This document shows positions 1 through 64,000 of a stretch of 64,000 nucleotides of DNA, piece by piece. A model generated the notes under the pieces. The model worked only from the letters and a program-made list of their open reading frames with translations, made no database searches and was not told where the DNA came from. The translations under genes were made by a program, and so were the position numbers. Origin of the DNA: Candidatus Melainabacteria bacterium (GTDB taxonomy: Bacteria; Cyanobacteriota; Vampirovibrionia; Obscuribacterales; Obscuribacteraceae); NCBI GenBank assembly GCA_016212515.1, contig JACRFZ010000030.1, positions 1-64,000 of the forward strand. The letters run 5' to 3'. Within the stretch, counting starts at the first letter, position 1. The number at the start of each line of letters is the position of its first letter.

Positions 1-492
1 CACCTGGTATCTCTTATTATCCCTGATGCCTTTTGCCAGAGCGGAATAATCAGAAGCTAGCATTTGCCCCTTGACAGTCACCTCGTATATTTTGGCCACG
101 TCGTGGGAAGGATGGGTGAGGAGTTTAGCCAGTTCACCGTCGTTAGTGAGAAGGATAAGCCCTTCCGAATCACGGTCGAGGCGGCCGACCGGCTTCAAAT
201 GCCTTAGCTCCGGCGGCAAAAGATCCAGCACGGTGCGCCGCCCTCTCTCGTCATCACAGGTCGAGACGTAGTCTTTGGGCTTGTTCAAAAGCAGATAGTC
301 GTGGAAGCGAGTCACTACTTCCTCGCCGTCCACGACTATTTGATCTTGATCTATATCAACCAGAAGACTGAAGTCTGTGGTCAAACTGCCGTTCACCATC
401 ACCTTACCGGCGGCAATCAACTCATCAGCCTTACGCCGACTGGCAATACCAGTCAGAGCAATGGCTCGATTGAGACGATAAAGCGTGGGCAA
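1..492 (-). CDS. RsuA/RluB-family pseudouridine synthase, 3' end cut by window
   Basis: Pseudouridine synthase that isomerises specific uridines in rRNA. Only the first 164 residues lie in the window; the C-terminus runs off its left edge. The N-terminus is an S4-type RNA-binding domain (residues about 3-60, with ASRRKADELI), followed by the catalytic domain with the family signature GRLDRDSEGL, whose first Asp (residue 106) is the expected catalytic residue. The start is TTG at 492: an in-frame TAG lies just upstream, and no later start would keep the S4 domain. The gene begins 8 bp after the stop of the YtxH-like gene, so the two are probably cotranscribed. The subfamily (RluB-, RluE- or RsuA-like) cannot be decided from the fragment. 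Confidence 0.9.
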   Translation of the reverse strand, partial: MPTLYRLNRAIALTGIASRRKADELIAAGKVMVNGSLTTDFSLLVDIDQDQIVVDGEEVVTRFHDYLLLNKPKDYVSTCDDERGRRTVLDLLPPELRHLKPVGRLDRDSEGLILLTNDGELAKLLTHPSHDVAKIYEVTVKGQMLASDYSALAKGIRDNKRYQV

Positions 493-500
493 CTTCTAAG

Positions 501-836
501 CTAGCCGCCGGAGGCAGCGCTCTCTACGTCATCCACCAGCACTTTACCGCCCTGTCCTGCCAGTTCTTGCAGTTTGTGGGCGATCTGGTCTTTGGTACCA
601 GCCACGGAGTCGCTGGCTTTCTTCAAGACTTCGTTGCTCTTGGATTGCAAATCGGTGATGGTAGTGCCGGTCTTCTCTTTGATATCGGTCAAAGAGTCGG
701 AAGCCTGCTTGTAAAGGTCTTCAGAACCATCGGCAATTTGACGGCGCAGCTCTGCACCGGACTTGGGAGCTGAAAGCAGACCGATGATATAACCAATCGC
801 TCCGCCGACTACTAGACCTTCCAGAAATCTACTCAT
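501..836 (-). CDS. YtxH-domain small membrane protein
   Basis: A 111-residue protein of the YtxH/GvpP-like family. It has one N-terminal hydrophobic segment (about residues 5-22) ending in the hallmark LLSAPKSGAELR. A long amphipathic, coiled-coil-prone region rich in Asp, Lys and Ser follows. The function of the family is not settled; in Bacillus the homologue sits in a general-stress operon. It is followed at once by the pseudouridine synthase and preceded by a DUF948-like gene and a second YtxH gene. This resembles the Bacillus ytxG-ytxH pairing, so an envelope-stress role is a reasonable inference. Confidence 0.85.
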   Translation of the reverse strand: MSRFLEGLVVGGAIGYIIGLLSAPKSGAELRRQIADGSEDLYKQASDSLTDIKEKTGTTITDLQSKSNEVLKKASDSVAGTKDQIAHKLQELAGQGGKVLVDDVESAASGG

Positions 837-895
837 GATGCTTGTTTTACCTCATATTTCTTTGGACAAACCACTCTGGATTTGCCCTCCGGCAA

Positions 896-1327
896 TTACT
901 TGCCCACCTCAGTCAAAGATCTTGCATCCCGACTGCGCTCTCTTTCTTCCTTGTTACCCTTTGGCTCTAGATAAGCCCTGATACCAGCCATGAAGCCGGC
1001 ACCGAATACCGATGAATTCTTCTTGGCAGAGTCTGCGGCCTTAGTCAGTCCGCCTGTTACATCTCCAACTTTGTGCCCAACGTCACCTATAGATCTCTCA
1101 GCCCGTCCCTTCAGTTCGATCACGGTGCCAAGCAGCGTATCTACCTGTTTGAGGGTCGGTCCAAGCTCCTTGTCTACAGTGCCGAGAAGGCGCTCGAGAG
1201 CCGATAGTGTGCGCTCAGATTGCTTGACCATGGACATCAAAGGCATACTGACAGCCATCAGTGATACAGCCAGGAAAATGAGGGAGACGGCCACAAGTAT
1301 GTTCAAGCTACCGGATATTTGATCCAC
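896..1327 (-). CDS. DUF948-like (YtxG-like) membrane protein
   Basis: A 143-residue protein with one N-terminal transmembrane helix (about residues 8-32). A long helical segment follows with regularly spaced 'LL..V..L' and 'VD.LLGTV' patterns, as in DUF948 proteins such as Bacillus YtxG. The C-terminus is charged (GNKEERERSRD). The start is GTG at 1327 with AGAAGGA 7 nt upstream. It lies between two YtxH-like genes on the same strand, so the three probably form one transcription unit. No catalytic motif is visible and the molecular function is unknown. Confidence 0.75.
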   Translation of the reverse strand: MDQISGSLNILVAVSLIFLAVSLMAVSMPLMSMVKQSERTLSALERLLGTVDKELGPTLKQVDTLLGTVIELKGRAERSIGDVGHKVGDVTGGLTKAADSAKKNSSVFGAGFMAGIRAYLEPKGNKEERERSRDARSLTEVGK

Positions 1328-1390
1328 GGGAAAATCCTTCTAACAAGAGAGCCGTATTGTCACCACGAACGACCAGCCAGGCGTCCCGGC

Positions 1391-1777
1391 TTAACGATGC
1401 TGAAAAGGCAGTTGACCGCCACCCAGCTCGATTTCTTCGCGCTTCTTGGCGGCAGCCAGTTTGCCGGCGGCAATAGCACGCTTGAAGCGCAGGGTTTGCT
1501 CTTCCAGGGTGAGCTGGCAATAATTCAAGAAGGAAGCGTAAAGATCGAGGGAATCATCAACTACTTCGCCCACTCGATCAGGCACATTTTTGGCTGTGCG
1601 CTCCAGGGAGCCGCGGATTTCACTGCCCGACTTAGGTGCGGTCAAAAGTGCCAGCGTCGCTCCGCCGACCGCGCCGATCAAAAGCCCGGTCATCCAGGCC
1701 CCCCAACCACCACCGTGGTCTTCGTCATCACGACGAGCAGGAAGGTCTCCATAGCTATAGTTATCGGCTCTGCCCAT
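1391..1777 (-). CDS. YtxH-domain protein, second copy
   Basis: A 128-residue YtxH-like protein. A short polar N-terminus rich in Asp, Arg and Gly (about 25 residues) precedes a hydrophobic helix (WGAWMTGLLIGAVGGATLAL). The family hallmark LLTAPKSGSEIR follows, then an amphipathic C-terminal helix. The ATG at 1777 is preferred because GGAGAG stands just upstream; longer in-frame forms add only residues without a ribosome-binding site. It is paralogous to the protein at 501-836, with an almost identical L-L-(S/T)-A-P-K-S-G core. It is probably the first gene of the YtxH/DUF948/YtxH trio. Confidence 0.8.
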   Translation of the reverse strand: MGRADNYSYGDLPARRDDEDHGGGWGAWMTGLLIGAVGGATLALLTAPKSGSEIRGSLERTAKNVPDRVGEVVDDSLDLYASFLNYCQLTLEEQTLRFKRAIAAGKLAAAKKREEIELGGGQLPFQHR

Positions 1778-1888
1778 GAACTTCTCTCCGTCCCCTATCC
1801 AAACACTGGAGTATAGCACCAAGCTCTCAAACTAACCGGTTTTGTGCACTTTTGTCTAAGATTTAGCGGCACAAATGTTGCAAAAGAC

Positions 1889-3154
1889 TTAGTGCGCCAA
1901 CTCCTTCTCAAGTACCTGAAACCGTTCCGAGAGCAGATCGCAGATATGATCGGCAATGGCTCGCTTGGGCATGCGGGGCAGGCTCTCCCTGGTACCCTCT
2001 GCCGAGAGAATGACAACTGCATTATCGTCGGAACCGAAGCCGATATCCGGCACCGAAATATCGTTACCGACAATCATATCGAGATTTTTACGCTTTAGCT
2101 TGGAAGCGGCATTTGAGAGGAGCGCCTCGGATTCGGCAGCGAAACCGATTATCACCTGATCTTTGCGCTTGACACGACCAAGTAAGTCGATGATATCCGG
2201 ATTCTTGGTCAATTCCAGGACAATGTCTTCCGATTCGGTCTTTTTGATCTTCTGGGCCGAGACCGCTAGCGGTCTGAAATCAGCCACGGCTGCCGTCATG
2301 ACCAGGGCATCGCAACTGTCGAACTCCGCTTCTACGGCTTCCTGCATCTCCTGAGCGGTTTCCACCACAATCACGGGATAGGCCCGCTCCACATCCACTG
2401 TGGAGATGAGGGTGACATCGGCACCCCGACTGTAAGCGGAATCGGCCATGGCAATTCCCATTTTTCCGGAGGAACGGTTGCCGATGAAGCGCACAGGATC
2501 GATGGGCTCCCTGGTACCGCCGGCCGTGACCAAAACGCGTTTGGTGGAAAGGGTCTGGTGGGCTAAAAGCCTGGCGGCCACTGCCGCGATAATTGACTCC
2601 ACGGCAGCCATTTTTCCCAGCCCGACATCGCCGCAGGCCACTTCCCCGTACTCCGGTGCCACGATATCGTAGCGGTAGCGATTCTCAAGAATGGAAAGAT
2701 TGTGCTGGGTAGCCGGATGCTGCAACATGACCGGATTCATGGCCGGTGCAATCATCACTTTCGCCTGGGAAGCCAACACCATGGTAGTCAACAAATCGTC
2801 GCAGATACCAGTGGCCAGCTTGGCAATAATGTCGGCAGTGGCCGGCGCGATAAGAATCAAGTCGCATTTCTTGGCCAGATCGATGTGCTCGGGGCGCCAG
2901 TCGGCCGTGGGTCCGTACTGCTCGCAATGGGTCTGATTGCGGGTGATGGTGGTGAGAGAAAGGGGAGTAATGAATTCCCGGGCATTGGGCGTCAAAACCG
3001 CGTGCACACTGGCACCGGAGCGCCTCAGCAGGGAGGCGATGTCGCAAGCTTTGTAAGCGGCAATGCCGCCGCTCACACCGAGCAAAATGGTTTTGTTCTC
3101 AAGTGGATTGAAGGACTCGAAATTGCTTCCGCGCTTCTTGGAACCCTTTTTCAT
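1889..3154 (-). CDS. coaBC: Bifunctional phosphopantothenoylcysteine decarboxylase / phosphopantothenate-cysteine ligase
   Basis: Carries out two steps of coenzyme A synthesis: ligation of cysteine to 4'-phosphopantothenate (CoaB half), then FMN-dependent decarboxylation (CoaC half). The N-terminal flavoprotein half shows GVSGGIAAYK, EHIDLAK with the catalytic His, APAMNPVM and the substrate-binding ACGDVGLGKM. The C-terminal ligase half shows LVTAGGTREPIDPVR, IGNRSSGKMG and the KIKK motif. The length is normal for the fusion. GGAGAGG supports ATG at 3154 (9-nt spacing) or the ATG at 3160; a GTG further upstream is less likely. It is divergent from metG. Confidence 0.96.
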   Translation of the reverse strand: MKKGSKKRGSNFESFNPLENKTILLGVSGGIAAYKACDIASLLRRSGASVHAVLTPNAREFITPLSLTTITRNQTHCEQYGPTADWRPEHIDLAKKCDLILIAPATADIIAKLATGICDDLLTTMVLASQAKVMIAPAMNPVMLQHPATQHNLSILENRYRYDIVAPEYGEVACGDVGLGKMAAVESIIAAVAARLLAHQTLSTKRVLVTAGGTREPIDPVRFIGNRSSGKMGIAMADSAYSRGADVTLISTVDVERAYPVIVVETAQEMQEAVEAEFDSCDALVMTAAVADFRPLAVSAQKIKKTESEDIVLELTKNPDIIDLLGRVKRKDQVIIGFAAESEALLSNAASKLKRKNLDMIVGNDISVPDIGFGSDDNAVVILSAEGTRESLPRMPKRAIADHICDLLSERFQVLEKELAH

Positions 3155-3212
3155 TTTCATATGCCTCTCCAAAACCACCTTACAAAGAGATAGCCCCGGC
3201 CAAATAACCTTA

Positions 3213-3228
3213 CAAGCCTTAGAATAAG
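3213..3228. repeat. 16-bp intergenic repeat, copy 1
   Basis: CAAGCCTTAGAATAAG in the divergent spacer between coaBC and metG. The identical 16-mer occurs at 5822-5837 in another divergent spacer. A looser version (CTTTAGAGTAAGC) lies near 26585 in a third. It may be a shared promoter or operator element. Confidence 0.5.
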
Positions 3229-3312
3229 CGGCGGTCTGTATTATTATGGACCGACGTCCCTTATTGTAGCCCCTTTATCCACGTCAGAGATCCAAGGACC
3301 GGTACCATATCA

Positions 3313-4857
3313 ATGAAAAAGTTCTATGTCACAACCGCCATTGATTACGTCAATGCCGCTCCCCATATCGGCCACGCCTACGAGAAAATCGCCGCCGATG
3401 TCGTGGCTCGTTACTATCGTCTCAGAGGTTTCGACGTTTTCTTCCTCACCGGGGTGGACGAACACGGTTCTAAGGTAGAGAAATCGGCTCAGGCAGCGGG
3501 GAAAACCCCCATTCAGTTCTGCGACGAAATTTCCTCCACCTTCGAAAAATCCTGGCGCAATCTCAACTTATCCTTCGACTATTTTATTCGCACCACCGAA
3601 GAGCGTCATGCAAAAGTGGTGCAGAGCCTGTTCACAAAATTGAAAGAACAGGGCGACATCTATAAATCGACCTATATGGGTCTCTACTGCGAGGGCTGCG
3701 AAGACTTCCTGAGAGAGCGCGATCTGGACGACAACGGCCACTGCCCCACCCATAAGAAAGCGCCGCGGGAACTGGCAGAAGAAAACTACTTCTTCAAACT
3801 CTCAAAATACAAACCGGCCATCAAGAAATGGTTGGAAGAAAACCCTGATGCCGTGCGTCCGGAAGGACGCCGCAAAGAAGTACTCAATCAGCTCAATGAT
3901 CCCGAACTGACGGATTTTTCAGTGTCGCGCTCACGAAAGTCGCTTTCCTGGGGCATTCCCATCCCCGATGACGACGACCAGGTCATCTATGTCTGGATGG
4001 ATGCTCTCACCAACTATATAACCGGCGTCGGCTATCTCAGCGACGAGAAGCAGTTTGAGCGCTACTGGCCGGCAGACCTGCACTTAATCGGCAAAGACAT
4101 CACCAAGTTCCACTCTATTTATTGGATCGCCTTCTTGCTGGCAGCCTCCCTGCCTCTGCCCAAGCAAATTTATGCCCACGGCTTCATCACCGTGGAAGGG
4201 CAGAAGATAAGCAAGTCGCTGGGCAATGTCATCGATCCCAATAAACTGGTGGAAGAGTTCGGCGCTGATGCCGTGCGCTTCTTCCTCATGAGCGGCACTT
4301 CTTTTGATCAAGACGGCGATTTCAGCAAACACGAATTCATCCGTAAGGTCAATTCGGAGCTAGCCAATAATCTGGGCAACCTGGTGAACCGCACTCTCAC
4401 TCTCATCGACAAAAACCTGGATGGAAAAATTCCCGATTGCAAACCCGAGCATGACCTGAGAGAAAAGGCCAATACCTTGCATACGGTCTTTGATACCTGT
4501 ATGGAAAGGCTGGAATTCGCCAAAGCCATTGAAGCGGTCATGGCCACTGTCGATCAAACCAACAAGTACATGAACGACGAAAAACCCTGGACCCAATTCA
4601 AAGAAGGCAAGGTGAAGGAAGGCTCGGAAGTGCTTTATACGGCGGTCGAGATGCTCAGACGGGTGGCTTTTCAGATTTATCCCTTTGCTCCCAAAATGGC
4701 TTCCGACATCTGGTGGCAACTGGGTCATGACGACACCCTGGAAGTCATAGGCGACTCGGAGAAACCGGACGGCTTCTTCGATATGATTCCGGTCGGCCAA
4801 AAAGTACGCAACACCGGACCGATCTTCAAGCGCCTGGAAGAGCCGGTCGCATCCTGA
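3313..4857 (+). CDS. metG: Methionyl-tRNA synthetase
   Basis: Charges tRNA-Met with methionine for initiation and elongation. It is a class I synthetase of 514 residues. The HIGH motif is intact near residue 18. The KMSKS loop is KISKS at 298-302. A zinc-knuckle insert (CEGC ... CPTHKK) lies near residues 125-145. The anticodon-binding helical domain follows, ending in a short tail, so the C-terminal dimerisation domain found in some homologues is absent. The ATG at 3313 directly begins the Rossmann fold (KKFYVTTAIDYVNAAPHIGH). It converges on the NlpC/P60-like gene with a 15-bp gap. Confidence 0.97.
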   Translation: MKKFYVTTAIDYVNAAPHIGHAYEKIAADVVARYYRLRGFDVFFLTGVDEHGSKVEKSAQAAGKTPIQFCDEISSTFEKSWRNLNLSFDYFIRTTEERHAKVVQSLFTKLKEQGDIYKSTYMGLYCEGCEDFLRERDLDDNGHCPTHKKAPRELAEENYFFKLSKYKPAIKKWLEENPDAVRPEGRRKEVLNQLNDPELTDFSVSRSRKSLSWGIPIPDDDDQVIYVWMDALTNYITGVGYLSDEKQFERYWPADLHLIGKDITKFHSIYWIAFLLAASLPLPKQIYAHGFITVEGQKISKSLGNVIDPNKLVEEFGADAVRFFLMSGTSFDQDGDFSKHEFIRKVNSELANNLGNLVNRTLTLIDKNLDGKIPDCKPEHDLREKANTLHTVFDTCMERLEFAKAIEAVMATVDQTNKYMNDEKPWTQFKEGKVKEGSEVLYTAVEMLRRVAFQIYPFAPKMASDIWWQLGHDDTLEVIGDSEKPDGFFDMIPVGQKVRNTGPIFKRLEEPVAS

Positions 4858-4872
4858 GATCTCTTGTATCGT

Positions 4873-5751
4873 TTATGAGTTCAGGGCCGGCACCTGGTCG
4901 GGACGGCGCAGCACCACAAAACGCTTGAACTGCGCAGAATTGAATTTCTCGATGGATTCACGGCGCATGACGCCGGTTTTGCTGTCGTTGTTGAAGATCT
5001 CTCCGTTACCCAGATAGATGGCAGAATGTGAATAGTCGCCGTTTTCACGGTAGGCGAGAATGACATCGCCCGGTTTAACATCCCGGGTGGAAGGAACTTG
5101 GCTGAAGCCCAGATTGCGCAGCTTGTTCTCCAGACGATTGACGTTCACTTCCCGAATGTCATAGCCATAAGCCTTGCTGAGAGCCAAGCTGACAGCCCTG
5201 GCACAACCAAGGTCTTCGGTCACCGAGCGGTCGAACTGGGTGATGGAACGACCATCGAGGCTGTCGGTGGTGCGGATCAAGCTGTTATAGGCGGCCCGAT
5301 CATAGGCGGACCAGCCGCCTCGGTTGCGGTCGGCCACCTGCACCTGGTAGTCCCGACCATCGCCGTTTAAGTCGGCATTCTGACTGTTCCGGTCGGAAGC
5401 GCGGCCAAAATCGGGCGCGTAATCGAGCGGTCCCATATTCTGGGAGCCGGTTGCCGAATCGTATAAATAGGATTCGTCATAATTATCAGCCTGAAATTGC
5501 CTGGGGGCAGAATAGTTTACATTCTGGAAGTTTCCGTCCGTAAGTACGGACTGCCGAAAACTGCGGTCTTCATAGTCGAACTGCGGGTCATAGCTTCCGT
5601 CTGCGCCGATGCCGTCGCGATTGCGCACCGGCCAGCCGCTCAGGGCCAGTCTGTCGTTTGCGCCGCTGTAAACATCAGTGAAATCGTCCTGATTCGAGAG
5701 GACCGCATCTTGATTGCAGCCACGGCAGTTGCCTTCATAGAAATCAGCCAT
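4873..5751 (-). CDS. NlpC/P60-like cysteine peptidase-fold protein with Ca-binding-like loop
   Basis: A 292-residue protein in two parts. Residues 1-140 are polar, rich in Asp, Asn and Tyr, and probably disordered; they include a DLNGDGRD loop (127-134) that resembles an EF-hand or dockerin calcium site. Residues about 175-285 look like an NlpC/P60 or CHAP papain-like fold: Cys183 in LGCARAV, PGDVILAYR, His242 in YSHSAIYLG, and Asn254/255 as a possible third member. Such domains cut peptidoglycan stem peptides or similar amide bonds. No classical signal peptide is visible, so export is uncertain. Start ATG at 5751 has GGA 8 nt upstream. The fold call is moderate; the substrate is unknown. Confidence 0.65.
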   Translation of the reverse strand: MADFYEGNCRGCNQDAVLSNQDDFTDVYSGANDRLALSGWPVRNRDGIGADGSYDPQFDYEDRSFRQSVLTDGNFQNVNYSAPRQFQADNYDESYLYDSATGSQNMGPLDYAPDFGRASDRNSQNADLNGDGRDYQVQVADRNRGGWSAYDRAAYNSLIRTTDSLDGRSITQFDRSVTEDLGCARAVSLALSKAYGYDIREVNVNRLENKLRNLGFSQVPSTRDVKPGDVILAYRENGDYSHSAIYLGNGEIFNNDSKTGVMRRESIEKFNSAQFKRFVVLRRPDQVPALNS

Positions 5752-5821
5752 TTTGTTATCCAGAGAGAGGGTATGGTGGGGAGAGCATAAGTTTGCTTAT
5801 GGAGATATCAACAGGTTAGCC

Positions 5822-5837
5822 CAAGCCTTAGAATAAG
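5822..5837. repeat. 16-bp intergenic repeat, copy 2
   Basis: Second exact copy of CAAGCCTTAGAATAAG, in the divergent spacer between the NlpC/P60-like gene and the LRR gene. Like copy 1, it sits about 60-75 bp upstream of the minus-strand start. Confidence 0.5.
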
Positions 5838-5880
5838 ACGACACGGTTTCTCCCATAAATTGCCAACTTTTAGGGTCCAT

Positions 5881-6762
5881 ATGCAGGCTGTCAAACTCAA
5901 CTTTCCTCTCGCTAAATCCGCCGGAAACCTCTACCAGGCGCAAAAGCACTTTCCCCATTCCAAAACCTGGGTGGGGCAGGCCCTTGGCCAGATAGACCTG
6001 CCTGCCCGGGAAGACAGCCTTCTGGGTCTGGCCTTCTCCTACGATTTTTCCGAGAAAGACACCCCCAAAGTAACGGAAACCCTCTCCCATTTCACTTCCG
6101 TAGACTTTTCCATGGGCACCTTTTCCGGCAAGGTACTGGCCGCCATGCTGGCCAGCCCCCTGGTGGAGCTGCGTCTAGATTTCGCCGCTCTCAGCAAGGA
6201 AGACCTGGAAAACCTGGGTAAGCAAGAGAGCATCGAAACCCTCTGGTTCACCGGCGCCTCCCTGCGCGATGAGCAACTGGTGCATCTGGGACCCCTGCCC
6301 AAACTGACCAGCCTGGCCCTGAAGAGTACGGCTCTTTCCAGCCGCGCGCTGGAACTGATGAGCAGCGCCGGCTTTCAGTCACTGAGGCGCCTGCACCTGC
6401 CGGCCAATATCGACGACCAGGGCGCCGACTTTCTGGCTCGGGGCGGAAGCTTAATAACCGAGCTGGATCTTTCTTACAGCAAGATATCCGATGCCGCCGG
6501 CAAAGCCCTGGCATCGCTCAAACTTGAAACTCTCTATTTAAATGACACTGCCTTTGGTGACGCCGGTCTGGAACACCTGAAAGAATCGCCGACCCTCAAG
6601 GTACTCTTTTTGAACGGCTCAAAAATTTCCGACAAGGGTCTGACGCAACTGGCTGAAATGCCGGCTCTGGAGCATCTGGAGCTAAGAGACACAAAAATAA
6701 CGGAAATGGGTGCCGCCAGATTGCGCGGCAAACTGAAAGACTGCGCTGTCTTCGGCCCCTGA
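5881..6762 (+). CDS. Leucine-rich repeat protein
   Basis: A 293-residue protein made largely of leucine-rich repeats of about 23-25 residues from residue 85 onward. Recurrent patterns are 'L..L.L..T.I.D.G...L' and 'LKVLFLNGSKISDKGL'. This is the ribonuclease-inhibitor-like or bacterial 'SDAAG' LRR type and serves as a protein-binding scaffold. The first 80 residues are not repeat-like. No signal peptide or transmembrane helix is seen, so it is probably cytoplasmic. ATG at 5881 is preferred (AGGG just upstream) over TTG at 5860. It converges on the coiled-coil gene with one base between them. The partner is unknown. Confidence 0.8.
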   Translation: MQAVKLNFPLAKSAGNLYQAQKHFPHSKTWVGQALGQIDLPAREDSLLGLAFSYDFSEKDTPKVTETLSHFTSVDFSMGTFSGKVLAAMLASPLVELRLDFAALSKEDLENLGKQESIETLWFTGASLRDEQLVHLGPLPKLTSLALKSTALSSRALELMSSAGFQSLRRLHLPANIDDQGADFLARGGSLITELDLSYSKISDAAGKALASLKLETLYLNDTAFGDAGLEHLKESPTLKVLFLNGSKISDKGLTQLAEMPALEHLELRDTKITEMGAARLRGKLKDCAVFGP

Positions 6763-6763
6763 G

Positions 6764-7567
6764 CTAGTCTTTCAGGCGGGGTTTAAACCAGCGCATGATG
6801 CGACTCCACAAAGAGCCGTTACCTTCTTCCAGACGCACTCTGAATAGCTTGAAGCGGTCCATTTCGAACTTGATCTTGGTCAACTCCGAACGATACTCCT
6901 CCGTCTTCACCGCCGCAGCCATGGCCCGATCGGCCTGGGCTTGCAAGTCGGGCAGCAGTTGCACCTGGGTTTGCAAAGTAGCAATTTTGGAGCGATCTTC
7001 CACCCGGTCAGTCAGTAGTTTGATAATTGTGTCCTGAGCTTCGATGACCAGATTTCTCAGACTTTCTATTTCCTGGGTGCGATCATCCACCTGGGCTTCC
7101 ACCAGACGATTTTGCACCAACTCTACTTTGTACTGGCGCCCCTCTTCTTTTTGTCCTTCGCCGTCGGCTTTCAACACGCTGACGAAGCCTTCCAGGAGGC
7201 TGACCAATTCTTTGCGAGATACTCTGTCATCAGCACCAACTATAGTGCCGGCATGTAATTGCAGACTGTTTAGCACCGGTTCGGAAGCGGCAGCTTCAGG
7301 GCTGGCATCAAACTCTTCCACCGCAGCCCCAATGTCTTTGCCATCAGGCTGGCTAACCGAGTTGGCTAGCCTGGCTAAATTTTCGCTCTCAGCAATGGCC
7401 AGCATCACATCTTCAGCAGAGAACATGGACGAATCGTTATCGACATCAAAGAGACTGGTCTCCGATTCCAATTCGGCGTTGAGAAGACCCTGAAAGTCGT
7501 CCAGAGTAGCTCTCGATTGGGGCAAATTCGGCTGTGGTCCATCATCTAAAGACTGTGGCTGAATCAT
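6764..7567 (-). CDS. Coiled-coil protein of unknown function
   Basis: A 267-residue protein I do not recognise. The first 110 residues are acidic and low in hydrophobics. Residues about 120-245 form a predicted coiled coil (EIESLRNLVIEAQDTIIKLL, then heptads with Gln, Glu and Lys). The C-terminus ends in a tryptophan-rich basic stretch (SLWSRIMRWFKPRLKD) that could be an amphipathic membrane-binding helix. ATG at 7567 has a strong AGGGAAGG site. It lies downstream of the mreBCD-PBP2 cluster on the same strand, 136 bp from the PBP2 stop, so a link to cell shape is possible but only inferred. Confidence 0.7.
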   Translation of the reverse strand: MIQPQSLDDGPQPNLPQSRATLDDFQGLLNAELESETSLFDVDNDSSMFSAEDVMLAIAESENLARLANSVSQPDGKDIGAAVEEFDASPEAAASEPVLNSLQLHAGTIVGADDRVSRKELVSLLEGFVSVLKADGEGQKEEGRQYKVELVQNRLVEAQVDDRTQEIESLRNLVIEAQDTIIKLLTDRVEDRSKIATLQTQVQLLPDLQAQADRAMAAAVKTEEYRSELTKIKFEMDRFKLFRVRLEEGNGSLWSRIMRWFKPRLKD

Positions 7568-7703
7568 TTAGAACCTTCCCTCTGACAAAAATTAGGCTGA
7601 CAAAAACAAGCAAGCACAATTACACGCCTTGATTATCGCCAAAAGGGCAGCCTTTGTCCATTCCGACGACCCCATATATGGTGCATATACGAAGCCGTTT
7701 TTT

Positions 7704-9542
7704 CTAATGGGTTTTCTTGCGCGTGGGCGGCTTGGCCGCATCTTTAGCGGTGCCTTGAGGAGGGGGCGGACTGACGGAGAAAAACTTCTCCAGCACAACT
7801 TTGGCCAGAGGCGCCGCCGTGGAACCACCGTGACCGCCGTGCTCTACGAAACAAGATACGGCAATGCGAGGTTTATCAGCCGGTGCATAGCAGGCAAACC
7901 AGGCATGGGTCTTACTACCCGCCGGCGGCGCTTCCGCCGAGCCGGTCTTACCAGCCACTTCCACATCACCAAGCCTGGTGGCACCTCCGGTACCGCTGGC
8001 TACCACAGCTTTCAAACCATCCAGCACTACTTTCAAATACTCAGGATGGGTCTTGACCATTTCCGGCTTGGGCGGAGGAATCTGTCTGTCACCAATCTTA
8101 ATGACAAAGTGAAGATTAGGCACCTGCCCGCGCATGCCCAGCCCGGCAAACATGCGGGCGGCTTGCGCCGGCGTCACCTGCACATAGGTCTGACCGATGG
8201 ACATGTGCAGGGTATTGCCCGGATACCACTTCTCCTTGTAGACCCTGAGCTTCCACTCCGAATCCGGTACCAAGCCCTTGCTCTCGTGGCGCAACTCCAC
8301 ACCGGTCGGTCTACCTGCACCGAATTTGACCGCCCACTCTTTAATTTGCTCTGGTGTCATCTTCAGTGCCATCTGATAGAAGGCAGAGTCGCGAGACCAG
8401 GCCAGACACTTGACCAGGTCGAAGAGTCCGGTGGAACCGGTCCAGTCACCAAAGAAGAAACCACCAAGGGAGATACCACCGGAGACGTGCAATTTGGTAT
8501 CCGGCTTGACGGCTTTCGTCTCGAGGGCCGCCAGTAGGGTAAAGGCTTTCCAGATAGAACCCGGCGGGTAGCCGGAAAGAGCCCGGTTAAAGAGCGGGTG
8601 ATCCGGTGCATTGATGCGCTTCCAAACGGCCGGCGTAATGCGTTTTGTGAATACGTTAGGATCGAAACTCGGCCGTGACACCATCGCCAGTATCTCGCCG
8701 GTCTGGGCATCGATGGCCACAATGGCGCCGGAGCGCTCACCCAGAGCCTCATAAGCGGCTTTCTGCAATTCCAGATCGAGGGAGAGTACTACCGGTTTGC
8801 CGGCGGTGGACTGCCTGGTGATCTGTGGTCTGGCCGTTTCAGCCGAAAGGGAATGGCCCATGGCATTCACCCGCACCCGCTGTTCCCCGTCGATGCCCCG
8901 CAGTTGATCATCGTAGAGTCTTTCCACCCCGTCCTGTCCGACAACATCCCCCATCTTGCGGCCGGGGCGACGCTTCAACTGACTCTGTGTAATCTCTCCG
9001 CAATAGCCAAGCACATGTGCGGTTACTTCACCGTAGGGATAGCTGCGACTGACGTCCTGCAAGATATCAACACCCTTCAAGAAGATCTTGCGCTCATAAA
9101 ACTTGGCCACCGTTTCCATGTCCAGGTCTCGTTCTATAACCACAGGCAATACCGAACCGGAGGCCTTGGCCTTGAGGAGGGAAGCGAGAATCTTGGGTTG
9201 GGGCTGGCTCAATATGGGAGTAAGGCGGTTGGCTAGATCCTCGACATTTTCCAATTGAGCCGGCACGGCAATCATAGAGAGCGACTGCTTATTGGTAGCA
9301 ATCAATGTACCGTGACGATCATAGATATTACCCCGCGGTGCCCGCAAGAAGGTCACCCGGGTGGAGTTTTCCACGGCCTGGGCCTTGTAATATCCGTTCT
9401 GCAATATTTGCAACCAAACCAGACGGGCGACCAATGCAGCCATAGCCAGACCAATCACCGTACACAAAACAGCAACCTTGAGGCCGTAATCCTGCCTGCG
9501 GGAAGCAGTGCTTTCGATAAAAGGCTCGGTTTCAGTCAGCAA
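7704..9542 (-). CDS. mrdA: Penicillin-binding protein 2, elongasome transpeptidase
   Basis: Class B PBP that cross-links peptidoglycan during lateral wall growth. It has one N-terminal transmembrane helix (about residues 22-45) and a PBP dimerisation domain with RGNIYDRHG. The transpeptidase domain carries SIWK at 329-332 (nucleophile Ser329), SRD at 383-385 in place of the usual SxN, and KTG at 532-534. The C-terminus is Pro/Lys-rich. The length of 612 fits PBP2 (MrdA) rather than FtsI, and the position after mreBCD confirms the role. No rodA is in the window. Start is TTG at 9542, preceded by GAGGATGGA, 12 bp after the mreD stop. Confidence 0.93.
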   Translation of the reverse strand: MLTETEPFIESTASRRQDYGLKVAVLCTVIGLAMAALVARLVWLQILQNGYYKAQAVENSTRVTFLRAPRGNIYDRHGTLIATNKQSLSMIAVPAQLENVEDLANRLTPILSQPQPKILASLLKAKASGSVLPVVIERDLDMETVAKFYERKIFLKGVDILQDVSRSYPYGEVTAHVLGYCGEITQSQLKRRPGRKMGDVVGQDGVERLYDDQLRGIDGEQRVRVNAMGHSLSAETARPQITRQSTAGKPVVLSLDLELQKAAYEALGERSGAIVAIDAQTGEILAMVSRPSFDPNVFTKRITPAVWKRINAPDHPLFNRALSGYPPGSIWKAFTLLAALETKAVKPDTKLHVSGGISLGGFFFGDWTGSTGLFDLVKCLAWSRDSAFYQMALKMTPEQIKEWAVKFGAGRPTGVELRHESKGLVPDSEWKLRVYKEKWYPGNTLHMSIGQTYVQVTPAQAARMFAGLGMRGQVPNLHFVIKIGDRQIPPPKPEMVKTHPEYLKVVLDGLKAVVASGTGGATRLGDVEVAGKTGSAEAPPAGSKTHAWFACYAPADKPRIAVSCFVEHGGHGGSTAAPLAKVVLEKFFSVSPPPPQGTAKDAAKPPTRKKTH

Positions 9543-9554
9543 TTTCCATCCTCA

Positions 9555-10157
9555 CTAACGACCGAGTTGACGATAATAAAGTGAATAGGAATACCAACCG
9601 CGCATGGGAATGAAGAGCACCGGCGAAATCAGCCCGTTCAAAAGCGCCTCCGGCACGCTGATAGCGACCAGATGTCCCAGTACGTCACGACCGGTCAAAG
9701 CCAGCTGACCGGCCATTATCATCTCGCCCAAAAAAGTCAGCACCACGGTAAGCGGTATACAAAGGAAGGCGGCCTGGTTGAAATTGCGCAGGGAGAAATA
9801 GCCGGCGATCCAGCCCACAATGGGATAGGAGACTGGAAATATCGGCAAGACAGAAGCGGCCAGGGCCGCAAAAAAGGCACCGACTATGGCGCCGGAAGGC
9901 GAACCGGAGAGGAGCTGACGCATAAATATGGCTGAGACGCTGGAAACCCGCAGTTCATCAGCAGTGGGTTTCTCCATGGGGGAACCGAAGGTCAGCCCCC
10001 AGACTATGGTCATGGCCAGAGGCAAACTGGCCACCGCATCGGTAAAGCGAAACTTACAGAGTATCGACATTTGTATAACCCAGGCCAGAAAAATGACAAG
10101 GGCTGCTATTGTCACCTCTCCCAATCTTCTTTGCGCCCTGGTGGAAATGACAGCCAT
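9555..10157 (-). CDS. mreD: Rod shape-determining protein MreD
   Basis: Integral membrane protein of 200 residues with about five to six hydrophobic helices, part of the MreBCD-RodA-PBP2 elongasome. It is recognised from size, topology and position between mreC and the PBP2 gene; MreD sequences are poorly conserved. ATG at 10157 follows GGAG with good spacing and lies 1 bp after the mreC stop, which suggests translational coupling. A longer in-frame reading exists but overlaps mreC and lacks a ribosome-binding site. The C-terminus (YSYSLYYRQLGR) is basic and cytoplasmic-like. Confidence 0.88.
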   Translation of the reverse strand: MAVISTRAQRRLGEVTIAALVIFLAWVIQMSILCKFRFTDAVASLPLAMTIVWGLTFGSPMEKPTADELRVSSVSAIFMRQLLSGSPSGAIVGAFFAALAASVLPIFPVSYPIVGWIAGYFSLRNFNQAAFLCIPLTVVLTFLGEMIMAGQLALTGRDVLGHLVAISVPEALLNGLISPVLFIPMRGWYSYSLYYRQLGR

Positions 10158-10158
10158 G

Positions 10159-10965
10159 CTAATTCTCCAGGGGAGGCAAGACCAGTACCTGGGAAAGGTC
10201 GTAGCAGTTATCCGTGAGTTTGACGTCGATTTGCATGGAGGCACCGGTGGCATCGCGCCGCACGGAAGAAACCGTGCCGACAGGATGATTATCGGGGAAG
10301 GTACCGGCCTTGCCGAGGGTCACCACTTTATCGCCCACATCTACGTTTGTGCCAACCGGCACGAAATCTATGCGCGCCAGGTTCTGGTAATTGCCCACTA
10401 AAATGCCGGTCAGACCGAGCCGCGGGATAAGCACGCCCAGTTTTTGCTCGGGATCGGTGAGCAAACGCACTACGGATGCGTGGCTGTCCACTTTTACAAC
10501 CTGCCCGACCACACCGGTGATGGAAATAACCGCCGAACCCACCGTGACATGATCAGCCGATCCTTTATCTATAACGACCTGCTCAAACCAGTTGTCCGGA
10601 TTGCGGGAAACCACTTCCGCCGCCACTGTCTGCCGCTGCGACTTTTGCTTCAGGTCAAGCAAGGAACGCAAACGATTGGTGTCCCTGGACTCCTGCTTGA
10701 GACGGGTCAACTCCAGTTCGTTCTTGGCCAGCTTACGCTCCAGATCGCGAATCTTGGCAGAGGCATCAAAGAGTTGCTCGGCTAAATTCTTGGTATCTTC
10801 CACCTGGTAAGCACCTTTGGCCACAAGGGAGGAGACCCAACTCTGGGCCGAGAGCACAAAGCCGCTCACCGGCACTGCCACCATGAGCACGAGCATGACC
10901 AGCACAAGGTATTCAGCTAGTGACTGAGAGTGAGTCTCAAAATCCGACTCATTTGGCAGGGGCAA
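10159..10965 (-). CDS. mreC: Rod shape-determining protein MreC
   Basis: Bitopic membrane protein that links cytoplasmic MreB to periplasmic PBP2. A transmembrane helix lies at about residues 20-42. A coiled coil follows (about 60-105, NLAEQLFDASAKIRDLERKL), then the two beta-domains typical of MreC (VVIDKGSADHVTVGSAVI, LLTDPEQKLGVLIPR, GDKVVTLG). The length of 268 is normal. Start TTG at 10965 has no clear Shine-Dalgarno sequence, so the exact start is uncertain, but later starts would damage the membrane anchor. It lies between mreB and mreD. Confidence 0.93.
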   Translation of the reverse strand: MPLPNESDFETHSQSLAEYLVLVMLVLMVAVPVSGFVLSAQSWVSSLVAKGAYQVEDTKNLAEQLFDASAKIRDLERKLAKNELELTRLKQESRDTNRLRSLLDLKQKSQRQTVAAEVVSRNPDNWFEQVVIDKGSADHVTVGSAVISITGVVGQVVKVDSHASVVRLLTDPEQKLGVLIPRLGLTGILVGNYQNLARIDFVPVGTNVDVGDKVVTLGKAGTFPDNHPVGTVSSVRRDATGASMQIDVKLTDNCYDLSQVLVLPPLEN

Positions 10966-10994
10966 ATCTGTCTAAGTCCTCGCTGAGTATTAAC

Positions 10995-12029
10995 CTAAGA
11001 CTTGCGGCTCAGGCACTGTTCCAGAACCCTTCTATACATGGGGTCGGTCAACATTTTGCCTGTGCCGATGGCTACCGAGGAGAGGGGATCGTCGGCGACG
11101 AAAACCGGTACTTCGGTTTCGTGGGAGATAAGCTCGTCGAGACCGGAAAGGAGGGCGCCACCACCGGTAATGAAGATACCGCGGTTGAAAATATCTGCGG
11201 CCAGTTCGGGGGGCGTGCGCTCCAGGGTGCGCTTCACCGCCTCAACGATGGCTTTGAGCGGCTCCTGCATGGATTCTCTCACTTCCCCGCGGCTGATGGT
11301 AATGGTGCGTGGAACATGATTAAGCAAGCTCAAACCACGCACATCAAGACGTTCGTTATCGCTGGTTTTAAATGCCGAGCCGAGGCGAAACTTGATTTCT
11401 TCAGCGGTGCGCTCACCCACGGCCAGGCTGTGTACTTTCTTGAGGTAGGTGATGATGGACTCAGTCAATTCGTCACCGGCAATGCGAATAGACTCATTTA
11501 CCACTATGCCGGAAAGACTGATCACGGCCACTTCCGTGGTACCGCCGCCGATATCGACGATCATGGAGCCGGTGGGTTCCACCACGGGCAGGGAAGCGCC
11601 TATGGCCGCTGCCATAGATTCTTCCGGCAAATAAATACGAGAAGCGCGGGCATTCTGGGCAGCAGCCGTGATGGCGATTCGCTCCACCGAGGTCACCCCG
11701 GAAGGAACACCAATGGCCATGTCAGGGTTCTTGATGCCGCCGGCACCGGTAACTCTCTCTACGAAACGCCTGAGCATTACTTTGGCATGTTCAAGGTCGG
11801 CAATGACGCCGTCTTTTAAAGGTCGAATTGCTTTGATGCCTTGAGGGGTGCGACCAATCATGGCCCGGGCCTCTTCCCCAACCCAACGCACCATATTGGT
11901 GTTCTCATCCACCGCCACCACGGAAGGCTCTCTCAAGACGACGCCTTTATCGTGCACGTAAATGAGCGTGTTGGCCGTACCAAGGTCGATACCTATGCCA
12001 TGCCAGAAAATATTGTTGAAGAAAGCCAC
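10995..12029 (-). CDS. mreB: Actin-like rod shape protein MreB
   Basis: Bacterial actin that forms membrane-associated filaments and directs lateral wall synthesis. The 344 residues contain the actin-family phosphate and adenosine motifs: GIDLGTANTLIYV near the N-terminus, VDIGGGTTEVAVISLSG and GGGALLSGLDELI. Start is GTG at 12029, about 8 nt after GGGAG. It is the first gene of mreB-mreC-mreD-mrdA. The 100-bp spacer behind hfq, with AT-rich TATATC stretches, probably holds the operon promoter. Confidence 0.97.
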   Translation of the reverse strand: MAFFNNIFWHGIGIDLGTANTLIYVHDKGVVLREPSVVAVDENTNMVRWVGEEARAMIGRTPQGIKAIRPLKDGVIADLEHAKVMLRRFVERVTGAGGIKNPDMAIGVPSGVTSVERIAITAAAQNARASRIYLPEESMAAAIGASLPVVEPTGSMIVDIGGGTTEVAVISLSGIVVNESIRIAGDELTESIITYLKKVHSLAVGERTAEEIKFRLGSAFKTSDNERLDVRGLSLLNHVPRTITISRGEVRESMQEPLKAIVEAVKRTLERTPPELAADIFNRGIFITGGGALLSGLDELISHETEVPVFVADDPLSSVAIGTGKMLTDPMYRRVLEQCLSRKS

Positions 12030-12129
12030 TGACTAACTCCCATAGATACGGGTGATATATCAACGCAGATATGCAACGAAGATATAGGAGGAGAGCACTT
12101 AAAACGCCGAGCCAGACTTTAGTTTAACA

Positions 12130-12351
12130 CTATTTGGCTTTCTTTACTCTATATCCCAACACCGCCGAACGCAGGATGGTAATCTCCGAGCCGTCCTCTT
12201 GTTTGAGGTGGAAGGCCTCGCCGTCATACCACTTCAAAAGCCCGGAAAAGCGGCTGCTCTTGCCGTCCAGGCAAATGATCTCCACAGGAGTTTTCTCTCT
12301 TACCAACTTCTGCAACTGCGAAACCGAAGGTAGTTTATTTTCGGCCACCAT
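12130..12351 (-). CDS. hfq: Hfq-like RNA-binding protein, cyanobacterial type
   Basis: A 73-residue Sm-like protein. It starts with the LPSVSQLQKLVREKTPVEI segment typical of cyanobacterial Hfq, followed by Sm1 (ICLDGKSSRFSGLLKWYD) and a divergent Sm2 (SEITILRSAVLGYRVKK). The Tyr/Phe-Lys-His signature of proteobacterial Hfq is absent, as in cyanobacteria, where Hfq has lost most sRNA-chaperone features and can bind the pilus motor. ATG at 12351 overlaps the stop of the glycosyltransferase gene (TGATG), so it is translationally coupled. Length and position are fully consistent with a real gene. Confidence 0.85.
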   Translation of the reverse strand: MVAENKLPSVSQLQKLVREKTPVEIICLDGKSSRFSGLLKWYDGEAFHLKQEDGSEITILRSAVLGYRVKKAK

Positions 12352-13598
12352 CAGTCGGCAACATCTCTGGAAACAAGCTTGCCTTCAAGACCGGCTTCCC
12401 TCTCTCCATCTTGAGGCTCAATGGTGCGGCGCGTGTTGACCACATAGCGCCGCCCTTTCCAATTGACCTGGCCGCCACTGTGGACAAGATAAGCAGCATG
12501 TATATAGAGGGCCGAAACCGCCAGGCAGCCCACCGGGGTCAAGAAGAAATGGTACCACTTGAGACCGGCATGGTGACAGCTTGTACGCTTGAGCCAGAGG
12601 GCAATAGTGCCGAACTGCACCAGGGAAAGCAAAGTCATGCGCAAAAGCAACTCGGAGACCTCACCGGCGGCCCACTGCCAGCCTATATAGCCGAGCCAGA
12701 GCCAGGGCGCCACCACCACCGAGTTGATCATGACCAGAATAAGAATCAACATGGAGGGCTTGCTGTCGATAAAGCTATATAGATTCTTGGTCCAACCGTA
12801 CCAGAGGCTGGTCAGGTCGGTGTACATGCGCACGCTGTAAAGAGACTTACCGTCGGCCACTTCAATCTTATAGCCTTTCTCTTTGAAAACCCTTGCCAGA
12901 GCATGGTCTTCCACAATCTCATCGCGCACGCTCTGGTGACCGCCCACCGCCAGGTAAGAGCTGCGGCGGCAGAGGATGTACTGCCCGTGGGCATAAGCCC
13001 GCGAATCACGGGGATTATTCACGGCATGGAAAGGGTCTCCAATCAAAAAGGCGCTGAGCAGAACCGGCATAATCAGTCTCTCAGGGAAACTTCCCAGTTC
13101 TTGCATGGGCACGAAGGACATCAAGTCTATGTGGTTGGCCATGCCGTAGGACACTGAGTCAACCACGGAATTGGGATGGTGATAAGTGTCGGCGTCGGTA
13201 AAAATGAACCAGTCGCCGGAAGCATAGCCAACCGCATGGGCCAGGGCGTTACACTTTCCAATCCAGCCGGAAGGCGCGTCCTTGCCCCGTACAAACTTGA
13301 TACGGCTGTCTTTCTCGGCGTAAGAGGCAATGATTTCGCCGGTCTTATCCGTGGAGCGATCGTCGATGACGATAAGCTCGAAATTAGGATAGTTCTGCGC
13401 AAGCAAAGACTCGATACAGCGTCCGATTTTGCCTTCCTCGTTACGGGCCGGCACAATCACGGAAACAAAAGGCAGTTCGGAGGTCTTGCGCCGGGACGGC
13501 TCCACCCCTTTCAACAAGACATAGAACGCCAGGGTCAGGGCGTACAGAGCCATGATGAACAGGGTATTGACGAGCATGAGACTGAGAAGCATCGACAT
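12351..13598 (-). CDS. Membrane-bound family 2 glycosyltransferase
   Basis: A 415-residue GT2 enzyme (GT-A fold). An N-terminal transmembrane helix (about residues 5-30) precedes the catalytic domain with VSVIVPARNEE, VIDDRSTDKT, GWIGKCNAL and the metal-binding TDADT; ED in EDHALARVF is the likely catalytic base region. Three to four C-terminal helices follow. The pattern resembles the HpnB/CrtQ group, which glycosylates hopanoids or carotenoids, but the acceptor cannot be read from sequence. ATG at 13598 overlaps the previous stop (TGATG); hfq overlaps its own stop. A lipid or carotenoid acceptor is inference. Confidence 0.85.
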   Translation of the reverse strand: MSMLLSLMLVNTLFIMALYALTLAFYVLLKGVEPSRRKTSELPFVSVIVPARNEEGKIGRCIESLLAQNYPNFELIVIDDRSTDKTGEIIASYAEKDSRIKFVRGKDAPSGWIGKCNALAHAVGYASGDWFIFTDADTYHHPNSVVDSVSYGMANHIDLMSFVPMQELGSFPERLIMPVLLSAFLIGDPFHAVNNPRDSRAYAHGQYILCRRSSYLAVGGHQSVRDEIVEDHALARVFKEKGYKIEVADGKSLYSVRMYTDLTSLWYGWTKNLYSFIDSKPSMLILILVMINSVVVAPWLWLGYIGWQWAAGEVSELLLRMTLLSLVQFGTIALWLKRTSCHHAGLKWYHFFLTPVGCLAVSALYIHAAYLVHSGGQVNWKGRRYVVNTRRTIEPQDGEREAGLEGKLVSRDVAD

Positions 13599-14464
13599 CA
13601 ACCACCGTATTCGTAGAAGCCTTTACCGGTCTTTTTGCCCAGATGCCCGGCTGTTACCAGTTGCCTGATAATGGGGCAGGGACGGTATTTGGTATCACCA
13701 AAACCTTGATAGAGCGTCTCAAGAATATGCAGACAAATATCCAATCCGATGAAGTCGGCCAGAGCCAGCGGCCCCATAGGATGGTTGTAGCCAAGGGTCA
13801 TACCGGTATCGATTTCCTTGGCTGTGGAGAGGCCCTCCATGAGCGCAAAGGCTGCTTCATTGATTAAAACCAGTCCCAGCCTGGTGGTGATGAAGCCGGG
13901 AAAATCTTTGGAATGAATGATGGTTTTACCCAATTCTTCTCCGAAAGCACGCACCCTGGCCGTGGTCTCTTCACTGGTATCGATGCCGTTAATAAGCTCC
14001 ACCAGCTTCATGACGTGGGCCGGTGAAAAGAAGTGCATGCCGATGAATTGCTTGGAGCGGCCGGTGACTGCCGCTAAAGCCGTGATGGGCAGGCTGGAAG
14101 TATTGGAGGCAAAGATTGTCTCGGGCTTGCAAATCTTATCGAGACGGCGAAAGAGATCCTTCTTGGCTTCGATATTCTCGGCGATGGCTTCTATGACCAG
14201 ATCTGCATGGGCAGCCAGCTTATCGGAGGTGGTGGTGTGAATTCTGCCCCTCAGGTCGGCCAGTTGCTCAACCGTCAGGAAGCCCTTTTCTACGGATGAT
14301 TTACCGAACTTTTCCACCGCCTGACCGGCTTTAGCCAACTGCTCTTCCGATATATCGTAGATGTTGACATGAGCGCCGGTTTTGGAGGCAATCAGAAAAG
14401 CTATGGCTGAACCCATGAATCCGCTGCCGGCGATGAAAACCGTGGGAAAACTGCAAGCTGCCAC
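13598..14464 (-). CDS. 3-hydroxyacyl-CoA (3-hydroxybutyryl-CoA) dehydrogenase
   Basis: NAD(P)-dependent dehydrogenase that interconverts 3-hydroxyacyl-CoA and 3-ketoacyl-CoA. The 288 residues match the stand-alone Hbd type. The Rossmann motif AGSGFMGSAIA is at the N-terminus. SNTSSLPIT and GMHFFSPAHVMKLVE carry the catalytic Ser and His. The C-terminal dimerisation domain ends in GKKTGKGFYEYGG. Start GTG at 14464 has AGGAG 8 nt upstream. It is divergent from the biotin-carboxylase fusion gene, sharing a 276-bp spacer with a palindrome. It may serve fatty acid oxidation or butyrate-type metabolism. Confidence 0.93.
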   Translation of the reverse strand: MAACSFPTVFIAGSGFMGSAIAFLIASKTGAHVNIYDISEEQLAKAGQAVEKFGKSSVEKGFLTVEQLADLRGRIHTTTSDKLAAHADLVIEAIAENIEAKKDLFRRLDKICKPETIFASNTSSLPITALAAVTGRSKQFIGMHFFSPAHVMKLVELINGIDTSEETTARVRAFGEELGKTIIHSKDFPGFITTRLGLVLINEAAFALMEGLSTAKEIDTGMTLGYNHPMGPLALADFIGLDICLHILETLYQGFGDTKYRPCPIIRQLVTAGHLGKKTGKGFYEYGG

Positions 14465-14586
14465 TCTCGGTACTCCTGAAAATTGCCATATCCAAGGTCA
14501 GATCCTACCACCCGAAAAGAGACCAGACCTTAGTCTCAAACACTTTGACAACTGCACGGAAGGCGCCACGTCTAGCTCTGTTATGG

Positions 14587-14625
14587 GTTCGATGCTCGAA
14601 CAGCTTTGCATCAACTTTCTATAAT
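14587..14625 (+). promoter_or_regulatory. Palindrome overlapping the -35 region of a TATAAT promoter
   Basis: GTTCGA-TGC-TCGAAC (14587-14601) is a perfect inverted repeat. It sits where the -35 box would be for the consensus TATAAT at 14620-14625, in the divergent spacer between the hydroxyacyl-CoA dehydrogenase and the biotin-carboxylase fusion. A regulator bound here could block plus-strand transcription. The TSS is inferred near 14632, about 110 nt upstream of the ATG. The regulator is unknown. Confidence 0.45.
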
Positions 14626-14740
14626 AAATGAGATTAATCTCCATCCTTAAGTTACGAATATACTTTGTATTTGCTTTAGCCCTCGCCCGGAGGCTACTGT
14701 CAACCTCAAGTCAGCCGGAACTACAAAGAAGGAAAGGTCG

Positions 14741-16534
14741 ATGTTCAAAAAGATTCTTATCGCCAACCGCTCAGAAATAGCTGTACGAGTCATACAGGCC
14801 TGTCGCGAGCTAGGCATCAAGACGGTTGCGGTCTTTTCTGAACCAGATCGAGAATCCAAACACGTGAAAATGGCCGATGAAACCTGGCAACTGACCGGGC
14901 AACCGGCTAGAGCCTATCTGGACGCGGCTCAAATCCTGGACATCGCCAAACGCTCCGGGGCGGAAGCCGTCCACCCCGGTTACGGCTTTCTCTCTGAAAA
15001 CGCCGACTTCGCCAGGGAATGCGCCGCCATGGGCATCAAGTTCATTGGTCCCAGTCCTGATGTAATTCACAAGATGGGTTCAAAAATAGAATCGCGAAGG
15101 GTCATGGATCAGGCCGGCGTACCGGTGGTACCCGGTACTACAGATCCGGTCACCACCAAAGAAGAAGTGCTCGCTCTCGGTGAGAAATACGGCTATCCGA
15201 TTGCCATTAAAGCCAGCGCCGGTGGTGGCGGAAGAGGACTGCGCGTGGTGCGCAAAGCTGAAGATGTCGAACAAGCTCTGGCCGGTGCTCAGCGCGAAGG
15301 GGCCAGCTATTTCGGCTCCGGCGAAGTCTATGTGGAAAAATATCTGGATCGCCCCCGCCACATCGAAGTTCAGATTCTCGCCGACGAGCACGGTAAAGTT
15401 CTGCATCTATATGAACGGGACTGCTCAAGCCAGCGTCGCCACCAGAAGCTCCTGGAAGAAACACCGGCGGCGAAACTGGATGCCGATTTAAGAAAACGGA
15501 TCACGGAAGCGGCGGTAAAGGGTGCCACTGCCCTTGGTTATACTTCCGCCGGCACGGTGGAGTGTATGGTCTCGGGCAATGAATTCTATTTCCTGGAAGT
15601 GAATACTCGCATCCAGGTAGAGCACCCCATCACCGAAGCCACCACCGGCATCGATATAGTCAAGGAACAGATCCTTCTGGCATGCGGTCAAAAGCTCTCT
15701 TTCAAGCAGGAAGAGGTAAGCCAACACGGTCATGCCATTGAATGTCGCATCAACGCCGAAGACCCCTCCAAAAACTTCATGCCCAGCCCGGGCACTCTCA
15801 CCCGCTTCGAACTGCCTCATCATCCCTGGGTAAGAGTAGATACGGCCTGCTACCCGGGCTATCAGATCCTCCCCTTCTACGATTCCCTTTTGGCCAAGCT
15901 GGTGGTCTGGGGACGCACCCGGGAAGAAGCCATTCAACGCACGCGCACCGCTCTCACCCACTTCAAGATAGAAGGTGTGGCTACCACCATTCCCTTCCAC
16001 CTGGCCCTCCTGGATGATCCCAATTTTCAGGCCGGTGAAGTCTACACCACCTATGTGGAGCAAGACTTTATGAAACGCTACAACGCCGCCGCCAGAACCG
16101 AGCCGGCTAAGAGCGCCGGGTCGGAAAACGGGGCGGCATCAATGCCAACTTCTACTAAAGGTTCGGTGCGCAACTTCGAAGTAGACGTGAACCAGAAAGT
16201 TTTCAAAGTTCAGGTAACCGAACTGGTGGAGCCCGGACAGGAGAAAGCGGCTGCGGCCACGGCTACCCTCCCCAAGCGCACCCTGCAAAAGCCCGAGAAA
16301 CGCGAAGCGGCGGCCGGTTCCGGTCACATTCAAGCCACCATGCACGGGCTATTTAAAGAACTGCAGGTGGAGCTGGGCGCAAAAGTGGTTAAAGGTCAGC
16401 GCATTGCCATTTTCGAAGCCATGAAAATGGAATCGGATATCACCTCGGACCGAGACGGTACAGTCAAAGAAATCAAAGTAAAAGCCGGGCAAACCGTCGA
16501 TTCCGGCACCCTGCTTTTCGTCATTGGTGATTGA
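14741..16534 (+). CDS. Biotin carboxylase fused to biotinyl carrier domain (acyl-CoA/pyruvate carboxylase alpha chain)
   Basis: ATP-dependent carboxylation of biotin, with the biotin carrier on the same chain. Residues 1 to about 450 are biotin carboxylase: [29 protein letters not shown]-grasp glycine loop GGGGRG at 161-166, [15 protein letters not shown] linker (about 455-530) precedes a biotinyl domain with EAMKMES, where Lys562 is the biotin attachment site. The domain starts MHG rather than the usual MPG. Length 597. Such fused alpha chains serve propionyl-/acetyl-CoA, methylcrotonyl-CoA or pyruvate carboxylases; no beta or carboxyltransferase partner is adjacent. ATG at 14741 follows GAAGGAAAGG. 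ispF overlaps its stop. Confidence 0.92.
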
Positions 16535-17013
16535 TGCAACTGCGCATAGGTCAGGGTTACGATATCCATCGCCTGGTAGAGGGAAGACCGCTGGTCATAG
16601 GCGGTCTCACCCTCGAATACGACCGGGGTCCCCTCGGACATTCCGACGGTGATGCCCTGCTTCATGCAGTCACAGACGCTATCTTGGGCGCCTGTGCCCT
16701 GGGCGACATAGGCCGCCACTTCCCGCCTTCCGACAGCCGCTTTAAAGACGCCGACAGTAAGGACTTGCTCAGGCAGGCCAAAAAGATGGTGCTGGAAGCC
16801 GGCTTCGCCGTAATCAATATAGACAGTACCGTCATATTGGAAAAGCCCAGGCTAGCCCCGCATATTGAGAGCATGCGCCGCAATCTGGCCGAGTTGCTCG
16901 ACCTCGACCTGGGCTCCGTCTCGGTCAAAGCCAAGACAAATGAAGGACTGGGACCGGTAGGGGAAGGTCAGGCCATCGCCGCCCAGGCCGTAGCGCTGGT
17001 CGAGAAGAAGTGA
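16534..17013 (+). CDS. ispF: 2-C-methyl-D-erythritol 2,4-cyclodiphosphate synthase
   Basis: Converts CDP-ME-2-phosphate to ME-cyclodiphosphate and CMP in the non-mevalonate isoprenoid pathway. The metal and substrate motifs are intact: [11 protein letters not shown] (Asp-x-His), [11 protein letters not shown], and [10 protein letters not shown]. The C-terminal part shows [19 protein letters not shown]. Length 159 is typical for this trimeric enzyme. The ATG at 16534 shares its A with the stop of the carboxylase gene (TGATG), so translation is coupled, although the two functions are not obviously related. Confidence 0.97.
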
Positions 17014-17020
17014 AGGACCG

Positions 17021-17926
17021 ATGGCCTTGCCTGAGAGCAGTACTCGCCTTCTTTTTATATTGGCTGTAAGCCTGGCTGCCACAACGGCCGCGCCAGGGCA
17101 GACGGCGAAAGGAACGAGCAAAGCGCCGGCTTCACAGGCCGAGCTTGCGGCCATAGAAGAACGAGGGGAGAAGCTATATCTCTATGAAATAGCGCTCTCG
17201 GCCTCCCTGCAAGCACTCCAGCAAAGCAATATAAAAACCGGGTCGGCAAACGACGGCGACCGAGAAAATTTCTCCAGCCTGGTGCAATTGGATCAAAGAG
17301 GCTTTAGGACTGCCTTTGGGCGCCTCGGCGGGGAGCAGCACTGCTACTTTATAGACTTCCTGGTGGAGGGTAAGTGGCAAAATACACCGAACAAAACGGC
17401 AAGCACCGGCAAAGCTGTTTTCTTGAGTCCACCGAAAGAAGACCAGAGCACCTTTCTAGCAATGGCCCGCGCCCTCAGTCTGGTGAAAGAAGACAAGGAA
17501 GCGCTGCTTCCCTATAAAAATCACCATTATGCGGTCTTGCCGGGCAAGTCGGCAGATTCCTTTTATGTCTACTTCTATCCAAGACCTAAGGACAAAGACT
17601 CCTACTTCCTGGGCCATGATCTGAGAGTACAAGTGGAAGCAAACAAAGTGAAAGAACGGCGCGTCATGCACCGCACCATCCTCAGCTTTCCAAACAAAAC
17701 CAAAAAAAACGAGGGTCGGCTGCAACCGGTGATGGGCGTTCATTCTGCCGTTGTGGACGAGCTTCCCGAGGACACCGATGTAATGCATGTGCTTTTGCGC
17801 AAGCCGGCCACAAATGAGATGGTGATTACCAAAACCTATCTCTACGAAATTGAAAAGTCCGGTCGGATCAAGTACCGCGGACCGATCAAGAGCTTCCTCA
17901 AAGGCCGGAAAGAGAAGGCGAACTAA
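17021..17926 (+). CDS. Secreted protein of unknown function
   Basis: A 301-residue protein with an N-terminal signal peptide (hydrophobic core LLFILAVSLAATTAAPG, probable cleavage near residue 27). The mature part is basic, with alternating polar and hydrophobic stretches suggestive of beta structure, and no motif I know. ATG at 17021 follows GAAGGACCG, 7 bp after the ispF stop, so it is the third gene of the carboxylase-ispF unit. It ends in a 4-bp overlap with the convergent TetR gene. Confidence 0.75.
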   Translation: MALPESSTRLLFILAVSLAATTAAPGQTAKGTSKAPASQAELAAIEERGEKLYLYEIALSASLQALQQSNIKTGSANDGDRENFSSLVQLDQRGFRTAFGRLGGEQHCYFIDFLVEGKWQNTPNKTASTGKAVFLSPPKEDQSTFLAMARALSLVKEDKEALLPYKNHHYAVLPGKSADSFYVYFYPRPKDKDSYFLGHDLRVQVEANKVKERRVMHRTILSFPNKTKKNEGRLQPVMGVHSAVVDELPEDTDVMHVLLRKPATNEMVITKTYLYEIEKSGRIKYRGPIKSFLKGRKEKAN

Positions 17927-18534
17927 GTGCGGGGCGAAAGCCCCGTCAAAAGGTCAAAGAGAATTTCATCCACGACAACCTCTGCCGGCTTACGACTGGC
18001 ACTCATAATCCAGTTTAGTTGCCCATGGACCAGCACAAAAGTAAGTAAATGGGTGAGCCACTCCGGACTTATCTCCGGTCTGATGCTGCCCTCAAGTTGT
18101 GCTGCTTCCACAAGCTCAAGGGGTACAAGAGCGGGCGGCTGGAAAATACCGGTTCCGCCCCTTGGACGGGCCGCCTCCTTCACCATAGTCGGTCCCGCAC
18201 TGAAGAGAACCCTGGCTAATTCCAGATTCCGCTCCGTCCATTGAAAGGAATGGGTCATAAAGGACTTCAAGACCAGAAGGGCCGACTGACCGCCGGCCAG
18301 CCTCTCTCTAGACAGACGGCAGGCTTCTTCCACGGCACCAAAGCGCAGGGCCAGAACCAGAGCCTCCTTACTTTCGAAATGATAGAAGACCGTACCTCTA
18401 GCAAGATCCGCCAGTTCGGCAATATCGTCTATGGAAGTATTGAAATAACCCCGCACGGCAAAGAGTGAGGAGGCGGCAGTGAGTATCTGCTGCCTGGTTT
18501 CGTCTCGCTTTCTTAGTCGTCGGCTGGTTGTCAT
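17923..18534 (-). CDS. TetR/AcrR-family transcriptional regulator
   Basis: A 203-residue one-component regulator. The N-terminal helix-turn-helix is clear (RQQILTAASSLFAVRGYFNT, then IAELADLARGTVFYHFESKE), with a divergent C-terminal ligand domain. The ATG at 18534 is preferred over upstream in-frame starts, because the helix-turn-helix begins about 15 residues later. Upstream lies a perfect inverted repeat of GTACAA and further half-sites, suggesting self-regulation and control of the divergent secreted-protein gene. The ligand cannot be told from sequence. Confidence 0.9.
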   Translation of the reverse strand: MTTSRRLRKRDETRQQILTAASSLFAVRGYFNTSIDDIAELADLARGTVFYHFESKEALVLALRFGAVEEACRLSRERLAGGQSALLVLKSFMTHSFQWTERNLELARVLFSAGPTMVKEAARPRGGTGIFQPPALVPLELVEAAQLEGSIRPEISPEWLTHLLTFVLVHGQLNWIMSASRKPAEVVVDEILFDLLTGLSPRT

Positions 18535-18569
18535 TGACTTTTTGCACCCTTGTATGATTTTATACTCTA

Positions 18570-18586
18570 GTACAAAGAAATTGTAC
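18570..18586. promoter_or_regulatory. Probable TetR operator: GTACAA-N5-TTGTAC
   Basis: Perfect inverted repeat with 6-bp arms, 36 bp upstream of the TetR ATG. Two more GTACAA half-sites stand at 18640-18645 and 18676-18681, in front of the divergent gene, and a GTAT/ATAC pair lies at 18552-18565. Four GTACAA motifs in about 120 bp is far above chance for a 6-mer. The assignment to this TetR is inference. Confidence 0.55.
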
Positions 18587-18709
18587 AGCCACAGAGCAAT
18601 AGTCACTTAACGACCACTTTTGCTTTCCCGGCGGCTTCAGTACAATCAAGTTGCCGTAAACCAAAATCCCTTGCAGTACAAAAGAGGCCGACTCGGGCCG
18701 ATCAAACCA

Positions 18710-19330
18710 ATGAAATTAAGAAAATCAGCTTTATCAGCTCTGGTACTACTTTCAGTTTCAATCTTCTTACAGGCTCCCGCCCCGGTTGCTGCCGCCGACG
18801 GCAATCAGACCTTGCCGCCGGTGCCGGCCAAAGAGAATCTGACCGATAAGCCCACCGCCCGGTACGACGAACTGGTGGGAGAACACAATCGCAGCGCCCA
18901 CAGCTATTTGACCGAGGCCCAGAGAGCTTTGCGGGACGGACGGATAGTGAGAGCCACGGCCCTGGCTCGCAAGGCCTTGAACGCCGATCCGGAAGAACTT
19001 GATGCCCACCTGGTTTTAGCCCAGGCCCTCGAACGTAGACTGGATATGCAGGCGGAAAAGGACCAGCGCCTGCTGGGTGAATGCGTACGCCACTGGTTGG
19101 TGGTGTTGCGCTCAGGCGTGGGCGAAGAATCGGGCAACAACTTCAAAGGAGCCGGTGTTTTAGACTCACTCTACCGGGACGATGAGCACTTCATGGAAGC
19201 CAAAGAGCATCTCAAGAAGCTGGTCGGACGTGCGCCAAAAGCCTGGGAAACCAATGAGCGCTATGTCAAGAAAGTACTGTCACCCCAGGCCGAACTAAGC
19301 GCCACGGGCAAAATCGTTACCGGTAAATAG
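18710..19330 (+). CDS. Secreted TPR-like protein
   Basis: A 206-residue protein with a signal peptide (SALSALVLLSVSIFLQAPA, cleavage after APVAAA near residue 28). Residues about 55-120 contain one or two TPR-like helical hairpins (LTEAQRALRDGRIVRATALA, KALNADPEELDAHLVLAQAL). The rest is basic and helical. The start is set at ATG 18710 because upstream in-frame codons lie in the divergent regulatory spacer and would bury the signal peptide. It is probably controlled by the divergent TetR through the GTACAA sites. The function is unknown. Confidence 0.75.
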   Translation: MKLRKSALSALVLLSVSIFLQAPAPVAAADGNQTLPPVPAKENLTDKPTARYDELVGEHNRSAHSYLTEAQRALRDGRIVRATALARKALNADPEELDAHLVLAQALERRLDMQAEKDQRLLGECVRHWLVVLRSGVGEESGNNFKGAGVLDSLYRDDEHFMEAKEHLKKLVGRAPKAWETNERYVKKVLSPQAELSATGKIVTGK

Positions 19331-19336
19331 TGCCGC

Positions 19337-21226
19337 TCAAGAAAACTTCTTAAGCAACTCCTCTCTCTTTTGAGCAAGGGTCTCAGGCAACCTCTCCCCC
19401 AGGCTCTCGAAAAGAGATTTATGTAAGGCCAATTCCTGGGCCCAGAGTTCCTTATGAAGAGTGGTCAACCTGGCAAATGCAACTTCATCAAAACCTTCAA
19501 GACCGGCAAAATTCATATCGGCAAAGCCGGGCATCAAGCCGATTTCAGTCTGCCGGGCGGACGAGCGCTGCCTGACCCGCTCAAAGATCCATTGCAGCAC
19601 CCGCATATTATCGCCAAATCCGGGCCAGAGGAATTCACCCTTTTCACCCTGCAAGAACCAGTTAACGCCGTAGATACGAGGTAGAGCGGCAGGCGGAAGT
19701 TTCTCGGCGAAACTGAGCCAGTGCTGGAAGTAGCTACCCATGTGATAGCCCATAAAAGGCAACATGGCAAAAGGATCCCGCCTTACCTGACCAACCTGAC
19801 CGCTGGCAGCCGCTGTTGTCTCAGAGCCCATGGTAGCAGCCATGTACACGCCATCCTGCCAGGAAGCAGCCTCAAAAACCAGGGGCATGGTGCTGCAACG
19901 CCTGCCACCAAATATGAAGGCATCGATGGGCACCCCTTCCGGCTTATCGAAATTTTCATCGAGGGCCGGACACTGCGTTACCGGAGCCGTAAAGCGTGCA
20001 TTGGGATGAGCCGCTTTGCGCCCGCAGCCCGGCGTCCAGGGCTGCCCCTGCCAATCAATCAGTTCGGATGGGGGCTCATCGGTAAGACCTTCCCACCACA
20101 CATCACCATCCATGGTGAGGGCCACATTGGTGAAGATGCAATTCTTCTCGATAGTTTTGATGGCGTTGGGATTGGTTTTCAGTGAAGTGCCTGGAGCAAC
20201 GCCGAAGAAACCGGCCTCAGGATTGATGGCATAGAGCCTGCCGTCTTCTCCGGGCTTAATCCAGGCGATATCATCACCGACCGTGGTGACTTTCCAACCG
20301 GGCATAGCAGCAGGCGGAATCAACATAGCCAGATTAGTTTTGCCGCAGGCGCTTGGAAAAGCAGCAGCGAAATAGCTCTTCTCGCCCTGGGGAGATTCGA
20401 TACCGAGAATGAGCATATGCTCGGCCAGCCAACCCTCTTTCAGCCCCATGGAAGAAGCGATACGCAAGGCAAAACACTTTTTGCCGAGCAAGGCATTACC
20501 GCCATAACCGGAGCCATAGGACCAGATTTCCCTTGTTTCTGGGAAATGCATGATGTACTTTGTCTCTTTGTTGGAAGGCCAGGCAACATCCTTTTGACCG
20601 GCGGAAAGAGGCATGCCCACAGAGTGCAGGCAGCGAACAAAGTTCTCACTTTCGGCAAGACGATCCAACACACTTTTGCCCATGCGAGTCATGACCGACA
20701 TACTGATCACCACATAGGCGGAATCAGTAACCTGTACCCCAATCTGAGAAAGGGGGGAGGCAATGGGTCCCATGGAGAAAGGCATGACATACATGGTGCG
20801 ACCACGCATAGAGCCTTTGAAATGCCCTTTCAGAGTCGCTTTCGCTTCCTGTGGCGCCATCCAGTTATTGGTGGGACCGGCGTCTTCCTTGCGCTCGGAA
20901 CAGATGAAGGTGCGGTCTTCCACACGGGCCACATCGGACTGATCAGAGCGCGCCAGATAACTGCCGGGACGTTTGCTTTCATTTAGCTTGATCAGTTTGC
21001 CTTCGCTGACCAATTCGGCCAGTAAGCGCTGGTATTCACTCTCGGAACCATCGCAATAAACTATACGCGCCGGTTCGCAAAGTGCCGCCACCTCAGACAC
21101 AAAGCGCTTTACCGCTGCATTTTTCACTTCATAAGCGAGCGGCTCCGCATATGCGGACAGGTTCTGACTAACTGCTTGAGCCGTGGTCTGGGGGGTAGCG
21201 ATATCCACTGGAAGCTCCTTTCCCAT
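19337..21226 (-). CDS. pckG: Phosphoenolpyruvate carboxykinase (GTP)
   Basis: Converts oxaloacetate and GTP to phosphoenolpyruvate, GDP and CO2, the entry step of gluconeogenesis. The GTP-type family is clear from [19 protein letters not shown] near the N-terminus, the kinase-1a P-loop FPSACGKTN with reactive Cys294, and [12 protein letters not shown]. Length is normal at about 629. ATG at 21226 has AGAGG 7 nt upstream; a GTG at 21208 has an equally good AAAGGAG, so the start is uncertain by six codons. It converges on the secreted TPR-like gene. Known cyanobacteria mostly lack this GTP form. Confidence 0.96.
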
Positions 21227-21416
21227 TACTGGGCCTCTGTACAAAATCATTACAATAGGTTACCGAATTTGAAGCGCCAGGCCATCCCTCTTCAGGCTAA
21301 TCGAAGACAGCACTCACATAAGTTATGTTGAATGTAAGGCATAAGCGGCAGCTAATATTAGCCGGGATTCCGGCCGCCTCAAAAATAAAGTCACCGCCTG
21401 TGACACCAAAGACAAC

Positions 21417-22250
21417 CTAAGGCTGCAAGGGCGGCTGGTCCCAGGTCTGGTAATTACCCACCACAAGGCGCACATTACCGGAGACCGGATCGCGGATAGG
21501 CTTACCGTCTATACCGGCGCCCCAGACCACGAAGTAGTAGGCACTGTCGGTAACGATGCCGATGGTGCCGGGGGTCGCCTGCCAGTCGTAGGGTGGGTTC
21601 GTGGCTAGCTGGGCCATATCGGCAGCATTCAAGGAACGGTCATACAAGATCTTGATGCGGTTGCGGTTATATTTGGAATCGGAAGGAATAATCGGCATGG
21701 GCTGATCATCGGCAATCTGCAGGTTAGGATCCACATCCTTGCCCGGCTCCATATAAATGCCACCGTGCATGTAAGGGTTGTTGGGCACCAGAATATTCAT
21801 CTGGCGCATGGCAATATTCAATTCGTCGCTCTGCCCGAAAGAAAGGTTATAAGGGTCCTCGCCGCCCACCGACTGTTCCGGGAAATGGTGATTCCAGACC
21901 ACATAATCGTTCATCCAGTCAGCCACTTTCTTCATCTGCCGGAAAAGCTCATTATCTGCAGTCATCACCATTTCGGTGTAGATCATTTGCTTCTGCAGCC
22001 GGGCCTGTCTTACTTCCTGCTCCTTTATAAGCTTTCCGAGAGCCTCGCTGTCATTCTTCTGGGCCGGTGCCTTCTCGGAGTTGCCGGCAGCTCCATCCTT
22101 CAAGAATAGCCCGTCACTTTCAAAAAGCGGTTTCTGGAAGAGACCGCCTCCCGTCTTGAACAGGTCATCGGCCGGGGCCCTCGCCGGTATAAGGGCAAGC
22201 AACCCGGAAAGCAAAAGGAAAACGGGAACCTTCTTAAGAATGGCTGGCAC
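21417..22250 (-). CDS. Secreted protein of unknown function
   Basis: A 277-residue protein with a signal peptide (VPVFLLLSGLLALIPARAPA, cleavage near residue 27). A region with repeated GLFQKPLFESDGLFLKD-type sequence follows, then a helical stretch and a C-terminal part with Tyr, Trp and Pro (VTDSAYYFVVWGAGIDGKP). I do not recognise the family. GTG at 22250 is chosen because GGAGG stands 5 nt upstream and the signal peptide then begins at once. A TTGACA at 22331-22326 could be its -35 box, but the -10 is poor. Confidence 0.75.
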   Translation of the reverse strand: MPAILKKVPVFLLLSGLLALIPARAPADDLFKTGGGLFQKPLFESDGLFLKDGAAGNSEKAPAQKNDSEALGKLIKEQEVRQARLQKQMIYTEMVMTADNELFRQMKKVADWMNDYVVWNHHFPEQSVGGEDPYNLSFGQSDELNIAMRQMNILVPNNPYMHGGIYMEPGKDVDPNLQIADDQPMPIIPSDSKYNRNRIKILYDRSLNAADMAQLATNPPYDWQATPGTIGIVTDSAYYFVVWGAGIDGKPIRDPVSGNVRLVVGNYQTWDQPPLQP

Positions 22251-22611
22251 CGGAACCTCCACAAGAACCTGCCGCCCATTGAGAGGCTGCAAATCTTACT
22301 TTACCCCGTTTGGGGGCAACCTTGCTGTCAATACAGGAAATCAACTAAAAAAATACGGGCTAGGCCCTAATGGCAGGATTGGCGGTTGCTACTAAGATGA
22401 ATATATTAGCAGCGACGAACGAGGGCTGGTCCTCCACTACGGCAAATGCGGCGATCCGCAAGTGAAAGTGTGTACCAGCGGTTGACTTGGCTCTCGAGAT
22501 AGACTCCTGTTGATACGCAAAAGCTAAAGGCGAGGAACCTAGCGTTCCTCGCCTTTTTGCTTTTCTGCCTTTCAGCTTATTGCTCTTGCAAGCCTAAATC
22601 AGTTTACTGAT
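22251..22611. other. 361-bp spacer with several small hairpins; possible leader or ncRNA
   Basis: No convincing coding region. It contains a hairpin with 11-nt arms at 22385-22416 (one mismatch and one G-T pair), two small 4-bp stems (GAGG/CCTC near 22421, GCGG/CCGC near 22450) and the strong terminator at 22525-22557. It could be the structured 5' leader of the minus-strand secreted-protein gene, or a plus-strand small RNA ending at the terminator. Neither is proven. Confidence 0.3.
22525..22557. terminator. Rho-independent terminator near groEL 3' end
   Basis: Perfect 13-bp stem AAAGGCGAGGAAC / GTTCCTCGCCTTT with a 5-nt loop. It lies about 55 bp beyond the groEL stop. The plus strand has a TTTTTGCTTTT tail and the minus strand TTTAGCTTTTG, so it may work in both directions. 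Confidence 0.85.
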
Positions 22612-24240
22612 TTAGAACTCACCCATGCCGGCGCCTGCGGGCATGCCAGCGTTCTTTTTCTCGTCCGGAACGTCCACAACCAGTGCTTCGGTGGTGAGGA
22701 ACATAGCGGCGATGGAAGAAGCGTTCTGGATGGCGCAACGCTCTACTTTAGCAGGGTCGATGATACCGGCTTTAGCCATGTCGACGTATTCGAAAGTCAT
22801 GGCGTTGAAACCGATGCCTTCTTTCTGCTCTTTCACGCGCTCAACCACCACTTCACCGGGAAGACCGGCGTTATCGGCGATCTGACGAACAGGAGCTTCG
22901 AAAGACTTGACGACGATTTCGAAACCGGTGCGCTCATCACCATGAAGCTTCTCTTTTTCTTTTTCGAGCTTCTTGGAGATATTGAGAAGAGCGGTACCGC
23001 CGCCGGGAACATAACCTTCTTCAACAGCAGCGCGAGTTGCGTTGAGGGCATCTTCCATGCGCAGTTTGCGATCTTTCAATTCGGTTTCGGTAGCAGCGCC
23101 GACTTTGATAACGGCTACGCCGCCGGCCAGTTTGGCCAGACGCTCTTGCAGTTTTTCTTTGTCGAACTCGGAATCGGATTCTTCGATCTGACGTTTGATA
23201 ACGGCAACGCGTTTTTCAACTTCAGCTTTGGTTTCGTTACCGGCAACGACAGTGGTCTTGTCTTTGTTGACGCGAACCTGACGAGCTTTACCGAGCATTT
23301 CAACGGTAACATTTTCCAGCTTGGTGCCGGCTTCTTCGGAAACAACCTGACCGCCGGTGAGGATGGCGATGTCTTTGAGCATCTCTTTTCTACGATCGCC
23401 GAAGCCAGGAGCTTTGACGGCGCAGCAAGGAAGTACTTTGCGCAGGTGGTTGACTACGAGAGTAGCCAGGGCTTCGCCTTCTACATCTTCAGCGATGAGA
23501 AGGAAAGGACGTCCGGCGCGGGCAACTTTCTCGAGAACCGGTACGAGGTCGGCGAGCAGGTTGACTTTCTTGTCGATGCAGAGGATGTAGGGCTCATCAA
23601 GAACGCTTTCCATTTTTTCACTGTCGGTGACGAAATAAGCGGAAACGAAGCCTTTGTCGAACTGCATGCCTTCAACAACTTCCAGTTCGGTGTTGAGGGA
23701 TTTAGATTCTTCAACGGTGATGACGCCGTCCTTGCCTACTTTTTCCATAGCATCGGCAATGATTTTGCCGGTTTCTTCGTCGTTGCCGGCGGAGATGGTT
23801 GCTACCTGGGTGATTTCAACTTTGCCTTCAACCGGCTTGGCCAGTTTTTTGATTTCGGCAACAGCCATGTCGGCGGCTTTGTGGATACCACGACGAAGAA
23901 CCATCGGATTGGCTCCGGCGGCTACGTTGCGGAGACCTTCTTTGACCATCGCCTGAGCCAATACGGCAGCGGTGGTGGTGCCGTCGCCGGCGTTGTCGTT
24001 GGTGCGGGAGCACACTTCGCGGATGAGCTGTGCGCCGGCGTTTTCCAAATGATCTTCCAGTTCGATTTCTTTGGCGATGGAAACACCGTCATTGATGATC
24101 TGGGGAGCGCCGAACTTCTTCTCGAGAACGACGTTTCTTCCAGCCGGACCGAGGGTCAATTTAACGGTGTTGGCCACTTGATCAAGTCCACGCTCAAGAG
24201 CGCGACGAGCCACTTCACTGTATACGATTTGCTTAGCCAT
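22612..24240 (-). CDS. groEL: Chaperonin GroEL (Hsp60)
   Basis: ATP-driven folding chamber subunit; 14 copies form the double ring capped by GroES. The 542 residues cover the whole family: [45 protein letters not shown] and [13 protein letters not shown] are all present. The C-terminal tail is [10 protein letters not shown] rather than a long GGM repeat. ATG at 24240 has AGGAG about 13 nt upstream. groES precedes it by 93 bp. A 612-codon open frame on the opposite strand across both genes is an antisense artefact. Confidence 0.99.
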
Positions 24241-24333
24241 ACTTTTTCGATTTCTCCTGAAATTGAAGTTGTATTGGGTGATTCTTTACTTGTCCGAACG
24301 CCTTTTAAAGGCTCCGGTAAAATGCAGACGGTC

Positions 24334-24645
24334 TTAGCCGATTACAGCAAGAATGTCTTTTTCGGCGAGGATGAGGTATTCATGACCGTCGATTTTCACT
24401 TCGGTACCAGAATATTTAGCGAACAGCACTTTATCGCCCACTTTTACTTCGAGGGGCTGACGGTTGCCTTTATCATCCAGACGACCAGCTCCAACAGCCA
24501 GGATTTCGCCCTGCTGCGGCTTCTCTTTGGCGGTGTCGGGAAGGACAATGCCACCCGCTGTTTTTTCTTCGGCTTCGAGTTTCTTGACAACAACTCGGTC
24601 GGCCAGCGGTTTAAGTTGAAGCTTAGATGCAGATGCAGTAGCCAA
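24334..24645 (-). CDS. groES: Co-chaperonin GroES (Hsp10)
   Basis: Lid of the GroEL chamber. The 103 residues include [12 protein letters not shown], the mobile loop [21 protein letters not shown], and [17 protein letters not shown]. The start is TTG at 24645, decided by a strong AGGAGG 8 nt upstream; no ATG is available before the conserved core. A short Ala/Ser-rich extension (TASASKLQ) precedes the usual start. The 183-bp upstream spacer has no CIRCE repeat (TTAGCACTC-N9-GAGTGCTAA), so control by HrcA at the classical site is not supported. Confidence 0.98.
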
Positions 24646-24749
24646 GGTTCTATCCTCCTATTACGAATTAATTTCGCAAGAGATGTAAACGTCGTGCACA
24701 CGAAAGACGCGCTATGTCGTCTTGCTATGCACATGGTTCAGTGTATAGA

Positions 24750-24786
24750 GCAAAGGCAAGTCAGCTCTTGCTTTTGCTAATTTTTT
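24750..24786 (+). terminator. Hairpin with T-run upstream of groES, role uncertain
   Basis: GCAAAGGCAAG-TCAGCT-CTTGCTTTTGC (one mismatched pair), followed on the plus strand by TAATTTTTT. It sits between the GGDEF gene and groES, both on the minus strand. The T-run is on the wrong strand to end the GGDEF transcript, so it could instead fold in the groES leader. Confidence 0.35.
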
Positions 24787-24828
24787 AAGAATTGAGGTAA
24801 CGGGCCGCCTCAGACTTTACCTGGCAAA

Positions 24829-26514
24829 CTAGAGGCCCTTCTTCTTGCCCACAAGCGCGCCCGGTTTGGACAACCAGGTGGCATACTCGGGGGTGGCGGT
24901 GAGGCGACTCTGGAGACGCGCCTGACGCTCCGATATGACGGCCATGCGGGCCTGCTTGGCCAGTTCTTCCCAGGTGATGCCGGAGAGGGCGCCACTGTCT
25001 TTGTAGCTACCGGTGAGGGCGGTCTTGACCCGGTCGCGCCCTTCATACTTGGCCACATTCAATGCCTGTTCGGCATCACGCATCAAGTTGGCAAGGTTGT
25101 CGGCATTGCCCGGGAAGGAGGCAATACCCACTGAAACAGTTATCAAGCCGATGCCGGGAGCGGGCGCCTGCCGCAGTTTCTGCCGCAAGCGGTCGGCCAC
25201 CTCGAGAGCATGTTCCTGAGCAGTCTCAGGCAGAATAACGGCAAACTCCTCGCCGCCGAAGCGGGAGGGCACATCGATATCGCGCAGAGAACTCTTGATG
25301 GTTCCGGCCACATGCTTGATGGCATCGTCACCCTTCATCTGGCCAAGCATTTCATTGATCTGGGAAAGATGGTCGATGTCCACCAGTAAGACCGACAGGT
25401 TGTGGGAATGTCTCTGGGAGCGCTCCAGTTCCTTCACCAGAGCCGCTTCGAAGTGCACCCGGTTAACCAGTCCGGTGTGGGCATCGAGGATGGAACCACC
25501 AAGGCTGGCCGACTCATGAGAGAGGGCGATGTTCAAAGCAGCGGAGACCTGCGCGGCCAGAGACTCCAGAAGATCTTGATGCTCTCGGTGGAAGGCCCGT
25601 GATTCCGTAGAGAAGACTTCCAACACCCCAATTTTGCGCTCTCCGCTGATAAGCGGTATAGCCAATACCGAAGCAAAAGGTCTGCCGCTCATGGCCCGGG
25701 GCATACCAAAGGGCTCCCGTTGACCATCTCCGTAGACTTCCGTGTGACCGGCCCGCAAGCAACTGCCGGCAATGGATTTGCCGAAAGACATGTCAAACTC
25801 GCTCAGACTGGGGCCGTCGAGCCCCTTGAAGGCAGCCAACTGAAATTTCTCGCCGCCTTCATCAAGAAGGAGAATGGCGCAAGTAGGCGTGTTTCCCAGA
25901 ACCAGAGCCGTATCGGCGGCAATCTTAAGCACCGGACCGACTTCCAGGGCATTGGAATTGAGGGCGCAAGAGGTTTTATAGAGAGTATTGAGGCGCTCCC
26001 GCTCATACTCGGAGCGACCAAACAAAATAGAGTTGGAGATGGCGGTGGCAACCAGATCCGACACCTCTTTCAGGAAATCAAGAAAACTCAAGAGCTGCGG
26101 ATTGTTGACCTCGAGCAAAACCGCACCCACAAGCAAGTTTCCGCTGACAAGGGGTAAGGCGATCTGCCCCTTAGAGGCCTCTCTGCGCATGATCGTGGCT
26201 GAAAAGTCGGGCGCCTGAGAGGCTTCGGCACAGGCTATCGGCACGCGTCTCTGGTGTACCGACTTGAGCATGCTGTCGATAGCGAAGGGAATAACCTTCA
26301 TTTGATCAAGGGAACCGTCCGTATACCCTTTGGCAGCCATCAGCTTGAAACAGGTGCTCTCGTTATCGCAGAGAAAAACCGCCACCTTGGCACCGCCCGC
26401 CAGTTCCGTGAAGAGGGCCACAGCAGAATCAAGTACTTCTTTCAACTTTAAGGAAGCAAAAAGTCCCTTCTGCAATTGCAGCAGTCGGGGCAGTATGTTT
26501 GATTCGCTTGTCAT
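24829..26514 (-). CDS. GAF-GAF-GGDEF diguanylate cyclase
   Basis: Probably makes cyclic di-GMP from two GTP, under control of two sensory GAF domains. GAF1 covers about residues 20-165, GAF2 about 180-330, and the GGDEF domain about 340-500. The active-site signature is GGEEF at 420-424, intact, and the inhibitory I-site RxxD is RDID at 411-414, so product feedback is expected. A helical tail of about 60 residues follows. No transmembrane helix is seen, so it is cytoplasmic. No EAL or HD-GYP phosphodiesterase or PilZ effector is nearby. It is divergent from the HIT gene. Confidence 0.93.
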   Translation of the reverse strand: MTSESNILPRLLQLQKGLFASLKLKEVLDSAVALFTELAGGAKVAVFLCDNESTCFKLMAAKGYTDGSLDQMKVIPFAIDSMLKSVHQRRVPIACAEASQAPDFSATIMRREASKGQIALPLVSGNLLVGAVLLEVNNPQLLSFLDFLKEVSDLVATAISNSILFGRSEYERERLNTLYKTSCALNSNALEVGPVLKIAADTALVLGNTPTCAILLLDEGGEKFQLAAFKGLDGPSLSEFDMSFGKSIAGSCLRAGHTEVYGDGQREPFGMPRAMSGRPFASVLAIPLISGERKIGVLEVFSTESRAFHREHQDLLESLAAQVSAALNIALSHESASLGGSILDAHTGLVNRVHFEAALVKELERSQRHSHNLSVLLVDIDHLSQINEMLGQMKGDDAIKHVAGTIKSSLRDIDVPSRFGGEEFAVILPETAQEHALEVADRLRQKLRQAPAPGIGLITVSVGIASFPGNADNLANLMRDAEQALNVAKYEGRDRVKTALTGSYKDSGALSGITWEELAKQARMAVISERQARLQSRLTATPEYATWLSKPGALVGKKKGL

Positions 26515-26679
26515 CGCACTCTCCCTCCAGGCAGAGAACTTAAGGATAAACGTGTTTGTCGTCTTTCGGAGCGCCTTCGTCCTAAATTCTTTAGAGTAAG
26601 CTTTTAGCCGCCTTGCCTTATCATTTACTGCACCTTCAATTTTTACCCTATCCGCTTCCCTGCCAAAGGAGAATCCTCA

Positions 26680-27048
26680 ATGACTAATATGGATGGCTCA
26701 ATGCCGGGGCATGACCCTGCCTGCCTCTTCTGCCGCATAGGAAAGGGCCAGATCAACGCCACCTATGTTCATGAAGACGAAAACTGCTTTGCCATTCGCG
26801 ATATCAGCCCGCAAGCGCCTACACACATCCTTGTTATTCCACGTCTGCACAGACAAAACATAACTATGGTAGAAGACAAAGTTTTGCTTGGCGATCTATT
26901 TCAGGCAGCTTCTCGCATCGCCGCCGACGAAAAGCTCGAGAACGGCTTCAGGCTGGTGGTTAATACCGGCGAGCATGGTGGTCAGTCGGTGGGTCATTTG
27001 CATATACATATACTGGGCGGCCGTCCCATGGAGTGGCCGCCGGGCTAA
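26680..27048 (+). CDS. HIT-family nucleotide hydrolase/transferase
   Basis: A 122-residue histidine-triad protein of the HinT/PKCI type, which hydrolyses AMP-lysine or similar nucleoside phosphoramidates. The triad is HLHIHILGG near residues 106-114. The N-terminal CLFCRIGKGQI and the DISPQAPTHILVIPR segment are typical. ATG at 26680 has AAAGGAG 8 nt upstream. In-frame ATGs at codons 4 and 8 are possible but less well placed. The physiological substrate is not predictable. Confidence 0.95.
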   Translation: MTNMDGSMPGHDPACLFCRIGKGQINATYVHEDENCFAIRDISPQAPTHILVIPRLHRQNITMVEDKVLLGDLFQAASRIAADEKLENGFRLVVNTGEHGGQSVGHLHIHILGGRPMEWPPG

Positions 27049-27204
27049 GAAAACTCCCGCTCCCTGGGCATCTTGAGCAAAGCAACAAAACTTCGTCAAA
27101 GCTTAAGCAAAAGATTGGGGTTTTTGCTATTACTTTCGCCGACTAAATTGTTTTATCAGCGCTTGGATTGGGTATTAAAGATTCAAGCAGATGGGGATAG
27201 GACA

Positions 27205-27456
27205 ATGGCCAGCAAACAATCGACAGATCAAGTGCTCTGGATGGCAGACTGCTACAGCCTGGCCAAGAGATTTCCCAATCCACATACCTGGTTGGCGTTG
27301 CTAGAGCCCACCGAGAGTGTAGACGCGGCCAATATCAATCCCTTTCACTACTGGCTCTGGATGGAAATTTGGAAAGCAGCTCAACTCTCCGACAGCGTTG
27401 AAATGCTTCCGGGAGAAAGAGAAAGACCCAGGGCAGCACCTATGGGAGCGAAATAA
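27205..27456 (+). CDS. Small conserved-looking hypothetical protein
   Basis: An 83-residue protein with no motif I recognise. It is rich in Trp (FHYWLWMEIWKAAQ) and probably helical, with an Arg/Pro-rich C-terminal tail. ATG at 27205 is chosen because GGGGATAGGA stands just upstream and the sequence turns protein-like there; the longer in-frame reading from 27073 is basic and lacks a ribosome-binding site. It is soluble by appearance. Confidence 0.6.
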   Translation: MASKQSTDQVLWMADCYSLAKRFPNPHTWLALLEPTESVDAANINPFHYWLWMEIWKAAQLSDSVEMLPGERERPRAAPMGAK

Positions 27457-27493
27457 ACTAGATTGAGAGTTTAGGCTGGCGTTATTTTGAGTT

Positions 27494-28594
27494 TCAAACG
27501 CAGGTTCCAAGAAGGGCCTGCGTTTGTGCTAGGGGCATGCTTTTAGCCCCTGTCAAAAACCGGCTACGCTCCTTTGGGCCGTCATGAACCGCCACTTCCG
27601 TGCACCCGGCACTCGAGACGATGCACTTGCGAAGTTTGGCTCCAGCTGCCACTTTGACGCCAGGCCAGAGGATGACATCTTCCAGTTGAGCACCGGCTCC
27701 CACAACGCAACCGGGACCGACTACCACATTGCCTTTGAGCACCACGCCGTCTTCCAAAAGAGAATCTTTGCCGAGAATGACATTGCCCATGATCTCCACC
27801 CCCGGTGCTACCACCGCCGATGGAGCCAGGTAAACGCTGAAGAAACCGTAGACCACCTTTTTGTAGCCCGTAAGCTCGGTCTTCATGCGTCCTCTCAAAA
27901 CATCAAAATTGGAATGCCAGTATTGTTCGATAGTACCGACATCGCTCCAGTAGGCCTCGATTTCCACACCCAGAACCTTTTTGCCCTGTTCCACAAGCAG
28001 CGGAAAGAGTTGGCGACCAAAGCCGAACTCACCCTCTTTGGGCATGTAGTCAAAAACTTCCGGCTCCAACACGTAAATTCCAGTGGAAGCCAGGTCGGAA
28101 AGGGCTTCTTCCGCTTTCGGTTTTTCCTGAAAGCCGCGAATAAAACCATCGTCATCAAGGAGGGCGACGCCGAAGCGGCTGACATCGGAAACACGCTTGA
28201 GACCAATGCTGGCCAGGGCCCCATGTCTTTTATGCTCGGCAATGATATAGGAAAGATCGGCATCGGTAAGCAGGTCGCCCATCAAAACGATAAAGGTACC
28301 GTCCTGCAAGAAATCACGACAGAAGCGGACACCGCCGGCGTCGCCAGAGAGCTTTTCTTCCTTGCGAAACTGAATTCTGGCATCAAAACGACTGCCGTCG
28401 CCGAAGTATTCCACCAGCTTCTCCGGCAGATAATGCAAATTAGCCACAATGTCGTTGATGCCATGGTGCTTGAGAAGAGTAACGATGTGCTCCATGACCG
28501 GAATGTTGGCCACGGGTACCAGTGGTTTGGGCACTGCCGCCGTCAGAGGATCAAGCCTGGAACCTACACCTGCGGCGAGAACCATTGCTTTCAT
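27494..28594 (-). CDS. NDP-sugar pyrophosphorylase (mannose-1-phosphate guanylyltransferase-like)
   Basis: Couples a sugar 1-phosphate with an NTP to give an NDP-sugar for envelope polysaccharides. The N-terminal nucleotidyltransferase domain has the signature LAAGVGSRLDPLT...PKPLVPVANIP, a DLLTD metal site and EKP. A C-terminal left-handed beta-helix (about residues 265-345, isoleucine/valine-rich hexapeptides such as VVAPGVEIMGNVILG) follows. Length 366 suits ManC/GMPPB-like or cyanobacterial 'NDP-sugar synthase' enzymes; the sugar and base are not decidable. ATG at 28594 has GGGAG 8 nt upstream. Confidence 0.88.
   Translation of the reverse strand: MKAMVLAAGVGSRLDPLTAAVPKPLVPVANIPVMEHIVTLLKHHGINDIVANLHYLPEKLVEYFGDGSRFDARIQFRKEEKLSGDAGGVRFCRDFLQDGTFIVLMGDLLTDADLSYIIAEHKRHGALASIGLKRVSDVSRFGVALLDDDGFIRGFQEKPKAEEALSDLASTGIYVLEPEVFDYMPKEGEFGFGRQLFPLLVEQGKKVLGVEIEAYWSDVGTIEQYWHSNFDVLRGRMKTELTGYKKVVYGFFSVYLAPSAVVAPGVEIMGNVILGKDSLLEDGVVLKGNVVVGPGCVVGAGAQLEDVILWPGVKVAAGAKLRKCIVSSAGCTEVAVHDGPKERSRFLTGAKSMPLAQTQALLGTCV
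27496..27525. terminator. Bidirectional terminator between convergent genes
   Basis: Stem AAACGCAGG / CCTGCGTTT with a 12-nt loop between the small plus-strand gene and the nucleotidyltransferase. It overlaps the last codons of the latter. Tails are short (GTTTGTGCT on plus), so strength is uncertain. Confidence 0.5.
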
Positions 28595-28729
28595 TAATAA
28601 GTCTCCCAAAGAATTGCCCGGTTTACTCTCTCAATCAGAACTACAACTTAGCATCCACCCCCCTCGGCAAGAGTGATTTCAAGGCTAAGTTTGGACTAAT
28701 TTAAGAGAGTCGAAAGAACCGCAGGCTTG

Positions 28730-30235
28730 TCAGGAGGACGGGTCTTTCGGGACGCCTTCAATCATTTGAGCCGCCAGAGGCGGTAGCCGCTTCTCATCCG
28801 CTTCAAAGAGCTTCCTGGCTTCAGCCAGGGCAAACATGACGGATGCCGTAGCCGTTCCGCCTCTTGACGTGAGGGCTTCCACCGAACTTTCCACCTGCAG
28901 GTGACTGTATATATCATCGGTAAAAGCCGGGGAAAATTGCTGCCACTCGGAAAGAGTGAGATCGCTTAGTTGCTTGTGCCGCTTCTTGCAATAATCACCA
29001 AGCCCTTCCACAACTTCTCTAGCCTTTTCCAGGGTAGCGCCTCTTTCAATTAAATAATCGGCGGCCATGGAAGCATTAGTGAGGTCGGCATGAGCCTGTT
29101 CGAGCATGCGCTCCAAATTGAATTTGAAGGCGGGCAAGAGTGTGGCAGCCACTTCCGTCACAAAACGCAGGTTCTCCACCACATCCAAAAGGCCCGGCAT
29201 GCACTCTTTTAAATCACCGGTATAACTGACCGGCAGCCCCTTGAGCTGGCTTAAGAATTCTCCGAGCCGGCCGCCGAACATACTGGCCCTGGCGCGCAAC
29301 AATTCCAGAAGCTCCGGATTACGCTTGTGGGGCATGTTCAAACTCTTAATGGTGAGAGACCGGGGCAGGCGAACGAAGCCGAATTCCTGAGTAGCCCAGA
29401 GCAAAAGCTCGCTGGCCAATTGCGAATAATGCACACCGCATATGGCGGCAAAGGAAGCGAACTCAATCACAAAATCACGATCCGAAACAGCGTCGATACT
29501 GTTTTCCACCAGACCGTCAAAACCAAGCTCCAGCGCCGTCATCTGCCTGTCGATGGGCTTGGCCGTGCCGGCCAGTGAACAGGCCCCGAGCGGTGAAAGA
29601 TTGAGCCTTTTGTAGAGGTCGATGAGGCGATCGAAATCACGGGCAAAGCGAGCCTCGTTTGCCAACCAGAAATGAGAGAGCAAGATGGCGCAAGCCGGCT
29701 GCATATGCGTATGTCCGGGCATGGGAGCGTCCAGATCCCGCTTTGCCAGGTTGAGCAACAAGCCCCTTACTTTTAGTAATTTGGCAAACATTTCTATGAC
29801 CGCCTGCCGCAGGTACAGCCTGATGTTGACAGCGATCAAATCGTTGGGTGAGCGGGCAATATCCACCACCGGCGCCAGGTCACCCACAAGTTCGGTCAAC
29901 CGCCTGGTAATGGATTGATTTATATCGGCATCCATGGCGGTGAGAAGGCAGATCTTGTCCCGGCATTCATTGAGGATGGACACCAGAGCCTCCTCCACTT
30001 TCTGGGCCACAGCCTTAGGCACTATGCCTGTTTCAGCCAGCATGCGCACGTGGGCGATGGAAGAAACAAGGCAATGATCTCGCAGCGCTTCTTCCACTTC
30101 CGGCGTCAACCAGAAGCGTCTTATTTGATCAACGCTCTCAGGCAGCCGGGGCTGATTAACATCTAGTTTGTCTGTGCCGTAATATGCCAGAGCCCTGGAA
30201 CCGGTGTTCTCAGGCTTATCTTTTGTACCGGTCAT
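28730..30235 (-). CDS. Argininosuccinate lyase-family protein, divergent
   Basis: Member of the fumarase/aspartase superfamily, closest by motif to argininosuccinate lyase: RRLTELVGD, PGHTHMQPA, PLGACSLAGT, SDRDFVIEF and the signature MPHKRNP (Met301). Key positions differ from classic ArgH: the TGRSRND loop reads IARSPND, the DVHM.IE helix reads DINQSI, and GSS before MPxKxNP reads KSL, leaving only Ser298. It is also longer (501 versus about 460 residues). It may be a degenerate ArgH or an enzyme for a different fumaryl-type substrate. No other arginine gene is near. ATG at 30235 follows GGGGAAG. Confidence 0.75.
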   Translation of the reverse strand: MTGTKDKPENTGSRALAYYGTDKLDVNQPRLPESVDQIRRFWLTPEVEEALRDHCLVSSIAHVRMLAETGIVPKAVAQKVEEALVSILNECRDKICLLTAMDADINQSITRRLTELVGDLAPVVDIARSPNDLIAVNIRLYLRQAVIEMFAKLLKVRGLLLNLAKRDLDAPMPGHTHMQPACAILLSHFWLANEARFARDFDRLIDLYKRLNLSPLGACSLAGTAKPIDRQMTALELGFDGLVENSIDAVSDRDFVIEFASFAAICGVHYSQLASELLLWATQEFGFVRLPRSLTIKSLNMPHKRNPELLELLRARASMFGGRLGEFLSQLKGLPVSYTGDLKECMPGLLDVVENLRFVTEVAATLLPAFKFNLERMLEQAHADLTNASMAADYLIERGATLEKAREVVEGLGDYCKKRHKQLSDLTLSEWQQFSPAFTDDIYSHLQVESSVEALTSRGGTATASVMFALAEARKLFEADEKRLPPLAAQMIEGVPKDPSS

Positions 30236-30272
30236 TACTTCCCCTGGCGCTTCCTAGTTTCAAAAGCTGACA

Positions 30273-30452
30273 CTATGCCGCTTTCGGCTGTCCGAAAAGG
30301 TTCTTGGTTTTTTCAATCTGTCTTTGATAACGACTGAAATCTTGCTGGTAACGCTTTTGCACTTCCATGTCTAACTCTGGACTGCAGTTACCACCGGCAT
30401 TGCGGGAATACTTTTTCTCTAGCTCTACTCTGTTCTCTATTTTTCTCTTCAC
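30273..30452 (-). CDS. Small charged protein, 59 residues
   Basis: GTG at 30452, stop TAG at 30275-30273. GGAAG lies 8 nt before the GTG. The product is strongly charged and helical (KRKIENRVELEKKYSRNAGG, then MEVQKRYQQDFSRYQRQIEK, ending NLFGQPKAA). The amino-acid pattern is protein-like and unlike random AT-rich spacer. It lies between the MFS gene and the lyase gene, on their strand. I know no family for it. Confidence 0.5.
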   Translation of the reverse strand: MKRKIENRVELEKKYSRNAGGNCSPELDMEVQKRYQQDFSRYQRQIEKTKNLFGQPKAA

Positions 30453-30867
30453 TGTCTTAACTTCCGACTGATTTTTTAAATTCTAGATATAACGCTTATG
30501 ATGCCTGGAACTGCTTATTTGTTCCGACTCTTCTTTCAAAAACAGCGCCTAAAAACACAAAACAATATTGCTGGTGCTGGTTATAGTTGCGGATTAGCAA
30601 GAGCATTCCTGCTTGTACCGTGTCTCTAAGTGCTTTGCCAAAAATGCTTCCGATGGCTCTGTCGATACTTTGGCTTTTGCCTCAGTCTCGCATTTGCTTC
30701 AGCAACTAGCCTGACATTGCCTGGGGAAGCTGCACTTTTAGAGCCGGCATGCAAACACCAAAACTTGAGTCAAAAATAATATATCACACTTACATAGATC
30801 TAGAGCGCCTTTACAGGCTAGTTTCCAAGATATTCTTCATAAAGAAGAAGTCAGGAGACACTAAATT
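30453..30867. other. 415-bp spacer without a convincing gene
   Basis: AT-richer than its surroundings. It holds an inverted repeat GGAAC-N9-GTTCC near 30509-30527 and an AT-rich stretch (AATAATATATCAC) near 30774. Only short or starved open frames occur. It may carry the promoter of the 59-residue gene. Confidence 0.4.
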
Positions 30868-32088
30868 CTAAGCAGCAGGAGCCGCCTCCTCTACCTTGGT
30901 CGAGCCGGCAGGCAGACCGGGCAGCATAAAACTCAAGACCATGGAAACTAGCATGCAGGCAGCGCCGGCAATATAAGGGCTCTGATAACCGACTTTTTCA
31001 AAGAGGTAACAACCGGCCAGGGGTCCGAGAATACGCCCAAGGGTGGAAAGAGACTGGCCCAGCCCGAGCACGCCGCCCACATACTGGTGATCCGCCAGCT
31101 TGGAAATCAGACTCTGGTTGCAGGGATTGTTGATACTTGTGCCGATAGACATGATGCCCAGAGCCACATAGAGCATGACCGCACTGCCGGTAAGAGGCAC
31201 CAGGGCCAGACCAATGGCGGTAAGCAGGGAGCCGACTGAAATAAGACGCTTCTCGGCGTTCTTCTTGGTCAGCCGCCGAATCAAACCGCCTTGCACCAGA
31301 ATGATCCAGAACCCTATATAGAGGAACATCCAGGAATTCTGGCTTGGGCCCCAGTGAAACTGCTTCATGGTCAGGAGCACCAGGGTCGCTTCCATATTGG
31401 CAAAAGCAAATGTGGAAACGAAGAAAATCAAAAAGGAGATTTTCAGCCTTGAATCAGTGAGAGTCTTGACAATAAATTCCGGAGAAAGACCAAAACGGTC
31501 TTTGGCAAAGTCACCCCGGGTCTCCGGCTCAGGCAGAAAGGCTGCCGTCAAAATCAAGTCGAGCAGGCTGAAGGCCGCGGCCACCAGACCCACTGTTTTG
31601 AGATCGTGGGTAAGAGCAAGAGCAGCCAGACCAAGGGCCGGTCCCAGCACAAAGCCAAGACCAAATGCGGCACCCACCAGACCCATACCCTTGGCCCGGT
31701 TCTCTTCCGTTGTCACATCCGATATGTAAGCCTGGGCCACGGCAATGTTGGCGTTCCCAAAGCCGGCCACGATACGGCTGACAAAGAGCCAGATAATCGA
31801 CTGCGAAAAGCCCCAGATCAAATAGCCGGCAAAGGAAGCCGTAAGACTGATAAGCAAAACCGGACGCCGCCCGATGCGGTCTGAAAGTCGGCCCCAGAAG
31901 GGCGTAAAAATAAACTGCATGACCGAATAGCTGGCAATCAAGAGTCCGATAAGTGAGTCGGATGCCTTAAGCTCCTGGGCATAAGTGGGCAAAATAGGAA
32001 TGACAAGTCCAAAACCCACAAGGTCGATAAAGACCGTTAAAAATATAAGTAGGAGGGGAGCTTTGCTCTTTCTAGCCGTTTCCGTCAC
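30868..32088 (-). CDS. MFS drug-efflux-type transporter (DHA1, TetA-like)
   Basis: A 406-residue proton-coupled transporter with 12 predicted transmembrane helices. Motif A between helices 2 and 3 is intact (GRLSDRIGRRPVL). Helix 1 carries FIDLVGFGLVIPILP, as in the TetA/MdtG-like DHA1 subgroup, and helix 5 has the GLGFVLGPALG motif C typical of drug/H+ antiporters. The start is GTG at 32088, with GAGG about 9 nt upstream. It is divergent from kinase 1 across 228 bp. The substrate is not predictable; an export role is inferred from motif C. Confidence 0.92.
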   Translation of the reverse strand: MTETARKSKAPLLLIFLTVFIDLVGFGLVIPILPTYAQELKASDSLIGLLIASYSVMQFIFTPFWGRLSDRIGRRPVLLISLTASFAGYLIWGFSQSIIWLFVSRIVAGFGNANIAVAQAYISDVTTEENRAKGMGLVGAAFGLGFVLGPALGLAALALTHDLKTVGLVAAAFSLLDLILTAAFLPEPETRGDFAKDRFGLSPEFIVKTLTDSRLKISFLIFFVSTFAFANMEATLVLLTMKQFHWGPSQNSWMFLYIGFWIILVQGGLIRRLTKKNAEKRLISVGSLLTAIGLALVPLTGSAVMLYVALGIMSIGTSINNPCNQSLISKLADHQYVGGVLGLGQSLSTLGRILGPLAGCYLFEKVGYQSPYIAGAACMLVSMVLSFMLPGLPAGSTKVEEAAPAA

Positions 32089-32316
32089 TTAACTTGTGCC
32101 TCTTGTGATTCTGCCTAATTCTCCCCCGCCGGAGCTCTCAAATAAAAGTATCTGCTCGGGAAGTCCTATAGAGTGTTACAGTTTGTAGGGATATTAAGCT
32201 TCTGCTTTAGACGGCGTTTGGGATTCCTGCTCCAGGGTAATTAAAAGTAATATAAAGGGATTACAGGCGTTGGGCGTTTATTTACTAGAAAGACTGGCGT
32301 TCCGCTAGAAAGCAAT

Positions 32317-34020
32317 ATGAAACTCTGTCTGATATGCAACTTTCAGACTGCCGGCGATCAAGACATCTGTCCCAGAGACGGATCTTCAATGGTCACCGTC
32401 GGTGATGACCCTCTTCTTGGAATGGTGGTCGAAGGTCGCTATAAAATTCAATCCGTAATTGGCCAGGGCTCCGCCGGAACCGTTTACCGGGCCGTGCAAG
32501 AACTGATCGGCCGGGAAGTTGCCGTCAAGGTACTGCACGACTACCTGGTCTCAGACGACGAGTTTATTAAACGATTCAAGCAGGAAGCCAAGGCTTCCAG
32601 TCGCCTTAATCACCCCAACATCATTACTATCTATGACTTCGGAGTAATCCCGCAGGGCGGCGGCAGACCCTATATCGCCATGGACCTGCTGAACGGCATT
32701 CCCCTCTCCGATACCATTTCTGAAATTAATCACCTGCCGGTAGAAGAAGCCATTCCTATCTTCACCCAGGTCTGCGCCGCCCTCGGTGAAGCCCATCGGC
32801 AGGGCGTAGTGCACCGCGACATCAAGCCGGAAAACATTGTGCTGGTGGAACGCGGCGGTCAGAAGAACTTCCCCATCGTAGTAGACTTCGGCATCGCCAG
32901 ACTGGTGCAGGAAGAATCCGATCAAGCCAAGATCACCCGCACCGGTACCGTCTGCGGCAGCCCTACATATATGAGCCCCGAACAGTGCACATCAAGTAAG
33001 GTGGACCACCGGAGCGACATCTATTCTTTCGGCATCGTCATGTACGAAACCCTCACCGGCGAAGTGCCCTTCCAGCACGAAGAACTGGTGCGCGTAATGG
33101 CTATGCAGCTATCGGATCCGGCCAAACCTATCGATGAGGTGCGCCCCGATCTCATGTTCCCGAGCGACCTTGTCGCTCTCGTCAACAAAACCCTTTCCAA
33201 AAGTCCGAATGACCGCTACCAGACCATGGATGAACTGATAGCCGCCCTGGAAGCGATTTCACTGGAGCCGGAAGCCAGACCAACACCCACGGTGACAAGA
33301 GAAGCCACCAGAGACAACCTGCCCGGTCCCCTGGCCCAGGACGACACCCTGCACCCCCGCAAAGAATCAAGAGATATGCTGCCGCCCCGGCCCACAACCA
33401 GGGAACTGACCGGCGGCTACGGCGCGGATGCCTTCACCCATACCAGCAATACCGGTCCACAGGAAGCAGTACAACCTTCCCGGGCGCAGTCCAGTAATTA
33501 CGCCGAACAGGTACAAGCCTATCGAGACGCTCAAAAACAAGCCGACCACGTTAGCAAACCCGGCGTTAGTTTCTCGGCGGGACGCACCAAGAGTGGTGAC
33601 GGCAGCGGTGTGCGCAAAGCCCTGGTGGTCTTACCGGCGGTAGCAAGCTTGATCTTGCTTGGGGCAGTAATTATGTTTGCCACCAATGCCGCTAATTTTT
33701 CAGCCCTGATGCCCTGGAGCAAACCGGCCACCACGACCACAAACGACACACCGCAATCTGAGGACGTGGAAGAGCTTATCAAAGCCGGAAAATTTGCCAA
33801 AGCCCTCGCGGCGCTCAGATCGGCAAAACAGCAGGGCAATCTGACACCGGAAGCGCAAGACAAATATGAACTGTGCTGTGTTTCCGTCGCCAAACAGTAC
33901 ATGAAGGAAAAGAAATTCAGCGAAGCTATTACCTTGCTGAAGGAAGTGCCGGCCAAGTCCAGCCAGAGCAAACAGGCCAAAGACCTGCTCAAGAAAGCCA
34001 AACGCGGTCAGACCAAGTAG
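32317..34020 (+). CDS. Ser/Thr protein kinase 1: zinc-ribbon, kinase, TM, TPR-like tail
   Basis: A Hanks-type kinase of 567 residues. Residues 1-25 form a small zinc-ribbon-like motif (CLIC ... CPRDG). The kinase domain covers about 42-310: glycine loop GQGSAGTVY, Lys71, HRDIKPEN at 166-173 (catalytic Asp168), DFG at 190-192, SPEQ. A Pro/Arg-rich juxtamembrane region leads to one transmembrane helix (ALVVLPAVASLILLGAVIMF, near 430-455). The last 100 residues are helical and TPR-like, probably outside the membrane. All catalytic residues are present, so it should be active. It resembles kinase 2 at 60040 in layout. Confidence 0.94.
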   Translation: MKLCLICNFQTAGDQDICPRDGSSMVTVGDDPLLGMVVEGRYKIQSVIGQGSAGTVYRAVQELIGREVAVKVLHDYLVSDDEFIKRFKQEAKASSRLNHPNIITIYDFGVIPQGGGRPYIAMDLLNGIPLSDTISEINHLPVEEAIPIFTQVCAALGEAHRQGVVHRDIKPENIVLVERGGQKNFPIVVDFGIARLVQEESDQAKITRTGTVCGSPTYMSPEQCTSSKVDHRSDIYSFGIVMYETLTGEVPFQHEELVRVMAMQLSDPAKPIDEVRPDLMFPSDLVALVNKTLSKSPNDRYQTMDELIAALEAISLEPEARPTPTVTREATRDNLPGPLAQDDTLHPRKESRDMLPPRPTTRELTGGYGADAFTHTSNTGPQEAVQPSRAQSSNYAEQVQAYRDAQKQADHVSKPGVSFSAGRTKSGDGSGVRKALVVLPAVASLILLGAVIMFATNAANFSALMPWSKPATTTTNDTPQSEDVEELIKAGKFAKALAALRSAKQQGNLTPEAQDKYELCCVSVAKQYMKEKKFSEAITLLKEVPAKSSQSKQAKDLLKKAKRGQTK

Positions 34021-34028
34021 ACGACTCT

Positions 34029-35003
34029 TCAGACCTCGGTAAAGGCACCGAAGTTGCGGAACTTGTTCTGGCGGTCGCGCCGCACTTCTTCCTTGCTCAT
34101 TTTCATGAGCCCGGTCATCTGTTTAACTACAGCACAAGCCAGATTGCTTGCGGCCAATTGATAGTCGTGGTGAGCGCCTCCCAGAGGCTCATCGATTACC
34201 TGATCGATTACCCCTAGCTGCAAGATCTCCCGGGCCGTCATCTTCATGGCCTGACAGGCATCGGAAACTTTGTCGTTGGAACGCCAGAGAATGGAAGCGC
34301 AGCCTTCAGGCGAGATTACTGAGTAGACGGAATGTTCCAACATGAGGATGCGATTGGCTACCCCGATGGCGAGAGCGCCTCCCGAACCGCCTTCCCCTGT
34401 CACTACGGCTACCACCGGCACCGTCAAACCGGACAGTTCAAAGAGGTTCTCGGCAATGGCCTGGGCCTGATTATGCTCTTCGGCCGAAAGACCGGGATAA
34501 GCTCCGGGAGTATCGATCAAGGTGAGGATGGGCAAGCCGAACTTGTCGGCATGGCGGAAGAGCCTGAGAGCCTTGCGATAACCTTCCGGCTGCGGCATGC
34601 CGAAATTACAAGCCTGTTTCTCACGCAATGAGCGCCCCTTCTGGGTGCCGACCGCTACCATCTTGATACCGCCGAGAGTGAGCAAGCCGCCCACCATAGC
34701 CTCATCATCAGCACCGGTACGGTCTCCGTGTAATTCTATGAAACCAGGATCCCAGATGGCGAAATAATCGCGAGAATAGGGACGCTGAGAGTGCCTGGCA
34801 ATGGCCAGATGATCAATAGGTCGGAGGTTGACGTAAAGAGACTTCTTGAGTTGAGTGTACTGCTCCTGCAAGCGATCGATATCACCTTCCAGGTCAGGAT
34901 TGTCGCCCAGTTGCCGCTCCAGCGCTTCAATCTGCTGAGCCAGCACCGCTAGTGGTTGCTCAAATTCGAGCGGAATAATTTTCTTTTCGTTGGTAGCCAT
35001 CAT
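34029..35003 (-). CDS. accA: Acetyl-CoA carboxylase carboxyltransferase subunit alpha
   Basis: With AccD transfers CO2 from biotin to acetyl-CoA to make malonyl-CoA for fatty acids. The 324 residues contain ELHGDRTGADDEAMVGGL, GRSLREKQACNFGMPQPEGYRKALR, DTPGAYPGLSAEE, TGEGGSGGALAIG and SPEGCASILWR, all hallmarks of AccA. Start is one of two adjacent ATGs (35003 or 35000); the ribosome-binding site is weak. It follows accD by 11 bp, so both are cotranscribed. accB and the classical separate accC are not in the window. Confidence 0.97.
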   Translation of the reverse strand: MMATNEKKIIPLEFEQPLAVLAQQIEALERQLGDNPDLEGDIDRLQEQYTQLKKSLYVNLRPIDHLAIARHSQRPYSRDYFAIWDPGFIELHGDRTGADDEAMVGGLLTLGGIKMVAVGTQKGRSLREKQACNFGMPQPEGYRKALRLFRHADKFGLPILTLIDTPGAYPGLSAEEHNQAQAIAENLFELSGLTVPVVAVVTGEGGSGGALAIGVANRILMLEHSVYSVISPEGCASILWRSNDKVSDACQAMKMTAREILQLGVIDQVIDEPLGGAHHDYQLAASNLACAVVKQMTGLMKMSKEEVRRDRQNKFRNFGAFTEV

Positions 35004-35014
35004 TACTTATATTC

Positions 35015-35944
35015 TCACTTGGTCAACTGACCGCTTTTGACAGTGCCGTTGGCAGGCTCGCCGGCCGGACCTGTTCTAGTTAGATCATGATAGGAAATAA
35101 TGCGGGAAAGCCGATCTTTCAAATTAGAACGCTCCACCACCATGTCCACCTGTCCATGTTTAAGCAAGTATTCGGCGGTCTGAAAGTCAGCCGGTAATTT
35201 TTGCCTGATGGTCTGCTCAATCACTCGCCGCCCGGCAAAACCAATGCGGGCACCAGGCTCGGCGATAACCAGGTCGCCAAGCATGGCGAAACTGGCCGTG
35301 ACGCCGCCGAAAGTAGGCTCAGCCAGAATTGAAATATACAGACCGCCGGCTTCGTGATAGGTCTTCAGTGCGGAACTGGTCTTAGCCATTTGCATGAGGC
35401 TGAGAATACCCTCTTGCATACGGGCGCCGCCCGAACTGGAAACCACTATAAGAGGAATACGATTGCTGGTGGCTTCCTCCGCCAGGCGGGTCACCTTCTC
35501 ACCGACCACCGAACCCATGGAGCCGCCAAAATGCCCGAAATCCATAGCGCCAAGGGCGACAGGCTGACCGTTGATGGCTGCTATACCCGTCACCACCGCT
35601 TCTTTCAAACCGGACTTACGGCAGGCCTCTTGCTGCCGCTTGGCATAAGCCTCAGTATCGAAAAACTTGAGCGGATCGGTGGAAGTCATGACGGCGTCAA
35701 GTTCTACGAAACTACCGGCATCGGCCATCTGGTCTATGCGATCAAGAGCACCAACTCGAAAATGGTATTGACATTTAGGGCAGACCTGCAGGTTGGCACG
35801 CAGGTCCTTGGTATAAAGAAGCTCGCGACACTGAAAACACTGGGTCCAGAGAGCGCAATACTCCTCGGTTGTCAGGGGCTGCTTGATGTTCTCTTGCAGT
35901 TCCTTGCGCTTCTGGCGACTGGCAAACCATTCTTTTAGGTCCAT
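35015..35944 (-). CDS. accD: Acetyl-CoA carboxylase carboxyltransferase subunit beta
   Basis: Zinc-containing partner of AccA. The N-terminal C4 zinc ribbon is intact (CFQC ... CPKC near residues 37-60). The crotonase-like core shows VALGAMDFGHFGGSMGSVVGEK, SSSGGARMQEG, GGVTASFAMLGD and RIGFAGRRVIEQT. ATG at 35944 is preferred, because GGAAG stands 5 nt upstream, over an ATG four codons earlier that lacks one. Length about 309 is normal. It is the first gene of accD-accA. Confidence 0.97.
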   Translation of the reverse strand: MDLKEWFASRQKRKELQENIKQPLTTEEYCALWTQCFQCRELLYTKDLRANLQVCPKCQYHFRVGALDRIDQMADAGSFVELDAVMTSTDPLKFFDTEAYAKRQQEACRKSGLKEAVVTGIAAINGQPVALGAMDFGHFGGSMGSVVGEKVTRLAEEATSNRIPLIVVSSSGGARMQEGILSLMQMAKTSSALKTYHEAGGLYISILAEPTFGGVTASFAMLGDLVIAEPGARIGFAGRRVIEQTIRQKLPADFQTAEYLLKHGQVDMVVERSNLKDRLSRIISYHDLTRTGPAGEPANGTVKSGQLTK

Positions 35945-36136
35945 CTGCACTTCCATGGGTATTGACGGGAACGGGCTTGCGAGGCCTGGTATTCAAGACA
36001 TAAATTTCAACGGCACCAAAGACCGTAGCAAGCACTCGCGGAACACACAAGATAATATAAACAGGTGAAATTATACCAGTCGCCTTCCTCTAAGTAATCA
36101 GATTCTTAAGGCAACTGAAGTAGGAGAGACCCCAAG

Positions 36137-36952
36137 GTGAGAGAATATCGCTTCTTCACAGCCCAGGGAATGCTTGCCGGCAGAGCCGCCGGTGACAAGA
36201 TCAATCTGGACGATGAAGCCCTTGTGCACCAGGTTCTCAATGTCCTGCGCTTGCGAGCAGGAGCCCGCCTGACCTTGTTGGACGGGACCGGCACACTGCT
36301 CCAGGTGGAACTGACGGAAATCCTGGAGAGCACTGCCGGTAAGACAAACAAACAAAAGAGGCGCGGGCTCTCGCTCACCGTACTGGAAGCCTCCCGACAG
36401 GAAGCCGAAAGAGAAGGCGCGAAAGTAAGAGTCTATCTACCGCTGATCAAACCGGCGCGCTTTGAATGGGCGCTGGAAAAGTTGACGGAATGCGGGGTGG
36501 ATACTATTTGTCCCGTGCTGTGCAAGCGTTCTACGGCTGCCAATAGTGAATCAAGTCAAAGCACAAAGAAGGAAGAGCGCTGGCAAGCCATCATCAAGGA
36601 AGCGGCTGAACAATGCGAAAGGCTCTACTTACCGGAATTGAGATCCTGCCGAGGCCTGGAGCAAGCTCTTGCGGAAGACCTGGCAATGACAGGAAGCGAT
36701 TCCGACCTACTACTGCATCTGAGCGAAAGAAGTGATGCACCAAATATAGTTCCATTCCTTTACAACTCAAAAGCAGCAAACGGCATTACCGTCGCTATCG
36801 TGCTCGGACCGGAGGGCGGTCTGACGGATGAGGAAAAACACTACTTTGCGGAGCAGCGATTTCAACCTTTCAGCCTGGGGCAAAAAATCTTGCGCAGCGA
36901 AACAGCGGCCATCCTGGCAGCAGCATCCGTCCGGATGGCAACAGCCCCCTAG
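36137..36952 (+). CDS. rsmE: 16S rRNA m3U1498 methyltransferase RsmE
   Basis: SAM-dependent SPOUT methyltransferase for U1498 of 16S rRNA. The N-terminal PUA-like domain (about residues 1-70) is followed by the trefoil-knot domain with KPARFEWALEKLTECGVD, VLGPEGGLTDEE and FSLGQKILRSETAAI, the SAM-binding knot motifs. Length 271 is slightly long, owing to polar inserts around residues 68-80 and 135-145. Start is GTG at 36137, 9 nt after GGAGAG. It is divergent from accD. Confidence 0.93.
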   Translation: MREYRFFTAQGMLAGRAAGDKINLDDEALVHQVLNVLRLRAGARLTLLDGTGTLLQVELTEILESTAGKTNKQKRRGLSLTVLEASRQEAEREGAKVRVYLPLIKPARFEWALEKLTECGVDTICPVLCKRSTAANSESSQSTKKEERWQAIIKEAAEQCERLYLPELRSCRGLEQALAEDLAMTGSDSDLLLHLSERSDAPNIVPFLYNSKAANGITVAIVLGPEGGLTDEEKHYFAEQRFQPFSLGQKILRSETAAILAAASVRMATAP

Positions 36953-37353
36953 GCGGCAGCGGCAGGAAAATAAGCAAATACTAAGGTGCGGCAGTGATAC
37001 CAGAATCGATATCACACTACAGGCCGTCCATTTAAATATCTTCCATAGACACTGGAACAAATAATAGAGCAACACAGTCAGGAGTTTTGGATATACTTTT
37101 CGCCCACTGACAAATGACACCAAACCCAGTGCCCTCTAGATAAATTTTCTGTGGAGACTTGACAAACCGATCCTGTGCGAGAGTTAATAGTAGGCGTCGA
37201 TAGTGGCATCAGATATGATGCCTGCCGGTCGACAAATCAAGCTAAAGAATTCGACCATCTCTCTGCCATCGGCCATTGAACTTAATGGTTACCTGATCGG
37301 TAGCCGGGGCGATATATTCAGGGAAACAATAAAAGAAGTCGATTCACGGAAAA
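36953..37353. other. 401-bp spacer holding a promoter and a doubtful small frame
   Basis: Contains a good sigma70-type promoter (37159-37188) ahead of yggS. A small plus-strand frame (GTG 37203 or ATG 37215 to 37448) has some protein-like sequence at first but weak ribosome binding, and it overlaps yggS in another frame, so I do not call it a gene. The first 200 bp show nothing definite. Confidence 0.4.
37159..37188 (+). promoter_or_regulatory. Sigma70-type promoter of yggS-sepF
   Basis: TTGACA (37159-37164), an 18-bp spacer and GTTAAT (37183-37188). The -35 box is perfect and the -10 matches 4 of 6. The start of transcription would be near 37195, giving a leader of about 160 nt to yggS. Confidence 0.6.
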
Positions 37354-38061
37354 ATGCTCACCCCCTCCCCCGATCAAGCAGCAAAAGGAAGTCCTTCCAA
37401 AGTGGCAGCAAATCTTGCACAAGTAAGAGAAGTGCTGAACGGCAGTGAACTGCCGGTAAAGCTCATTGCCGTCACTAAGCATGCAACCATCGAGCAAATT
37501 CAGGAAGTGCATGCACTGGGAGTGCATGATTTCGGAGAGAGTAAGATTCAAGACGCGCTCAGGAAACGCGAGCAACTGGCACCGCAGGTGGTACAAGACT
37601 GCGCCTGGCATTTTATCGGACACTTGCAGTCAAACAAAGTCAAACAAGCTGTCGGAAATTTTGCCCTGATTCATTCGATCGATTCGCTAAAGCTGGCTCG
37701 GGAAGTCTCAAGAATCGCCGGCGAAAGAGGGCAGATTCAGCCGCTTTTACTGCAAGTAAAGTTGCAGCCGGACGATAACAAATCCGGTTTCACCGCCGAT
37801 CAATTACGTGATTGCATGTCAGAGATAATTGCATTACCCTCTATTAAGGTAGAGGGTCTTATGACTATCTCGCCTCTCACCGAAGAAGCTCAAGTTTGGC
37901 AAAAAAGCTTTGAAGGTCTGCGTAATTTGAGAGACGAGCTGGAGAAATCACACGGCATTGAGCTAAAAGAATTGTCGATGGGAATGAGCGACGACTGGCG
38001 CGATGCCATCACATATGGTTCAACTATGATCAGATTGGGGCGAGCCATTTTTGGAAATTAG
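37354..38061 (+). CDS. yggS: YggS/PLPBP-family PLP homeostasis protein
   Basis: A PLP-binding TIM-barrel protein without known catalysis that controls pyridoxal phosphate and amino-acid balance (PipY in cyanobacteria). The lysine motif LIAVTKHATIEQI holds the PLP-binding Lys. FGESKIQDA, WHFIGHLQSNK, HSIDSLKLA, KSGFTADQL and GLMTISPL follow. LSMGMSDDWRDAI and the C-terminal RLGRAIFG close the fold. Length 235 is typical. ATG at 37354 is forced by a TAA shortly upstream; its ribosome-binding site is weak. It is followed by sepF, the arrangement common in cyanobacteria and Gram-positives. Confidence 0.95.
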   Translation: MLTPSPDQAAKGSPSKVAANLAQVREVLNGSELPVKLIAVTKHATIEQIQEVHALGVHDFGESKIQDALRKREQLAPQVVQDCAWHFIGHLQSNKVKQAVGNFALIHSIDSLKLAREVSRIAGERGQIQPLLLQVKLQPDDNKSGFTADQLRDCMSEIIALPSIKVEGLMTISPLTEEAQVWQKSFEGLRNLRDELEKSHGIELKELSMGMSDDWRDAITYGSTMIRLGRAIFGN

Positions 38062-38137
38062 AAAGGTTTTTTATCAGACAGAGTAAGGATTTGGTAGGGA
38101 CACAGTTATTTGAGACCGCAGGGTAAGGAGGAAAGTA

Positions 38138-38662
38138 GTGAGCATCGTACAAAAGTTTAAGAGCTTTTGGTTTGGACCGGCAGACAACTATGAGCGCGAA
38201 GATTTTGAAGACCTTTTTGAGACTTCCGACGATGTCTATGCCACTAATGGTCAGCTCGCTCTAGATGCGGCTCCGGCAGAGTCAGTAATGCCGGTAAGAC
38301 AGCCGCAGGTTAGCATGGGCCCCAGCATTAGTGGTGGCGCCAAAGTGCTTGAGCATCCCAATGCTCAGCCCATGAGTGAAGTGCTGGTTATTGAACCAAG
38401 ACAATTCGAAGAATCAGTAGATATAGTTGAACACCTGCGTGGACGCAAGTCTGTGCTGCTCAACCTGCACATGCTTGACAATGAGCAGTCTCAGCGCATA
38501 GTCGACTTCCTCTCCGGCGCTTGCTGGGCCATCGATGGTCACCAGCAGAGAATCGGCGACGGCGTCTTCCTCTTCGCTCCCGCCAGTGTCACAATCAGTT
38601 CCGAGTCTACTTCCTCGAAAGCCATCAAAGATGCTTTCTGGAACAAAACTCAGACGATTTAG
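38138..38662 (+). CDS. sepF: Cell division protein SepF
   Basis: Membrane-binding protein that tethers and organises FtsZ at the division site, found in Gram-positives and cyanobacteria. The N-terminal amphipathic helix (SIVQKFKSFWFG) is the membrane anchor. A variable linker follows. The C-terminal core shows VLVIEPRQFEESVDIVEHLR, KSVLLNLHMLDNEQSQRIVD and FLSGACWAIDGHQQRIGDGV, the full SepF signature. Start GTG at 38138 lies just after AAGGAGG. No ftsZ or ftsA is nearby. A strong terminator closes the yggS-sepF unit. Confidence 0.96.
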   Translation: MSIVQKFKSFWFGPADNYEREDFEDLFETSDDVYATNGQLALDAAPAESVMPVRQPQVSMGPSISGGAKVLEHPNAQPMSEVLVIEPRQFEESVDIVEHLRGRKSVLLNLHMLDNEQSQRIVDFLSGACWAIDGHQQRIGDGVFLFAPASVTISSESTSSKAIKDAFWNKTQTI

Positions 38663-38714
38663 GAAACCCGGAAACCCCAGCGGAATCTAAAAGGAATCCC
38701 TTCAGGAACACAAC

Positions 38715-38746
38715 AAAAAGAGAGGCTCTCGAGAGCCTCTCTTTTT
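38715..38746. terminator. Perfect 32-bp palindromic bidirectional terminator
   Basis: AAAAAGAGAGGCTCTC followed at once by its reverse complement, ending TTTTT on either strand. It lies between sepF (plus) and the M23 peptidase gene (minus), so it should end both transcripts. Confidence 0.9.
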
Positions 38747-38761
38747 GTATGTCGGCATGAT

Positions 38762-39709
38762 TTAGTGAGCCTTACGGAACCACTGCCAGGGCGTAGAGGC
38801 AACTTTATTGACATAAATGCTGAAGTGTAGATGCGGACCGTTGGCCCGCCCGGTCTGACCGATGGCACCAATTTTTTCGCCTTGCTTAACCATCTGCCCC
38901 TCTTTCACCAGTACTTTCGAAAGGTGAATGTAGAAAGAAACTACACCCTGTCCATGGTCTATTGCCACGGTATTGCCATGCAACTTAAAGCCTTTGGATA
39001 CTGCCAGTAGCACCTTTCCCGGTGCGCAGGCCGCCACCGGAGAGCCTATGCCGCCGGCAAAGTCCAAACCGGAATGAAAGTAATCATCGAGAAGTTTACC
39101 GTTGACGATGCGCCTCAAACCGAAGCCGGCCGAAACCCTGGCGGCGGACGGTGCCTGAAAATTACCCTTCCAGAAGCGCTCGGCGGAAACCGTACCTTTG
39201 GCGCCATCAATAGCTTCTTCTTCGCCGGGAGCGGTGTTGAAATTGTTCTTGGAGGGTGGCAGAGTCATGCGCTGAACCGGATAACGAGCATCTACCACAG
39301 TGATATTGCGGGTGGTGGAACCTATCTTTATGGTCTTCAGCCCCGGCTTCATCACCACCGGCACCGTAAACAGAGCCTTGTAGATGGTGCCGCCCTCGGC
39401 CTGGAAAGGAAAGAATTTATAAGACTCTTTATTGAACTCCACCGGCGGTGGCGGCACGGCGGCAGGCATACGCAATTCTACTTCCACTGTCTCACCCTGC
39501 TTGGGCTTCTCACTGGAGAACCAGACTTCCTGCGGGGCGGGCGCACTGCTCGAGGCAGTTTCCTCCTGGGCATGAAGACAGCCCCAATAGGCACCTTGTG
39601 CTATTGAGGCTGTAATAAGCAGAGAACCGATGATTTGCAACTTGAGGAGCGGATTTCGCAAGAAGCTCTGGAAGCGCCGGTGCTCGGACCGGAGCTGATT
39701 ATTTGACAA
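38762..39709 (-). CDS. M23-family (LytM/NlpD-type) peptidoglycan endopeptidase
   Basis: Exported zinc endopeptidase that cuts peptide bridges in the wall. An N-terminal hydrophobic segment (LLKLQIIGSLLITASIAQGA) acts as signal peptide or anchor. A beta-rich region of about 130 residues with Pro repeats follows. The C-terminal M23 domain (about 195-310) has its zinc ligands in FHSGLDFAG (His, Asp) and GPHLHFSIYV (His-x-His), plus VVSFYIHLS. It appears catalytically intact. Start: TTG at 39709 or TTG 6 nt earlier; GAGAGGG favours 39709 by spacing. Confidence 0.9.
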   Translation of the reverse strand: MSNNQLRSEHRRFQSFLRNPLLKLQIIGSLLITASIAQGAYWGCLHAQEETASSSAPAPQEVWFSSEKPKQGETVEVELRMPAAVPPPPVEFNKESYKFFPFQAEGGTIYKALFTVPVVMKPGLKTIKIGSTTRNITVVDARYPVQRMTLPPSKNNFNTAPGEEEAIDGAKGTVSAERFWKGNFQAPSAARVSAGFGLRRIVNGKLLDDYFHSGLDFAGGIGSPVAACAPGKVLLAVSKGFKLHGNTVAIDHGQGVVSFYIHLSKVLVKEGQMVKQGEKIGAIGQTGRANGPHLHFSIYVNKVASTPWQWFRKAH

Positions 39710-39764
39710 AGACAATTCCCTCTCTGAGCGGCGCTAGCTAATCGATTGAATAATCAGATTAGCA

Positions 39765-39983
39765 CTACTTGCCTGCCGGGGGAACCAATCTGTCGATGGC
39801 TTCCTTGAGAGCATCGATTTTGTCGATGGGAAGGGCAATCCCCTTTTTAGTGGGCTTCTCTTCCTGGTCTTTGTCTACGTACCATTCGCGAATGTGCAAA
39901 TATTTGGTACCGCGATACTCGCCGATGTAGACATTGATAGTCTCACCACGGGCTTTCTCATGAATAGTAATTCTTTCTTCCAA
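39765..39983 (-). CDS. PC4/YdbC-like single-stranded DNA-binding protein
   Basis: A 72-residue protein matching the PC4/p15 coactivator domain, which in bacteria (YdbC) binds single-stranded DNA and may act in transcription or repair. Visible features are the IHEKARGETINVYIGEYRG strands, YLHIREWYVD, and PTKKGIALPIDKIDALKEAI, the PC4 core with its KKGI..P motif. Start is TTG at 39983, with GGAGGAG 6 nt upstream. It lies between the M23 gene and obg, with 213 bp of spacer towards obg. Confidence 0.85.
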   Translation of the reverse strand: MEERITIHEKARGETINVYIGEYRGTKYLHIREWYVDKDQEEKPTKKGIALPIDKIDALKEAIDRLVPPAGK

Positions 39984-40196
39984 GGCTCACTCCTCCAGAT
40001 TGAAATAATTGGTCCCGGATACTTTGATGCCACGTAGAAGATAAAATCCAACAGATCTAATAGGAAGTATAGTTAAATTCTCGATCAGAACTAGTATGTA
40101 ATAGATATGTGTAGTTGTTATCAGACACTGAAACATAAGCTCTGCATATTCTCTCGGACACACTAAACTAGACGGAGTTCAAAGGTAGCAGTAAAA

Positions 40197-41543
40197 ATGG
40201 CCCAATTCATAGACCAGGTTGAAATCGAGATACAGTCGGGAGATGGCGGCAACGGCTCCATCAACTGGCGCCGGGAAAAATATGAACCGATGGGCGGTCC
40301 GGCCGGCGGTAACGGCGGCCGGGGCGGTAATGTTTACATTGAGGCTACCGCCGACCTGAACACCCTCATCGATTTTCGTTTCAAGACCAAGTTCCTGGCA
40401 GAACCAGGCCATAAGGGCGGGCCGAAGAACCGCCACGGCAAGGCCGGTGAAGACGTAGTGATTCGGGTGCCGGTCGGCACCCAGGTGCGGGACACGGACC
40501 TCGATAAGGTGATCGCCGACCTGACCGGGCCAGGTCAGCGGGTGATGGTCGCGGAAGGAGGCATGGGCGGCCGGGGCAACACCGAGCTGGCCTCTTCAAC
40601 CCGCCGGGCACCGCACTTCTGCGAACCCGGCCAGCCGGGGGTGCACCGCCATCTGGAACTGACTCTCAAACTGCTGGCCGACGTCGGTATCATCGGTCTG
40701 CCCAATGCCGGAAAGTCAACCCTTCTGGCGGCCCTGACCAGGGCCAAACCTAAAATTGCCGACTATCCCTTTTCCACCCTCGAACCTAATCTGGGTGTGG
40801 CCCGCAGCGAAGGCGGCGACGGTTTCGTTCTGGCCGACATACCGGGGCTGATTGAAGGTGCTTCCCAGGGCATCGGTCTGGGGCACAAATTCCTCCGACA
40901 CATCGAGCGGACCAGGGTGCTGGTGCACATGGTGGACGCCACCGGGGAGGACCTGCCGGGGGCCCTCAAGACCATCGACCAGGAGCTTTCACTTTACAGC
41001 CGAGATCTGAGTCGGCTGCCCCAGATTCTGGCGCTCAACAAAACAGACTTATTGCCCCAGGATGAGCAGGAAAAATTGCGCCGGCAAGTAATCGCTTATC
41101 TCCAGGCCAAGCCACCGCAAAATAACGCACTAGAGACCGAGCTAAGCCCCGAGAACAGGGTCTTCCTCATATCGGCCTATAGTCGAGTCGGACTGGCTCC
41201 TTTAAGCGCTAGAATCGGCGAGATTGTTCAGCGCATGAAAGAAATCGAACAAGCCGAGGAGGCGAAGGCGCCGCCGGTGCGCTATGTGGACGAAAGAGCC
41301 TACGACCACGGCGATTCCAGCTTCACGGTCAGCCGCAAGGACGGTCTCTTCTTCGTGGAAGGAGACCGCGCCGCCCGCCTGGTGGCCGTCACCGACATGA
41401 AAGACCCGGATTCCCTCTTCTCCCTCTTCCAGCGTCTGAGGGCCATGGGAGTCATCGATGAGCTTTTGAAAAATGGCGTGGTGCCGGGCTCGGAAGTGAT
41501 AATCGGCGGCTTCAACTTCACCTACGGCGAAGGTATGGGCTAG
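40197..41543 (+). CDS. obg: Ribosome-assembly GTPase Obg
   Basis: Essential GTPase that binds 50S subunits and ppGpp. The glycine-rich Obg fold (residues 1-158: VEIEIQSGDGGNGSINWRRE, GGPAGGNGGRGGNVY) is followed by a G domain with G1 GLPNAGKS, a PFSTLEPNLG switch, G3 DIPG and G4 NKTD. A C-terminal OCT domain follows (about 355-440; VSRKDGLFFVEGDRAARLV, VVPGSEVIIGGFNF). Length 448 is typical. ATG at 40197 has AAAGGTAGCAG upstream. Its codon use is visibly more GC-rich than some neighbours. Confidence 0.97.
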   Translation: MAQFIDQVEIEIQSGDGGNGSINWRREKYEPMGGPAGGNGGRGGNVYIEATADLNTLIDFRFKTKFLAEPGHKGGPKNRHGKAGEDVVIRVPVGTQVRDTDLDKVIADLTGPGQRVMVAEGGMGGRGNTELASSTRRAPHFCEPGQPGVHRHLELTLKLLADVGIIGLPNAGKSTLLAALTRAKPKIADYPFSTLEPNLGVARSEGGDGFVLADIPGLIEGASQGIGLGHKFLRHIERTRVLVHMVDATGEDLPGALKTIDQELSLYSRDLSRLPQILALNKTDLLPQDEQEKLRRQVIAYLQAKPPQNNALETELSPENRVFLISAYSRVGLAPLSARIGEIVQRMKEIEQAEEAKAPPVRYVDERAYDHGDSSFTVSRKDGLFFVEGDRAARLVAVTDMKDPDSLFSLFQRLRAMGVIDELLKNGVVPGSEVIIGGFNFTYGEGMG

Positions 41544-41569
41544 AAAGCCGTCAAAAATTGCGAGCACTG

Positions 41570-41606
41570 AAAAAAGCGGCTTCGGGTTTAACTTCCGGCG
41601 CCGCTT
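41570..41606 (-). terminator. Terminator of the 44-residue gene
   Basis: Stem AAGCGGC ... GCCGCTT (7 bp plus inner pairs) followed on the minus strand by TTTTTT. It lies 24 bp beyond the stop of the small basic protein and 26 bp after obg. Confidence 0.65.
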
Positions 41607-41629
41607 GTGTTGACTGCTAAGAGCCCTGA

Positions 41630-41764
41630 CTAAGAGCCGGCTTTTACCAGATCAGCTACTTGTTTTTCCAGTTTTTTCATGGCTGCAGCCTCGCGGCCGG
41701 CGGCTTTCTTAACTTTACGCTTGGCTACTTTGGCAGCTCTTTTCATACCCTTTTGCTGGGCCAT
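41630..41764 (-). CDS. Small basic protein, 44 residues
   Basis: ATG at 41764, stop TAG at 41632-41630, with AAGGAG ideally placed upstream and a terminator just downstream. The product is very basic (MAQQKGMKRAAKVAKRKVKK, then AAGREAAAMKKLEK, ending DLVKAGS) and helical. It has its own complete expression signals in a gap of only 283 bp. I do not recognise the family; nucleic-acid binding is suggested only by charge. Confidence 0.75.
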   Translation of the reverse strand: MAQQKGMKRAAKVAKRKVKKAAGREAAAMKKLEKQVADLVKAGS

Positions 41765-41826
41765 GACACTCTCCTTGTGCATATACTTCGCCCCCATACT
41801 ACCAGATCAGGTCGGGAGCCAAGCTT

Positions 41827-42423
41827 TTACACCCACAAATTGCCAAGATACTTTATGCTTCCCCGACTGACCTTGGGCAGGGATTCGATGACCATGCGCC
41901 CCACGGGCGGGAATAGCGTCAATTTGTCAAGATCCGCCAGGGGCAGATAGTCCACCCCGGCCAGAACCGGTTCGTCGCCAACTTTCAGAACACCGCCGGT
42001 AACATGGGCGGTGAGGTAAACATTAACGATATGCCGGGAACGGTCCGGAGCAATGGCTTCGGAAAGGAAGACAAAGTCATCCACTTCCACGTCAAGACCG
42101 GTTTCTTCCTTTATTTCCCGCACTGCACATTCATGAAAGGTCTCGCCGTATTCCAGCCGCCCACCGGGCAAAACCCAGTACTGCCGAGTGCCTTTGCGAT
42201 GACGGACCAGCAAAATCTTCTCGTCTTCAGTGACAACAATCACTGAAACTCTGGTGGTTGGAATCGTTTGTAAGTTTCGATTACGCTTAAATCTTGTTCT
42301 TGCCAAAGCTCTGCACTTGACTCCCGACGGCGCCTTTTCCGCACATTCTAAGGCAAGTCGCCGCACAAATAAATATATACTAACGCCTCCACCGGGGTGA
42401 GACACGCCACTGGTGCCGCTCAT
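41827..42423 (-). CDS. NUDIX hydrolase
   Basis: Hydrolyses a nucleoside diphosphate linked to X, using a metal-dependent Nudix box. The box is complete: GRLEYGETFHECAVREIKEE then TGL, matching GX5EX7REUXEEXGU. VSVIVVTEDEKILLVRHRKG, before it, is the usual first strand pair. The rest (about 60 residues) completes the fold. Start is uncertain: ATG at 42423 lacks a ribosome-binding site, and TTG at 42306 would begin closer to the fold. Overlap with the pheS upstream region limits longer forms. Substrate unknown. Confidence 0.87.
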   Translation of the reverse strand: MSGTSGVSHPGGGVSIYLFVRRLALECAEKAPSGVKCRALARTRFKRNRNLQTIPTTRVSVIVVTEDEKILLVRHRKGTRQYWVLPGGRLEYGETFHECAVREIKEETGLDVEVDDFVFLSEAIAPDRSRHIVNVYLTAHVTGGVLKVGDEPVLAGVDYLPLADLDKLTLFPPVGRMVIESLPKVSRGSIKYLGNLWV

Positions 42424-42548
42424 GTAATTTCGCAAAGATGGCGGACCCTGAAAGGGGAGAAGTATTATCGGTCTGCTATCTTTGAGAGTCGATCTACTGG
42501 TAGCTCGTCTAAAAAGATTTAAGAGCGCCCCAAAGGCAAGAGAGAAAG

Positions 42549-43583
42549 ATGCAGGACCTCGAAAAGAAAATAGCGGAAATGGAAAGCTCGGCTTTGAAGG
42601 CCATTGAAGAAGCAAGTTCCCTCGATCACCTGGAACAGTTGAGACTTTCGGTTCTTGGTCAAAAGGGAGAACTGACGGGAATCTTGCGGGGTCTCTCCAG
42701 CCTCGACAAGGATGTCAGACCCCGCATCGGTCAACTGGCCAACCAGGTCAAGGTCAAAATCGAACAGGCCCATCTCGATCGCAAAGACAGACTCTTTCAA
42801 AGCCACATTGAGGCCAGATTGAGCCAGGAGCGTATCGATGTCACCGCCCCCGGCCAGGCCATGCCGGTGGGCCACATGCACCCTTTGAGCCAGATCCGCC
42901 AGGAGATTCTCAGCATTTTCTCCAGCATGGGCTTCGTCACCGCCGACGGTCCGGAAATTGAAACCGACTACTACAATTTCGACGCGCTCAACACACCGGC
43001 TTCACACCCGGCCAGGGATGAGCAGGATACCTTCTACACCAATATTGGTGCCAACGTGCTTCTGCGCAGTCAAACTTCAACAGTACAAATCCGTGTCATG
43101 GAGATGAGCAAGCCGCCCTTGAGAATTATCGCCCCCGGTCGCGTTTATCGAAACGAAGAAGTGAACGCCCGCAAGTACCCGCTCTTCCATCAAGTTGAAG
43201 GTCTATTGGTAGACAAAGACGTCACTTTCGGTCAGCTTAAGGGCACACTCACCGCCTTCATCCAGGCACTCTTCAAGAAGCAGGTCAAGACGCGCTTCCG
43301 TCCCGATTTCTTCCCCTTCACCGAACCCAGTGCCGAACTGGACAGCGAATGTCCGTTCTGCAACGGCAAAGGTTGCAAAACTTGCGGTGGACGGGGTTGG
43401 CTTGAACTACTGGGCTGCGGCATGGTTGATCCGAACGTCTTAAGCGGCGTCGGCATAGATCCGGAAGAATGGTCCGGCTTCGCCTTCGGTATGGGTCTGG
43501 AGCGACTGGCCATGCTCAAGTACGGCGTCAATGATATTCGCCATTTCTATACCAACGATCTGCGTTTCCTCGAGCAATTTTAA
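42549..43583 (+). CDS. pheS: Phenylalanyl-tRNA synthetase alpha subunit
   Basis: Catalytic subunit of the alpha2-beta2 class II enzyme charging tRNA-Phe. The N-terminal coiled-coil arm (about residues 1-85) binds tRNA. The core has GPEIETDYYNFDALNTPASH, motif 2 (FHQVEG) and motif 3 (GMGLERLAM). A cysteine-rich CPFCNGKGCKTCGGRGW insert, seen in some bacterial PheS and possibly zinc-binding, precedes LELLGCGMVDPNV. Length 344 is normal. ATG at 42549 follows GAGAGAAAG. pheT starts 19 bp downstream. Confidence 0.98.
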   Translation: MQDLEKKIAEMESSALKAIEEASSLDHLEQLRLSVLGQKGELTGILRGLSSLDKDVRPRIGQLANQVKVKIEQAHLDRKDRLFQSHIEARLSQERIDVTAPGQAMPVGHMHPLSQIRQEILSIFSSMGFVTADGPEIETDYYNFDALNTPASHPARDEQDTFYTNIGANVLLRSQTSTVQIRVMEMSKPPLRIIAPGRVYRNEEVNARKYPLFHQVEGLLVDKDVTFGQLKGTLTAFIQALFKKQVKTRFRPDFFPFTEPSAELDSECPFCNGKGCKTCGGRGWLELLGCGMVDPNVLSGVGIDPEEWSGFAFGMGLERLAMLKYGVNDIRHFYTNDLRFLEQF

Positions 43584-43602
43584 GTAGTAAGGAAGAAGGA
43601 CA

Positions 43603-46191
43603 ATGAAAGTAAGTCTTGACTGGCTGGGCGAATATGTCGATCTTACAGGGCTCAAGCCCGAAGAAATAGCAGAAAAGCTAACCATGGGCGCCTTTGAAGT
43701 GGAAGAAATCACCGTCTTCGGCGTCGACCTGGAAGGTCCTATCGTGGCCGGTGAAATCATGGAAATTCACCCGCACCCCAACGCCGACAAAATAAGATTG
43801 ACCAGGACTCGCATCAAAGATGGTGCGGAGCCTCTGGAGATTGTTTGCGGCGCACAAAATATTGAAGTCGGTCAAATAGTGCCGGTGGCCCTGCCCGGTG
43901 CCAAGGTGGTCAACAGGCACGACGGCTCGCCGCTCATCATCAAAGCGTCCGCCATAAGAGGCGTCAAATCCAACGGCATGCTCTGCTCCGCCGCTGAGCT
44001 GGGCATTGTCGGCGACGACGCTGCCGGTGAGGGCATCCTGATTCTGGCCAGAACCAGCGACAAGGAAAAACCAGCCTTCGCATTAGGCGACGATGTTCGG
44101 CAGATTCTCAACATTCTGCCCGATTATATTTTGCATGTGGAACCCCGCTCCAACAGAGGCGATGCCCTCTCGGTCGCCGGTCTGGCCAGAGAAGCGGCCG
44201 CCCTCTTCGGCCGCCCGCTCAAGAGGCCCGACTGGGAACTAGCCGCCGCCGAGCCCGGTACCAAAAGTAGTGGCATCACCGGCACCTTTATTGAAAACAC
44301 GGAAGACTGTCCCTATTTCAGTTTGATTCCCATAAGCGGCGTCAAAATCGGGCCCTCCCATCCCCGTATAGCCAAACGACTGGAGTCTATCGGCTTGCGT
44401 CCGGTATCGAATGTGGTGGATATCACCAACTATGTAATGCACGAACTGGGACAACCGCTGCACGCCTATGACGCCGACAAGTTGAAAGGTAAGGCCCTGG
44501 GTGTGCGCCGCGCTGCTCAAGGGGAAACCATCACCACCCTGGACGGCAAGGAACGCAAACTGACCGACGAAGTCTTACTTATCGTGGACAGCCAGGGGCA
44601 AACCGACATTCCCGTCGGTATCGCCGGCATCATGGGCGGCAAAGATTCGGAGATAAGCGACAACTCTACCAGCCTGGTGCTGGAGGCCGCCTGCTTCACA
44701 CCGGCTGTGGTGCGGCGTGGTTCCCGCCTCCTGGGTCTTTCCTCCGATGCCAGCTTGCGCTTCGAGCGCGGTGTCGATGCGGCCTCCGTCCTCAATGCCG
44801 CCAGGAGAGCCGCTTACCTGATCGGCAAGTACTGCGGCACCCAAGACCTCAAGATTGAAGCACCGCATCTGGCTGGTTCCGACAGAGTGCAAGAATTATC
44901 GGTTGACTTGAGGCTCAAGACCATCAAGCGCATTCTTGACCTGGACATGGACGGCAAAAGGGTGGCAACCCTGCTCAGCCCGCTTGGCTTCCAGGTGGAA
45001 GAAGCCGGGCCGGGCATCCTGAAAGTACAGGTTCCCAGCTTTCGCCAGACCGATGTAAAACGGGAAATCGACCTGGTGGAAGAGGTCTGCCGTTTAAATG
45101 GCTACGACGCCATAGAAGCCTCCATGCCATCGGGCACCGTCTGCCGGGAAAACGAAGACGATACGCTTCAGAAAGCCCATAGCACCCTCACCGGTCTGGG
45201 GCTTTCGGAAGCCTGGCTATCCAGTCTCGTACCGGCTGATGATGCCGGTATCGTTCAGGATTACCTGGTGCAAGTATTGAACCCGCTTTCCAAAGATCAC
45301 CAGTACTTGAGACAGAGCCTGGTGCCTGGCCTTTTGGGAGCGCTTGCCTATAACCTGGACCGTGGACAAAAGACGGTCTGGCTGTACGAAACCGGGCGAG
45401 TCTACTTCAAAGACTATTTGAAGACCGCGGAAACAACCCCAGGTAAAAACGGTAAAAACGGCAAAACGGAAACGGCCGGTAGTGAAAAACCAGCCCTGGA
45501 GATGCAAAGATTAGCCGGCGTGCTCTGCGGCGGCGGCCAGCAAGGAGCCTGTACCTTCCAGACAGCTAAGGGAGTGCTCGAGAGCCTCCTCACCAGTCTG
45601 GGTCTGAACCTCTCTCTTGATAAGGTCAATTGGAGCACCGGTAGTCAACTGCCACCCTGGCTCCATCCTTATCGCACTGCCGTACTCAGTCTCAATCGGC
45701 CGCCCCGCAAAGGCTCCGACCTGACGGAAGCAGTGGGTGTTTTCGGCAATCCCATGGTGCTGGCCTATGTGGGTCAACTGCATCCTGCCTACGGGGCAAA
45801 CCGGGGACTGAAAGAAGAGGCCTTCATTTTCGAGATCGACCTCGACCGTTTGAAGGCGGAGAGAAAACCACCCCGTTTCAGCGAGCTGGCCAATACGCCG
45901 GCCGTAACCAGAGATCTCACTTGCGACTTTCCGGCGGAAAACGCGGCAACTTTGCAACATCAGACCATGGCCCGCCTGATAACTAAGAAAGCCGGCAGCA
46001 ACTTGAAGAAATTAGAGCTTGTCAGCATTTATCAGCCACAGGGTGAAGCCGGCGGCGGCAATGTGGCCATAACCTATCGCCTCACCTTCCAGCATGTCAG
46101 TGAAACCCTGACAAGTGAACAGATCGACGCCACCCTCAAGGACGTGAAGGAAAGCCTGGCCGGTGAGCTGAAAGCAACCTTCAGGGCCTAG
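43603..46191 (+). CDS. pheT: Phenylalanyl-tRNA synthetase beta subunit
   Basis: Editing and tRNA-binding subunit. The order is the usual one: N-terminal EMAP-like tRNA-binding domain (VVAGEIMEIHPHPNADKIRL, GVKSNGMLCS), B3/B4 editing domain (NYVMHELGQPLHAYDADKL), B5 (RQTDVKREIDLVEEVCRLNG), catalytic-like core and a C-terminal FDX-ACB domain. At 862 residues it is longer than the common 800. Part of the excess is a low-complexity Gly/Asn/Lys/Thr insert at about 608-632 (GKNGKNGKTETAG). ATG at 43603 has AAGGAAGAAGG upstream. Confidence 0.97.
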   Translation: MKVSLDWLGEYVDLTGLKPEEIAEKLTMGAFEVEEITVFGVDLEGPIVAGEIMEIHPHPNADKIRLTRTRIKDGAEPLEIVCGAQNIEVGQIVPVALPGAKVVNRHDGSPLIIKASAIRGVKSNGMLCSAAELGIVGDDAAGEGILILARTSDKEKPAFALGDDVRQILNILPDYILHVEPRSNRGDALSVAGLAREAAALFGRPLKRPDWELAAAEPGTKSSGITGTFIENTEDCPYFSLIPISGVKIGPSHPRIAKRLESIGLRPVSNVVDITNYVMHELGQPLHAYDADKLKGKALGVRRAAQGETITTLDGKERKLTDEVLLIVDSQGQTDIPVGIAGIMGGKDSEISDNSTSLVLEAACFTPAVVRRGSRLLGLSSDASLRFERGVDAASVLNAARRAAYLIGKYCGTQDLKIEAPHLAGSDRVQELSVDLRLKTIKRILDLDMDGKRVATLLSPLGFQVEEAGPGILKVQVPSFRQTDVKREIDLVEEVCRLNGYDAIEASMPSGTVCRENEDDTLQKAHSTLTGLGLSEAWLSSLVPADDAGIVQDYLVQVLNPLSKDHQYLRQSLVPGLLGALAYNLDRGQKTVWLYETGRVYFKDYLKTAETTPGKNGKNGKTETAGSEKPALEMQRLAGVLCGGGQQGACTFQTAKGVLESLLTSLGLNLSLDKVNWSTGSQLPPWLHPYRTAVLSLNRPPRKGSDLTEAVGVFGNPMVLAYVGQLHPAYGANRGLKEEAFIFEIDLDRLKAERKPPRFSELANTPAVTRDLTCDFPAENAATLQHQTMARLITKKAGSNLKKLELVSIYQPQGEAGGGNVAITYRLTFQHVSETLTSEQIDATLKDVKESLAGELKATFRA

Positions 46192-46225
46192 CTACATATT
46201 TAGGGATTGTTTTTGAAGAAAATCA

Positions 46226-46378
46226 ATGCCTGATGATTTAGACTTGAATATCTTGGGCAAACCTTGCAGCTATTTACAACAGTGTGAGAATAATCACCGA
46301 AACTGGCAGTTAGATCGTCTCAAGGCGGGTATAAAGGTAGCACCCAAAACAGGTCTATCGAAGAAGAAAGGGAACTGA
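46226..46378 (+). CDS. Possible 50-residue protein upstream of the Roadblock gene
   Basis: ATG 46226 to TGA 46378, ending 7 bp before the large Roadblock gene. The product is polar with two Cys (PCSYLQQCENNHRNWQ) and a basic tail (KTGLSKKKGN). Only a weak GAAG lies upstream. It could be a real small gene, a leader peptide coupled to the next gene, or chance. Confidence 0.3.
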   Translation: MPDDLDLNILGKPCSYLQQCENNHRNWQLDRLKAGIKVAPKTGLSKKKGN

Positions 46379-46385
46379 AACTTCC

Positions 46386-49346
46386 ATGTTCAGAATGAAA
46401 TTCCGAAGCAACATTGTAGGAATTGGCGCTCTTGTCGTGGGAGCCCTTCTGACCGGCTCCATGCAGTTCAATCCCATGTTCGACGGCAAAGAATTCCTCT
46501 ATGACCTGCCGGCAATGTACGTGGCTCCCGGCATCATTGCCGTACCCTTTCTATTTGCTCTGGCCCATTACCGCTCCTGCCCGGCAGTGCAGCAGTTCAG
46601 CGCCTTTCTGGTAACGGCATCCTTTATCAGCTTGCTCGGTCTCGTGGGTAATTTCACCCCCGAGAAAATGGTTCTTATCAAAGAAAACTGGCTATTGCAC
46701 TTCAACGTCATCCAGCTTTCCTGTATCAATATTGCCGCCATCATTGCCGCCATGAAGATCATGGCCATCGAGCAAATGAGCAGTTTTGCCGATACAAAAG
46801 TGGCTGAGGCTCAGCTTGGCCGTCTCAAACAGGCGAAAGTCGATCCGGACGTGCAGGCTAAATGGGAGAAGGCTGCCTCCCACGCTGAGAAACACACTGA
46901 GGGACGCTCCCTGCGCTCCACCATGACCAATCTGAAAGCAATCAGCCTTTCAGATCCCTCGCAAGAACTTAAACCCACTGTCACGGGCGACAAGAAGGCC
47001 AAAGAAGCCGATCTGTCTGCTCAAGAAGCCGGCTCCCTGGCCAGCCTCCTCGACCGTATCGGCGAAGAACCGGCCCCGGTGGCAGGCGAAGACCTCGATA
47101 TGAGCCCCGTCAAGGAAGCAGTAGCGAAAGAAGCCGAAACCGTAGAACCCCAGAAGGCCGTTGCCGCTCCCGACGAAAAAGAAATCGTCAGAAGCGATGA
47201 TTTTGTGCCGCCTTCCGGCGTTGACGCTCCCGCTGACTCCTTCCTTTCCAAGTTTCTAGACCGGGAAGATGAGGAAGAGGGCGAAAAAGAAACAAAAGCC
47301 GACTCCAAAACGGAAACGGCCTCAAGCCCACCCGGGGCCAATTTCCGCTTCACCTCCCAGTCGACCAAGAGCGAACCGGCGCCCTCCCAGGCGGTGGTCA
47401 GTAAGCCGGAAACACCGGCCGCTAAAGTGGAGGCTTCACCGGCTCCAGCCCCGGCTCCAGCCCCGCCAGTGGAAGAGACTCAGACCCCGAGTTCCACGGT
47501 CAACCGCATGCAGGCCATGAAGCGCCGCAACACCAGTACCTTCACCAAGTTACAATCACTCTCCGCCAGCGGCAGCGAGTCGCTTCTGCCCACCAAAGAA
47601 GAAACCGTCGAACAGGAAGCAGACAGCCTCAAGAGCTTACTGGACCGCCTCGATGAAGAGAAGCCGGTCGCTAAGGAAGAAGAGGCGGCACCGGCCGCCC
47701 CGGTCAAACAGCCCCTGGAGGCCGCTTACGAACTGACCTTAGATTACCTGTTCCAGGGCGATGCCGCCGTCAAAGAAAAAACGGAAGAAGTCTCGGAAAA
47801 GGCAGAGAGCAAAGGTCGCAGTTCGGTGAGCGAGCGCCTGGCCCAGAGCGAAGCCCCGGGCATGCAAGCACTTTTAGACCAAAAAGAAGCGGAAAAAGAA
47901 GCGGAAAAAGTAGCGCAAGAGGAGGCTGAGCAAGAAGCTGAAGCCGCCAAATCGCCGGAAGAGAAAGCCAGCGAAACCGGTGACGAACCGGTGGTGGAAG
48001 CGCCCGCAGAAGAAGCGGAAGAAGAAGAGAGTGCACCTCTCTTTGAAGGCGGCGTCGACTCCGACATAGACAATATCTTCAATACTCTGGCACCACCGGA
48101 AGCCCAGAGGGAAGTAGACCGGGAAGCGACAAAGGGAGCAGATACCGGCGAGGAAGAGCCTGCCGAAGACGAAGAAGAACGCAGCACTCTCTTTGAAGGT
48201 GGTGTGGACTCCGACATTGACAGTATTTTCTCCAGCCTGGCACCGGCCGAAGCCCAGTTGGAAGTGAAAGACTTGCTCAAGAAGCCGGAACCGAAAGAAG
48301 AAGTAAAAGCGCCGGAAGCAGTCATAGAAGCCAGCAAAGAAGAAGAGCCGGACTCTGAGGAAGAAGAGCGCGGTGCACTCTTTGCCGGCGGCGTCGATTC
48401 TGATATAGACGATATTTTCTCAAACCTGGCACCGGCAGAAGTGCAGCGCGAAGTGAAAGACGTGCTGCCTGCAGCCAAAGAGAAGAAGGCAGAAAGACCG
48501 GCTATCAACACCGAAAGCGAAGCGGAGGGCGACGGTCTCTTCGGCGAGAGCCTGGGCGAAGACCTGGACAACATCTTCTCCAGTCTCACGGAAACCGAGC
48601 AAAAGGAAGTCAGCCCGGAAACTCTTTCTCAGGTAAAACAGAAAGATTCCACCGAGAAGATCGACATGACACCGCCGGTGAAGGCGGAAGAGAAAGCCCC
48701 GGAAACTGCCAAAGAACCGGTCAAAGAACCGGCAAAAGAGGCAGCCAAGGAAGCACCGAAGGAGCCGGCCAAGGAAGCTTCGAAATACAAGGAAGTAAAA
48801 GAGTTCGGCCGTCTTTCCGGTCGTTCGGCGGCGGCGCCGAAAACCTCGGGCGACAGTGTCGGCACCATGAAGACCATCGGCAAACTGTTGCTTGATGTGA
48901 CCGCCGTAGAAAACATCATCAAGGCCGGCGAAACCAAGAAAATCGGCAGCGGTCTATCTACTGCAAAAGTGATCAGCGCAGCCCGTGGTGAAGGTATAAG
49001 AAACATACTTACTACCATCGATACCTATGAAGGTGTGGCCGGCAGCTTGATCGTCGGACACGACGGTCTGGTGATAGCCTCCACCGTGGGGCAAGGCTGG
49101 GACAAGGACATGCTCGGCGCACTCTCTACCGCCTTGCTCTCCACCTCCAACCTGGCTACCAAGAAACTGGAAATCGGTAAACTCAGGCAGATGGTAATGC
49201 TTACGAAGGTCAATGAAAACGACTTCAGGACCACTGTCTTGACCGATGTGGAAGTCGGCATTCTGGCGGTCTTCATCGAGAAAACCGACCTGACGAAAAT
49301 CGACGGCTTGCTGGAGTCTATCCACAAAACCATACACGGAGGTTAG
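46386..49346 (+). CDS. Membrane-anchored Roadblock/LC7-domain protein with acidic repeat linker
   Basis: A 986-residue protein in three parts. Residues 1-130 carry about four hydrophobic helices (near 8-28, 46-62, 71-90, 106-126). Residues about 130-850 are a long acidic, Glu/Lys/Pro/Ala-rich, probably disordered linker with two LLDR motifs (221-224 and 418-421) and four copies of an LF-GG-DSDID-IF motif (starting 552, 602, 665, 718). Residues about 860-986 match the Roadblock/LC7 fold (GEGIRNILTTIDTYEGVAGS, LIVGHDGLVIAST). Such domains bind small GTPases of the MglA/Rag type (MglB is one). No GTPase is in the window. bcp follows 3 bp after the stop. Confidence 0.85.
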   Translation: MFRMKFRSNIVGIGALVVGALLTGSMQFNPMFDGKEFLYDLPAMYVAPGIIAVPFLFALAHYRSCPAVQQFSAFLVTASFISLLGLVGNFTPEKMVLIKENWLLHFNVIQLSCINIAAIIAAMKIMAIEQMSSFADTKVAEAQLGRLKQAKVDPDVQAKWEKAASHAEKHTEGRSLRSTMTNLKAISLSDPSQELKPTVTGDKKAKEADLSAQEAGSLASLLDRIGEEPAPVAGEDLDMSPVKEAVAKEAETVEPQKAVAAPDEKEIVRSDDFVPPSGVDAPADSFLSKFLDREDEEEGEKETKADSKTETASSPPGANFRFTSQSTKSEPAPSQAVVSKPETPAAKVEASPAPAPAPAPPVEETQTPSSTVNRMQAMKRRNTSTFTKLQSLSASGSESLLPTKEETVEQEADSLKSLLDRLDEEKPVAKEEEAAPAAPVKQPLEAAYELTLDYLFQGDAAVKEKTEEVSEKAESKGRSSVSERLAQSEAPGMQALLDQKEAEKEAEKVAQEEAEQEAEAAKSPEEKASETGDEPVVEAPAEEAEEEESAPLFEGGVDSDIDNIFNTLAPPEAQREVDREATKGADTGEEEPAEDEEERSTLFEGGVDSDIDSIFSSLAPAEAQLEVKDLLKKPEPKEEVKAPEAVIEASKEEEPDSEEEERGALFAGGVDSDIDDIFSNLAPAEVQREVKDVLPAAKEKKAERPAINTESEAEGDGLFGESLGEDLDNIFSSLTETEQKEVSPETLSQVKQKDSTEKIDMTPPVKAEEKAPETAKEPVKEPAKEAAKEAPKEPAKEASKYKEVKEFGRLSGRSAAAPKTSGDSVGTMKTIGKLLLDVTAVENIIKAGETKKIGSGLSTAKVISAARGEGIRNILTTIDTYEGVAGSLIVGHDGLVIASTVGQGWDKDMLGALSTALLSTSNLATKKLEIGKLRQMVMLTKVNENDFRTTVLTDVEVGILAVFIEKTDLTKIDGLLESIHKTIHGG
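48039..48611 (+). repeat. Four degenerate copies of a 25-26-residue motif within the Roadblock protein
   Basis: Copies start at residues 552, 602, 665 and 718. The pattern is L-F-x-G-G-V-D-S-D-I-D-x-I-F-x-x-L-A-P-x-E-x-Q-x-E-V; the fourth copy is looser (LFGESLGEDLDNIF). Spacings are 50, 63 and 53 residues, separated by acidic low-complexity sequence. These look like repeated short binding peptides. Confidence 0.85.
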
Positions 49347-49349
49347 ATT

Positions 49350-49832
49350 GTGACTTCTCCTAAGATTCAGGGGCCGGTTGCCGCGGGCGAAACAGCACCG
49401 GAATTCACCCTAAAATATCATCAAGCCGGTAAGGTCGGAGAAGTGAGCCTCAAGGACTACCGGGGCAAAAAGAACGTCATCCTGGCTTTCTATCCCAAGG
49501 ACGACACACCGGGTTGCACCAAAGAAATGTGCGCCTTCTCCGAGGATATGTCGCAGTTTGCGGAGGCTCAGACCGAGCTACTGGGCATCTCTTGCGATAA
49601 CCTGGAAAGACACGAGAAGTTTTCGGGCAAATACAACCTCAAACAGATACTTCTAGCCGATGAAGACGGTAATGTTGGCAGAGCCTACGGCACCGTGCAG
49701 GAAGGCAGGGCGAATGCCTCCAGAGTGCTCTTCATCATCGACAAGGCCGGCGTGGTCAGGCATGTCATCGAAGGCATGCCTAAGAATGAAGAGTTGCTCA
49801 GTCTTGTGGTGAACTTGAACAAGGCTGGTTAA
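49350..49832 (+). CDS. bcp: Thioredoxin-dependent peroxiredoxin (Bcp/PrxQ)
   Basis: Reduces hydrogen and organic peroxides, with electrons from thioredoxin. The 160 residues contain the peroxidatic Cys56 and resolving Cys61 in TPGCTKEMC, the PrxQ arrangement. FYPKDDTPGCT, LLGISCDNLERHEKF and RVLFIIDKAGVVRHV complete the fold. Start is GTG at 49350 with GGAGG 7 nt upstream, inside the end of the Roadblock gene, so both are probably cotranscribed. It overlaps the convergent dsbD-like gene by 4 bp. Confidence 0.97.
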   Translation: MTSPKIQGPVAAGETAPEFTLKYHQAGKVGEVSLKDYRGKKNVILAFYPKDDTPGCTKEMCAFSEDMSQFAEAQTELLGISCDNLERHEKFSGKYNLKQILLADEDGNVGRAYGTVQEGRANASRVLFIIDKAGVVRHVIEGMPKNEELLSLVVNLNKAG

Positions 49833-51790
49833 CGACCAACCTGATTGAGTTTTTCCAAAACCAGATCGACAGTGATCACTTCCGGCAAAATTATTGGCTG
49901 GTCGGCCTTGCCGGCGGGGAATATCACATACAGTGGCACTCCGGAGCGCCCGAACTTCTTCAAAAGCCTGGTAATATCAGGGTCCTGACTGGTCCAGTCA
50001 GCCTTAATGGTTGTAGCATTGAGGGCTTTTAGTTTATTTCGCACGGCCTCGGTGTTGATGACCGTGCTTTCATTCACCTTGCAGGTCAGACACCAGTTAG
50101 CCGTAAAATCGAGAAAGACGGTCTTGCCGTCAGCCAGCTCTTTATCCAACAAAGCAAAAGAAAAAGGCTGCCAGTTAAGGTCTCCGGCGGTGCTTTTGAC
50201 GGGTTCAGCTTTGGCCTGGGCGGCGCCGCTCAGGGCCAGCATTACTTCCGGCTGAGAAAAGATGCAGGCATAAGAAATGAGAGCGAAGACCAGCGAGGCC
50301 GTCCCATAGACCCTGGTCTTACGGGCGGTATCACTGGTGAGATCGGTAAATCCGGCCACAATCCAGGCGCAAAAGGCCAGACCAACCAGCCAGTAGTTGA
50401 TCCACATAATGGCCAGGGGGCCAACCTGGCTGGCCAGTACATAATCAAGCCAGACAACGGTAGCCAGCAAAACAAAACCAAGGGACTGTTTGAACTTATC
50501 CATCCAGGCCCCGGGTCTGGGCAGAAAGCGCAGCCACTCAGGGTTGAGAGTAAGGAGTAAGTAGGGTGATGCCATACCCAGACCAGCTACAAAAAAGATA
50601 CCGGCCACCACCAGATCAGACTGGGCGAAGGCGAAACCAAGGGCGGTACCAAGAAAAGGAGCCGTGCACGGCGTAGAGAGAACCGTCGCCAGCACTCCTT
50701 TGAAGAAGGTACCCACAAGCCCCTCTCCCGAGGACAGCTTGTTAAGCCCGTCTTGCCCCAGAGCCAGGTTGACGTAGAAAAGTCCGAAAAGAGAAAGTGA
50801 AAAAAGCAGCACCACGGCAGCCATACTGAGGACAAAGAGCGGGTACTGGAAGAGGAAGCCCCATCCCACACTCTGACCGGCCGACTTGACCAGAGCCACA
50901 AGCAGAGCCAGCACCATAAAGGAAGAGATAATACCAAGAGAGAATACCAGACCAAGAAGCTTTACCCGGGCTGGTTTCTCGCTGGCTTGCTCGAGGAAAC
51001 TCATTACTTTGATGGCAATTACGGGCAAAACGCAGGGCATGATGTTGAGGATCAGTCCGCCCACAAAAGCCGAAAGAAGAATTGTCACCATGGATGCATC
51101 GGTGTTCTTCACGGTCTTGAATTCGGTGTTGAGAACAGAAATGGAAGAGGTTGCACCGGCGGCTCCACCACCAGCAGAGATTTCTTTGATATCACCGGTG
51201 AAGCCATCGCCCAGGCTTTCAAAAAGTGCTTTTTCCGCCCCGGGGAAGTCTTTATGATTCTCGGAAGCCACAGGCAAACTCAGCTTCAGCTCCGCTTTAC
51301 CAGGCAAGCAGACGTCCTTACAAGAGAGCCATTTGACATTGGCCTGTAAAGTCAATTCGGTTCCGACCTTCAGATCGGCCGGGGCAGTTACATCGACAGC
51401 TAGAAAGGCCTGATCTTTATAGCCATAGGTGGTAAGCCCTCCCTCCTCAAACTTGAGAGGTTTGGGCCAGATCAATTCCGAAACAGTAAACCCGGCAGGC
51501 AGTGTCCATTTGACCGAGGTGGGCATGCCGGAATCGCCGGGAATTTTATAGTAAGTGTGCCAGCCTGGCTGCTGTTTCAGCAAAATGGCGAGGCGAAAAA
51601 TCTTACCGGGCACCACCGCATCGACGCTGGAAAGCAAACGAGCGGAAACCGGTGCCGGCTTCTTCTGACCGGCATTTGCCTCTTCGGCCCGGGCAACTTG
51701 ACCACAGACCGGGCTCAAACCCGAGAAACCAGCCAGAACAAACAACCAGATAGCGAGCGCAACCGCCCCAGCCTTACCGATTTTAATCAC
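49829..51790 (-). CDS. DsbD/ScsB-like thiol:disulfide interchange protein
   Basis: Passes reducing power from cytoplasmic thioredoxin across the membrane to periplasmic thiols. A signal peptide (ALAIWLFVLAGFSGLSPVCG) leads to an N-terminal beta domain with a SCKDVC pair. The eight-helix membrane domain carries the two redox-active Cys, in IMPCVLPV and STPCTAPFLG. The C-terminal thioredoxin domain has WCLTCK near residue 565. Length about 653. GTG at 51790 is chosen because AGAGGCAGG stands just upstream; TTG 10 codons earlier is possible. The layout matches DsbD/ScsB; client proteins are unknown. Confidence 0.93.
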   Translation of the reverse strand: MIKIGKAGAVALAIWLFVLAGFSGLSPVCGQVARAEEANAGQKKPAPVSARLLSSVDAVVPGKIFRLAILLKQQPGWHTYYKIPGDSGMPTSVKWTLPAGFTVSELIWPKPLKFEEGGLTTYGYKDQAFLAVDVTAPADLKVGTELTLQANVKWLSCKDVCLPGKAELKLSLPVASENHKDFPGAEKALFESLGDGFTGDIKEISAGGGAAGATSSISVLNTEFKTVKNTDASMVTILLSAFVGGLILNIMPCVLPVIAIKVMSFLEQASEKPARVKLLGLVFSLGIISSFMVLALLVALVKSAGQSVGWGFLFQYPLFVLSMAAVVLLFSLSLFGLFYVNLALGQDGLNKLSSGEGLVGTFFKGVLATVLSTPCTAPFLGTALGFAFAQSDLVVAGIFFVAGLGMASPYLLLTLNPEWLRFLPRPGAWMDKFKQSLGFVLLATVVWLDYVLASQVGPLAIMWINYWLVGLAFCAWIVAGFTDLTSDTARKTRVYGTASLVFALISYACIFSQPEVMLALSGAAQAKAEPVKSTAGDLNWQPFSFALLDKELADGKTVFLDFTANWCLTCKVNESTVINTEAVRNKLKALNATTIKADWTSQDPDITRLLKKFGRSGVPLYVIFPAGKADQPIILPEVITVDLVLEKLNQVGR

Positions 51791-51830
51791 AAACCTGCCT
51801 CTTCCATGATCCGCCCTCAAGCCAAGGACA

Positions 51831-53219
51831 TCATAACTGAAGAGCGTTATTCCTCGCTATTTCTTGATAAACCCTGGCAGAAGCTCTCAGAAGCCTTTCC
51901 TGGGTGGGATAACTGACTCGCACCAGACCGAAACGAGCCGACAGGCCTTCCGCCCACTCAAAGTTATCAAGCAAGGACCAGTACAAGTAACCACGCACAT
52001 CCACACCGCGTTTGATGGCCCGGTAGAGTTGCTCCAGGTGCAGACGCAAATAACTCACCCGCTGCTCATCGGACAAAGACCAATCGCCATCGGCCATTTC
52101 CGGAGGAAACAAATTAGCATAACCATTCTCTGTGATCACCACCGGCCGGGGAGTACCGTCGCCATTCTTTTGATAAGGCAGAGTTTCGGTGACCAGTAAG
52201 TCATAGAGCCCCTTCGGATATATCTCCCAGCCCATATCCGAAACGGCAAGCTCGTTTTCCATGGAGCACTCGCCGAAGATATCGATTGGCCATCCCATCT
52301 TGAAACGGGAAAGCTCTCTTGTGTAGTAATTGATGGCCAGGAAGTCGCACTTGCCCTTGAGACCGGGTATTTCTCCTTCAAGTTGGCGAATCTCGCGGCT
52401 CCAACCAAGCGGCTGGGGAAAATGTAAATGCCCTTCATCCACAGCCTGGGGAAAAAGGTGATTGAAGATTCGATCACGATAGAACCGCACCATATGATCA
52501 AGCGGACTGAAGCGGTTCTTAGGCAGGAAGGGACGCCAGTGGCAAGTAAAGGAAACCGGCGCGCTGGAAAACTTCTTCAAGGCGTCATAAGCCAAACTGT
52601 GTCCGTAGAGGAAATTGCGCATGGCGGTAAAAGCGCTGATGTAATCACGGCTCTTACCGGGGGGCCAGAAGCCTGAGATGAAGCCCTGGTAAACATAGGC
52701 CAGGGGCTCATTGATGGTAATCCAGTAGTCCACAAGACCATCCAGCTCTTTGGCCACCAGTTCGCTGAAGCGACCAAAGGCCTCTGCCGTAGCCGGATTC
52801 TGCCAGCCGCCGGCACGGGAAAGCGCTTCCGGCAAACAGAAGTGAAAGAGCGTCACAAAAGTTTTGACGCCGTTTTCCTTGAGACCGCTCAAAACACGCT
52901 TGTAATAATCCACCTGTTCCCGGTCCAGTTGCCCGCCGCCATCTTCATCAAGCAAGGCCGGCCAATTGAGGGAAAGACGAAAGGCGCCCAGGTTAAGGTC
53001 TTTAATCAGGGAGAGGTCTTCCTCAAAACGGAAATAGAACTCGCAAGCCTGGTCTGCATGCGACTTATCACTGATGCGCCCCTCTTCCTTGGTCCAGCGA
53101 CTCCAGTCGGAGAGAGTACCGTCAATCTCCTTGGGATGCCCTTCCACTTGGAAATGGGAAGTAGCGGCGCCCCAGAGAAAGCCGTCGGGAAACTTGAGAA
53201 TCTTGTCATCCTTGCTCAA
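51831..53219 (-). CDS. Family 1 glycoside hydrolase (beta-glucosidase-like)
   Basis: Retaining beta-glycosidase with a TIM barrel. The acid/base Glu171 lies in TINEPL and the nucleophile Glu364 in ITENG, with the N-terminal FLWGAATSHFQVEG signature and the NFEWAEG aglycone-site motif near the C-terminus. Length about 462 is typical. It lacks a signal peptide, so it acts in the cytoplasm. The start TTG at 53219 has GGGAGAG 8 nt upstream; an ATG nine codons earlier is also open. Substrate not decidable (beta-glucoside or beta-galactoside). It is divergent from the GT-C-like genes. Confidence 0.94.
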   Translation of the reverse strand: MSKDDKILKFPDGFLWGAATSHFQVEGHPKEIDGTLSDWSRWTKEEGRISDKSHADQACEFYFRFEEDLSLIKDLNLGAFRLSLNWPALLDEDGGGQLDREQVDYYKRVLSGLKENGVKTFVTLFHFCLPEALSRAGGWQNPATAEAFGRFSELVAKELDGLVDYWITINEPLAYVYQGFISGFWPPGKSRDYISAFTAMRNFLYGHSLAYDALKKFSSAPVSFTCHWRPFLPKNRFSPLDHMVRFYRDRIFNHLFPQAVDEGHLHFPQPLGWSREIRQLEGEIPGLKGKCDFLAINYYTRELSRFKMGWPIDIFGECSMENELAVSDMGWEIYPKGLYDLLVTETLPYQKNGDGTPRPVVITENGYANLFPPEMADGDWSLSDEQRVSYLRLHLEQLYRAIKRGVDVRGYLYWSLLDNFEWAEGLSARFGLVRVSYPTQERLLRASARVYQEIARNNALQL

Positions 53220-53316
53220 ACTACTGACTCTCCCACCCTCACACATCTCTTATACTATTAGTTGTAAATCATTAGAGGCGAAATTCCCAGTCGAGTCTGC
53301 CTATATAATAGAGGCG

Positions 53317-55668
53317 ATGACTGTTTATAGCGCATACGACACGGTAAAACCGGCAAACATTGCGGAAAATCCGATAAATTTTCCATGCTCGGGCTTATGG
53401 GGCAACCTCTTGGGGCCGGGTCTCATCATAGTTACAAATCTACTTCTCTTTCATCGTAGCCTGAGGGGCTACTTCCTGGCTGACGATTTTGTTCACATCG
53501 ATTATTTAAACCGGGTGATGCAGGGAAACTACCTGGAGCTTCTCAAAAACTTCACCGGCAACTGGATGCAAGCCGAGGGTACCACTTTCTACCGCCCGCT
53601 GATCAGTATCACCCTGGCGGCAGACTATTTATTTTCAGGCGCCAACCCGCTTGGTTACCATATTTCCAATCTCGCTTACCATACGGCTTGCGCCGTTGCT
53701 CTTTACCTGGTCGGCAGCCTCATCTTCCAGGGCTTCATAAAAGATCAGGAAAACAAGACTAAGCCAAGGCTGGCCGGCTTTCTTGCGGCTATGCTCTTCA
53801 GCCTCTACCCCCTGCACTGTGAAGTGGTGAACTGGGTAATTGCCAGAGTAGACAGTGTTTGTCTCACTTTTCACCTATTGGCCTTTTACGCCTTTCTTCT
53901 ATTGCAGAGAAAGACAGAGTCCGAACAAAGCTCTGCAAAAACCTGGTCTGTCTGCCTGGTTCTTTTTGTCCTTTCTCTAATGAGCAAGGAGATGGCCGTC
54001 ATCTTGCCTCCCCTGGCCGCTCTCTATCTCTTCTTGAGCCTTGCTCAAGTCTCCCTGCCGGCAAGAATCTGGCAAAGCCTCAAAAGAACCGCCCCCCTGT
54101 GGGCCGCTCTCCTTGGTTATCTGGGCTTGAGGGCGCTCTGCTTGCACACCCTGGCCGGCGGCTATGAAGGCTCCATCGGCACCGGACTGGCCAAAAGTCT
54201 CTTCAAGCGCTGGACAGACGGCTCCCTTATTCGCATACTCTTGCCCCTGAACTGGGATGTTTTCGGCGGCAACAACAGTCTCGCTAAGAATCTCAAGACG
54301 ATCTACTTTCTGGGCATCGGCAATTTCATCGTTTTTTTGACCAGAAGCCGGAATCTTTCCTATTTAAAGATGCTGGTCTTCACCGTGGGCTGGTTCGCCC
54401 TGGCACTGGCCCCTACATATCAGGTCTGGAACCTGACGGAGAATCTCCAGGGTGGACGCTTTCTCTACTTCGCCAGTGCACCGCTCTCCTTATTTCTGGC
54501 GCTGCTTCTAGCGGCACCGCTGCTTGCTCCCACCCCTGCAGGCATTCTCAAACGCTGCCAGAATTTCCTGGCCTTCATCCTGCTCGCTCTTTTGACTTTG
54601 CTCTTTGCCCAGATCACCAGGGGTAACAACCAGGTCTGGATAAGCGCCCAGAGAGAACTGATGCGCTTTCGCCAGGCACTGGCAGCAGAGGCAGCCCGAG
54701 ACAGCCGCAAACTGGCCGTCCTCAATCTGCCCCAGAGCTACAAAGGCGCCCATATGCTTTACAATGCCGCCACCATGTCGGTGATGCTGAAACCGCCCCT
54801 TTCAGAGCAAGACTTGAGAGAACGGATTCTCACATTTGAACCGGCCACCTTCGGCGACAGCGAACTAATCAGGCCGGGAAGAGTCAGACAATTACTCAAG
54901 CAAGGTGGCTGCCGCTTCTTCCTCTGGCAGCGGGAGAAGCAAGAACTTGAACCCTTGCAGTTAACGCTGTCTGAAAACACCGGCAGCCTCAATATCAGCC
55001 CCGCCGCACCACTGACAGTGGCGCCGGGAGAACGGGCCACCCTGCAAGAACTAAATCTAAATCCCCTGGCCATAGACCGCATTATTTTAAACATGGCGGG
55101 AGAGCAAGCCAGGCTTACCTTCACCTCGGATAAAGGCAGAACTATGGAAGTGCTTGCCCCCATTGATGGAAAGAGCAAGAAACTAGAGGTGAACCTCTCC
55201 GAACGCAAAAGTTTTCTCGCCCTGGAAAGAATTGAGAGCCTCAGCGTCAGCCCCGTCAGTGGTGCCATCACCATCTACGGTGTCGACATGCCGCCACTGG
55301 ACAAACTGCCCGAACTAACCGTAGACGGCAAGGATTTTGCCCTGGATAACGACGGCATCGCCCGCCTGAAAGGAAGTAAACCAACATTCTCCTACGATGT
55401 CTCCTTTATTCCAGGGGCCAAAAGCGCCATGTTTGAGTTATCCAAGCCAAATAGCTGGTTCGAGCACTATACCGGCACCTTCAAAGACCATAATCCTTCC
55501 CCGGAAGCCGACATCAGCGGTCAACTGAATCGCCCGCAAGGCAAGAACATTCCCTTATCGGTTACCGGCGTAAAGGGGCACGGCTTCTTCGAATTGCGCC
55601 TAGTTGGCTTGGATCAAAACAACAAACCAATGGGCTACTTTTCAGAACCCCTCTGTTTTCAACTCTAA
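53317..55668 (+). CDS. GT-C-like polytopic membrane protein, paralogue 1
   Basis: A 783-residue protein with about ten hydrophobic helices in the first 470 residues, followed by a soluble domain of about 310 residues. The first loop has LADDFVHIDY, an Asp pair as in GT-C glycosyltransferases. The segments YRPLISITLAADYLFSG, YPLHCEVVNWVIARVD and LSLMSKEMAVILPP resemble TMTC/PMT-like transferases that use lipid-linked sugars. The soluble part holds LNLPQSYKGAHM and VMLKPPLSEQDLRERILTF. The start at ATG 53317 is poorly supported by GAGGCG. Its paralogue follows immediately. Acceptor and donor unknown. Confidence 0.78.
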   Translation: MTVYSAYDTVKPANIAENPINFPCSGLWGNLLGPGLIIVTNLLLFHRSLRGYFLADDFVHIDYLNRVMQGNYLELLKNFTGNWMQAEGTTFYRPLISITLAADYLFSGANPLGYHISNLAYHTACAVALYLVGSLIFQGFIKDQENKTKPRLAGFLAAMLFSLYPLHCEVVNWVIARVDSVCLTFHLLAFYAFLLLQRKTESEQSSAKTWSVCLVLFVLSLMSKEMAVILPPLAALYLFLSLAQVSLPARIWQSLKRTAPLWAALLGYLGLRALCLHTLAGGYEGSIGTGLAKSLFKRWTDGSLIRILLPLNWDVFGGNNSLAKNLKTIYFLGIGNFIVFLTRSRNLSYLKMLVFTVGWFALALAPTYQVWNLTENLQGGRFLYFASAPLSLFLALLLAAPLLAPTPAGILKRCQNFLAFILLALLTLLFAQITRGNNQVWISAQRELMRFRQALAAEAARDSRKLAVLNLPQSYKGAHMLYNAATMSVMLKPPLSEQDLRERILTFEPATFGDSELIRPGRVRQLLKQGGCRFFLWQREKQELEPLQLTLSENTGSLNISPAAPLTVAPGERATLQELNLNPLAIDRIILNMAGEQARLTFTSDKGRTMEVLAPIDGKSKKLEVNLSERKSFLALERIESLSVSPVSGAITIYGVDMPPLDKLPELTVDGKDFALDNDGIARLKGSKPTFSYDVSFIPGAKSAMFELSKPNSWFEHYTGTFKDHNPSPEADISGQLNRPQGKNIPLSVTGVKGHGFFELRLVGLDQNNKPMGYFSEPLCFQL

Positions 55669-55694
55669 ATCGGCGAATGCTTCTAAAGGAAGAA

Positions 55695-57788
55695 ATGAAA
55701 AGTGAGATTACAGAAAACAGGGTGATCAGGCGGCTGGAAAAAGCCCGCCTCGACTTCGGCTCCTTGCGCACACAGATGGCGCTTGCGGCTATCTTGATCT
55801 TCACATCCTGCCTGGTCAATTTCTGGTCCACCTTGAAGGACGGCTTCTTGCTCGATGACTTCCTCCACCTGGACTACTGCGCCCGCTTCATGAGCGGTGA
55901 TATGCAGCCCTTCCTGAGCAATCTCACCGGCAACTGGGGCGGCTCCGACCTCATGCTCAGCTACCGACCGGTGGTCTCCATCTCTCTATTGGCCGACTAC
56001 TTGCGTTACGGCACCGAGCCCTGGGGTTATCACCTCACCAATCTGCTTCTCTTCGCCGCCTGTGCAATTTTGACGGCCGCCCTCACCTTGCTCGTCTGCC
56101 AGAGGCTGGCACCTAGACTGGCCGGGGTAGCGGCCATCTGGTCCGGACTGCTTTTCTCCTGTTATCCCCTGCACACCGAAACTGTGGCCTGGATAATCGG
56201 TCGCGTGGACAGCCTGGCTACACTTTTCTATCTGGCGGCTCTCATCTTCTACTGGCGGGCCAAACAGCACGATACCGCCGCCTTCCGCAAACTATCCCTG
56301 CTCTCCTTCGTCCTGGCTCTGGCCAGCAAGGAAATAGCCGTCAGCCTGCCCGGTTCGCTCTTCCTTCTATCCATTGTCTACAGCCTGCCCGGCAAGGAAA
56401 AGTTTGCCCACATTCTCAAAAGGGCCTTTTATGAAACACTGCCTTATCTGGCCGTATTAGCCCTCTTTGCCCTGGCCCGCCACCTCATGCTGGGCTCAGT
56501 CATCGGCGGCTACGGTAAGACCGATTTCAATCCGATTCATATCCTGACGGTTTTTGCCGACTATCACTCACTGCTGAAAATTCTGGTACCGGTCTCGGAA
56601 GAGTACCGCTATTTAAGTCAGGCCATGCGCCCGGTGCTGCTGCCGCTCCTGGCCATACTCTCTCTGGTGGTGCTGAGACTGCTGGTCAAAGGCGGCGGCA
56701 AGAGCCGCACCCTTTTCATACTGCCGCTTCTGATGCTCTGGAGTTTCGGCGCCCTTTTACCGGCCTTCCAGATCTGGCACATCCATCCCAACCTGGTAGG
56801 TAGCCGCCTCTTCTTCCTCTCAAGCGTGCCACTATGCATGGTACTAACTTTGAAAGCCGTTCCCGGTCACGGTCACCTCACGGTGAGAGAACTCAAATAC
56901 TGGGCTCTGGGCGGCTTCCTGGCCCTTTCGGGACTCTACCTGGTCTGGTGTGAAGTTTTAAGCCTCAACCTGAGAGCCTGGCACGACGCTTCCATGCGCA
57001 TGCAAGTCTTTGTGAAAGAGCTAAATGAAAAGGCCCTGAGGGGAAGACCAATCATATTGGCCAACCTGCCGCAAGACTATAAGGGCGCCGGCATGATCGG
57101 ACGAAGACTCTACCTGGATATCATGCTCAAACCACCCCTGAACAGCGCGGACATCAGCGCCAAGATTCTAACGGTAAACGTTGACGGTGCCTACTTTGAC
57201 AAAGACGGCCTAAAGGAAGCGCTGAAACTCTGCGGCAAAGAGGCGGAAATTATTTACTTCGACAATGATCTGGCTCGTTTCAGCAAGTACCCGGGCGGCG
57301 CCCAAGCGCCGCTGGAAGAGGGCAACCTGATCGCCAAATTAGGCGCGGCTCAAGGTTTACACTTGAACGAAGGTCGGGAATGGAAAGTTCTCAAAGAGGG
57401 AGAAACAGAGTTGAGTTTGAGCCGGACCAGCCCCGGCTGCCTGACCCTGCATGTGCCGGAGAAAGCCTCTTTTCACCTGCCTCTACCGCTAAGCTTACCC
57501 TCCCTCTACGATCAAGGCGAAAGCAATTTGCAACTTGACCTGGTCAAACAAACCGGTGCCGGGCACGGCGATGTGAAATTGGTTATTCTCAACAAAGAGG
57601 GGCAAGTAGTGGAGAGTCTTCCCCTGGCAGGCGCTCAAGGGAAAAGGACCTGCCTGCTCTCACGCCTCACCTGCCTGGCTCGCCCTGATGTGGCCGACGG
57701 CGGCAAGATGGCATTATACTTTGAGCCGGGCAATTACCTTCTCAAAGGCATTTATCTTCTGAGACAGAAAGGCACAGACAAGCCATGA
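55695..57788 (+). CDS. GT-C-like polytopic membrane protein, paralogue 2
   Basis: A 697-residue relative of the preceding protein with the same order: N-terminal helix, LLDDFLHLDYCARFM with Asp pair, YRPVVSISLLADYLRYG, YPLHTETVAWIIGRVDSLA, LALASKEIAVSLP, then a soluble C-terminal part with ANLPQDYKGAGM and IMLKPPLNSADI. It is likely a lipid-linked-sugar transferase or related exporter subunit by analogy. ATG at 55695 has AAGGAAGAA directly upstream. The next gene overlaps its stop by 4 bp (ATGA), giving a three-gene unit. Tandem duplication is inferred from shared motifs. Confidence 0.78.
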   Translation: MKSEITENRVIRRLEKARLDFGSLRTQMALAAILIFTSCLVNFWSTLKDGFLLDDFLHLDYCARFMSGDMQPFLSNLTGNWGGSDLMLSYRPVVSISLLADYLRYGTEPWGYHLTNLLLFAACAILTAALTLLVCQRLAPRLAGVAAIWSGLLFSCYPLHTETVAWIIGRVDSLATLFYLAALIFYWRAKQHDTAAFRKLSLLSFVLALASKEIAVSLPGSLFLLSIVYSLPGKEKFAHILKRAFYETLPYLAVLALFALARHLMLGSVIGGYGKTDFNPIHILTVFADYHSLLKILVPVSEEYRYLSQAMRPVLLPLLAILSLVVLRLLVKGGGKSRTLFILPLLMLWSFGALLPAFQIWHIHPNLVGSRLFFLSSVPLCMVLTLKAVPGHGHLTVRELKYWALGGFLALSGLYLVWCEVLSLNLRAWHDASMRMQVFVKELNEKALRGRPIILANLPQDYKGAGMIGRRLYLDIMLKPPLNSADISAKILTVNVDGAYFDKDGLKEALKLCGKEAEIIYFDNDLARFSKYPGGAQAPLEEGNLIAKLGAAQGLHLNEGREWKVLKEGETELSLSRTSPGCLTLHVPEKASFHLPLPLSLPSLYDQGESNLQLDLVKQTGAGHGDVKLVILNKEGQVVESLPLAGAQGKRTCLLSRLTCLARPDVADGGKMALYFEPGNYLLKGIYLLRQKGTDKP

Positions 57789-58840
57789 CAAAAAACAGTG
57801 AATTTTGGAAGCCCGCCTACCTGGTCTTCTGGCTTGGTCTGGCCATAGGTGCATTTTTCATTATCAAAGAACTGATCATGATGGTCATTTGTTTGGTTGC
57901 CGCTGTTACCCTGGCCGCAGCACTTTCGCCCCTGGCACGTTATCTGGAAGCACGGAAAGTACCGAGGCTTATCACCGTCATTTTCGTTTATCTCTTTGTA
58001 GCCGGACTCTATTTCATTGTCGGCGCCAATTTGACGCCCGTGATCAAGGAACAGGCAGTAGCACTGGTCTCCACGGTGCGGGACAAGTTACAACCCTGGA
58101 TCGTTGAAAACATACACGAACTGGCCCCCAGCATCATGCCCGATACGGCACATGGACCGTCTTTATCCGATGACATGAAGAGCCAGCTCATGGGTAAAGC
58201 CGGTGGAATTGCAGCCGGTGCTCTCAAGTTGACCGGCAATGTCATGACTTTTGTAGTGAACATACTCTTTGTGCTCTTCTTAACCAGCTACTTTGTTGTA
58301 GAGTCGAAAAGCCTGATAGAGAGCTTACTTTCATGGCTGCCTCCCAAACCACGAAAAGTCTTGAGAGAGCTTTTACCGGGTCTGGAAGGGCGCCTGGGCG
58401 GTTATGTCAGAGGACAGCTTCTGGTCAGCCTGGCCGTGGGCACCATAATTGGTATTGGTCTTTTCATGGTAGGCATCAAGGAAGCCCTGGTGCTTGGTGT
58501 TGTGGCCGGTTTCATGAACCTGGTGCCCTTTGTCGGCTCTCTGGCCACAGCTATTTTCGCCATCTTAATTGGTTTCAATCAATCCCTCACCACCGGCTGC
58601 CTGGTGGTTCTAGTTTTTGCCTGTGAGCAGTGGCTGGAATCCAATTTCATCGTGCCGCAACTGCTCGGGAAGCAAGTGGACATGCATCCCCTGGTAGTAC
58701 TATTCTCGGTGCTAATCGGCGGCAGCTTACTGGGACTCTCCGGAGCCCTGATTGCCGTGCCGCTAGCTACGGCATCTCTTTATCTGGCGGAAGAACTCTA
58801 TCTCAAGAAAATGGAAGCGGAGAATTCGCAGACTGCCTGA
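57785..58840 (+). CDS. AI-2E/PerM-family permease
   Basis: A 351-residue membrane protein of the AI-2E transporter (UPF0118, PerM/YdiK) family. The pattern is typical: two N-terminal helices, a hydrophilic domain (about residues 60-145), and then a group of helices with GYVRGQLLVSLAVGTIIGIG, the PFVGS motif and IVPQLLGKQVDMHPLVVLFS. Members export small molecules or ions; several are Na+/H+ antiporters. Its ATG shares ATGA with the stop of the GT-C-like gene, suggesting coupling. It converges with pyrD by 38 bp. Confidence 0.93.
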   Translation: MTKNSEFWKPAYLVFWLGLAIGAFFIIKELIMMVICLVAAVTLAAALSPLARYLEARKVPRLITVIFVYLFVAGLYFIVGANLTPVIKEQAVALVSTVRDKLQPWIVENIHELAPSIMPDTAHGPSLSDDMKSQLMGKAGGIAAGALKLTGNVMTFVVNILFVLFLTSYFVVESKSLIESLLSWLPPKPRKVLRELLPGLEGRLGGYVRGQLLVSLAVGTIIGIGLFMVGIKEALVLGVVAGFMNLVPFVGSLATAIFAILIGFNQSLTTGCLVVLVFACEQWLESNFIVPQLLGKQVDMHPLVVLFSVLIGGSLLGLSGALIAVPLATASLYLAEELYLKKMEAENSQTA

Positions 58841-59930
58841 GCAGGTTTCTCATTTTCAGCTCTTTCAGCAGGGCAAGCACTAGAAACGGACCTTGATAAA
58901 CAAGAGCGCTATATAACTGGCAGGCACTAGCGCCCTCTCTCAGCATAGTCTCCACATCATCGGCCTGACTGATGCCGCCGCAAGCAATTATCTCCTGCTC
59001 CTTTTCCTTGCGCCGAGCAATCTCTTTCACCATGGTTTGCGTGCCGATCAAAAGAGGCGCGCCGGATAAGCCGCCATTGCCTATGGCTGCAAGCCGTGCG
59101 GCATCAGTCCGAAGACCGCTGCGACTGACCGTGGTATTACCGGTGATGAATCCTCTTACCTCAAAACTCCTGGCCAGGGGCATGAGAATATCTAGAAAAC
59201 TCTCAGGACTGTCAGGGGACAGTTTTAGAAAAATAGGCAAGGGTCTTGCTGCTGTCTGGTTTAGAGCCTGTACTGCTTTGAGAATCATAGTCAGTTCGCT
59301 GGCGGCGAAGGAAGCTCCTTCATGGGTATTGGGACAACTGGTGTTGATCACCACATAAGTAAATGGCAGATGCTTGAGATTCCTGAAGGTAAAGGCAACA
59401 TCCTCGGCGGCCTTTTCTTGCACTACCGAAGGGTTGTTACTCTTGGCAATGTTGAGGGCCACCGGCAGGGGAAAGCCCCGATCCTGGTAGTGCTTAAGGC
59501 GCGAAGCCACACTGACGGCGCCGTCGCCATTCAAACCAAGGCGATTGATGAGAGCCTGATCGGCCGGCAAGCGGAAAAGGCGGGGGCGAGGGTTACCACT
59601 GGTGGCAAGAGCCGTAACCGAGCCCAATTCCACAAAACCAAAACCCAGAGAAGCAAGCCCATCAAGCAGCTTGCCGTTCTTATCGAAGCCGGCCGCCAGA
59701 CCGATGGGGTTGTGCAAAGGGCGCCCGGCCAGAGAGAGATTTGACCAGGAGGAAGGAGCGGCAGCCGTACCGACCTCGTTTTCCACTCCCATGTAAACAG
59801 CGGCGGACTCCATAACACCCGCACCGGCTGACAAGAGCTTGTGACCCAAATTATGAGCTTCTTCCGCATCCATGAGAAAGAGCCAGGGACGAAGAAACTG
59901 TCTGTAGCTTGAAAGTAACCAGTGATCCAT
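58803..59930 (-). CDS. pyrD: Dihydroorotate dehydrogenase, class 2-like
   Basis: Oxidises dihydroorotate to orotate in pyrimidine synthesis. The N-terminal extension (LFLMDAEEAHNLGHKLL) is that of membrane-associated, quinone-reducing class 2 enzymes. NPIGLAAGFDKNGKLLDGL, LGSVTALATSGNPRPRLFR, LPIFLKLSPDS and IACGGISQADDVETML bind FMN. The catalytic loop reads NTSCPNTHEG with Cys199, where class 2 enzymes use a Ser (SSPNT) and class 1 enzymes a Cys. It is therefore an unusual hybrid. ATG at 59930; it is divergent from kinase 2. Confidence 0.93.
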   Translation of the reverse strand: MDHWLLSSYRQFLRPWLFLMDAEEAHNLGHKLLSAGAGVMESAAVYMGVENEVGTAAAPSSWSNLSLAGRPLHNPIGLAAGFDKNGKLLDGLASLGFGFVELGSVTALATSGNPRPRLFRLPADQALINRLGLNGDGAVSVASRLKHYQDRGFPLPVALNIAKSNNPSVVQEKAAEDVAFTFRNLKHLPFTYVVINTSCPNTHEGASFAASELTMILKAVQALNQTAARPLPIFLKLSPDSPESFLDILMPLARSFEVRGFITGNTTVSRSGLRTDAARLAAIGNGGLSGAPLLIGTQTMVKEIARRKEKEQEIIACGGISQADDVETMLREGASACQLYSALVYQGPFLVLALLKELKMRNLLRQSANSPLPFS

Positions 59931-60039
59931 AGTTTTTACACAATCATTAAATCTGCCGACAGTGTTTCAGTATGCCACGCGGATGAGCAAATTTGTGGTG
60001 CAATCAGGGCAAAGTGAATATAACCCCTGTGAAAGGCCA

Positions 60040-62184
60040 ATGCCTGAAATGTCCGATATGCCCGAAAGCGGACGAAACGACCCATCCGGTAAGGAAGCGT
60101 CCTTCGATTTTCGACCGGCAAAAGACGATGAAACCATTCCCCAGGATTCTGCCTTTAACAGACAGAATCCCGGCGGCGAATCGCTTATAGGGCAAATCGT
60201 AGCCGGTCACTACGAAATTCTAGAGGTCATCGGCGAGGGCGGCATGTCGGTGGTCTACCGGGCCCGCCACCAGCACTTGAACCGGCAGGTGGCTATCAAG
60301 TTCCTGCACGGGCACCTGGTAAACAGCCGCAACAATCTTGAGCGCTTCAAGCAAGAAGCCCGGTCCGTCAGCCAGCTTGAACACCGGGGAGTGGTGCGTG
60401 TTTACGACTTCGGACTGTTCCAGGGCGGTCGCCCCTACATTGTCATGGACCTGCTCAAGGGGCGCTCCCTCAGCCAGTTGATCAGGGACACCGTCGCCGA
60501 AACCGGAGCCGCCCTGCCCCCAGCCAGAGCCCTGCCCATTTTTATACAAATTGCCGAGGCCCTGGCTTACACCCATAACAAAGGCATCGTGCACCGTGAC
60601 CTGAAACCAAGCAATATCATCATTCTCGACAAGCCGCCCGGCGACACGAAAGAAGATGAAATTCGCATCCTCGATTTCGGCATCGCCAAACTCCTGCCCC
60701 ACGCCGGTACGGACGGAGCGGCCCTCACCCAGACCGGCGAAGTCTTCGGCAGTCCTCTCTACATGAGCCCCGAGCAGTGCAAGGGCGAAAAGCTCGACAA
60801 CCGCTCCGACATTTACTCCATGGGCTGCCTCATGTACGAAACCCTGACGGGAAAAACGCCTATCAATGGCGCCAATATGCTGGAAATTCTCTACCGGCAT
60901 ATGAACGAAATGCCCAGACCCATGAAAGGGCAGGTGGCTGACTTATCCGGTCAGCTAGAGTCGCTAATCTTCAAGACCCTGGCCAAAGATCCCCGGGATC
61001 GTTTTCAGAACATGGAAGCCCTGGTAAGCGCCCTCAAAGATTGCGTAGACCAGGAACAGTCCTGGCTTGGCAAAATTCTCTCCGGATTCAACCTCTACCG
61101 CTCCAGACGCAAACGACTGCAACCGGCAGAGCAGTTCGCCATTTTCACCAGCTTTCTAGCCCTTGCCGCCATCATCCTTTCTGCCGGTACAGCTCTGGCG
61201 CTCTACTTATACGGCAACTCTGGTCTGGCACTAGATACGATGCCCGATTGGAAGTTGAGCATCGAAGACAGCGCCAAATCCGCACCGGAAGACATGCTGC
61301 AAAAGCTCTCCCGAAGCCGCCTCACCAGCACACTGCAACACCGACTGGATGATCTGCGTCGGATGGAAAAGGAAGGCAAACTGGAGCAGCTGACTTCGGA
61401 CTCCAATGCCGAAGTACAAAATGCCATTCGCATAGCTCGTAGATTGATGCACAGCGGTCAGAGCAAAGATGCCAGCGAACTGGCCTATTACGCCTACCGC
61501 ATCAGTCTTCTGGAAAACGGCGGCAAATCGATGCTCACGGTAGAGACTGCGGTAATTTACACCCAGGCTCTCTACAATGCCCGAGAATATACAAAAGCCC
61601 TGGATAGCTTGAAGGAACTCTTCTCCACCTATCTGCAAATTTCCACCAGGGTCGGCCAGCATCCCACCGCCGTTTTGTGCACCCTGGCCGGTGACTGTTA
61701 CTTCAATCTCAAAGACTTCGAACACGCCAAAATGGCCCTTTCGGATGCACGCCGGTTCTTCGAACTAGGCGATGCCCACAAGGAACAAATGGAAGGCTGG
61801 GAAGAGGAAATGTCGGCCTTTGCCTACAGCAGAAGCGGCGATGTGGCTTCCATTCAGAAAAACTATCGGGAAGCAACAGGCTACTACCAGGAGGCTGAAC
61901 GGCGCTGGCAACGAGTAACTACGGCCCATGTCGCCTATAACCGGGCCCTCGTGCTCTACAAAGAGAGCGTCAGCCTGGTTAGAAGCGGTCAGTTGGATAG
62001 CGCTGAGAGCAAAGCCAACCAACTGATTTTCTACTTAAACGAGAACAAGAACAACGAACTGGTGGCAAAAAACCGGCTCAACTTTCTCAGCAGTTATACC
62101 AACACCCTGCGCGAACAGGGCGACTGGCTGGCATCCGCCAGGCGTTCCATCCAGATTGGTCTGGCCCGCCTCAAGGACAACTAG
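60040..62184 (+). CDS. Ser/Thr protein kinase 2: kinase, TM, TPR-like sensor/tail
   Basis: Hanks-type kinase. With ATG at 60040 it has 714 residues: a polar N-terminus, a kinase domain from about 55 to 330 (GEGGMSVVYRA from 65, HRDLKPSN at 185-192 with Asp187, DFG at 212-214, SPEQCKG), a transmembrane helix near 366-393, and about 300 C-terminal residues of TPR-like hairpins (LYNAREYTKALDSLKELF, FNLKDFEHAKMALSDARRFF). All catalytic residues are present. Earlier in-frame starts (ATG 59983, GTG 59962) are possible. Layout matches kinase 1. Input probably comes through the C-terminal repeats. Confidence 0.93.
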   Translation: MPEMSDMPESGRNDPSGKEASFDFRPAKDDETIPQDSAFNRQNPGGESLIGQIVAGHYEILEVIGEGGMSVVYRARHQHLNRQVAIKFLHGHLVNSRNNLERFKQEARSVSQLEHRGVVRVYDFGLFQGGRPYIVMDLLKGRSLSQLIRDTVAETGAALPPARALPIFIQIAEALAYTHNKGIVHRDLKPSNIIILDKPPGDTKEDEIRILDFGIAKLLPHAGTDGAALTQTGEVFGSPLYMSPEQCKGEKLDNRSDIYSMGCLMYETLTGKTPINGANMLEILYRHMNEMPRPMKGQVADLSGQLESLIFKTLAKDPRDRFQNMEALVSALKDCVDQEQSWLGKILSGFNLYRSRRKRLQPAEQFAIFTSFLALAAIILSAGTALALYLYGNSGLALDTMPDWKLSIEDSAKSAPEDMLQKLSRSRLTSTLQHRLDDLRRMEKEGKLEQLTSDSNAEVQNAIRIARRLMHSGQSKDASELAYYAYRISLLENGGKSMLTVETAVIYTQALYNAREYTKALDSLKELFSTYLQISTRVGQHPTAVLCTLAGDCYFNLKDFEHAKMALSDARRFFELGDAHKEQMEGWEEEMSAFAYSRSGDVASIQKNYREATGYYQEAERRWQRVTTAHVAYNRALVLYKESVSLVRSGQLDSAESKANQLIFYLNENKNNELVAKNRLNFLSSYTNTLREQGDWLASARRSIQIGLARLKDN

Positions 62185-62915
62185 AGACCGTCGACACCCT
62201 GGGTGTCTTCCAGAAGAATGGAGTTCACCGACTCTGCCCGCGTGAAACCGGCAGGCACCTTCATATCAGACCGCAGAAGGGTGTACTTACTCATGGTCAC
62301 CGTCTCGAGCATAATGAAGGGCACCTTACCAAGGTCTTTACGCACTGTGGAATAAGCCCGCCGCTCTACATGCAAAGGCATGCCGTAGCCGAACTCTTCT
62401 CCGGTAACGGCGTTGAACAGTCTGACCACGTTCGGACTCAAAGTCATATCTTTCGAAGCAAACAAGGTTTCATTGACCGTAACATGCTTTGGTCTATTGA
62501 CCGCTCCTTTAGTGATGGCGCGTTCATAAACCACAACCTTGCGGCCGTCCTTTTCCCTGAGACCAAGTTTCTTCCATGGTCCGTACTGTTCGGTTCGGCG
62601 TGGTCTCAGTTCCTTCATCTGCCTGATCAGACTATCAACATCGCTTTCCACGAAGCGCCTGGTCTTATAGCTATAGAAAGTAGCTTTGCTCGTGCGGCTG
62701 TCGTAAAGCATAGAGGCTATCGGCAAATCCACTTTTACAAAGTTCTTGGCAAAGAACCATTTGGTACGCCCCAAGTTTTGCAGCTTTTGCACCAGTAGCG
62801 TGGCCGGAACACTGGCGGAAGCGGCTTCGTTAGCGCCCTTAGCCCGTGCGGCTGGGGCACAATAGCCGAACCAAATCACTGAAACCGAGACCAGAACGGT
62901 CAATTGCCTTTTCAA
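62181..62915 (-). CDS. Secreted protein of unknown function
   Basis: A 244-residue protein with a signal peptide (LTVLVSVSVIWFGYCAPAARA, cleavage near residue 25). The mature part is basic and looks beta-rich, with pairs like KVDLPIASMLYDSRTSKATF and KVVVYERAITKGAVNR, reminiscent of LolA/LppX-type lipoprotein-carrier folds, but I cannot prove that from sequence. The start TTG at 62915 has GGAG 5 nt upstream. It overlaps the 3' end of kinase 2 by 4 bp. Confidence 0.72.
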   Translation of the reverse strand: MKRQLTVLVSVSVIWFGYCAPAARAKGANEAASASVPATLLVQKLQNLGRTKWFFAKNFVKVDLPIASMLYDSRTSKATFYSYKTRRFVESDVDSLIRQMKELRPRRTEQYGPWKKLGLREKDGRKVVVYERAITKGAVNRPKHVTVNETLFASKDMTLSPNVVRLFNAVTGEEFGYGMPLHVERRAYSTVRKDLGKVPFIMLETVTMSKYTLLRSDMKVPAGFTRAESVNSILLEDTQGVDGL

Positions 62916-62977
62916 ATTTTCTCCATCCCGGCAAAGCCGACGGTCAAAAATGCAGGCTCTATTTTAGCGCCGGCCAA

Positions 62978-64000
62978 CTAGAATTTGTCGCCCCGAACAG
63001 TAGATTCCGAAGACTCGAAGGACCGCCTGCGGGCATCTAGATTCACCTTTGCCTCAGGCTCACCGGCTTTACCTCGCACTAATTTCTTAAGCCAGTTCTG
63101 GAAATCATCGACATAGGTAAAGACCACCGGCACCACAATCAGGGTAAACAAGGTAGATGTAATGAGACCGCCGATAACGGAAATAGCCATGGGTGAGCGG
63201 GCTTCTGAACCTGCGCCGATGCCCATCGCTATAGGCATCATACCGGCGATCATGGCAATAGTTGTCATAAGGATTGGCTGCATACGGGTCTCCCCGGCCA
63301 TCATGATGGCGGTGCGTTGCGGCAGACCCTCTTTCATTTTCAAAAGGGCGTATTCCACAAGCAAAATAGCGTTCTTGGTGACCAGACCCATGAGCATGGT
63401 GATACCAATCAAGGCGTAGAGGCCGATTGATTGATGCCAGAGCACCAGACCCATCAAAGCACCGCATAAACTCAAAGGCAGAGATACCATAATTGTCAGC
63501 GGATAAAGAAAACCACCGAAGAGAACCACCAGCACTGCATAGATGAGCAGGACTGCCGCACCGATAGCGGTGCCGAAGCCGTTGAAAATATCCCTTTGAA
63601 TTTCAGCATCACCGAGGGGCAATTCCACAATGGAAGCAGGCATTTCTTTGAAGCCGGGCAAGTTATGCACCTGCTTGAGAGCCTGACCAAGAGTAATACT
63701 GGATTCCAAACCGGCTTCCAGAGTCACTTGCCTCTGACGGTCGAAACGGTCAATCTGAAAGGGTCCACAACCAAAAGCAACATGGGCCACTGATGAAAGC
63801 GGCACCAGTTTCCCAGATGAAGTGAGCACTTTCATGTTCTCGATCACCCGCAAGTCTTTGCGATAAGCGGGCGCCAACTGCACCCTGATATTGACCTGGC
63901 GATCCTCGAGGTTGAACTTAGCCAAATTGGCTTCCGCATCACCAAGAGTGGCAATGAGTGCCGTTCTGGCGATAGACTGCACCGAAACTCCCTGGCGGGC
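62978..64000 (-). CDS. RND-family efflux pump, C-terminal part (5' end outside window)
   Basis: Inner-membrane proton-driven exporter of the AcrB/CusA/MdtB type. Only the last 340 residues are here, and the frame is open to the window edge. Visible are a periplasmic docking-like region, the transmembrane segment VLFGGFLYPLTIMVSLPLSL, the GITMLMGLVTKNAILLVEYA helix and TRMQPILMTTIAMIAGMMPI, then the last helices (GGLITSTLFTLIVVPVVFTY). The C-terminal tail is charged. The substrate class (multidrug HAE1 versus metal) is not safe from this part, though the absence of CusA-type Met pairs favours multidrug. Confidence 0.92.
   Translation of the reverse strand, partial: ARQGVSVQSIARTALIATLGDAEANLAKFNLEDRQVNIRVQLAPAYRKDLRVIENMKVLTSSGKLVPLSSVAHVAFGCGPFQIDRFDRQRQVTLEAGLESSITLGQALKQVHNLPGFKEMPASIVELPLGDAEIQRDIFNGFGTAIGAAVLLIYAVLVVLFGGFLYPLTIMVSLPLSLCGALMGLVLWHQSIGLYALIGITMLMGLVTKNAILLVEYALLKMKEGLPQRTAIMMAGETRMQPILMTTIAMIAGMMPIAMGIGAGSEARSPMAISVIGGLITSTLFTLIVVPVVFTYVDDFQNWLKKLVRGKAGEPEAKVNLDARRRSFESSESTVRGDKF

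Follow-up and report, generated by a model that had tools for sequence, protein, structure and literature searches.

Architecture of a long membrane protein with a C-terminal Roadblock domain

The Roadblock proteins of bacteria are mostly known as small, soluble proteins that regulate MglA. In the window, the 64,000-nucleotide stretch of DNA analyzed here, which comes from a non-photosynthetic and little-known cyanobacterial group, a Roadblock domain ends a protein of 986 residues, and this raises the question of what such a domain does on a long membrane-anchored chain and which partners it would serve. The ORF at positions 46386-49346 (all coordinates in the window are on the + strand) is intact and real, and it combines a membrane anchor, an acidic linker with predicted docking motifs and a Roadblock head. 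Of the 194 class genomes, 53 have an orthologue, and these fall into two families of the order Obscuribacterales; the relatives are from Candidatus Obscuribacter and other Obscuribacterales MAGs. No NCBIfam family matched the protein.

An earlier note, made from the sequence of the window, had proposed about four N-terminal membrane helices. Both hydropathy and the AF2 model place four hydrophobic helices in residues 1-130 (46386-46775), at residues 10-28, 43-61, 67-89 and 108-125, and this domain was modelled with a pLDDT of about 70-93. From the positive N-terminus and the even number of helices we infer that the N-terminus and the C-terminal part are both cytoplasmic. A full-length fold search for relatives of the membrane domain returned, at E 0.001 or better, only Roadblock-related chains.

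The membrane domain is followed by juxtamembrane helices (residues 137-169, 46794-46892; AF2), which are kept among close relatives. The linker, described before as acidic and about 700 residues long, carries a net charge of -80 over the 670 residues from 131 to 800, contains 17% Glu and is mostly modelled with pLDDT < 50. Two LLDR motifs had been reported in it and are indeed present, at residue 221 within SLASLLDRIGEEP (47034-47072) and at residue 418 within SLKSLLDRLDEEK (47625-47663). The second of these and a linker box, STVNRMQAMKRRNTSTFTKLQSLSASG (residues 370-396, 47493-47573), each show a mean identity of 70% in homologues, compared to 15-29% for the linker between conserved islands (18 homologues).

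The Roadblock head resembles archaeal and eukaryotic Roadblock proteins

That the C-terminus is a Roadblock/LC7 domain, as had been suggested, is supported alike by Pfam, by a profile search and by the AF2 fold (residues 865-985, 48978-49340). Robl_LC7 (PF03259) matched residues 877-941 with an E-value of 2.3e-5 and 24.5 bits, above the cut-off of 23, scored 29.2 bits in a genome-wide search, and was the only Pfam domain found in the protein. In the AF2 model the head has the canonical order helix-strand-strand-helix-strand-strand-strand-helix, with a pLDDT of 86-91 over most of the domain. The structural comparison with MglB and LAMTOR that the earlier note called for gave matches (Foldseek), with TMt values of about 0.75 to MglB and 0.78 to LAMTOR2, and a TMt of 0.85 with an rmsd of 1.3-1.4 was obtained for Asgard Roadblock3.

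A head profile built from 31 C-termini was searched against the PDB and found an Asgard archaeal Roadblock first (7f8m, 1e-12), followed by CvnB5, dynein roadblock and LAMTOR2. MglB was absent among the 41 PDB hits of this profile at E up to 1, so that a GAP function of the MglB type need not be assumed for the head. The Asgard archaeal proteins (9jue, 7yh1, 7f8m) are thus the nearest solved relatives of the head by both sequence and fold, but their structures are of short stand-alone chains. Among MglB homologues gathered by BLAST, almost all have a single domain and 129-179 residues (PMC4316618). Neither this length nor sequence similarity to MglB was found here, whereas MglA is encoded in the genome; judged on length and sequence, the 986-residue protein is a member of the Roadblock superfamily and not an MglB.

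The Roadblock domain has a mean identity of 75% among 18 homologues and is preceded by a conserved lead-in, EFGRLS...TIGKLLLD..AVENIIK (48792-48935), with a mean identity of 72% in the alignment. In several genera, two Roadblock modules are found in a single chain, which is possibly a built-in Roadblock pair; the tree of these members is too weak to separate one duplication from two. Such double-Roadblock homologues (L052, L053, L054, L055 and L056) have few or no copies of the linker motif described below.

The linker carries repeated motifs that are conserved in type and not in number

Four copies of a 26-residue motif were identified in the linker by motif search, AF2 and repeat comparison: LFEGGVDSDIDNIFNTLAPPEAQREV (48039-48116), LFEGGVDSDIDSIFSSLAPAEAQLEV (48189-48266), LFAGGVDSDIDDIFSNLAPAEVQREV (48378-48455) and a divergent fourth, LFGESLGEDLDNIFSSLTETEQKEVS (48537-48614). 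The starts given for them previously, at residues 552, 602, 665 and 718, are all exact. The description as near-identical holds for copies 1-3, which share 20-21 of 26 residues (77-81%), and not for copy 4, which shares 9-10 of 26 (35-38%). The consensus is LF..G.D.DID.IF..LAP.EA..EV, in which L and F positions are invariant. When the linker was compared with itself, the best 26-mer match scored 105, whereas 100 shuffles reached at most 54.

Between copies 1-3, identical residues are spelled with different codons in 7 of 21, 7 of 20 and 9 of 21 cases; with a third or more of them recoded, the repeats are not recent DNA duplications. Motifs 2-4 form conserved islands with mean identities of 50-62% (18 homologues), and motif 1 is weaker (26% mean identity) because the copy number varies. 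The AF2 model shows a local island of helix at each of the four motifs; inspected for secondary structure and confidence, it gave no sign of a motif docking on the head.

Among homologues the copy number ranges from 0 to 6, and in 14 of the 53 order genomes, some of which are incomplete, no motif of this form was detectable at E 0.01; the array is therefore not essential to the family. The earlier note had made conservation of the four motifs its test; among the homologues the type of motif is kept, but a fixed number of four copies is not supported. This variation, together with several orthologues that have no copy at all, would suit motifs that are mere spacers or self-association elements without a specific outside partner, the protein then being a tethered Roadblock regulator. 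Such a role is very improbable, as the motifs show sequence-specific conservation within a diverging linker, synonymous divergence between copies, and occurrence in unrelated proteins (see below).

The motif core D-x-[ED]-[IV]-D-x-[IL]-[FL] appears to resemble two receiver-binding peptides, the N-terminal peptide of FliM (SQxEIDALL) and the C-terminal helix of CheZ (QVDDLLDSL). By this putative likeness, the peptides could dock a CheY-like receiver domain and so make the protein a scaffold controlled by a phospho-signal, the Roadblock head then being an output of its own. In addition, RomR, which regulates MglA in Myxococcus, contains a receiver domain (PMC4316618). However, a search of the motif profile against PDB chains of at least 20 residues gave nothing meaningful, and receiver domains are common whereas the motif is restricted to few proteins of one order. 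Docking of a receiver domain is the main rival to docking within an MglA module, and we consider it unlikely.

The motif also occurs in an anti-sigma-like paralogue and in other proteins

A motif model, built without rows from the paralogue described here, matched the 986-residue protein in 39 of the 53 order genomes. Its sole other match in these genomes was a marginal one to a 1732-residue ORF that ends in a Roadblock domain, and a sample of 385 other genomes of Cyanobacteriota gave no match at all. Another long Roadblock protein of this genome (contig C3, L040:8272-12852), with relatives at L077-L082, L089 and L090, carries one to three copies of a second form of the motif, LFNLDDNAIDKIF..NLGV. 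The lead-in before the Roadblock domain is also present in this paralogue, as GVGRL...IGKFLLD.

The gene for the paralogue directly follows a Sigma70_r4 gene on contig C3. A homologue of the sigma gene was found at all of its other loci (8/8), in tandem and with short gaps where both coordinates are given. In several genera the paralogue begins with HLETCESC(AKF), reminiscent of an anti-sigma zinc finger, for which zf-HC2 matches stay below the cut-off (0.0015-0.047); the finger cysteines are lost in the genus of the window. From its sequence and gene context, the paralogue is apparently a Roadblock-bearing anti-sigma factor.

These findings, and the motif type and lead-in common to both proteins, could also point to a control of transcription in which the 986-residue protein and its paralogue would be competitors for a single sigma factor or for its regulators, by membrane sequestration or partner switching, and MglA would take part indirectly. 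The 986-residue protein, however, has neither an anti-sigma domain nor a sigma gene nearby, and the finger is degenerate in the window's own genus; we regard this competition as quite improbable. A broader and doubtful form of the docking hypothesis is that the order-specific peptide LF..D..ID.IF marks out a network of interactions around the MglA and Roadblock proteins of Obscuribacterales. It would recruit a shared hub both to the membrane platform and to the Roadblock-bearing anti-sigma factor, and would thereby couple a Ras-like GTPase switch at the membrane to transcription.

Further proteins carry the motif in other settings. A third architecture (L099, minus strand, 309 residues) consists of a zinc-ribbon, the motif and a Roadblock-like C-terminus. 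Genome G142 has the motif in two proteins in which no Roadblock domain was detected. One, of 713 residues, carries it in a stretch that looks flexible (L095, minus strand, about 3145-3210); the other, a double zinc-ribbon protein of 147 residues (L096:2530-2970), has it at the C-terminus and may be a truncated relative. The occurrence in varied architectures, including these two without a detected Roadblock domain, suggests a common partner in trans. That the motifs are displayed as binding peptides, as the earlier note proposed, is supported indirectly by this occurrence in G142, by the conserved islands and by the helical islands of the AF2 model.

DUF4388 (PATAN-like) genes were observed at two of the loci concerned: one is conserved beside the paralogue (L040:4711-6612), and another, with a degenerate GGDEF, adjoins the second mglA (L065:8840-10528). 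In one relative of the paralogue (L079:6751-11952, residues 1055-1077), one motif matched, below the Pfam threshold (E 0.099), the acidic activation region of a viral transactivator; convergence between acidic amphipathic sequences is the most likely cause.

MglA GTPases are encoded elsewhere in the same genomes

The partner GTPase had been expected away from the locus, and two MglA genes are indeed present in the genome, on contigs C90 and C94. The encoded proteins of 192-195 residues were found by an Arf-family search, and both match PDB structures of MglA at 1e-67 to 1e-77. Neither gene is adjacent to that of the 986-residue protein. A search with Roc (PF08477) gave as its best match an initiation-factor-2-like translation GTPase, which was rejected as a Roadblock partner. 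The genome also encodes a stand-alone Roadblock protein of 125 residues.

MglA was detected in 50 of the 194 class genomes, all of them Obscuribacterales, and the three order members in which it was not detected are 65-82% complete. Robl_LC7 was found in 54 of the 194, namely all 53 genomes of the order and one outside it, in which MglA was not detected. The shared distribution of MglA and the 986-residue protein agrees with a functional link, but as statistics it is not strong, since one clade amounts to one evolutionary event; a single ancestral acquisition could possibly account for it. PilT was also considered as a discriminating correlate and set aside, as its presence in 193 of the 194 class genomes indicates nothing specific.

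A membrane-anchored Roadblock scaffold is proposed

Combining these results, we propose, with about an even chance of being right, that the 986-residue protein is a membrane-anchored Roadblock scaffold whose acidic peptides dock a shared partner of the Obscuribacterales MglA module. Anchored in the cytoplasmic membrane by its four transmembrane helices, the protein would extend its Roadblock head into the cytoplasm on an acidic, disordered tether about 700 residues long. The short amphipathic helices of this tether, which are acidic, would dock the putative partner, most likely the positively charged groove of a Roadblock dimer, or else MglA in complex with such a dimer. Candidates for this dimer would be the protein's own head, presumed to dimerize, the 125-residue stand-alone Roadblock protein, or the anti-sigma-like paralogue. 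With several motifs in tandem, binding would gain in avidity and the regulation of MglA would be focused at the membrane, with a presumed effect on GTP hydrolysis and a presumed biological output. Of the membrane platform suggested by the earlier note, the anchor, the disordered acidic tether, the C-terminal Roadblock head and the GTPase gene elsewhere all stand, and the fixed set of four copies does not.

The proposed docking, of the motif on a Roadblock dimer or on an MglA-Roadblock complex, is modelled on RomR, whose helix 371-420, with W394 as a critical residue, occupies a positively charged cleft in the interface of the MglC dimer (PMC12719032). Both cases have an acidic helical peptide in a flexible tail within an MglA/Roadblock system (PMC12719032). 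RomR, however, combines a receiver domain with just one docking helix. Here, four predicted docking peptides occur together with a membrane anchor and, in the same chain, a Roadblock domain, and Pfam found no N-terminal receiver domain, Robl_LC7 being its only match.

With the MglB/MglA systems of Myxococcus xanthus and Thermus the protein shares the Roadblock fold and the presence of MglA genes, two in this genome, but here the head ends a long membrane protein with a peptide array and lies away from mglA. In the Streptomyces conservons, a small CvnB is encoded in a four-gene operon with the histidine kinase-like CvnA. The combination of a Roadblock protein with an MglA-like GTPase (CvnB/CvnD) in membrane-linked signalling is similar, and CvnB5 was among the hits of the head profile (3leq, E 4e-6); to our knowledge, no docking-peptide array has been described in conservons.

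Eukaryotic Ragulator consists of LAMTOR1/p18 with LAMTOR2-5, and its LAMTOR1 is a lipid-anchored, separate subunit. Ragulator-like features are found here in the membrane-tethered flexible chain with a Roadblock domain and in the fold match to LAMTOR2, and the Ras-like GTPase MglA, encoded in the genome, may be the partner. Here, however, a single fused polytopic chain is present, and the homology is at the level of the Roadblock domain only. By analogy, the protein may work like a fused Ragulator, acting as LAMTOR1 and LAMTOR2 in one chain, or like a RomR-type scaffold, and so may be a bacterial counterpart of the eukaryotic membrane platforms that control GTPases. If so, bacteria would have built multivalent GTPase platforms with a Ragulator-like logic, possibly tied to transcription, and the anti-sigma-like sister protein, which also ends in a Roadblock domain, would be part of the same significance. 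As the peptide is short and conserved, its partner could be sought by one peptide pull-down.

The gene is part of a conserved block

The downstream gene encodes a peroxiredoxin of the Bcp/AhpC type (49350-49832), which lies outside the proposed mechanism. Its GTG start is located 4 bases past the stop codon of the 986-residue ORF, and a GGAGG sequence lies within the final codons of this ORF, so that the two are probably coupled in translation in this genome. A scan for promoters and terminators gave nothing above chance. The pair is kept at 18 other loci, with wider gaps in several. The surrounding genes are housekeeping genes and give no functional link between the two, and within a conserved block the peroxiredoxin seems to be just an ordinary neighbour. 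Across genera, the order pheS-pheT-[986-residue gene]-bcp-dsbD is kept (gene names as read from the sequences). This order favours orthology and argues against a binning artefact.
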